A stretch of 32,391 nucleotides of DNA. It comes from Verrucomicrobiota bacterium. GTDB taxonomy: Bacteria > Verrucomicrobiota > Kiritimatiellia > Kiritimatiellales > Tichowtungiaceae. The stretch's first letter is position 1; every line of letters starts with the position of its first letter. This document shows positions 1 through 32,391 of the stretch, piece by piece. The stretch is from the NCBI GenBank assembly GCA_030153935.1, contig JASKKX010000016.1, positions 1-32,391 of the forward strand, in the 5' to 3' direction. The notes below the pieces were generated by a model. That model searched no databases and was not told the DNA's origin. It saw nothing but the letters and a program-made list of their open reading frames with translations. The position numbers were made by a program, and so were the translations under genes.

Positions 1-93
1 CAGGCCCACGGGCTGAAACAGAAATGCCATTTAATACGGCTAATAAATACTCTTTACCCGGAACTGTTCGACCAAGCAGGCCCCCGCAGATAA
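1..93 (+). CDS. C-terminal end of an unidentified protein (partial)
   Basis: Frame 1 is open from the first base of the window to a TAA stop at 91-93, giving about 30 residues that end in a protein-like stretch, LINTLYPELFDQAGPRR. The rest of the gene lies left of the window. I do not recognise a family. The reading rests only on an open frame, a plausible amino-acid mix and the + strand gene that follows 70 bases later, so it may be chance. Confidence 0.3.
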   Translation, partial: QAHGLKQKCHLIRLINTLYPELFDQAGPRR

Positions 94-163
94 CCCAGGC
101 AATTACTGTTCAAAAATGTCTAAAAGCGCGGCAGGAGTTGCAAAATCGGCATAAAGATGCATA

Positions 164-1657
164 ATGAAAGGAATGAATGTTCTTCTGATCTATCCTAAGT
201 TTCCGGATACGTTCTGGAGTTTCAAGCATGCGCTTGAGTTCGTAGGCAAGCGGGCCTCTCTGCCGCCGCTGGGACTGCTGACCGTTGCAGCGATGCTGCC
301 GCCGGAATGGTCGACGCGCCTGGTGGACATGAATGTGCAGAGTCTCACAGATCAGGATCTGGCCTGGGCAGACTGCGCGTTTATCAGCGCGATGATCATC
401 CAGCGCGATCCCGCCCGGCAGGTGGCTGACCGGTGCAGGAAGGCAGATCTGCTGGTTATTGCCGGCGGACCGCTGTTTACCGATGAAAATGAACATGAAC
501 AGTTCGAAAGTGTAGATCATTTTATATTGAACGAGGGCGAGCTGACACTTCCGCCGTTCCTCGAAGATCTCAAAAAGGGCAGTCCGAAACGGATCTATTC
601 CTCTGACCGGTTTGCAGACCTGCAGCAAACGCCGCCGCCCCGCTGGGAACTGCTCAATTTCAAACGCTATGCCTCCATGAGCATTCAGTTTTCGCGCGGC
701 TGCCCGTTTAACTGCGATTTCTGCAATATCACGGCCCTGCTCGGCCACCAGGTGCGTATAAAAACCTCAGCGCAAATCATCACCGAACTCGACAATCTCT
801 GCGACCTGGGATGGCGCAATGAAATTTTCTTTGTCGACGACAACTTCATCGGCAACAAACAATTCCTGAAAACCGATCTCCTGCCTGCTCTGATCGCCTG
901 GCGAAAACACAGACCCGGCATCGTCTTTTTCACGGAAGCGTCCATTAACCTAGCCGATGACAAGCCTCTGATGAAGATGATGGTTGACGCGGGATTCAAT
1001 AAGGTTTTTATCGGCATTGAAACCCCGGATGAAAACTGCCTGACCGAATGCAGCAAAGTCCAGAACAGGACCCGCAATCTTGTCGAAGACGTGAAGTGCA
1101 TCCAGCGGGCGGGGCTGCAGGTGCAGGGCGGCTTTATCGTCGGCTTCGATCACGACCAACCCTCCATCTTCCAGCGGCAAATTGATTTTATCCAGAAGAG
1201 CGGTATCGTGACGGCCATGGTCGGTCTGCTGCAGGCCCCTGCCGGAACACGGCTTTACGAACGCATGAAGAAGGAGAACCGTCTTTGCTCAGACTCCTCA
1301 GGGGATAATGTGGACGGGACGACCAACATTATTCCGGCAATGAACCGGAAAACGCTGCAGGCAGGATACCGGCAGATTCTGGATTATATTTATTCTCCAG
1401 CTCCTTATTACCAGCGAATTAAAACCTTTCTCCGCGAGTACAAGCCGCCGCGAATACGGAGAAAAATTGAATTTTACCATATTCTTGCGCTCGTGCGTTC
1501 ATTCTACCGGCTCGGCATTGTGGGGAAAGAACGTTCCCACTATTGGAACCTCCTGGTGTGGGCCCAGTTCCACCGTCCCCGGCTTTTTGCCGATGCCGTC
1601 ATTCTGGCTATCTACGGCTACCACTTCCGCAAGATCTGCGAACAGCATGTCGTGTAA
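164..1657 (+). CDS. B12-binding radical SAM protein with C-terminal DUF4070-like region
   Basis: A 497-residue cytoplasmic iron-sulfur enzyme. Residues 4-140 form a cobalamin-binding (Rossmann-like) domain beginning NVLLIYPKFPDTFW and containing LLVIAGGPLFT. The radical SAM core follows, with the cluster-binding CxxxCxxC motif at Cys180, Cys184 and Cys187 (RGCPFNCDFCN). The C-terminal third resembles DUF4070, including the LQAPAGTRLYERM segment. Members of this superfamily reduce S-adenosylmethionine to a 5'-deoxyadenosyl radical, and B12-dependent ones are often methyltransferases, including the hopanoid C-2 and C-3 methylases. The substrate cannot be read from the sequence and no hopanoid genes are nearby. 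No strong ribosome binding site precedes the ATG at 164; a second in-frame ATG at 173 is possible. The family is secure, the function open. Confidence 0.9.
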   Translation: MKGMNVLLIYPKFPDTFWSFKHALEFVGKRASLPPLGLLTVAAMLPPEWSTRLVDMNVQSLTDQDLAWADCAFISAMIIQRDPARQVADRCRKADLLVIAGGPLFTDENEHEQFESVDHFILNEGELTLPPFLEDLKKGSPKRIYSSDRFADLQQTPPPRWELLNFKRYASMSIQFSRGCPFNCDFCNITALLGHQVRIKTSAQIITELDNLCDLGWRNEIFFVDDNFIGNKQFLKTDLLPALIAWRKHRPGIVFFTEASINLADDKPLMKMMVDAGFNKVFIGIETPDENCLTECSKVQNRTRNLVEDVKCIQRAGLQVQGGFIVGFDHDQPSIFQRQIDFIQKSGIVTAMVGLLQAPAGTRLYERMKKENRLCSDSSGDNVDGTTNIIPAMNRKTLQAGYRQILDYIYSPAPYYQRIKTFLREYKPPRIRRKIEFYHILALVRSFYRLGIVGKERSHYWNLLVWAQFHRPRLFADAVILAIYGYHFRKICEQHVV

Positions 1658-1730
1658 GGAAAGGACAGAGAGTATCTGTGGACATTCGCTATCCGAGTGT
1701 CGATAATCAGACAACAAGGAGAAATGAACT

Positions 1731-2267
1731 ATGAAAAAATTACTGATCATACTGACGGGTACACTGATCGTGACCGGAGCCATGGCTCAAACCAAACCGT
1801 TCAACCTCAGTCTTGTTCCGGACGTCGCCGTTTATGACCGGAACGAACGGATCGAAGGTCTGACCCTCAGCATCTGGGGCGAAAACCCGCAGACATCGCT
1901 GGCTTTGGGAGTTGTGAACGGAACCTCGGGTCAGAGCGCCGGCCTGAGCCTGGCGCTCATCCTCAACTATGCCGACAGTTACAAAGGGGTACAGTGGGCG
2001 CCGATCAACTATACGGCAGATGACTTTCTCGGATGGCAGCTCGGTCTCGTAAACTATACCGGAGGCTTCATGAAAGGCCTGCAGACCGGCTGGGTAAACG
2101 GCGCAGACCATTTGACCGGATTACAGTTCGGATTCGTCAACTATGCAAAGACAGCAGAAAGCGGAGTACAGATCGGGCTGATAAACATTATTTCCGACAA
2201 CCAGTGGTTCAGTGAAATGCCTGACGAACTGGCTCCCGGAATGATTTTCGTCAACTGGAGTTTCTAG
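1731..2267 (+). CDS. Secreted surface-repeat protein, LA_2272-like
   Basis: A 178-residue protein with a clear signal peptide: MKK, a hydrophobic core at residues 4-15, and likely cleavage after GAMA near residue 19. The mature part is built of short repeats of the type (L/I)xxVNY/G followed by GxQxGxVN, for example GWQLGLVNY, GLQTGWVNG, GLQFGFVNY and GVQIGLINI, spaced about 18-20 residues apart. This resembles the LA_2272 surface-repeat family of spirochaetes and other Gram-negatives, likely beta-rich and exported to the periplasm or outer membrane. No function is known. It ends VNWSF, an aromatic terminus reminiscent of outer-membrane proteins. The ATG at 1731 is supported by an AAGGAG site at 1716-1721. 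It lies 73 bases after the radical SAM gene and may be co-transcribed with it. Confidence 0.8.
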   Translation: MKKLLIILTGTLIVTGAMAQTKPFNLSLVPDVAVYDRNERIEGLTLSIWGENPQTSLALGVVNGTSGQSAGLSLALILNYADSYKGVQWAPINYTADDFLGWQLGLVNYTGGFMKGLQTGWVNGADHLTGLQFGFVNYAKTAESGVQIGLINIISDNQWFSEMPDELAPGMIFVNWSF

Positions 2268-2297
2268 CCCGCATTTCTCACCGATATGGGTGATAAG

Positions 2298-2359
2298 AAG
2301 AGAACCGTTTTGTTTATTGTGTTTTGCCGGCAGCGAATACCTTACAAAACGGTTTTCTT
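2298..2359 (+). terminator. Long inverted repeat, probable terminator of the repeat-protein gene
   Basis: The arms at 2298-2313 and 2344-2359 are complementary over 15 of 16 bases, both containing AACCGTTTTGT or its complement. The loop is about 30 bases. The 3' arm carries the T-rich GGTTTTCTT, which would give a partial U tract. It lies 30 bases after the stop at 2267, where a terminator is expected. It also abuts the transposase remnant that starts at about 2361, so it could instead be part of that element's end. Confidence 0.4.
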
Positions 2360-2360
2360 A

Positions 2361-2812
2361 TGGCGACAAAGTTACAGGATTTGAGTTTCAAGGGGTGGGC
2401 TCACACAAGGTAGTTGCGGATTTCGGGGCCGGTGACGTGTCAAGCGATGGCGGCGGTCGAAGACGCGCCGCGGGGTCGCCAATGCCGAAGTCCTTCCCGG
2501 CAGGCAGAACCCGCGGTTTATCGTGACGGGCCGGTCGGCGAAACATGCTGTGGAACCGCCGAACTCTGCGAGGTCGGCTGCTGTGCAGGCGGCGACAGGG
2601 GAAACCGCACCAAAGAACTGCAGCTCGGCTGCTTGCCGATCGCACCGGCACCCACACTCTTCGAGCCAACCAGTTGCGTGTCCGGGGCTCTCGGCCATCA
2701 CTTGCAGGCTGAGTTTGCCATCACGCGCGAACAGATCGGAAAACTCAGCAGTGCGTAAAACTAAAGTGTGCTGCTGACCCCGGCACCGGCTGCGGGCGAC
2801 GCGATAAATCAT
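2361..2812 (+). pseudogene. IS1380-family transposase remnant, frameshifted and internally deleted
   Basis: No intact reading frame spans this stretch, but fragments of an IS1380-type transposase are readable in order across changing + frames. An N-terminal piece reads FEFQGVGSHKVVADF followed by DVSSDGGG (about 2380-2460). A middle piece reads NPRFIVTG (about 2508-2531). NRTKELQLG follows (about 2602-2629), then after a frame change LLADRTGTHTLRANQLRV (about 2629-2682), and a last piece containing QAEFAITREQIGK near 2705-2745. These match the family's N-terminal SSDGG region, the RFVVTNL segment, the ENxIKExQL-DRTS-ANQ(L/V)R block and the C-terminal LLKIG region, from memory of the family. 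About 450 bases remain of a gene usually about 1.3 kb, so the central catalytic part is deleted. No terminal repeats were recognised. Confidence 0.7.
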
Positions 2813-2870
2813 TTTTCAGTGGAAACAGTGGTGAAGTATCTTTCCCTTTTCTGTACACTTCAGATCGGCA

Positions 2871-3362
2871 ATGAAACCGATTGCATTTCAAACGACATGG
2901 GGAAGGATCGCGCTGACGCTGGATGACAGCGAAAGGGCTGTTGAACTTGCCCTGCCCGCACTGAAAACGCCGCCGCGCGAACCGTTCCGGGCAAAAGATT
3001 CCAGGGATTGGAAAACTGCCTCGGAATTTTTCCGATGGCTGGAAGAAAAGTTTCCACCCATTGGAAACCCGAACGGCACAGTGTTTCAGCAGGCCGTCTG
3101 GAATGCGTTGAAAAAGATTCCTTGCGGACAGACACGCACCTACGGAGAGATCGCCACGACCGTTGGAAAGCCAAAAGCCGTGCGCGCCGTCGGTTCGGCC
3201 TGCGGAGCGAATCCGCTGCCGGTTTTCATTCCCTGTCATCGGGTCACCGCCAAAAACGGTCCCGGCGGATTCAGCAGCGGACTGCCGTGGAAGAAACTGC
3301 TGCTGGATGCAGAAGCCTCTACCAAAGGTAAAAGTCCCGCTATCTGCACAGTTTCTTTGTGA
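2871..3362 (+). CDS. ogt: Methylated-DNA--protein-cysteine S-methyltransferase
   Basis: A 163-residue DNA repair protein that transfers the alkyl group from O6-alkylguanine (and O4-alkylthymine) to its own cysteine in a single-turnover reaction. The active-site motif PCHRV is present with acceptor Cys122, preceded by the DNA-binding helix-turn-helix segment around QTRTYGEIA and the [13 protein letters not shown] loop. A short N-terminal domain of about 65 residues precedes it, as in Ogt/MGMT proteins of this size. No Ada-type regulatory domain is fused. The start at 2871 lacks a good Shine-Dalgarno site, but no better in-frame start precedes it. The gene sits between two decayed genes and its last 23 bases overlap the end of the convergent wrbA remnant. 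The family call is secure. Confidence 0.93.
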
Positions 3363-3951
3363 TTTCCTCCCCATGCGATCCCTGGGAACGGACGATTGCC
3401 AATTCATTTTCGCTGGGTTGCCGCACCGTCTCCACCGGCCCCGGAGTCGTTGCCCCATAGGGAGAACCGCCGGTTTTCATCCATATTAAGCAGGCGCTGT
3501 TCGGAGTAAGGAACCCCGACAACAATCATTCTCTGATGAAACCGGGTTGTGTGAAAACTCTGGATGGTTGTTTCCTGACCGCCGCGCTGTGTGGCAGTAC
3601 TCACAAAAACACTGCCGCCTTTCCCGACAAGGGCTCCCGACAACCCCAACTGGGTGGTTGGGTCCAGAAAGTTACGCAGTTGTGAGCACATGGTCCCGAA
3701 ACGGATCGGTGTCCCGAAAATGACAGCATCCGCTTTTTTAAAATTTCCGATCTCGCAACAGGAATGTGGGCAAAACTTTGTCTTGCTGCTTTTGCGTCGC
3801 TTTTTTCGAGAGCGTCCTCCGGCATCAGGTCGGGCACCTGCAGCAACTGCACTTCGCAGTCATCCACATTTTTCACTCCCTCTGCAACGGCTTCGGCCAG
3901 CTGATAAACATGCCCATACATACTGTAGAATACCACTTGTACTTTTATCAT
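3340..3951 (-). pseudogene. wrbA: NAD(P)H:quinone oxidoreductase WrbA, broken by two frameshifts
   Basis: The three reading-frame segments together make one complete WrbA flavodoxin-fold protein of about 200 residues. Segment 1 (3951 to about 3740) starts MIKVQVVFYSMYGHVY, with the FMN phosphate-binding loop. Segment 2 (about 3735 to 3480) carries [20 protein letters not shown] and the long GGQETTI region. Segment 3 (about 3475 to 3340) carries GGSPYGATT and [15 protein letters not shown]. The first shift falls at a run of six T on the + strand (3734-3739), the second near the short T run at 3475-3478. Intact WrbA is a tetrameric FMN enzyme reducing quinones by two electrons. Both lesions lie at homopolymers, so sequencing error is a real alternative to true gene decay. 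Confidence 0.85.
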
Positions 3952-4125
3952 GTTTAATCCCCTTGTTTTGACTCTGTGTAATGAATGTTATCCCCCTGTG
4001 ACCGAAAAATCAATCTTTCCTCCCCTTCGGAACCGCGTTCATAAGATGACTGTTAAAAACGAGACCTGTTCCATTTCCCATTATTTCCTGTTCTTAACCG
4101 TACACTTATACGTAAGCTTAGCCGT

Positions 4126-4194
4126 TCCGGAGAAAATACCTCCGGAGGAACAGCAGATCAGGACGGATCGATGAAAATACAGGAGCCGGAGTGA
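4126..4194 (+). promoter_or_regulatory. Possible leader with small hairpin and seven-codon mini-ORF
   Basis: A perfect 7-bp inverted repeat, TCCGGAG at 4126-4132 and CTCCGGA at 4140-4146 with a seven-base loop, lies upstream of the ferredoxin gene. It is followed by a mini-ORF, ATG at 4171 to TGA at 4192-4194 (MKIQEPE), whose stop overlaps the ATG of the ferredoxin as TGATG. This could allow translational coupling, but such small patterns arise easily by chance. Confidence 0.2.
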
Positions 4195-4484
4195 TGAAAA
4201 AAAGTATAACGCCTTATGTGTGCCATATTTTTATCTGCACAAATATCCGGGAGAATAATCCGGAGAAACCGGGTTGCGGTACCCGCGGAACCGAGTCGAT
4301 GAAAACGCAAATCAAGGAAATGGTCGAGACTCGCGGCTGGAAAGGCCGGGTGCGCGTTTCAACCACCGGGTGCATGGGGCTCTGTTCACAGGGGCCGAAT
4401 ATCCTCATTCATCCCCAGGGGATTCATTATTCGGAGGTAACCGGAGAGGATCTCCCCGTTATTCTCGATGCCATTAAGCTGTAA
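4194..4484 (+). CDS. Thioredoxin-like [2Fe-2S] ferredoxin domain protein
   Basis: A 96-residue soluble protein of the thioredoxin-fold [2Fe-2S] ferredoxin family, related to the NuoE C-terminal domain. The four likely cluster ligands are Cys15 (FICTN), Cys28 (PGCGTRG), Cys60 and Cys64 (TTGCMGLCSQGP); an extra Cys10 lies nearby. Such stand-alone proteins carry electrons, but the partner is unknown. The ATG at 4194 is preferred because AGGAG at 4181-4185 is 8 bases away; a GTG at 4191 directly before it could also serve. It is followed after 10 bases by the glutamate symporter gene, so the two probably share a transcript, though no functional link is known. Confidence 0.85.
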   Translation: MKKSITPYVCHIFICTNIRENNPEKPGCGTRGTESMKTQIKEMVETRGWKGRVRVSTTGCMGLCSQGPNILIHPQGIHYSEVTGEDLPVILDAIKL

Positions 4485-4494
4485 GGAGTATCCC

Positions 4495-5847
4495 ATGTTG
4501 TCTTTTGTCTGTCTTGCCGTCCTGCTGGGCCTGGGGTACTGGCTGCGCCGGAAACTTGTTTTTATGCAGCGGCTTTATCTGCCGGCATCGGTCATTGCCG
4601 GACTGCTCGGGCTGATTCTGATTCAAGGCTTCAAAGCGGCAGAAGGGCCTCTGCCGGCGGAATGGACGACAGGATGGGTCAAGCTGCCGGGAATTCTTAT
4701 TAATGTGGTATTCGCCTGTCTATTCCTCGGGGTGAATATTCCGGGGGTCTCCAAGGTGTGGAAAAGCGCCAGTCGCCAGCTGGCCTATGGTCAGATCGTG
4801 GCGTGGGGACAGTACGTGGTCGGCATTGGCCTCGTTCTCTTTCTGCTGGGGCCCGTCTTTCATCTAAACCCCCTTTTCGGTGCAGTACTGCCGGTCGGTT
4901 TCGAGGGTGGGCACGGCACGGCGGGCGGGCTTGGTCCGGTCTTTGATGAACTCGGCTGGCCCGCCGGCAGGGATTTTGCTCTCGCCAGCGCCACAGGCGG
5001 CATTATCAGCGCGATTATTGTCGGCATGGGGCTGGTCAACTGGGCGGTGCGCAAAGGCTATGTGTTGGAAAAAAGACCGCCGCACGAAAATATTGAAGAA
5101 GAGGACTGGACCGGAAGCATTCCAAAAGGTGCACGCCCGAAGGCGGGACATCTGACGGTATCGAGCGATGTGATTGAATCCCTCAGCCTGCACCTCGTTT
5201 TCGTTGCCGCCGCCATTCTTATCGGAATCGGTTTCAAAGAACTGCTGGTTTTACTGGAAGGGATTGTCCCGGTCCTGGCCAAACACAATCTGCTCAGCAG
5301 TTTTCCGCTCTTTCCACTCTGTATGCTGGGGGGGCTGTTCGTTCAGCTTTTTGGCGACCGGTTTGATCCGAATGACCATATTGATCACGGACTGACACGC
5401 CGCATCCAGAATACCGCGCTTGATTTTCTTGTCGTCGCAGCCATCGCCACGATTCGGCTTGATGTCGTTGCAGCCGGCTGGCTGCCGCTGGTGATTCTGA
5501 TTGCAGTCGGCATTCTTTGGAATGTTTTCTGTGTGCTGGTGATCGCACGCCGTGTTTTCCAAAACGCCTGGTTCGAGCGCAGTATTGCAGAGATGGGTCA
5601 GTCAATGGGCGTAACCGCCACCGGACTGCTTCTGCTGCGTGTGGTTGACCCGGACTATAAAACCCCCGCTGCCGAAGCCTTTGCCTGCAAACAGCTGCTC
5701 CATGAGCCGTTTATGGGCGGAGGACTCTGGACCGGCATGGCCATTCCGCTGATCGCAGCCTATGGCGCCCTGCCCATTTTCGGGATCGCCTGTGCCGCGG
5801 TGCTGATCTGGGCTGTTCTCCTGGCTATCATGGCATGCAGAGCCTGA
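4495..5847 (+). CDS. gltS: Sodium/glutamate symporter, GltS (ESS) family
   Basis: A 450-residue integral membrane protein with about ten or more hydrophobic segments, taking up glutamate together with Na+. It carries the family's two inverted-repeat halves: the first has the glycine-rich GFEGGHGTAGGLGPVF re-entrant region, the second the matching IAEMGQSMGVTATGLLLLR region. A charged loop (about residues 187-225, with EKRPPHENIEEEDW) separates the halves. The start at 4495 is set by AAGGAG at 4484-4489 and an ATG six bases later; the open frame extends further upstream but overlaps the ferredoxin gene. E. coli GltS is about 400 residues, so this one is slightly longer. The family is secure; substrate specificity for glutamate is inferred. 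A strong terminator follows. Confidence 0.88.
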   Translation: MLSFVCLAVLLGLGYWLRRKLVFMQRLYLPASVIAGLLGLILIQGFKAAEGPLPAEWTTGWVKLPGILINVVFACLFLGVNIPGVSKVWKSASRQLAYGQIVAWGQYVVGIGLVLFLLGPVFHLNPLFGAVLPVGFEGGHGTAGGLGPVFDELGWPAGRDFALASATGGIISAIIVGMGLVNWAVRKGYVLEKRPPHENIEEEDWTGSIPKGARPKAGHLTVSSDVIESLSLHLVFVAAAILIGIGFKELLVLLEGIVPVLAKHNLLSSFPLFPLCMLGGLFVQLFGDRFDPNDHIDHGLTRRIQNTALDFLVVAAIATIRLDVVAAGWLPLVILIAVGILWNVFCVLVIARRVFQNAWFERSIAEMGQSMGVTATGLLLLRVVDPDYKTPAAEAFACKQLLHEPFMGGGLWTGMAIPLIAAYGALPIFGIACAAVLIWAVLLAIMACRA

Positions 5848-5864
5848 TACCCGCCGTCGGAAAC

Positions 5865-5892
5865 ATCCAGTGGATTACTGGATCATTTTTTT
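5865..5892 (+). terminator. Rho-independent terminator of the ferredoxin-gltS unit
   Basis: A perfect 7-bp stem, ATCCAGT at 5865-5871 with ACTGGAT at 5877-5883 and a five-base loop, is followed two bases later by seven T (5886-5892). It stands 18 bases after the gltS stop and overlaps the 3' end of the convergent gene ending at 5875. Confidence 0.7.
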
Positions 5893-6723
5893 AGTGGCCT
5901 TGATCAGGCTTTTCCAGAGCTCTTCCTTCGTTTTGCATTTCAGAAGCAGATCGCGCGCTGCTTTGGTCGAAAAGCTCTGCGTCAAGCCGGATAAAAGCTT
6001 TAGATAGAAGGCACTCGAAGCTGTAGGAATGACCATGTAAAAGAAAATTTTCGAAAGCCTGTCATCAGGCGCTCCGAACTTGACACCTTTTTTGCTGATG
6101 CCGAGTGTAAGTGTCATTCCTCCGCCTTCGACCCCGCGGACATGCGGAAAGGCCATCCCGTGTTCCACTGCAGTGGACACGATGGCCTCGCGGCGCAGGG
6201 CCGCATCATGCAGATCGGAACAGTCTTCAATATAGCCTTCGGCACGGAGGGTCTCACACATTTCGAGGAGGACGTCTTCTTTCGTCGTCCCTTTCAGGCT
6301 GGGAATCATCAGTTCCGGAGCAGAAAACCGCTCGATCCCGCGTTTAACGGGATCGCCCCAGCGGCGGCGCGGAGAACGGCGGGTGAGCGGCACGTCGGGA
6401 AAATAGAGAATCCGGGTGCAGTTCGGACAGCGATTGAGTTCATCGCCGGCATGAATGCTGTTGATTAATGTTTTGGTCAGCGCATAGCCGCAGCCGGAAC
6501 AGTTGCTTCCAGTGATGGGGACAATGGCCTCAATGTTTTTCTGCAGCAGCCGGTTGAAGTGATTTTTCAAATCCGGGGCGAGTTCATCGGTCAGCGTTTT
6601 AATATTTTTATCCAGCTGCTGGAGGTGCTGGGACGGCATGGAAGCCTGCTGCTGTGCACGTGCCGCAACCAGATCCTGCAACTGAATCAGATGTTTAATC
6701 GTATGTCTTTCTTTGCGAACCAT
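5875..6723 (-). CDS. Zinc-ribbon / PTS EIIA (PtsN-like) fusion protein
   Basis: A 282-residue cytoplasmic protein with two parts. The N-terminal part (1-70) is a predicted helical, coiled-coil-like segment (HLQQLDKNIKTLTDEL) leading to a C4 zinc ribbon with Cys75, Cys78, Cys99 and Cys102 (SNCSGCGY and NRCPNCTRILYFP), like the zf-RING_7/CdsZ proteins common in this lineage. The C-terminal part (about 135-282) is a fructose/nitrogen-type EIIA domain with the phosphorylatable histidine His194 in MAFPHVRG. EIIA domains receive phosphate from HPr; PtsN-type ones regulate rather than transport. No EIIB, EIIC or HPr gene lies in the window, so a regulatory role is more likely than sugar transport. 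It follows thrH after 34 bases, probably in one operon. The domains are clear; the role is inferred. Confidence 0.85.
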   Translation of the reverse strand: MVRKERHTIKHLIQLQDLVAARAQQQASMPSQHLQQLDKNIKTLTDELAPDLKNHFNRLLQKNIEAIVPITGSNCSGCGYALTKTLINSIHAGDELNRCPNCTRILYFPDVPLTRRSPRRRWGDPVKRGIERFSAPELMIPSLKGTTKEDVLLEMCETLRAEGYIEDCSDLHDAALRREAIVSTAVEHGMAFPHVRGVEGGGMTLTLGISKKGVKFGAPDDRLSKIFFYMVIPTASSAFYLKLLSGLTQSFSTKAARDLLLKCKTKEELWKSLIKATKKMIQ

Positions 6724-6757
6724 AGCGGTTTCTCCTTTTTAAAATTCTGGTTTAAAT

Positions 6758-7360
6758 TCAGACCTCTGCGGTGACAAAAGCGTTGTACAGTTCTTCATAG
6801 GAATTTGTCACCGGAAACTGCGGAAACTCGTCAATCACATTCTGCGGCGGACGGAAAAGGATGCCCGCATCCGCTTCGGCGAGCATGGAGGTGTCGTTAT
6901 AGGAATCCCCGGCCGCGATTACTTTGAAGTTCAAACGATGCAGCGCTTTGACTGCCTCGCGCTTCTGGTCCGGCAAACGAAGATGATAATCCGTCACACA
7001 ACCGTCCCCGTCAATTTCGAGACAGTGGCACCATAGTGTCGGGTAGCCGAGCTGTTTCATAAGCGGGGCGGCGAAGTCGTAGAACGTATCGGAAAGAATG
7101 ATGATCTGAAATTTCTCGCGCAACCGGTTCAGGATATCATGCGCACCGGGCAGCGGGCCCATGCCTGCGATCACTTTCTGGATATCGGCCAACTTCAAGC
7201 CGTGTTCATTCAGAATGGTGAGGCGCTGACGCATCAGCACGTTATAGTCCGGAACATCGCGGGTTGTGGCACGCAGCGCATCGATTCCAGTGTGCTCTGC
7301 CACGCTAATCCAAATCTCCGGAACCAGTACTCCTTCTAAATCTAAGCAGGCGATCCGCAT
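6758..7360 (-). CDS. thrH: Phosphoserine phosphatase / homoserine phosphotransferase ThrH
   Basis: A 200-residue haloacid-dehalogenase enzyme that removes phosphate from phosphoserine and can transfer it to homoserine, linking serine and threonine synthesis. It matches the Pseudomonas ThrH type closely from the start: CLDLEGVLVPEIWI contains the nucleophile Asp6 of the HAD motif I, ILSDTFYDF is motif II with its serine/threonine region, and AAGDSYNDTSML is the metal-binding motif. The GILFRPPQNVIDEFPQFP region near the C-terminus is also typical of ThrH. AAGGAG stands four bases before the ATG. A promoter-like sequence lies just upstream and the zinc-ribbon/EIIA gene follows after 34 bases. 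Length is normal. Confidence 0.93.
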   Translation of the reverse strand: MRIACLDLEGVLVPEIWISVAEHTGIDALRATTRDVPDYNVLMRQRLTILNEHGLKLADIQKVIAGMGPLPGAHDILNRLREKFQIIILSDTFYDFAAPLMKQLGYPTLWCHCLEIDGDGCVTDYHLRLPDQKREAVKALHRLNFKVIAAGDSYNDTSMLAEADAGILFRPPQNVIDEFPQFPVTNSYEELYNAFVTAEV

Positions 7361-7390
7361 GAAACTCCTTTCGGTCTCGTAAAGCGCCTC

Positions 7391-7418
7391 ATTTTAAATT
7401 CCCATTTAGTTATGGCAA
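7391..7418 (-). promoter_or_regulatory. Sigma-70-type promoter for thrH
   Basis: Reading the minus strand, TTGCCA (7418-7413, five of six bases of the -35 consensus) is followed after 16 bases by TAAAAT (7396-7391, five of six of the -10 consensus). The start of transcription would fall near 7384, giving a leader of about 24 bases before the thrH ATG at 7360. It lies in the divergent gap with the helicase gene. Confidence 0.55.
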
Positions 7419-7506
7419 AATAATACGGAAACCTTTTTAATTTAAGTCTCCTTCGGAAACCGCTGGTGAGCGGCCGAAATTAAACTGAAAAACTGAAATC
7501 GAGTCT

Positions 7507-9039
7507 ATGCCTTCTTTTATTGAAAAAATCGGAAAATTGTTCAAGAGACAAGAAACCTACCGCCCGTCGCAATCCAAAGCAGCAGCGGACAAACGTCCCG
7601 CAGAGGAAAAGCCCGCCAACCCGTCCAAACCGGCTGAACAGCAGGGTGCTCCGGTCAGTACCCGTCGCAACCGCAGCGGGAAGACCCGGAAATCTGCAGG
7701 CGGAGCCCCGCCGCCGCAAGAGAAGCAGACTCCTGAAAAACCGTGGGATCCCGCTTCGTTTCAGGTTGAGCCGGAAAAAGGGAAAACCCGCTTTCAGGAT
7801 CTCAATCTGCCTGTTGCCATCATGCATGCCATCGCCGACCTTAACTTTCGCTACTGCACTCCCATTCAGGCGGAAATTCTGCCGCTGACTCTCGAAGGAA
7901 AAGATATGGCCGGCAAAGCACAGACCGGCACCGGGAAAACCGCCGCGTTTCTGCTGGGGATCTTCGCGAATTTTATAAAGGATTCCAAAGGGGCCCCCAA
8001 GCCCGGCACCCCGCGCGCGCTCATCCTCGCCCCGACCCGTGAACTGGCCATGCAGATCCGTGATGATGCCGAGAAACTCGGCAAATACACATCTTTCCGC
8101 ACCCTCGCCATCTACGGAGGAATTGACTACGATAAACAGCGCCGCATGCTGGACCAACCGGTCGACATCGTTGTTGCCACTCCAGGCCGCCTGATTGACT
8201 TCGTCCAGCAGAATGTACTGAACCTGAGCCAGGTTGAAACTCTCGTCATTGACGAAGCGGATCGAATGCTCGACATGGGCTTTATCCCGGATGTCCGCCG
8301 CATCGTTTACAAAACTCCGCCGAAAGAAAAACGACAGACTCTGCTCTTCAGTGCCACGCTCGACGACGAAGTCATGCGTCTCGCAGCCGCCTGGATGGTC
8401 AATCCGGGAAAAATTGAAATTGAGCCCGACCATACCGCCACGGAACTGATCGATCAACAAGTCTATATCGTCACCGACGACCAGAAATTTGCCCTGCTCT
8501 ATAACATTCTCAAAAAAGAAGTAAAAGACAGCTCGGCACTGATCTTCACCAACCGGCGTGACCAGGCAGAACGCCTTTCCGAGGAACTCTACCGGTTCGG
8601 TCTCGATTGTGAAATGCTCTCCGGAGCTGTCGCACAGAATAAACGTCAGCGGATTCTAGCCGCATTTAAAGAGGGTCGCACCAAACTGGTCGTCGCCACC
8701 GATGTCGCCGGACGCGGAATTCATGTGGATGACATCACCCATGTTATCAACTTCAACATTCCGTCACGTCCGGATGATTATGTGCATCGCATCGGCCGCA
8801 CAGGCCGCGCCGGCAAGAAGGGAATCTCGGTGACCTTCGCCTGCGAAAAGGAATCATTTGAACTCCCCGCGATCGAAGAACTGCTTGGAGAGCGTCTGTC
8901 CTGCATCAGGCCGGAAAAAGATATGCTGGAACTTCCCGAGCCGGTGCGCAAAGCGCCTGCCCGGAAGCCCCGCCCGCCGCAACGGCGAAAAGGGTCCAAC
9001 CGCTCGTCATCGCGGCGCCGCAAACCGCCGCGCCGCTAG
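7507..9039 (+). CDS. DEAD-box ATP-dependent RNA helicase, RhlB/RhlE-like
   Basis: A 510-residue RNA helicase that unwinds RNA structure using ATP, acting in RNA turnover or ribosome assembly. After a low-complexity, basic and proline-rich N-terminal tail of about 90 residues come the Q motif (FQDLNLP...TPIQ, 96-121), Walker A AQTGTGKT (138-145), PTREL, ATPGRLIDF, the DEAD-box IDEADRML, the SAT motif FSATL, and the second RecA domain with ATDVAGRGIH and HRIGRTGRAG. The C-terminal tail of about 45 residues is rich in arginine, serine and proline, typical of RNA-tethering tails. The YDKQRRML and GRLIDFVQQN details are closest to RhlB, but the sub-class is not certain. No strong ribosome binding site precedes the ATG. 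A terminator follows near 9139. Confidence 0.93.
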   Translation: MPSFIEKIGKLFKRQETYRPSQSKAAADKRPAEEKPANPSKPAEQQGAPVSTRRNRSGKTRKSAGGAPPPQEKQTPEKPWDPASFQVEPEKGKTRFQDLNLPVAIMHAIADLNFRYCTPIQAEILPLTLEGKDMAGKAQTGTGKTAAFLLGIFANFIKDSKGAPKPGTPRALILAPTRELAMQIRDDAEKLGKYTSFRTLAIYGGIDYDKQRRMLDQPVDIVVATPGRLIDFVQQNVLNLSQVETLVIDEADRMLDMGFIPDVRRIVYKTPPKEKRQTLLFSATLDDEVMRLAAAWMVNPGKIEIEPDHTATELIDQQVYIVTDDQKFALLYNILKKEVKDSSALIFTNRRDQAERLSEELYRFGLDCEMLSGAVAQNKRQRILAAFKEGRTKLVVATDVAGRGIHVDDITHVINFNIPSRPDDYVHRIGRTGRAGKKGISVTFACEKESFELPAIEELLGERLSCIRPEKDMLELPEPVRKAPARKPRPPQRRKGSNRSSSRRRKPPRR

Positions 9040-9138
9040 ACGGGTTCGCTGCCTCCGCGATATCAACGGCGGCGAATGGTTACTGCAATAATTACGCAAG
9101 CCGGGATTTCCGGGATCGACGAAGCGGGGCGTTCAGAA

Positions 9139-9173
9139 AACGAAAAGGCTCCCGAAGAGAGAGCCTTTTCGTT
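9139..9173. terminator. Bidirectional terminator between the helicase and glnN
   Basis: A perfect 13-bp stem, AACGAAAAGGCTC at 9139-9151 and its complement at 9161-9173, with a nine-base loop. The arms are A-rich on the left and T-rich on the right, so each strand ends in a U-rich 3' arm (CCTTTTCGTT). It sits between the converging helicase (ends 9039) and glnN (ends 9191) and can serve both. Confidence 0.75.
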
Positions 9174-9190
9174 GCTGATATCTGAGACCA

Positions 9191-11242
9191 TTACATCATA
9201 AACATCATTTCAGCATAGGACGGTAACGGCCAGAAGTCTTCCGGAACTATCTTTTCGAGAGCATCGACCGATGCGCGGACTTTGCTCATCGCCGCAATCT
9301 GTTTTTCCGCTCCGTTTGCTTTTTCGAGTGCCGCAACAGCTTTGTACAGCTTTTCGGTTTCCGCGCACATGCCTTTCAGCGATGCCTTGGCACCAACCGT
9401 CGTTCCTCCGACTGCGTCGATGCTCTTGACCGACACTGCCAGCTCAGCCTGCGCGGTCATTACCGCCGGAATAATCATGGTTTTGGCCATCGTCAATGCG
9501 GTATTGGCTTCGATTTCAATCGTCTTCTCATAGGCTTCTTTGTAGATCTCGTAACGGGAATGGAGTTCTTTTTCGCTCAGTACACCGTATTTCCTGAAAA
9601 GCTCGATCGCCTTGCTGCCGGTATACGCCTTGAGTGCATCCAGTGTTTTTTTGACGTTCGGCAGACCGCGCTTTTCAGCTTCTGCCGCCCATTCGTCGGT
9701 ATAATTGTCACCGTTGAACAGAATGCGTTTGTGCTTTTTGATGATACCGGAGAGCAGTTTCTGCAACGCTTCGTTGAATGCCTTCCCGGCAGCCACATCC
9801 GCTTCAAGTTTTGTGCAGATTTCGTCGAAGGCTTCCGCCACGATCGTATTGAGTACAACATTGGCACCCGCCGGATTCTGATTCGAGCCAACTGCGCGGA
9901 ACTCAAACTTGTTGCCGGTGAAAGCAAACGGGGATGTACGGTTCCGGTCGGTGTTGCCGCGAGGAAGGATCGGAAGCGTGTCTACGCCGAGATGAATGAC
10001 TCCACCCTGCCTGGAACTGTTGGCCGGACCTTTTTCAATCTGTTCAACGATATCGGTGAGCTGATCGCCGAGGAAGACCGAAATAATGGCCGGCGGAGCT
10101 TCGTTCGCACCCAGACGATGATCATTCCCGGCAGTGGCAACCGAAGCACGCAGAAGATCCGCATGGGTATCCACCGCTTTGATAAGAGCGCAGATGACGG
10201 TCATAAATTTAGCGTTTTCGTGCGGATTGTCTCCGGGTGAAAGCCAGTTTTTCCCGTCCGGACCGCAAAGCGACCAGTTGTTGTGTTTGCCGGATCCATT
10301 AACCCCTGCATACGGTTTCTCGTGCAGCAGACAAACAAGACCGTGTCTTTCGGCAGTTTTGCGAAGCACTTCCATGGTCATCATGCTCTGGTCAACAGCA
10401 AGATTCAGCTCTTGAAAGAACGGAGCAATTTCGAACTGGGCCGGGCAGACTTCGTTGTGACGGGTCTTAGACGGGATGCCTATACGCCAAAGTTCGGTAT
10501 CAAGGTCTTCCATGAAAGCCAGGACACGGGTTTTGATCGCGCCGAAGTAGTGGTCTTCCAATTGCTGGTGTTTGGCCGGGGCACTGCCGAACAGCGTGCG
10601 ACCGGTTTGCTGCAGGTCAAGACGAGCGTTATAGTATTCTTCGTCCACTAGAAAGTATTCCTGCTCGGAACCGAGAGTGGCAAATGCCCGCTGCTGCACT
10701 TCAATACCAAACAGCTTAGCCAGACGGCAGGATTGTTCATTAAGAGCTTTCATTGAACGCAGCAGCGGGGTCTTTTTATCGAGAGCCTCGCCATGGTAGC
10801 CGCAAAAAACGGTGGGGATACAAAGGGTGTTATCCTTAATGAAAGCCGGGCTGCTGGGGTCCCAACCGGTATAACCACGGGCTTCAAAAGTGGCACGCAG
10901 CCCTCCGGACGGAAAACTGGACGCATCCGGCTCGCCCTGAATCAGCTCGGCACCGGAGAATTTACAAACCACGGATCCTTCGCCGTCGGGGATGATGAAT
11001 GAATCATGTTTTTCAGCAGTTGACCCGGTCAGCGGCTGGAACCAGTGCGTAAAATGTGTTGCGCCCTTGGCAATTGCCCATTCTTTCATGGCCTCGGCAA
11101 CTTCGTCGGCAACACCGGCATTCAGATTTTTGCCGATTTTAATGGTTGCCTCAAGCGATTTAACAGTCGCCTCGGCAAGGTGTTCACGCATTACACGCAT
11201 GCTGAACACATTCTCTCCGAATTTTTCAATCGTACTGGACAT
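9191..11242 (-). CDS. glnN: Glutamine synthetase type III
   Basis: A 683-residue enzyme making glutamine from glutamate, ammonia and ATP in the cytoplasm, as a large oligomer of two stacked rings in the known type III enzymes. The N-terminal region ([15 protein letters not shown], then [18 protein letters not shown]) and the [18 protein letters not shown] active-site segment are the hallmarks of type [17 protein letters not shown] holds metal-binding glutamates. The C-terminal extension of about 200 helical residues that type I lacks is present. The ATG at 11242 is preferred because GGAGA lies just upstream; another ATG four codons earlier (11254) has no such site. It lies downstream of glnA on the same strand but behind two terminator hairpins, so it probably has its own promoter, which I could not identify. 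Type III enzymes are not known GlnE targets. Confidence 0.95.
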
Positions 11243-11327
11243 ATTTCTCTCCATTTATTTTCATTTCCGGCTGCAGATCTCTGCTCCGGTCTGTTTTTGA
11301 TAAAAACCAGGGACGGGCGAGGTGATT

Positions 11328-11364
11328 CAAAAACGTCCCCCGGTCCCTTAAATAAGCCGGGGAC
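11328..11364 (-). terminator. Second terminator hairpin between glnA and glnN
   Basis: Read on the minus strand, GTCCCCGG (11364-11357) pairs with CCGGGGGAC (11343-11335), with one bulged base and a loop of about 13. A run of five T (11333-11329) follows after one base. It lies about 105 bases past the glnA stop and about 90 bases before the glnN start. Confidence 0.5.
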
Positions 11365-11422
11365 ACAACCCGCGGCGTCCATCCGCAAGCTGTCATTTCA
11401 GCAATCGTTATTCAATACACAG

Positions 11423-11448
11423 AAAAGGGCTCCTGGCCAGAACCCCTT
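11423..11448 (-). terminator. Terminator directly after glnA
   Basis: On the minus strand AAGGGGTTC (11448-11440) pairs with GAGCCCTTT (11432-11424) around the seven-base loop TGGCCAG, including two G-U pairs. The 3' arm runs into TTTT (11426-11423). It stands 21 bases beyond the glnA stop codon. Confidence 0.6.
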
Positions 11449-11469
11449 CCTGCTGTTTCGGTCTGTGGT

Positions 11470-12897
11470 CTAGATATCATAATACATAGCGAATTCCCAC
11501 GGGTGAGGGCGTAAGGCTAGTGCCTTTGCTTCATTTCGAAGTTTGTAGCTGATCCAGGTATCAATGACATCCTGGGTAAAAACGTCGCCTTTCAGCAGGA
11601 AACTGTGATCAGCCTGAAGTGCCAGAAGAGCCTCCTCCAATGTTGCGGGAGTATGCGGTACACTCGCCAGCTCCTCGGGCGGAAGATCATAAATATCCTT
11701 ATCCAGCGGCTGGCCGGGATCAATCTTGTTCTGAATCCCGTCAATGGCAGCCATCAGCAGCGCGGAGAATGCAAGATAGCCGTTGCAGCTTGGATCCGGA
11801 CAGCGGAATTCAAGCCGTTTTGCCTTCGGTGAATTGGAATACATCGGAATGCGAACGGCCGCGCTGCGGTTCCGGCTGGAATAAGCCAGATTTACCGGGG
11901 CTTCGAAACCGGGAACCAGGCGTTTGTAGCTGTTCGTGGTGGGATTGGTGAAGGCCAAGAGAGCCGGCGCATGCTTCAGGATTCCGCCGATAGCATACAT
12001 ACAGGTCTCAGACAGACCCGAATACCCGTCGCCGGCGAACAGATTCTGGCCGTCTTTCCAGATCGACAAATGGGTATGCATCCCGCTGCCGTTATCATTC
12101 CAGAGAGGCTTCGGCATAAAGGTCACCGTTTTACCGTATTTGGTGGCAACATTTTTAATGACGTATTTATATTTAAGCAGATTATCGCCCATTTCAACGA
12201 GCGGTGCAAAGCGCAGATCGATTTCGGCCTGTCCGCCTGTCGCCACTTCATGATGCTGACATTCCATTTCGACACCCAGATCCTGCAGGCTCAGCATCAT
12301 TTCGCTGCGCATGTCCTGAAACTTATCCGTCGGCGGAACCGGAAAATACCCCTCTTTGTACCGCGGTTTATATCCGAGGTTCGGAGACTCCTCCTTCCCG
12401 GAGTTCCAGCGGCCTTCGACCGAATCAATCCTGTAGTAGCCTTCATGCTCGTTCTGATCAAAACGGACATCATCAAAAATAAAGAATTCCGCCTCCGGTC
12501 CTATATAAGCGGTATCGCCAATACCAACGGTTTGCAGGTATTTTTCAGCCTTGCGGGCAATATTGCGCGGATCGCGGGTATAGTCTTCTCCGGTAACCGG
12601 ATCACAGATGTTGCAGATCATCACCAGTGTCTTATGCTCAAAGAAAGGATCAATAAACGCGGTTTCCGCAACCGGTTTAACGAGCATATCAGACTCATTA
12701 ATGACCTGCCACCCGCGGATACTCGATCCGTCAAAACCCAGCCCTTCTTCAAAGGTGCTTTCTTTGACTTCACAAACCGGAACCGAAAAGTGCTGCCACA
12801 AACCGGGGAAATCCATAAAACGAAGATCGACGATCTTCACCTCTTCTTTCGCGATCAGATCCAGCACCTCTTTCGGCGACGTCCATTTCTTCATCAT
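11470..12897 (-). CDS. glnA: Glutamine synthetase type I
   Basis: A 475-residue dodecameric glutamine synthetase. Characteristic regions in order: the beta-grasp N-terminus with FDGSSIRGW (55-63), metal-binding [10 protein letters not shown] (134-143), [17 protein letters not shown] with its active-site histidine, the [23 protein letters not shown] block (329-351), and the adenylylation loop [10 protein letters not shown] with Tyr403. The tyrosine in this loop marks the beta-type enzyme switched off by GlnE, which is encoded just upstream. The ATG at 12897 follows a strong GGAGGG; the second ATG three bases later is possible. A sigma-54-type promoter lies 70-85 bases upstream and a terminator follows the stop, so it is probably its own nitrogen-controlled unit. 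Confidence 0.97.
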
Positions 12898-12964
12898 ATT
12901 TTTCCCTCCATTCTGTCTTCAAACAAGTTAATCGCCGGAAAATACAATATCCGTCATGTTTTGA

Positions 12965-12980
12965 AGCAAGAACTGAGCCA
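12965..12980 (-). promoter_or_regulatory. Sigma-54-type promoter for glnA
   Basis: On the minus strand TGGCTC (12980-12975) is followed by five bases and TTGCT (12969-12965). This matches the sigma-54 (RpoN) consensus TGGCAC-N5-TTGCW with one mismatch and keeps the invariant GG and GC ten bases apart. Transcription would begin near 12954, about 57 bases before the glnA ATG. Sigma-54 control of glnA is classical in proteobacteria; whether it applies here is inferred. No enhancer site was recognised. Confidence 0.6.
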
Positions 12981-13094
12981 ACCACTGAACTTTTCGGTTC
13001 TCATTAAAATAAGTAACGGGGAGCAAACCAGTAATAAAAGTTTTAATTCCTGCAAGACAGCTGCCGCGAGACAAAATTGTAATATAAACCGCCG

Positions 13095-16000
13095 TCATAT
13101 TACTTTTTTGTATGAGTTAAGGCGGTTAAGTTCTTCAGTATATATCTCACGAACCTCTTCGGTTCTCCGGGATAAGTCATCCAGAAAGTTGTCTGCTTTT
13201 GCATCGGTTCCCGACAGTCGTTTTGCCAGCGCATTCAATTCATCCGTATGTGCCGGGATTTCATGAATCTGCCGGTTTTCCAAAATTTGTAAAAAATGTT
13301 CCACTCTGCGCAGAAAAACATAGTGGCCGGCGAGCAAACCGGCTGTCCGTTCAGAAAGCAGATCGTGACCTCCAAGGAGGCGCAATGCCTGCAGCGTGTT
13401 GCCGACCAGAATATCCGGATATCTGTAGGCAAAAGAGAGCTGATATCCCTGAACAAGAAACTCAATGTCACGAATTCCGCCAATCCCTGTTTTTACGTCA
13501 TGGGTTAACGAGTTTTGTTTTGTTATCTGCTGAATTGCAGCTTTGCGCATGGAACAGATGGAAGAGACAATCGCGTCAACAGGCAGCGGGCGGGATAACA
13601 GTGACCGGACCTCCTTAAGGAAGGGATCGCCGGTCTCCCGGCTTCCGGCAACAATCCGACTTTTAAGAAGAGTCTGGATTTCCCATAAAGCCGCTTTGTT
13701 TTTGTAATAATCTTTCATTGATTCCGTTGTAAGCGGCTGTTCGCCCGCTGAACCGTAGGGGCGGAGCCGGAAATCAATCCGATAGGCATAGCCGTCGGAA
13801 GTGTGTCGCGTCAGGTTCCTGCAGAGCCGATTCAGCAGCCGGCTCAGAATTTCTCTCTCTTTCCCAACCAAGACGGAATTCCGTTCGAAAGGCTCGAATC
13901 CGGCTATTAAGTCGATGTCCGAACTGTAATTCAACTCTTCTCCGCCGAGTTTTCCTAAACCGATAAGAAAAAAACGGCTCACAAGTGATTCATATCCTGA
14001 AGGAATGTGTCCTTCATCCATCAGGTGCCGCCAGGTATTTCGGATTGCTTCTTCAAGGACGGCATCGGCCAGCGCAGAAAGGTCGCCGGTAATCTCCTCA
14101 ATCGGCGCTTTCAGGATCATATCACGGGTTCCGATGCGGAGGATTTCACGCCGCCGAAAGCGACAGACTGCGGATGGCCATTCCTCATAAGGTTCTGAAC
14201 CCAGGGTCGATTCGGCCAGTTCCGCAATCAATGTTTCGCGGCTGCGCGGCCTCTGGAGGACAACAGGATCTGTCACCCAGCTTAAAAACCCCGGATAACG
14301 GATCAGGCTGTCGGCCAAAAACTGGCTGCGGGAAAAGATGCCCAGCAGAATATCCAGTCTTTTCGGCTGGGAAAGAAGGGTCTGAAAATGTTCAAGCGGA
14401 TTGTCTGCCTTCGAAACGAATCGGTCCCAGTTATTCAATGCCATATCCGGGGCCGGTTCGTGCTTCAAATGGTCGCAGGCCAGAACCGCCAGGGACAGGA
14501 ATACCTCGCGGCGCCGACCTCTTCCTGCCAGAGAATGCAGGTTGGAAAACGCTCGTCCAGCATCACGGAATCCAGCTCTTTTCAACACATCCGTTACAGC
14601 CGGATCGTTCCTGTCCGACGAAAGCAGCACATCGGCTATATTGCCGCCTGCAGAGCCCGGAAGCGATTTGCGGCCATAGTGTTTTTCGACAAACGCACGA
14701 ACAGCGGCTGTGCGGGTCTCAACGTCGAGGTGGAGTTGTTCGGACGGAGAAAGGCCGTCCTTCTCCTCATACCCCATACGCCTTGCAAGATGCATATATT
14801 CATCACTTTTGATCTCCGGCAGAAAAAGATCCCGCGCGGATCCACGCAGCATTCGCAACCCATTGATCAACCTGCGGGCAAACCCGTAGGCACTCACAAG
14901 ACGTTCCTGCTCTTCGGCATCCAGGATTCCCGCTTCTCGCAAGCCGGCGAGAGCCTGATGGATCTGCGGAGTCCTCAGGGCGTCGTGTTCCGCTCCGAAC
15001 TCCACCTGCAGAAGCTGTACCGTATATTCCAGATCCACCAGAGCACCGGGGCTGAATTTTGCATTAAAACGCCCCGGTTTATTTTTTTCGGTCGCCTGCC
15101 GCGCCCTCAGTTTATGAATATCCTCCAGCTTGATTTCCCGCACCCGGTATACAAACTCATCGCGCAGGCGTTCCAGACGGGTTCCGAACGTGTGATCTCC
15201 GGCAATCGTTCGCATTCGCACCAAGGCAAGGCGTTCATACGACAGCGCCGGACCGCCCGGCCCGTAGTATTTACAGAAGTTTTCCAGGCTGCAGGCCAGC
15301 GGACCGCTGTGTCCGTACGGCCGCAGACGCAAGTCCACTTCGAAAATTCCCTCCCGTTTCGCCAGAATCGACTTGGCAGTAAGACGGGCCAGTTCACAAA
15401 AAAACTCTGCATTACTGATCGAATGTTCGCCATCCGTGCTGCCGTTGTCGCTGTAAACGAAAAGAAGCTCGATATCCGATGCATAGCCGAGGGCAATACC
15501 GCCCAGCTTACCAAGGCCCATCACAGCGTAGTGGGCAGGCAGACCGCCGACTGTGCGAGGGTGTCCGTGACGGGCTGTCAAAATTTCCCAAATTATACCG
15601 GCCGTTTTTTCCACAACCAGTTCTGCAAGAGCGGTCAGTCTTCGGGCCAGTTCACTGAACTGCATGCCACGCTGCAGAATGTGATCCAGATCGATCAGGA
15701 AAATTTCCCGGTCTTTGAATTGGTTAAGCATTTTCAGCCGCTCTTCGGTCGTCGTACAGGAGGCCAGAGCGGCATCAAGTCGCGCGCGCAGGGGTGTCGA
15801 AGAAGCAATCGGCACAGTGCCATCGACAGGCGGCTGCAGGATCGGAAGCAGTGATTCATACTGAAGCCGGATAAAATCCTCCCAGAGGAAGTCACTTGCT
15901 CCCAGCAGGCGGGCGAGGTCGCGCATCGTGCGGGGGCCTGATATGATTTCCAGCCAGTCCTGCCGATTCGGTGCCGCAATGATATCCTGTACCAGCTGCC

Positions 16001-16904
16001 AATAGCGGGAAAGTGCCTTATAGGGATCCGGTGCCGAAGGAAGAAAAAAAGTGAACTGTTTGGTCAGTAAAACTGAGAGCTGAATCCGCTCGCGCACATT
16101 TTTATCGGTCAGAGAGCGTTCCGACCGGTCACTGATTTCGATAGTATCCTCCACACGGCCGCGGACCGTTCGGATACGCACACGTTCAATCGACAGCCCC
16201 TGCAGGGACAGCGCAATACTCAGGGCATAAAGAAAAGCCGGTGTGTCCTGAGAAACAACACGGAGAGTTGCCGTGCTGGACGAAACGTCTGTCATTGAAA
16301 TGTCCATCGGATAAAGTACGGGAGATGACTGCCGCGTCAGTTCACCAAGGGAAACGGTCACCGCATTGTTTACAATCCGCCGGGCCTCTTCGGATGATTT
16401 GGCGGAACCTTCCTCCAGAAGTCGAATAACCTCAGCAAGCCGCTTTCCCAGCAGACTCATCTGTTCTGAGGCCGAACGATTTGACTTATTGCGCAGAATA
16501 AAGCGGTCAATAATCCGGCGACGGCGCAGCAAATCAGGGGTATTGAATCGCGGCTGCCGTCTTCGGCTGGATACAGCGGGTGTTTCCGTCCGGGCGTATG
16601 TGAAAACATTCCCGGAAAGAATGGAAAATCCATAGGCCGCCAACAAACCGGATATAACGGAAAATTCGGAAGCATAATCAAACGCGAGCACGGTCCAGAC
16701 TATCGTTCCGTTTTCACCGTCTGAAACAATCGTTGCCACCGGATGATCGCTGTTCAGATCCTGCAGCAGGCGCACATGGCAGGCAATTTCTCCGTTGGAA
16801 AAGTGTTTAAAATAATCTTCAGGCAGGCGGGAGAGGTGCTGTTGGACGGCCTTGAGCTGGAGGCCGTCGTCCAGGCAAAAAATTTCGTTAACAGTCGGCT
16901 TCAT
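13095..16904 (-). CDS. glnE: Glutamine synthetase adenylyltransferase/adenylyl-removing enzyme with N-terminal ACT-like region
   Basis: A 1269-residue protein that adds AMP to, and removes it from, the loop tyrosine of glutamine synthetase. E. coli GlnE is 946 residues; the extra length is an N-terminal region of about 300 residues with two ACT-like segments (about 68-106 and 211-258, the latter STATLRVVSQDTPAFLYALS) resembling those of GlnD. Two nucleotidyltransferase halves follow. The first has GLGKLGGIALGYASDIELL (Asp477, Glu479) and KFSPGALVDLEYTVQ; the second has GLGKLGGEELNYSSDIDLI (near 982-1000) and GIGGIRDIEFLVQ. By memory the first half looks like the E. coli C-terminal half and the second like its N-terminal half. 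The ATG at 16904 follows a GGCGGGG; the longer open frame upstream reads unlike protein. It ends about 200 bases before glnA. Confidence 0.93.
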   Translation of the reverse strand: MKPTVNEIFCLDDGLQLKAVQQHLSRLPEDYFKHFSNGEIACHVRLLQDLNSDHPVATIVSDGENGTIVWTVLAFDYASEFSVISGLLAAYGFSILSGNVFTYARTETPAVSSRRRQPRFNTPDLLRRRRIIDRFILRNKSNRSASEQMSLLGKRLAEVIRLLEEGSAKSSEEARRIVNNAVTVSLGELTRQSSPVLYPMDISMTDVSSSTATLRVVSQDTPAFLYALSIALSLQGLSIERVRIRTVRGRVEDTIEISDRSERSLTDKNVRERIQLSVLLTKQFTFFLPSAPDPYKALSRYWQLVQDIIAAPNRQDWLEIISGPRTMRDLARLLGASDFLWEDFIRLQYESLLPILQPPVDGTVPIASSTPLRARLDAALASCTTTEERLKMLNQFKDREIFLIDLDHILQRGMQFSELARRLTALAELVVEKTAGIIWEILTARHGHPRTVGGLPAHYAVMGLGKLGGIALGYASDIELLFVYSDNGSTDGEHSISNAEFFCELARLTAKSILAKREGIFEVDLRLRPYGHSGPLACSLENFCKYYGPGGPALSYERLALVRMRTIAGDHTFGTRLERLRDEFVYRVREIKLEDIHKLRARQATEKNKPGRFNAKFSPGALVDLEYTVQLLQVEFGAEHDALRTPQIHQALAGLREAGILDAEEQERLVSAYGFARRLINGLRMLRGSARDLFLPEIKSDEYMHLARRMGYEEKDGLSPSEQLHLDVETRTAAVRAFVEKHYGRKSLPGSAGGNIADVLLSSDRNDPAVTDVLKRAGFRDAGRAFSNLHSLAGRGRRREVFLSLAVLACDHLKHEPAPDMALNNWDRFVSKADNPLEHFQTLLSQPKRLDILLGIFSRSQFLADSLIRYPGFLSWVTDPVVLQRPRSRETLIAELAESTLGSEPYEEWPSAVCRFRRREILRIGTRDMILKAPIEEITGDLSALADAVLEEAIRNTWRHLMDEGHIPSGYESLVSRFFLIGLGKLGGEELNYSSDIDLIAGFEPFERNSVLVGKEREILSRLLNRLCRNLTRHTSDGYAYRIDFRLRPYGSAGEQPLTTESMKDYYKNKAALWEIQTLLKSRIVAGSRETGDPFLKEVRSLLSRPLPVDAIVSSICSMRKAAIQQITKQNSLTHDVKTGIGGIRDIEFLVQGYQLSFAYRYPDILVGNTLQALRLLGGHDLLSERTAGLLAGHYVFLRRVEHFLQILENRQIHEIPAHTDELNALAKRLSGTDAKADNFLDDLSRRTEEVREIYTEELNRLNSYKKVI

Positions 16905-17154
16905 AAAAGAACCCCGCCATTTTGCATCCGGCAAACGATGGAAACGACTGCGCCGTTCCGACCTTCTATAGCCACCCTGTTTTGGCCGGCAACCCGACTG
17001 ATTCTCAGCAGAACAGATCCATTTCAAAACCAACCCGCTTAAAAACGGACGCTGCTTACAGGTATGATCTGATGACTTACAGCGCGGAATCCAGTACGGA
17101 TCCAGTCAAGCCGTTTAATGATTATGCCGCATATATAAAAAAAGCCCTTACCGA

Positions 17155-18183
17155 TCAGTTTCCCTCAATTTTCCGTATTTTCTCTTCCAGTTTACGCACC
17201 CGTTCTCTTAGTTTCGGAATAAGCATGATTTCGGCATGACTGCGCTTCATTTTAGCAACCGGCATCGCAGGCCCTCCCATGACATAGGCGCCGTCAGGAA
17301 GATCCTTGGTGACACCGGACTGCGGGCCGACGATGACTCCGGAACCGATTTTAAGATGGCCGGAAATCCCGGCCTGTCCAGCCAGAATCGTGCGTTCCCC
17401 CACGGACGTACTGCCGGCGATCCCGACCTGGGATATGATCACGGCGTGATCGCCGATCACTACGTTGTGGCCGATCTGAACCAGATTATCGATTTTCACG
17501 CCGTTGCCGATCGCCGTCTTTCCAAAGCGGGCGCGATCGATCGTTGTGTTGGCGCCGATTTCCACGTCATTGCCGATTTCCACTGTCCCGATTTGGGGAA
17601 TTTTCGTGCGCACTCCGTTCCTATCGACGGAGTAACCAAAGCCGTCGCTGCCGATCACCGTTCCATTATGCAGGATCGCACGATCTCCGATTCGCACAAA
17701 TTCCCGAATAGAAACGTGAGGATACAGAAGCCCGCCGGTGCCGATTACACTTCCGTACCCAATGCAGCAGTTTGCCATCAAAACGGTACCGGCTCCGATT
17801 TTTACACCGGCCTCAACCACACACAGCGGGCCCACAGACACTCCCTCACCCAGCTCCGCATCTTCCGCAACAACTGCTGACGGATGTACTCCGGGAACCG
17901 GACGCGGCGGCGGGGTATAAAAAAGCATGGCAGCGCGGGCAAAGGCTTTATCCGGATTTTTGACGCGAATCAGGGCGGCCGGACATTCACGGTTCCAGTC
18001 CTCAGACACAATCACCGCAGATGCCCCTGTCACCGCGGCTTCAGCCTCGTAGCGGGGGTTGGCCAGGAAACTGATTTCTCCGGTTCCGGCCGAATGGATT
18101 CCCCCTACACCTCGAATAAGAATGTCGCCATCGCCTTCTAAACGGCCGCCAATCTGTGCGGCCAATTCAGAGAGTCTGATCAT
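17155..18183 (-). CDS. lpxD: UDP-3-O-acylglucosamine N-acyltransferase LpxD
   Basis: A 342-residue enzyme of lipid A synthesis that adds the second hydroxyacyl chain to UDP-3-O-acylglucosamine, using acyl-carrier protein as donor, at the cytoplasmic face. The N-terminal uridine-binding domain spans about 1-95. A left-handed beta helix of hexapeptide repeats covers about 100-300, including VQIGHNVVIGDHAVI with the conserved histidine, and GSDGFGYS. The C-terminal helix LRERVRKLEEKIRKIE closes the trimer. GGGAG lies eight A bases before the ATG. It is the last gene of the bamA-skp-lpxD order also found in E. coli, but fabZ and lpxA do not follow. Confidence 0.96.
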   Translation of the reverse strand: MIRLSELAAQIGGRLEGDGDILIRGVGGIHSAGTGEISFLANPRYEAEAAVTGASAVIVSEDWNRECPAALIRVKNPDKAFARAAMLFYTPPPRPVPGVHPSAVVAEDAELGEGVSVGPLCVVEAGVKIGAGTVLMANCCIGYGSVIGTGGLLYPHVSIREFVRIGDRAILHNGTVIGSDGFGYSVDRNGVRTKIPQIGTVEIGNDVEIGANTTIDRARFGKTAIGNGVKIDNLVQIGHNVVIGDHAVIISQVGIAGSTSVGERTILAGQAGISGHLKIGSGVIVGPQSGVTKDLPDGAYVMGGPAMPVAKMKRSHAEIMLIPKLRERVRKLEEKIRKIEGN

Positions 18184-18232
18184 TTTTTTTCTCCCTGGTC
18201 ATACCGAGTTTCTGCCTTATTTTTAAAAACAC

Positions 18233-18808
18233 CTATTTTAATGCATCCACAGGACGTCTGCTGTTCAGCTCTGCCAGAATGGCCTCTGTAATCTCTACAT
18301 CAGGATGTGTATAAATAAAAACTCCGACGGCAGAACGCCGGGAAGAATTGTCAATAACAGCCAGCAGTCCTTCCCGTTTAGCATACTCAACCACCGCCTG
18401 ACGGATTTCATCCATAATCGTCTGACTCATCCGGGAAATCTGCTGCTGCAGCTGCTTCTGTTGAAGGCTCACAAACTCTTCCAGATCTTTCTGTTTCGTG
18501 CGCAGTTCAAGCAGGCGTTCTTCATAAAGCATTCGTTTACTGTCGCGGATTTCCTTTGCAAGGGTGATATCCCGTGATTCTTCTCTCAGAGCGTCCACCT
18601 CTGCACTGATGGCGGAAATTTCTCCCACCATATTCTGACGCTTTTCCTCTATATCCTGCTGCTGGGTTTCAATTTTTGATTTAGCAAGTTGAGTTTTATA
18701 AAAATCGTTGAAAACCTGCTCCAGATTGACAAATACGATGCGTTCCTCAGCACGGACTGTCCCCGCGATCAAAAATACAGACAAACCGAGTAATACTAAT
18801 TTTTTCAT
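18233..18808 (-). CDS. skp: Periplasmic OmpH/Skp-family chaperone
   Basis: A 191-residue exported protein. A signal peptide (MKKLVLLGLSVFLIAGTVRA, cleavage near residue 20) is followed by the short strand RIVFVNLEQVFNDF and then about 100 residues of long charged helices rich in glutamine and glutamate, ending in IDNSSRRSAVGVFIY. Skp trimers hold unfolded outer-membrane proteins in the periplasm and pass them to the BAM complex. The gene lies 21 bases after bamA and 49 before lpxD, the classical neighbourhood. Length is slightly above that of E. coli Skp (161 residues). Sequence identity within this family is low, so the call rests on architecture plus context. Confidence 0.9.
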   Translation of the reverse strand: MKKLVLLGLSVFLIAGTVRAEERIVFVNLEQVFNDFYKTQLAKSKIETQQQDIEEKRQNMVGEISAISAEVDALREESRDITLAKEIRDSKRMLYEERLLELRTKQKDLEEFVSLQQKQLQQQISRMSQTIMDEIRQAVVEYAKREGLLAVIDNSSRRSAVGVFIYTHPDVEITEAILAELNSRRPVDALK

Positions 18809-18829
18809 ATCAGCTCTTTTGCTCGTTAA

Positions 18830-21223
18830 TCAAAAGGTATATCCCATCATGAAACTGAAGCGCGGATCAGCGTCCTCATTGTCATCATCTGTAATGTGCG
18901 GAAATGCATAATCCAGCCTCAACGGGAACATCGGCAGATCCAACCGCATTCCGATACCATATCCGGAGTTGATGTCCGCATCAACGAAATCAAACACATC
19001 TTCTGAGACAGCGCCGATATCATAAAAGAAAGCCAAGCGGACTTTACTCCAGAACGGTATTGTATATTCGGCAGTCGCATACCAGCTGCTCAGCCCGCCG
19101 ATCGGTTCGTCGGAATCGCTTACAGACCGCGGACTGACATCCCTGTACTTGAATGCCCGGATCGTTCGCGGACCCCCCAGATAAAGACGGTCATAAAGAG
19201 GAACATGGGAAGATCCGTCATAGGAATCAATCGTAGCGATGGCTCCTTTGAGGTTAAAGACGTGCCCCCCCGGTATCGGCCAGAACTGTGAAGATTTGGC
19301 TTCCAGCTTATACGTATCTGTTTGGGCACCCAGGGGGCCCCCCGCGACTTCAATTCCGGCAGAACTGTAATTTCCTTTTGTCGGAATAAAAAACTGATCG
19401 CGCGTATCACGGGAAACCGTAAAGCCCACCGTCGATTTAGTGAGGGAGCCTTTTTCATCTTTAATTTCAATAGCAGCATCTGAGTCCACATTGGAAACCT
19501 TGAATTGTTCCAGTGAATAGCTTAGCGTACCGCGCATAAACGGCCCCAGCGGCTTGGTGAGCGAAGTACGCCCTCCGAGGGTCTCCAGGTCATATTCATT
19601 GCTGTAATAACTGTTGCTGTGACGATAAAGAGATGTTTCTAAAGATAATTTCCGGTCAAGAAACCACGGCTCGGTAAATGAGATCTCGACATCGTTACGA
19701 CTGCTCCCGGCCTGCATCCGGATTTTCATTTTCTGCCCGTTCCCGACTGGGGGCCAACGGTTGATATCGAAATTCCCATGAGACAGTTCGACGAATCCGA
19801 CAATATTGTCCTCGCTGGAGAATCCTGCACCGAACAGAAACTTTCCCATTTGCTTTTCTTTCACAGCAAACGTCAGGTCATAGGCATTGGTTTCCGCCGC
19901 GGGAGTATAGGAACTGTCTACCGTATCGAAGTAACCCAGGTTTTTCAGCCGGTGTTCACTGGTCTCCACCTTCTGCTGATTGAACAGTTCCCCCGGATAA
20001 ACCGCCAGCTCGCGCCGAAGCACTTCATCCCGTGTTATCTCATTTCCCCGAATGTGGATTTCATTGATACTCGCCAACGTTCCTTCATGCACATCAAACC
20101 GGATATCCGCCGTCTTTGTATCCGGATCCGTAGTAATAACCGGGATCACATAGTTATGAATGTACCCCCGGTTGCCGTAATAGTGGTTCACTGCGGAAGC
20201 CGCATCATCAATGGCTGATTGCGATGCAATATCTCCACGGTTCAGTTTAATCTGTTTTTCAAGCGTTGAGACGTCAAAGAGGGTCACTCCATCAAAACTG
20301 ATCGTGCCGACCCGGTACTGCGGACCTTCATTAACCACATAATGCAGTTCAATCTTACCGTCACCCAGATCATGCATTGTCGGAGCCTCTGCTTTTACAT
20401 CGAGAAATCCGTGATCCTTATAGAACTCACGAATTGCCGCCAGATCGGTTTCCGTAAGTTCAGGATGATAAGATCCAAACCAGGGTGTGATCCACCAGGT
20501 AGGCCTCTGCTTTATCACTTTTCTAAGCTCTTTTTGCTCAAAACGGGAAGAATACTCATCTCGAGAGGAAAAAATGTGGGGAATCAGCTTTTTAAAAAAC
20601 CGGCCGGTGCGCGCCGCACGGCTGTCACTCTCAAAACGTTCGCCTTCAAAGCGGATCTTTTTGACACGCATCTTTTTCCCTTCGTCCACGATCACGCGCA
20701 GATCGACCGCATCGCTTTCTGGATCCGGAATCAGTTCCCAGGTCACAGTGGCATCGGGATATTTGTTTCTATGACAGAAGGTTTCCACTTTTCGCGCTTT
20801 TTCGCCGATCATCGCGTCATCCACATAGTCCCCGAGGTTCAGCTTAAGCTGATTGTTGATTTTTTTATTACCGATCCCTTCCGCACCTATAATTTCAATT
20901 CGATGCAGACGCCTCCGGCTGGCCACATTATAAACGAGAACAAACTTCTCCCCGTCATGTTCCACGTTGGCGCGAACGAATGAAAATCGGCCGGATCTCC
21001 GAAGATTATCGACATCACGGGCAACGGCGGCATTAAGTTCTTTCTCGTTCTCAATTTCCTGCCCGGCGCGCAACGAGGTATAGGCACGGACAAACGAATC
21101 ATCCAGTTTTGTATTCTCAAGATCTTCTATACGGACTTCGTCCAGTATCAGGGCAAATAATGCCGTTGGAGCCGCTAGAAAAAGGATCATCAGAATGGCG
21201 GAAATCAGTTTATTTTTTTTCAT
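18830..21223 (-). CDS. bamA: Outer membrane protein assembly factor BamA
   Basis: A 797-residue Omp85 protein, the core of the BAM machine that inserts beta-barrel proteins. A signal peptide ends near residue 24 (TALFA). About 390 residues follow that can hold five POTRA domains, for example RIEIIGAEGIGNKKINNQL, RVGTISFDGVTLFDVSTLE and EIHIRGNEITRDEVLRREL. The C-terminal barrel begins near KFLFGAGFSSEDNIVGF and ends with the aromatic beta-signal RFSFMMGYTF. The loop 6 motif, usually (V/I)RGF, reads IRAF here, with Ala690 in place of glycine. Spacing to dnaB is 11 bases and to skp 21 bases, so it is translated from a shared transcript. The length is close to the E. coli value of 810. Confidence 0.96.
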   Translation of the reverse strand: MKKNKLISAILMILFLAAPTALFALILDEVRIEDLENTKLDDSFVRAYTSLRAGQEIENEKELNAAVARDVDNLRRSGRFSFVRANVEHDGEKFVLVYNVASRRRLHRIEIIGAEGIGNKKINNQLKLNLGDYVDDAMIGEKARKVETFCHRNKYPDATVTWELIPDPESDAVDLRVIVDEGKKMRVKKIRFEGERFESDSRAARTGRFFKKLIPHIFSSRDEYSSRFEQKELRKVIKQRPTWWITPWFGSYHPELTETDLAAIREFYKDHGFLDVKAEAPTMHDLGDGKIELHYVVNEGPQYRVGTISFDGVTLFDVSTLEKQIKLNRGDIASQSAIDDAASAVNHYYGNRGYIHNYVIPVITTDPDTKTADIRFDVHEGTLASINEIHIRGNEITRDEVLRRELAVYPGELFNQQKVETSEHRLKNLGYFDTVDSSYTPAAETNAYDLTFAVKEKQMGKFLFGAGFSSEDNIVGFVELSHGNFDINRWPPVGNGQKMKIRMQAGSSRNDVEISFTEPWFLDRKLSLETSLYRHSNSYYSNEYDLETLGGRTSLTKPLGPFMRGTLSYSLEQFKVSNVDSDAAIEIKDEKGSLTKSTVGFTVSRDTRDQFFIPTKGNYSSAGIEVAGGPLGAQTDTYKLEAKSSQFWPIPGGHVFNLKGAIATIDSYDGSSHVPLYDRLYLGGPRTIRAFKYRDVSPRSVSDSDEPIGGLSSWYATAEYTIPFWSKVRLAFFYDIGAVSEDVFDFVDADINSGYGIGMRLDLPMFPLRLDYAFPHITDDDNEDADPRFSFMMGYTF

Positions 21224-21234
21224 CGGCTTTCTTT

Positions 21235-22626
21235 TTAATCTATGGAGATTCCCGCGCCGACATCGTCATAACGTGTCTCCCGGTCTTCAAATCGTGTGAG
21301 TTCTCTAAAAAAGTTCAGTTTCACTTCGCCGGTCGGACCGTTGCGGTGCTTGGCGATATCAACAATAGCCAATGTATCGTCTCCACTGCCCGGTTCCATT
21401 TCTTTGTTATAATAAGACGGACGCTGCAGCAGCAGCACAACATCGGCATCCTGCTCAATGGCTCCGGAATCGCGCAAATCGGATAGACGCGGCTTTCCAT
21501 CACGGGTGCCCTGCTCCGGAGCGCGGCTGAGCTGACTTAGAATCAGGATCGGTATTTTCAGCTCCTTGGCCATTGCCTTGATTCCGTTGGAAATGGAGGC
21601 CGTCTCCTGCTGGCGCCCTTCCCGCGAGCGGCGTTTGTCGTGCAAAAGCTGTAAATAATCGATGACAATCAGATCGACGTTATAAATCCGCTTCATGCGC
21701 CTGGCACGGGCGCGCAGATCCATGATATCAAGGCCGGCGGAGTCATCCACAATAATTGAGGCTTTCCCCAGCTGATCGGCGGCCGATGAAAGCCGCGTGC
21801 GATCGGTCTCCGAGAAGAAATCCTTCCAGGCGGGAACTCCGGCTTTGCTGAACAGCATGCGGCGAACGAGTTGATCCTGCGACATTTCGAGGCTGAAGAC
21901 CCCGACAGCATATTTCCGCCGGGTGCCGCGCCCGAGGGCAGCGTGTTCGGCAATATTCATGGCCAGCGAAGTTTTTCCCATCGACGGGCGGGCGGCCAGT
22001 ACAATCATATCCGTATTATGCAGACCGCGCAGCTCCTTATCCAGGCTTGCAAAACCGGTCGGAACACCGTCATCAATCGTCGTGCCTTCAATAATTTTCC
22101 CGGCAGTTTTATAGACAACATTTTTCCAGTCTTCGGCTGAAAGATTTTTTTTATCGCTAAGCTCAAAAAAGGCTTCCTCGGTCCTGCTGAGCAGTTCTTC
22201 GGCCTCTTCGGCCTCGTCAGGGCTGTAGCAGCGGTCAATGGTTTCAGCGGCCTGAGAGATAATGCGTCTCAGCAGATGTTTCTGCTGGACGATATCCATG
22301 TAGTATTCGGCATGGGCTGAAGTCGGCGTGCTGTCGATCAATCCTTCCAGAAAGGCATAGCCACCGATTTGATCAAGCTTCCCGTTGACCTTGAGGTCTT
22401 CGCCAACGGTCAGCAGGTCGATGGCGCGCGCGCGCTGATACATATCCAGCACCTGCTCAAAAAGCAGGCGGTGCGCAGGAATATAAAAAGAATCGGCGCT
22501 AACCGCTTTCATCGAACAGAGTTCGATGACACGCGGAGGTTCGATCAGAGCAGAGCCCAGAACACCACGTTCGGCTTCCTCACTGTAGGGCGGAAGGCGA
22601 CGCCCGTTCTGATCGATAGAACTCAT
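21235..22626 (-). CDS. dnaB: Replicative DNA helicase DnaB
   Basis: A 463-residue hexameric helicase that unwinds DNA at the replication fork. The N-terminal domain starts LPPYSEEAERGVLGSALIEP and is the primase-interacting bundle. The RecA-like motor has Walker A ARPSMGKTSLAMN, Walker B LIVIDYLQLL, and the PRLSDLRDSGAIEQDADVV segment with the arginine finger region. No intein is present. Its ATG overlaps the rplI stop by one base (TAATG), so it is translationally coupled to rplI, as in the widespread rpsF-ssb-rpsR-rplI-dnaB cluster. The C-terminus is short. Confidence 0.97.
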   Translation of the reverse strand: MSSIDQNGRRLPPYSEEAERGVLGSALIEPPRVIELCSMKAVSADSFYIPAHRLLFEQVLDMYQRARAIDLLTVGEDLKVNGKLDQIGGYAFLEGLIDSTPTSAHAEYYMDIVQQKHLLRRIISQAAETIDRCYSPDEAEEAEELLSRTEEAFFELSDKKNLSAEDWKNVVYKTAGKIIEGTTIDDGVPTGFASLDKELRGLHNTDMIVLAARPSMGKTSLAMNIAEHAALGRGTRRKYAVGVFSLEMSQDQLVRRMLFSKAGVPAWKDFFSETDRTRLSSAADQLGKASIIVDDSAGLDIMDLRARARRMKRIYNVDLIVIDYLQLLHDKRRSREGRQQETASISNGIKAMAKELKIPILILSQLSRAPEQGTRDGKPRLSDLRDSGAIEQDADVVLLLQRPSYYNKEMEPGSGDDTLAIVDIAKHRNGPTGEVKLNFFRELTRFEDRETRYDDVGAGISID

Positions 22627-23075
22627 TATTCCTCAACGATCCATACCTTCACTATAGCTTTCACTTCGGGATGGAGGTCGATAGGAACATCGAAAACCCC
22701 GAGTTCGTGAAACGGTCCGTCGAGTTTGATCTGATTCCGTTCAAGGTGAATGCCGTGTTCAGCGATCTTTTCAATAATCTGCGCACTGCCCACCGAACCG
22801 AACATTTTACCGGATTCGGCTGTTTTCACGGCGATCGTGCAGGAAATATTTTCAAATTTCTTTGCCAGCTCCTCCGCCGCGGTCTTTTCTTTCCGCATCA
22901 GTTCAAGGCGTTCCATGCGTTTCTTTTCGATCTGCCGTTTTTTCCCCTCGGTCACTGCCGAGGCTTTTCCTTTCGGAAACAGATAGTTGCGGGCGTACCC
23001 GTCCGCCACACGAACCACATCCCCTTCAATCCCGAGACCGGGAACCGCGTCCATCAACAAAACTTCTAAAGCCAT
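22626..23075 (-). CDS. rplI: 50S ribosomal protein bL9
   Basis: A 149-residue ribosomal protein. The N-terminal domain has EVLLMDAVPGLGIEGDVVRV and the conserved GYARNYLFPKGKA, then a long central helix (KKRQIEKKRMERLELMRKEK) and the C-terminal RNA-binding domain with the signature KMFGSVGSAQI. The ATG at 23075 is chosen because AGGAG lies eight bases before it and the conserved MALEVLL begins there; the open frame extends 15 codons further without homology. It stops within the dnaB start. Confidence 0.97.
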   Translation of the reverse strand: MALEVLLMDAVPGLGIEGDVVRVADGYARNYLFPKGKASAVTEGKKRQIEKKRMERLELMRKEKTAAEELAKKFENISCTIAVKTAESGKMFGSVGSAQIIEKIAEHGIHLERNQIKLDGPFHELGVFDVPIDLHPEVKAIVKVWIVEE

Positions 23076-23097
23076 TTGTGTTTCTCCTGAATATTGC

Positions 23098-23301
23098 TTA
23101 GCGCAAAAGGCCCATAACACGAGCCTGCCGGATTGCCCGTTTCACCTGACGCTGCTGCTTGGAGCTCACCCCGGTATAGCGGCGCGAAAGAATTTTCCCG
23201 CGTTCGGTCATGAACTTGCGAAGCAGTTCTGCATCTTTATAATCAATTTCTGTGACGCCTTCCAGAAGTCGGCCGCCCTTTTCCTCTTTATTGTATGCCA
23301 T
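23098..23301 (-). CDS. rpsR: 30S ribosomal protein bS18
   Basis: A 67-residue small-subunit protein that partners bS6 on the platform. The core is [22 protein letters not shown] followed by [20 protein letters not shown] and the typical end ARVMGLLR. It has no cysteine zinc motif, so it is the zinc-independent form. The gene lies 18 bases after ssb and 22 before rplI. Confidence 0.97.
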
Positions 23302-23319
23302 TCCTATATCCTTTCCTTA

Positions 23320-23739
23320 TCAAAACGGAATATCATCCTCATCGGCCGCAGTGTTGTTCGGAGGCGGAGTCTTTTCGCGCGGAGTGTCCGCCGTATCCGC
23401 GGTTCTCTTCGGCGAACCGAGGAACTGCACGCGATCGGCACGCACCCGCAATTTACTGCGTTTTTCACCCTGCTGATTTTCCCACTGATCGAGCTTCAAC
23501 CGGCCTTCAATAAGCACCGGGGAACCTTTATACAGATATTCCGCGCAGATTTCCGCCTGCCGGGCCCAAACCTCTACGTCCACGAAAACCGTACTTTCCA
23601 CCGTTTCGCCGGCTTTGTTCTTATAACTCTCATTCACGGCCAGCCCGAGATCCCCCACCGCAGTTCCCGACGGTGTGTAACGCACTTCAGGATCACGGGT
23701 CAGATTACCCATCAGGAATACGCGGTTCAGTGTCGACAT
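23320..23739 (-). CDS. ssb: Single-stranded DNA-binding protein
   Basis: A 139-residue tetrameric protein coating single-stranded DNA in replication and repair. The OB fold runs from LNRVFLMGNLTRDPEVRYTP to about residue 108, including VFVDVEVWARQAEICAEYL and GRLKLDQWENQQGEKRSKL. A short disordered tail ends in the acidic tip DEDDIPF, which recruits partner enzymes. The start lies two bases after the rpsF stop. Confidence 0.97.
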   Translation of the reverse strand: MSTLNRVFLMGNLTRDPEVRYTPSGTAVGDLGLAVNESYKNKAGETVESTVFVDVEVWARQAEICAEYLYKGSPVLIEGRLKLDQWENQQGEKRSKLRVRADRVQFLGSPKRTADTADTPREKTPPPNNTAADEDDIPF

Positions 23740-23741
23740 GG

Positions 23742-24053
23742 TTATGCCTCCTGAGCGGTTTCAACCTCTTCCTTCTTTATAAATTGAGCACGAAACACAT
23801 CCGTCGCAAGTTTCAGACGACGCTTGAACGCATCCATCCGGTCTCCATCCAGGCGGAACATCATCACAACATAAATTCCCGCTTTCTTTTTATGCATCGG
23901 CCGGGCAAACGAACGTTTTCCCAGACGGGTCGAGCTTTCCAGCGTACCGTTCAGTTTTTCGAGTTCGGTTTTCACCGCCTCGATCGACTGGTCGAGCTGT
24001 TCTTCTTCCAGCATTTCCGGGAAAATAAAAAGTCCCTCATACAGTGTTTTCAA
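23742..24053 (-). CDS. rpsF: 30S ribosomal protein bS6
   Basis: A 103-residue platform protein of the small subunit, dimerising with bS18. It has the ferredoxin-like fold: YEGLFIFPEMLEEEQLDQSI, the central KRSFARPMHKKKAGIYVVMMF, and the last strand with DVFRAQFIKKEE. There is no long glutamate tail as in E. coli. It follows pth after 16 bases and precedes ssb by two. Confidence 0.96.
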   Translation of the reverse strand: MKTLYEGLFIFPEMLEEEQLDQSIEAVKTELEKLNGTLESSTRLGKRSFARPMHKKKAGIYVVMMFRLDGDRMDAFKRRLKLATDVFRAQFIKKEEVETAQEA

Positions 24054-24069
24054 TTTTTCCTCCTTACTC

Positions 24070-24636
24070 CTACCCTCTATTAAAACAGTTCATGGCCTGC
24101 TCAACTCCTGCGGTACAGGTCATTTCCACCGCATCGGCCGCACGCCCGATGATATCCTTCAATCCATCCCGCTCAGCGGCTGAAAACGGACCAAGGACAT
24201 AATCCGAAAGGGTCAGCTTATCAGGTTTCTGTCCAATGCCAACCCGAATCCTGCTGAAAGCACTGCTTCCCAAGGCATTGATCACCGACTGCACCCCGTT
24301 GTGCTTTCCGGACGACCCCTGCGCACGTACCCGTAACTGCCCCCGCTCAAGTGCGACATCGTCAAAAACCACCAGCAAATCGTCAATGCCGCACTTCTCC
24401 TTCCGAAGAATCGGAACCACAGCCAGCCCGCTGCGGTTCATGTAGGTCTGCGGCTTAATGAGCCGAACTTTTTCACTGCCGATCATTCCCCTGCCGATCT
24501 GGGCAGGAAAACGCCAGCTTCGGCGAAATGAAACGCCCAGCCGTTCAGCAAGTTCGTCCAGCACCAGAAATCCAATATTATGACGGGTCATTTCATACTC
24601 CCGCCCGGGATTTCCCAGACCGACGATGATTTTCAC
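24070..24636 (-). CDS. pth: Peptidyl-tRNA hydrolase
   Basis: A 188-residue cytoplasmic esterase that frees tRNA from prematurely released peptidyl-tRNA. The conserved start KIIVGLGNPGREYEMTRHN carries the catalytic histidine. The QTYMNRSG, VFDDVALERGQLRVR and GSSGKHNGVQSVI motifs follow. The GTG at 24636 is preferred because GGGAG is eight bases upstream; another GTG three codons earlier (24645) has the GGGAG right against it, which is too close. It lies 27 bases after rplY, a very common pairing, and 16 bases before rpsF. Confidence 0.96.
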   Translation of the reverse strand: MKIIVGLGNPGREYEMTRHNIGFLVLDELAERLGVSFRRSWRFPAQIGRGMIGSEKVRLIKPQTYMNRSGLAVVPILRKEKCGIDDLLVVFDDVALERGQLRVRAQGSSGKHNGVQSVINALGSSAFSRIRVGIGQKPDKLTLSDYVLGPFSAAERDGLKDIIGRAADAVEMTCTAGVEQAMNCFNRG

Positions 24637-24663
24637 TTCAGACACTCCCGGGAGGAACAGAGA

Positions 24664-25302
24664 TTACTCAGCCTCTTCGTCCTTGTTCTCGCGAATCACT
24701 TCCGGTTCGGCTCCGCCCTCGCCTTCAGCAGTCTCTTCTTCAATTACTTTCGGTTCGGAAACCGCCGCCACGCCGATATCTTCATCAATCAGGATTTTAA
24801 ATTTTGATAAATCAGGCAGGATATCCTTGACGAACAGCATATCGCCGATCCCCAGTCTGGACACATCCACGTTGACTTTTTCCGGAATATCCGCAGGCAG
24901 ACATTCAATTTCGATCGAGTGCAGCAGGTGTTCAAGCACCCCTCCCTGCAGGACCCCGACGGCGTCACCGACGAGTTCAACCGGCACTTCAACACGCAGC
25001 TTCTTATTCAGTGCCACTTCCTGCAGATCGACATGCATCACGCTGCCGGTCAGCGCATCGTGCTGCACATCTTTCAGCAGAACAGACTCCTCTTTGCCCC
25101 CGTCGATCTGAATCTGAATCATCACATGCTCACTGGCATGGTGGTGCAGCATCAGTTCGAATTCATGCTTCGGCAGAGAAACCGAACGGGCCTCACTGCC
25201 TTCGCTGTAAATCACCCCCGGCACCCAGCCTTCGCGGCGCAGACGGCGCGCATGGGAAGAACCCTTCTGCTCTCTGTTCTTTACTGTAATTTTTGTGTCC
25301 AT
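24664..25302 (-). CDS. rplY: 50S ribosomal protein bL25, long Ctc form
   Basis: A 212-residue 5S rRNA-binding protein of the two-domain TL5/Ctc type. The N-terminal bL25 domain starts TKITVKNREQKGSSHARRLR and has WVPGVIYSEG. The C-terminal beta domain has HLLHSIEIECLPADIPEKVN and ends in an acidic tail of about 30 residues. The ATG at 25302 fits the family start and has GAGGA close by; a TTG six codons upstream is less likely. The prs-rplY-pth order is widely conserved. It starts 14 bases after the prs stop. Confidence 0.96.
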   Translation of the reverse strand: MDTKITVKNREQKGSSHARRLRREGWVPGVIYSEGSEARSVSLPKHEFELMLHHHASEHVMIQIQIDGGKEESVLLKDVQHDALTGSVMHVDLQEVALNKKLRVEVPVELVGDAVGVLQGGVLEHLLHSIEIECLPADIPEKVNVDVSRLGIGDMLFVKDILPDLSKFKILIDEDIGVAAVSEPKVIEEETAEGEGGAEPEVIRENKDEEAE

Positions 25303-25316
25303 AATTCCTCTTTTCC

Positions 25317-26246
25317 TCAAGTGATCCTGAAAAGCGATGTCACTGAATTGTTATTGTGAATGCGGCAGATTGCCTCGGCCAGCAGTTCCGCCACAGAAAG
25401 CACCGTCACCCGGCTGCCGACATCGCAGCGGGCCGGAACACTGTCGGTGGTTATCAGTTCAGAAATCGATGACTCGCTGAGACGTTCTACTCCTTTGCAG
25501 TTCAGCAGGGAATGGCTCACCATCGCACGAATCGATGCTGCACCGGCTTTCTCCAGCAACCGGGCTGCTGCCGTCAGCGTACCGGCGGTTGATGTCATAT
25601 CGTCGACCAATACCGTGTTACAGCCCTTCACGTCACCTACAAGATGGGTCGCCGAAACCCGATCGGCACTTTTACGTTCCTTGCCAACCACCGCAACCCC
25701 GGCATCCAGCATTTCTGCATAGGTCGCAGCCAGCTTCATCCCGCCCGTATCCGGGGATACTACGACAAGATTCTCCAGCTTCTTCTCACGCAGATATTTC
25801 ACAAACACCGGCGCAGCATAAAGATGATCCACCGGAATATCAAAAAATCCCTGGATCTGCTGTGCGTGCAAATCCATCGTCAGCAGGCGGCTTGTACCCG
25901 CCGCCACCAGCAGATTGGCCACCAGCTTCGCGGTGATCGGAACACGCGGCTGATCTTTGCGGTCCTGCCGGGCATAGCCGTAAAACGGGAGCACCGCCGT
26001 AATGCGCTGCGCCGAAGCACGCCGGGCCGCATCAATCATAATCAGCAGTTCCATCAGATTCTCATTCGGGGGATAGGATGTCGGCTGAATAATGAAAATA
26101 TCGCGTCCACGGATGTTTTCAACGATCTTCACAAAGACCTCACCGTCCGGGAAACGGCTGATTTGTACATCACAGAGTTTTTCACCTGTTTTCGCAGCAA
26201 TGCGTTCCGCTAAATCTCTATGGGCTGTTCCTGTCAGAATTTTCAA
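25317..26246 (-). CDS. prs: Ribose-phosphate pyrophosphokinase
   Basis: A 309-residue enzyme making PRPP from ribose 5-phosphate and ATP for nucleotide, histidine and tryptophan synthesis. The ATP-site segment FYGYARQDRK, the metal-binding DLHAQQIQGFF, the flexible-loop VVSPDTGGMKLA and the PRPP-binding loop VLVDDMTSTAGTL are all present. The start codon is TTG at 26246, with AAGGA nine bases upstream, and the conserved KILTGTAHRDLAERIA follows directly. It lies 60 bases after the tRNA-Gln gene. Length is normal for class I. Confidence 0.96.
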   Translation of the reverse strand: MKILTGTAHRDLAERIAAKTGEKLCDVQISRFPDGEVFVKIVENIRGRDIFIIQPTSYPPNENLMELLIMIDAARRASAQRITAVLPFYGYARQDRKDQPRVPITAKLVANLLVAAGTSRLLTMDLHAQQIQGFFDIPVDHLYAAPVFVKYLREKKLENLVVVSPDTGGMKLAATYAEMLDAGVAVVGKERKSADRVSATHLVGDVKGCNTVLVDDMTSTAGTLTAAARLLEKAGAASIRAMVSHSLLNCKGVERLSESSISELITTDSVPARCDVGSRVTVLSVAELLAEAICRIHNNNSVTSLFRIT

Positions 26247-26306
26247 ACTGTCTTTTCCTTACTCATACTTACTCTGTGTTTTACCGGTCGGGACCCTGCG
26301 ATGGAT

Positions 26307-26377
26307 TTGCCCGACCAGGACTTGAACCTGGACGCCAAGAATCAAAATCTTGTGTGCTACCATTACACTATCGGGCA
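26307..26377 (-). tRNA. tRNA-Gln (anticodon UUG)
   Basis: On the minus strand the acceptor arms TGCCCGA (26377-26371) and TCGGGCA (26314-26308) pair over seven bases, with discriminator A at 26307. The anticodon stem CAAGA/TCTTG encloses the loop TTTTGAT, giving anticodon TTG (reads CAA). The T arm reads CCAGGTTCAAGTCCTGG. CCA is not encoded. It is 71 bases long and heads the minus-strand run ending at lpxD. Confidence 0.95.
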
Positions 26378-26425
26378 GTCCCGTTTTACACCGAAAAACA
26401 TATCTCTCCCCGAGAGAAGCGTGAA

Positions 26426-26454
26426 ACCATAAAAAGAGCCCCTATCGTTGTCAA
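26426..26454 (-). promoter_or_regulatory. Promoter for tRNA-Gln and the downstream run
   Basis: On the minus strand a perfect -35 box TTGACA (26454-26449) is followed after 17 bases by TATGGT (26431-26426; four of six bases of the -10 consensus). Transcription would start about 40 bases before the tRNA. It could drive prs and later genes by read-through, since no terminator is seen after the tRNA. Confidence 0.5.
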
Positions 26455-26564
26455 ATTAAAACGGGAAAGGAAGCTGTCAGTTAATAAAAAACCTCGACTC
26501 ATGCGTCTGCGGCAAACCTCTTTTTTCGTGCATTAAACTTCAAAGCTGAATATATTTTCTCGAA

Positions 26565-28073
26565 ATGAATAAGTATACGTCTGCTCTTGCTGTCATCTTG
26601 CTGAGTGCATCCCTGAGCAGTATCGCGCAGCCGCAGGAATCCGTTTTTGATTTCAACGCGCTTAAAAACCGGGCGCAGAATCTGGCGGCAGCGCCGTATC
26701 AGCCTCCGGACAAAAGCCTGCCGCGCGGACTGCAAAAACTCAGTTACGACGATTTGCGCAATATCCGTTTTGATCCCAAAGCGGCTGTCTGGCGAAGAGA
26801 GAGGCTCCCCTTTCAACTGCAGTTTTTTCATCGCGGCGGCCCGCGTGACGGTCGCATCCATGTGAACCTGATTGACGGGGAACTTGTCGAGCCGGTCCTT
26901 TTTTCAAAAGATCTGTTCACCTACGAGGTTAAACTCAGCGGGCGTCTTCCGGATGATCTGGGGTTTAACGGATTCCGTATTCATTATCCGCTCAATACCA
27001 TAGAGTACCTCGATGAACTTCTCGTCTTTCAGGGAGCCTCTTATTTCAGGGCCCTCGGAAAAGGACTTCACTACGGCCTTTCCGCACGAGGTCTGGCCAT
27101 CAATGTGGCGGGACAACTGCCTGAAGAATTCCCGGAATTCACCGACTTCTGGGTCGAAAGGCCGGACAGCGATGCCACCAGTATTAAACTGTATGCTCTG
27201 ATGAACAGCCCCAGCCTGACAGGGGCCTACCAAATGCTGATTACCCCCGGCGAGGACACGACGATGAATATACAGGTCTGTCTGTTTGCCCGGAAACCGG
27301 TTGGAGGTCTGGGGCTGGCCCCGCTGACCAGCATGTTCTGGTTCGGTGAACATTCGGCATCCCGACACGGGGACTTCCGCCCGGAAGTTCACGATTCCGA
27401 TGGATTGCTCATCCATACCGGCACGGATGAATGGCTCTGGCGGCCGCTCTCCAATGAAACAAGTATAAAAGTCACCTGTTTTGCCGACGAAAATCCGCAA
27501 GGGTTCGGACTCCTTCAGCGAGACCGGAACTTTTCCAGCTATGAAGATCTGGAAGTCTTATATCAGAAGCATCCGAGTGCCTGGGTAGAACCCGGATCCG
27601 GCTGGAACCGCGGCGAAATCCGGCTGGTTGAACTCCCTACCGATACGGAATACGCGGATAACATCATCGTTTTCTGGGCCCCGGATGAACCGCTCACTCC
27701 GAAAAAGCCTCTCGAATTTTCATACCGTCTGCATTGGTTCACGGACAATCCGGCTCTTCCGCCGCTGGCGCGGGCACTGAATACCCGCATCGGTGTCGCC
27801 CCGGAATATCCGGACGCCAAGAAATTTGTGCTGGATTTCAGCAACAGCGGGGGGCTGGACCCGAAACATCCCGAAGCCATTGAGCCGATCATATCCCTCA
27901 CGAACGGAACGCTGAAAAGTAAGCACCTCCAGTTCAATCCCATCAACAAAACCTGGCGGGTCTTTTTTTATGTTCAACCGATTGATCAGACACAGCCGAC
28001 AGAAATGCGCTGTTTTCTGCAGTCAGATGGACTCGCGCGGAGTGAAACGTGGACCTACTTCTGGAACCCATAG
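26565..28073 (+). CDS. opgG: Glucan biosynthesis protein OpgG (MdoG)
   Basis: A 502-residue periplasmic protein needed for osmoregulated periplasmic glucans. A signal peptide (residues 1-21, cleavage near SSIA) precedes the family start FDFNALKNRAQNLAAAPYQP. The large N-terminal beta-sandwich follows with YDDLRNIRFDP and the FRIHYPLN region, then ASYFRALGKGLHYGLSARGLA and SMFWFGEHSASRHGDFRPEVHDSDGL in short order, and a C-terminal Ig-like domain. In E. coli OpgG is thought to act on the glucan backbone made by OpgH. Length matches E. coli (511). Its 3' end overlaps the next gene by 25 bases. No strong ribosome binding site is seen before the ATG. Confidence 0.95.
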   Translation: MNKYTSALAVILLSASLSSIAQPQESVFDFNALKNRAQNLAAAPYQPPDKSLPRGLQKLSYDDLRNIRFDPKAAVWRRERLPFQLQFFHRGGPRDGRIHVNLIDGELVEPVLFSKDLFTYEVKLSGRLPDDLGFNGFRIHYPLNTIEYLDELLVFQGASYFRALGKGLHYGLSARGLAINVAGQLPEEFPEFTDFWVERPDSDATSIKLYALMNSPSLTGAYQMLITPGEDTTMNIQVCLFARKPVGGLGLAPLTSMFWFGEHSASRHGDFRPEVHDSDGLLIHTGTDEWLWRPLSNETSIKVTCFADENPQGFGLLQRDRNFSSYEDLEVLYQKHPSAWVEPGSGWNRGEIRLVELPTDTEYADNIIVFWAPDEPLTPKKPLEFSYRLHWFTDNPALPPLARALNTRIGVAPEYPDAKKFVLDFSNSGGLDPKHPEAIEPIISLTNGTLKSKHLQFNPINKTWRVFFYVQPIDQTQPTEMRCFLQSDGLARSETWTYFWNP

Positions 28074-28642
28074 AACCATTCATTCCTGACTGGGGAAGTC
28101 CTGATGAGTGGAACAGTGCCTATGAAAAACTCGAGAGTTACCTGCGGGCTCACGAGGTAGACAGTCATATGCATCGAGCTTATCTCGTTACTGTCATTCT
28201 GCGTCGTGTCAGCCAATCCTGGAAAGATCGCCCCCTTCCGGCCCCTCTCTCAAGCCTCGCGATCCAAGAGGCCCTCCGCATGTTAAAGGAATGGTTCACC
28301 TTCATCATGAATCCGCCGCCTGAAACGGATCACAGCTTTATCGCGGCTCAGGGACGTGTTGCTTTTTTTCTCTGTGACGGTCCTCAGCGCTGGCCTTATG
28401 TTTTTCTGGCAGACAGACGCATTCCGGAAGAATTTAAAATTGCCATGCACACCGGCCTTATTTTGACAGACCCCGAGATAGAGATCACCAGCATGACTCC
28501 GCGTCCGATTGATCTGGGGCTTATTCCTGAAATCGCCGATGGCGCCCTGGACGCCCTGAACCGCCGGCCGCTTATCAAAGCGATGATCGGCTGGCTCATT
28601 TTCATTGCCATTCTGATTTACCTTTTCCGAATTACACGATGA
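28049..28642 (+). CDS. Unknown protein with C-terminal membrane anchor, between opgG and opgH
   Basis: A 197-residue protein I do not recognise. Residues 1-170 look soluble and partly helical, with tryptophan- and proline-containing stretches such as PFIPDWGSPDEWNSAYEKL and DGPQRWPYVFLADRRIP. The single hydrophobic segment at 176-193 (IKAMIGWLIFIAILIYLF) ends in the basic RITR, so it is probably tail-anchored with the bulk in the cytoplasm. The start is GTG at 28049, with GGAG six bases upstream, inside the end of opgG; its stop overlaps the opgH ATG (ATGA). This tight overlap on both sides implies translational coupling and a role with OpgG/OpgH. The OpgH encoded here lacks the cytosolic N-terminal region of E. 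coli OpgH, which this protein might replace (inference). Confidence 0.8.
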   Translation: MDLLLEPIEPFIPDWGSPDEWNSAYEKLESYLRAHEVDSHMHRAYLVTVILRRVSQSWKDRPLPAPLSSLAIQEALRMLKEWFTFIMNPPPETDHSFIAAQGRVAFFLCDGPQRWPYVFLADRRIPEEFKIAMHTGLILTDPEIEITSMTPRPIDLGLIPEIADGALDALNRRPLIKAMIGWLIFIAILIYLFRITR

Positions 28643-30765
28643 CTGCTGAAAAAATCCTATCCAATACACGAAAAGTCCGCCGCCGGATCTTTTTCTTCTC
28701 GCTGGTCCTGTTACTGACCGTGCTGGCGGCATGGGTCATGGCGGATATCCTCTGGCGCGGCGGAATGAACAGTTGTGAAATCGCTATACTCGTCCTCTTT
28801 ACTCTTCTTTTCGCCCCGGTATCTCTCGGGATCGTTCAGGCCGTAACCGGTTTTATCGTTTTATGGAGCCGGCGCGATTCCACCCGGATCCTTTCCCGGC
28901 TGGAAGATCGCCCTGATCCTGTGGATCTGCCGGTAACCGCTATTGTTTTTCCCATCTATAATGAAGATGTGACCCGTGTATACGAAGGATTGCGAGCCAC
29001 CTACCGTTCTGTCAAAAAAGCAGGTCACCTGCCGCATTTCGACTTTTTCATCCTCAGCGATTCCAACGACCCCAACAAATGGATCGAAGAGGAAACGGCC
29101 TGGGCCGGACTCTGCAAACAGCTGCAGGGCTTTGGTCATATTTTCTACCGCAAGCGCAAAGTCGCCCTGAACAGCAAAAGCGGAAATATCAGCGATTTCT
29201 GCCGGCGATGGGGGCGAAAATACCGTTACATGGTCATTCTGGATGCCGACAGCATCATGAGTGGAGACTGCCTCGTCAAACTCGCACAGCTCATGGAGCT
29301 GAATCCGCGCGCCGGAATCATTCAGACAGCCCCCGTTCAGGTATTAAGCAAGACTCTCTTTGGTCGTCTGATGCAGTTTTCCGGCTCCCTTTACGGACCG
29401 GTTTTTCAGGCCGGGCTCAACTTCTGGCAGGTCGACGAAGGCAACTACTGGGGTCACAATGCCATCATCCGCCTTGCTCCATTCATAGAACACTGTGCCC
29501 TGCCCCCCTTGCCTGCCAGCAAAATTCCGCGGGCAAAGTATATCAGTCATGATTATGTCGAAGCGGCTCTCATGCGGCGTGCCGGCTACGAAGTCTGGCT
29601 CGCTTACGGTCTTGGTGGAAGTTACGAGGGCGGGCCGCCGACTCTGCTGGATATGGCCGTACGTGACCGCCGCTGGTGCAGCGGGAATTTCCAGCACAGC
29701 TGGCTCATGCTCTCTCCCCATGTGCGGCCCATCAACCGCCTGCACCTTTTCCTCGGCATGATGAGTTACCTTTCCTCTCCCCTCTGGTTCCTTTTCATGG
29801 TCCTCGGAACGCTCCAATTCTGGATTGCGTCACGTCTGTCCGTACACACCTATGCCGACGACATCGGCATCTCCTCCTTCCTCGACATCGGCGGCAACCG
29901 GCTGGCAATCCTTCTTTTCGCCACTACCATCTTTCTGCTGTTTCTGCCCAAGCTGCTGAGTCTTTTTCTCATTCTGCGCGATCGGCGGACTGCCCGGCTG
30001 TTCGGCGGCCGTCTGCGCGTGACAATCGGTGTATTCCTGGAGCATTTTCTGTCCATATTCATCACGCCGATACTGATGCTTTTTCACTCCCGTTTCGTGC
30101 TGGGCGTGCTGGCCGGACAGAAGGTTTCCTGGAATCCCCAGCGGCGCGGGGACCGCAGCGGGATTCATTTAAGAGAAGCCGTTGCATCCTACTGGGCACA
30201 CACGCTGATCGGAATTTCGTGGGGACTGCTCGCAGGGTGGATCAATCCAGCCTTTTTCTGGTGGATGAGCCCCATCTTCATCGGTCTCATCATTTCCATC
30301 CCGTTCTCTATCCTGCTCAGCAAGGAATCAGGCGGAGCTGCCGGACACCAACGGAAGCTGCTGCTCACGACACCGCAGGAAAACAGTCCCCCTGCTGAAC
30401 TGGCCGAATTACAGACGAATCTGAATACCTCTCAGCAGCAAATGCCGCTGCCCGAATCACTGCAGAAAAACTGCGGGTTTATGAACGTTGTCATTGATCC
30501 CTATGTCAATGCCATCCATATCACCCTGCTGCGCCGTCACAGCAAGCGCCGGATGGACACTCCCTATTTTCAGCAACTGCTGAGCTGCCTCATCGCGGAA
30601 GGCCCCGACACATTGAACCGCCGCGAACAGATGGCGCTACTGATGCACCGCGGCTGCATCGCATGGCTCCACGAACAGATATGGACCCTTTCAGCAGATC
30701 AACTTGCTCCGTGGTGGGTGACGGCCCTGCACCAGTACAACCAGAAAACCGCACTGTCTCCATAG
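28639..30765 (+). CDS. opgH: Glucan beta-glucosyltransferase OpgH (MdoH)
   Basis: A 708-residue inner-membrane glycosyltransferase (GT2) that polymerises glucose from UDP-glucose into the linear backbone of periplasmic glucans. Key motifs: VFPIYNEDVTRVYEGLRATY, KSGNISDFCRRWG, the catalytic MVILDADSIMSGD, HYWGHN-like NYWGHNAIIRLAPFIEHCAL, SHDYVEAALMRRAGYEVW, and RDRRWCSGN (the QxxRW equivalent). Two N-terminal membrane helices (about 18-36 and 44-66) and about five more near 380-570 form the pore. E. coli OpgH has 847 residues with about 140 cytosolic residues before the first helix; here the first helix begins near residue 18, so that region is missing. The ATG overlaps the preceding stop by four bases. 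Confidence 0.95.
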   Translation: MTAEKILSNTRKVRRRIFFFSLVLLLTVLAAWVMADILWRGGMNSCEIAILVLFTLLFAPVSLGIVQAVTGFIVLWSRRDSTRILSRLEDRPDPVDLPVTAIVFPIYNEDVTRVYEGLRATYRSVKKAGHLPHFDFFILSDSNDPNKWIEEETAWAGLCKQLQGFGHIFYRKRKVALNSKSGNISDFCRRWGRKYRYMVILDADSIMSGDCLVKLAQLMELNPRAGIIQTAPVQVLSKTLFGRLMQFSGSLYGPVFQAGLNFWQVDEGNYWGHNAIIRLAPFIEHCALPPLPASKIPRAKYISHDYVEAALMRRAGYEVWLAYGLGGSYEGGPPTLLDMAVRDRRWCSGNFQHSWLMLSPHVRPINRLHLFLGMMSYLSSPLWFLFMVLGTLQFWIASRLSVHTYADDIGISSFLDIGGNRLAILLFATTIFLLFLPKLLSLFLILRDRRTARLFGGRLRVTIGVFLEHFLSIFITPILMLFHSRFVLGVLAGQKVSWNPQRRGDRSGIHLREAVASYWAHTLIGISWGLLAGWINPAFFWWMSPIFIGLIISIPFSILLSKESGGAAGHQRKLLLTTPQENSPPAELAELQTNLNTSQQQMPLPESLQKNCGFMNVVIDPYVNAIHITLLRRHSKRRMDTPYFQQLLSCLIAEGPDTLNRREQMALLMHRGCIAWLHEQIWTLSADQLAPWWVTALHQYNQKTALSP

Positions 30766-30923
30766 CAGAGTCGTCGTTGTGGAATGCCGGCAGCCATTTC
30801 GTGTTGCTCAGCTCCATGGCAACGAGTAGGTTATCTTATGTGCGGGTGTGTTGTTCCTCACAGGTCTCCTTCTGTTGCGGTTGACCGAAGGATTATATTT
30901 TGGATGGCAGCCCCACACAGCAT

Positions 30924-30974
30924 CTGCGCGGGAAAACGCACAGTTTTCATGCCTGCCGTTTAGTTCCCGCGCAG
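30924..30974. repeat. 11-bp perfect inverted repeat downstream of opgH
   Basis: CTGCGCGGGAA at 30924-30934 is the exact complement of 30964-30974, with a 29-base spacer whose ends (AACG and CGTT) can pair further. No T run follows on either side, so it is a poor intrinsic terminator. It may be a structured RNA end, a REP-like palindrome or a remnant of mobile DNA. The rest of 30766-31019 holds nothing I can identify. Confidence 0.55.
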
Positions 30975-31019
30975 GTCACGCGTAACGATAAACAACGAGA
31001 ATTGGAAGCGAGGTAACAG

Positions 31020-31364
31020 CTGAGTAAAAAAACGCATCTCTATGTATTATGGACTAATGATAATCCGTTTACTGCGGAAAAAATGGTGTTTATGTATACC
31101 GTAAACTCGCTCATAAAGGGTTGGTGGGAAAAAGTCACACTGATTATCTGGGGTGCACCTGCTAAATTGGTGAGTGAAGATGAAAATATTCAGGAACTGG
31201 TTAAAAAAGCATTAGAAGCAGGTGTTCATATAACTGCGTGCAAAGCTTGTGCAGATCAATTTGGCGTGACGGAAACTTTAGAAAAACTTAACATTGAAGT
31301 CAAATATTGGGGAGTCCCGCTAACAGAGATTTTAAAAAATGATGAAAAGCTGTTAACGATATAA
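31020..31364 (+). CDS. DsrE-family protein, apparently with a CTG start
   Basis: A 114-residue protein of the DsrE/DsrF-like fold. Conserved pieces are THLYVLWTNDNPFTAEKMV, VTLIIWGAPAKLV, the cysteine-bearing HITACKACADQFGV and the end VKYWGVPLTEIL. DsrE relatives carry sulfur on a cysteine or serve as redox helpers; the role here is unknown. The family's first strand (SKKTHLYVLWTND) is encoded from 31023, directly after a CTG at 31020, and an in-frame stop at 31014-31016 excludes any earlier start. GAGG at 31010-31013 is six bases before the CTG. The first ATG, at 31083, would delete the first strand. The gene is visibly richer in A+T than its neighbours, suggesting transfer. Confidence 0.8.
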   Translation: MSKKTHLYVLWTNDNPFTAEKMVFMYTVNSLIKGWWEKVTLIIWGAPAKLVSEDENIQELVKKALEAGVHITACKACADQFGVTETLEKLNIEVKYWGVPLTEILKNDEKLLTI

Positions 31365-31446
31365 AATTAACAAATAAAATCAGCGGACGCCAAAAGACGC
31401 GCCGGTGATTTATGCGTTCTGCATGAATGAAAAAACGAGGAGCGTT

Positions 31447-31779
31447 ATGGCTGGGATTCCGATTTTGACAACCCCTATAATCGACGGTGCGCACGTTATC
31501 GAATACAAAGGCATCGTCACGGCACGGAACGTGCGTGGCGTTAACGTGATCAGAGACTTCTTCACTGCGTTCAGAGATTTCTTTGGTGGACGCTCCGGGT
31601 CTTATCAAGAGGTGATGACTGATATGGAGCATGAGGTGTTTCACGAGATTCGTGCTGCAGCGCAGCAGATGGGGGCCAATGCTGTCATTGGCTTCACTCT
31701 TGATTTCGACAACATTGGATCAAAAAAAAAGTCTCTGCTGATGGCTTACGGCAAAGGAACCGCTGTCGTCATTCAGTAG
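31447..31779 (+). CDS. YbjQ-family (UPF0145, DUF74) protein
   Basis: A 110-residue protein of the YbjQ family, called heavy-metal-binding in databases and forming pentamers or decamers in known structures; its function is not established. The family features are clear: IIDGAHVIEYKGIVTARNV, the central VIRDFFTAFRDFFGGRSGSY, a helix with EVFHEIRAAAQQMGANAVIG, and the ending YGKGTAVVI. The ATG at 31447 is preferred, with GAGGAG four bases upstream; the open frame extends 14 codons further without homology. It follows the DsrE-family gene by 82 bases but is closer to the genome average in base composition. No terminator is seen. Confidence 0.9.
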   Translation: MAGIPILTTPIIDGAHVIEYKGIVTARNVRGVNVIRDFFTAFRDFFGGRSGSYQEVMTDMEHEVFHEIRAAAQQMGANAVIGFTLDFDNIGSKKKSLLMAYGKGTAVVIQ

Positions 31780-31948
31780 AATGCTGCAGAACAAGTTTCC
31801 GCACGTTATAGACGCTGGCGCGCCGAAACGTAAGAAACGACGTTAACGGCCAGGCACTTGTGAGTTTTGGGTTGGCGCAGGGCAAAGGCCTTGGGTGTCA
31901 GGCTCAACCACGGTGGTGAACGGCCATTAATCGGCATAGGACGCCCCA

Positions 31949-32173
31949 TCACTGAGGAGTCCTCCCACACCACTGCATACGGATCGCGTACAGGGCGGTT
32001 CGGCTGATTAAGGGGGATCCGTTATCGGGCAGATACAACCCTTTCTCAGTAAAATATCTCTCAGGCATGGTAATGGCCACCCCCTTGATTTTGCTCATGT
32101 GCCAGCATTTCTTGCGGACCCTGGTTTTCGGATTCTTCCACTGCTTCCAGATAAGGCTGCGCAGTCTGTACAT
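31949..32173 (-). pseudogene. Group II intron maturase, C-terminal fragment
   Basis: A 74-codon open frame carrying the end of a group II intron reverse transcriptase/maturase. YRLRSLIWKQWKNPKTRVRK matches the start of the GIIM maturase domain, and WHMSKIKGVAITMPERYF with EKGLYLP matches its usual end. The segment between them is shorter than in full proteins, and the final 20 residues are translated from domain V, so the natural stop also seems lost. The full protein would have about 400-500 residues; the catalytic YADD part is absent. Not functional. Confidence 0.65.
31968..32001 (-). ncRNA. Group II intron domain V-like hairpin
   Basis: On the minus strand the 34 bases beginning GAACCGCCCTGTACG and ending GTATGCAGTGGTGT fold back on themselves: ACCGCC with the GTGGT side, then CTG with CAG, then TAC with GTA. 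This is the layout of domain V, the catalytic core hairpin. One mismatch in the lower stem suggests decay. Confidence 0.5.
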
Positions 32174-32323
32174 GATCCATATCTTTTCTAACCTGATCTA
32201 TTCATAAGCAGCGTCAGAGCGGTCGATTGCTGCCGATTCTCCCCTGTTTTTGAAAAAAGAACCTCTATATGGTTATCAGTCCTTTTCATTGACGGTAGAT
32301 TCCCCGCTGCGAAAAAAGGGTGG

Positions 32324-32391
32324 ATGGGAAGGTGTCCGCCCATTGAGTTTGAAGGAGCCGTTTATCATGTGATAAGCCGGGGAAACCGTCA
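32324..32391 (+). CDS. IS200-like / REP-associated tyrosine transposase, N-terminus (cut by window end)
   Basis: An ATG at 32324 opens a frame that runs to the edge of the window, giving 22 residues. After MGRCP they read PIEFEGAVYHVISRGNR, the characteristic start of the Y1 (HUH) transposases of the REP-associated type, usually R(I/V)EFPGALYHVTSRGNR. Such single-strand transposases cut at hairpins through a tyrosine. The remainder of the gene lies beyond the window, so intactness cannot be judged. No strong ribosome binding site precedes it (only GGGTGG). Upstream, 32190-32323 holds nothing I can identify. Confidence 0.75.
   Translation, partial: MGRCPPIEFEGAVYHVISRGNR

Follow-up and report, generated by a model that had tools for sequence, protein, structure and literature searches.

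The glnE gene of a Verrucomicrobiota bacterium encodes what we read, with rather more confidence than doubt, as a bifunctional GlnE carrying the regulatory third of GlnD, a protein that would merge glutamine sensing and GlnA modification. The GlnD-PII-GlnE bicyclic cascade is the textbook model of a signal relay. Because a pair of ACT domains, amino-acid sensors usually found on the separate enzyme GlnD, sits here on GlnE and GlnD is missing from the genome, this nitrogen relay of three proteins is probably condensed into one in this bacterium. The ORF spans positions 13095-17033 on the minus strand of the window, by which we mean the whole stretch of DNA analysed (32,391 nt, contig JASKKX010000016.1). 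Relatives begin with MKP or LKP in the alignment, so the ATG at 16904 is the likely start. The ACT-GlnE fusion gene, delimited using Pfam, NCBIfam, and the alignment of its start with those of relatives, thus occupies 13095..16904 (-) and encodes 1269 residues. The Pfam search returned GlnE twice and GlnD_UR_UTase twice, each PF03710 being followed by PF08335, and detected neither an ACT nor an HD domain. A full-length model (residues 60-1259, pLDDT 87, pTM 0.80) matches 1v4a and 3k7d in Foldseek. By the sequence of its catalytic halves, the protein is a member of the GlnE family, in which a regulatory region has been transplanted from GlnD and the order of the domains is altered.

The preliminary description had noted ACT-like segments at residues 68-106 and 211-258 of an N-terminus of about 300 residues. 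Each of them is the first part of an ACT domain according to profiles and AlphaFold2: structure prediction and profile searches of the region gave two ACT folds (pLDDT 88) and matches to GlnD. In NCBIfam, positions 616-843 of the 850 of TIGR01693 (GlnD) match residues 16-276 (59-319 in the ORF; whole-protein E=5.2e-17), and PRK05092 matches the protein at 2.1e-14. Since the whole-protein value may include the catalytic similarity of GlnE and GlnD, we also report the ACT stretch scored alone in the genome search, which matches the same GlnD positions with E=2.9e-14. Whole-protein matches of relatives to GlnD profiles reach 9e-27. The alignment extends the homology to the linker helices that precede the first ACT domain in GlnD (residues ~17-62), so that the two proteins share the whole regulatory third of GlnD. 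The corresponding N-terminal helices (residues 1-62, 16719..16904 (-)), delimited by GlnD profiles, AlphaFold2, and alignment, carry the motif RYF..F....I..H. Residues 1 to ~300 can therefore be equated, at the level of sequence and predicted fold, with the C-terminal third of GlnD, i.e., linker helices and two ACT domains in the same order. The region is C-terminal in GlnD, whereas here it is N-terminal, attached to GlnE halves, and devoid of the nucleotidyltransferase-HD part.

AlphaFold2, GlnD profiles, and Foldseek agree on the two domains, ACT1 at residues 68-165 (16410..16703 (-)) and ACT2 at residues 201-290 (16035..16304 (-)). In the AlphaFold2 model of residues 1-345, built from an alignment of 82 sequences (pLDDT 88.1, pTM 0.87), units 68-165 and 211-290 are each predicted to form a beta-alpha-beta-beta-alpha arrangement, with additional strands at 56-62 and 201-206. 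ACT1 has predicted strands at 68-75, 93-102, and 130-139 and helices at 80-90 and 145-165; ACT2 has strands at 201-206, 211-219, 237-247, and 250-259 and helices at 224-234 and 268-290. We assign the putative fourth strand of the ACT fold to one of the additional strands. With the N-terminal region as query, phmmer found no relative among PDB sequences, and fold comparison was needed: Foldseek matches the region to solved single ACT-like domains (ACT domain of GL3, TM 0.83 by target length, 2.0 A), and its best match to the whole region is the ACT-bearing region of the large glutamate dehydrogenase. We considered an origin from the N-terminal region of that enzyme, to which the top Foldseek matches point, and rejected it because sequence profiles favour GlnD.

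E. coli GlnE (PF03710; PDB 1v4a, 3k7d) shares with this protein a pair of nucleotidyltransferase halves (each with a PF08335 helical region), the acidic residues of the metal sites, and a type I glutamine synthetase (GS), here the probable target. It differs in lacking the 300-residue GlnD-like ACT N-terminus, in the order of its halves, and in a catalytic motif. BLAST, trees, and Foldseek place the adenylylating (AT-type) half first (residues 319-741, 14682..15950 (-)) and the deadenylylating (AR-type) half second (residues 839-1257, 13134..14390 (-)). BLAST and trees (support 98) put the second half together with the AR half, which comes first in E. coli and in all classical GlnEs sampled. 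The first half and its relatives form a separate clade (support 100), which lies beside E. coli AT in a tree of 32 halves (78/59) and has no resolved partner in a tree of 118 halves. AR is thus the firmer of the two labels; the sequences tie the other half weakly to E. coli AT, and its label is drawn partly by elimination and partly from profile placement, NCBIfam profiles putting AT first and AR second in one fused Verrucomicrobiota genome (G114). Together, BLAST, both trees, and profile placement argue for the order ACT-ACT-AT-AR, in which the halves are reversed relative to the AR-AT order of E. coli. The metal-site residues D477, E479, and D524 (AT-type) and D996, D998, and D1044 (AR-type) are invariant in 65 sequences; the AT-type half has a DxE motif where E. 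coli AT has DxD.

We scanned a genome collection with the ACT-AT alignment, which gave 298 relatives, and kept the best 80. Taxa were read from the titles of the records, which are mostly metagenome-assembled genomes (MAGs). These best 80 of 298 come from Deltaproteobacteria, Spirochaetota, Lentisphaerae, Kiritimatiellae, Planctomycetes, Sumerlaeota, and Chitinivibrionales, and as far as their contigs reach, all are ACT-AT-AR. A third order, ACT-AR-AT, seemed to occur in some spirochaetes, in which tblastn spans were ~1.1 kb longer; it proved to be an artefact, all 80 loci being ACT-AT-AR. A minor form, AR-ACT-ACT-AT, is found in three genomes from two phyla (G046, locus L078; G126, L079; G615, L328). 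In all of these best 80 loci, and likewise in the relatives from the window's class, the ACT pair directly precedes the AT-type half, whichever of the two arrangements is present. Within the window's class, GlnE is present in 20 of 288 genomes, and nearly all intact ORFs have the fused length (1235-1392 aa), the remainder being fragments, frameshifted, or, in one case, 1094 aa long. GlnE is absent from all 13 further genomes of the same genus. In Desulfobacterota, few GlnEs (5 of ~57) are of fused length with ACT, and Spirochaetota have both fused-length and shorter forms. In some spirochaete ORFs of ~920-960 aa (L329, L330; G639, G664, G688), the second half scores weakly or not at all. One fused glnE (L073, genome G139, contig C3) is split over three frames (412, 663, and 365 aa), reflecting assembly errors or a pseudogene. 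Our search of the literature on ACT-GlnE fusions and on the distribution of GlnD and PII, thin in subscription journals, found no description of the fusion; domain databases may list the architecture.

The preliminary description had also remarked that neither glnD nor glnB lies in the window, and this is correct: glnB is on another contig, and a profile search for full-length GlnD found none in the whole genome (93% complete). The PII of this genome reads YRGTDLEVNLL, with Leu in place of Tyr51. In E. coli, PII-UMP drives deadenylylation (PMC6316151); with GlnD not found and Leu at position 51 of PII, the uridylylated form is unlikely to be made in the window's genome. A survey of fused genomes for the loss of GlnD and PII modification gave a split answer. 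Full-length GlnD was found in 0 of 26 fused genomes of the same class, family f31, and spirochaetes and was absent from 37 of 50 fused genomes other than the window's (a set partly overlapping the former), absences that are approximate because most genomes are draft MAGs. The extension also occurs in 14 genomes with both full-length GlnD and a Tyr51-bearing PII: the other 13 of the 50, all labelled Deltaproteobacteria/Desulfobacterales, and the Verrucomicrobiota genome G114. The notion that the fusion always replaces GlnD is therefore rejected, the fusion does not by itself imply a shortened cascade, and the co-occurrence in Desulfobacterota means that GlnD loss is not required for the fusion. 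The shortened cascade suggested earlier thus fits the window's genome, devoid of detectable GlnD and with Leu51, and likewise the fused genomes of its class and of spirochaetes; it fails as a general rule.

Tyr51 follows GlnD closely. It is present in 14 of 14 GlnD-positive and in 1 of 30 GlnD-negative fused genomes (Fisher p=1e-10, ignoring kinship), although 2 of these 30 entries look like duplicates from their contig coordinates, leaving 28. One more GlnD-negative fused genome, G651, has a Tyr51-bearing PII. The T-loop classes without Tyr51 in GlnD-less genomes include YRGVDIEVNLL and YRSHKEAGSLL (e.g., L080:6069-6425 (-)). Any lineage that lacks GlnD would be expected to lose Tyr51, and the loss is no proof that GlnE took over sensing.

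The probable substrate is encoded nearby. The glnA gene (11470..12897 (-)) lies 197 nt downstream of glnE and encodes a type I GS in which the adenylylation-site motif, with its tyrosine, is present; it is followed by glnN (9191..11254 (-)), a type III GS. A gene of the sodium/glutamate symporter family (PF03616; 4468-5847 (+)) stands a few genes from this cluster. In a comparison of 20 genomes, the GlnE-bearing ones have a type I GlnA with the sole exception of G046; those from the same genus and order that lack GlnE have type III only. In G046, which has a fused GlnE, we found no GS of the PF00120 family. In four same-genus genomes (L364-L367), the genes dnaB-bamA-skp-lpxD-glnN are contiguous without a glnE-glnA cassette, and lpxD is separated from glnN by 234-280 nt; in the window, glnE and glnA (11470-16904) fill 5.9 kb between these two genes. 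Fused glnE and glnA probably make up a two-gene cassette that was acquired or lost in one piece between lpxD and glnN. Neither this cassette nor the reversed order of the halves had been noted in the preliminary description. The GC content of the cassette genes is not distinct from that of their neighbours, so composition neither supports nor excludes a recent transfer. About one in three fused loci has glnA next to glnE, in the same orientation and no more than 400 nt away, and a gene for PII adjoins glnE in several.

We propose that the ACT pair acts as receptor for an amino acid, glutamine being the likeliest, and reports it to the adjoining AT-type half. When occupied, it would favour adenylylation, and thus inactivation, of GlnA; when empty, it would favour deadenylylation. 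One protein would then do the job of the E. coli chain from glutamine to GlnD, PII-UMP, and GlnE. A PII that lacks Tyr51 may continue to signal 2-oxoglutarate and ATP/ADP through plain binding. The choice of glutamine as ligand is conjectural, because the beta1-alpha1 loop has mostly lost a glycine that is a hallmark of the ligand site in many ACT domains (PMC3173338): this residue is present in 31 of 82 sequences in ACT1 and in 3 of 82 in ACT2. The ACT1 position is variable and that of ACT2 is Ala or Phe in most copies, the window's protein having Ser79 and Ala223. E. coli GlnD also lacks the glycine in ACT1 (alignment). The pair could therefore sense another amino acid, with GlnE answering to a signal other than glutamine. 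Besides the replaced glycine, above all in ACT2, this reading draws on the ACT domains of other enzymes, whose ligands include Ser, Thr, Ile, and Phe, and on large glutamate dehydrogenase, whose ACT-bearing region gives the top fold match to the N-terminal region as a whole. We think it unlikely, given that the pair is closest in sequence to the ACT domains of the glutamine-responsive GlnD and that the enzyme under control makes glutamine. Proteins such as 3-phosphoglycerate dehydrogenase, threonine deaminase, and the plant ACR11 share the ACT fold and a part in the regulation of amino-acid metabolism; in GlnE, by comparison, the effector would act on an enzyme that modifies another protein, and the ligand-loop glycine is often lost.

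It is less probable still that the pair binds no ligand and serves chiefly as a structural element or as a docking site for PII or GS, with glutamine acting at a site of the E. coli GlnE type. The E. coli AT/AR enzyme has its own allosteric glutamine site without having ACT domains (PMC5448240), so that direct glutamine sensing by GlnE is not in itself new, and both the lost glycine and the PII genes beside several fused loci fit such a role. The GlnD origin of the pair speaks against it, as do the Asp of the ligand loop, retained in both ACT domains in 81-82 of 82 sequences, and the association of the fusion with GlnD-less genomes in several phyla. The fusion could also supplement an intact GlnD-PII cascade with another glutamine input instead of taking its place, as it would in Desulfobacterota and in G114, i.e., in the 14 fused genomes that keep GlnD and Tyr51. 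For the protein described here we regard this as improbable, the least likely of the explanations weighed, and it is disfavoured for the window's genome: GlnD was not found in it (93% complete), nor in the same-class fused genomes or the spirochaetes tested.

The preferred reading, a GlnE with a built-in GlnD sensor, may extend beyond this bacterium. We give about even chances to a GlnD-free mode of GS control in several phyla, in which the GlnD sensor sits on a reordered GlnE, always on the adenylylating half, PII lacks the uridylylation tyrosine, and one protein both senses and modifies. If true, such a one-protein form in nature would illustrate how relays come to be shortened or fused, and it would open glutamine sensing and GS modification to study in one polypeptide. 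It would also explain how GS could be deadenylylated in bacteria that have GlnE and are unable to make PII-UMP.
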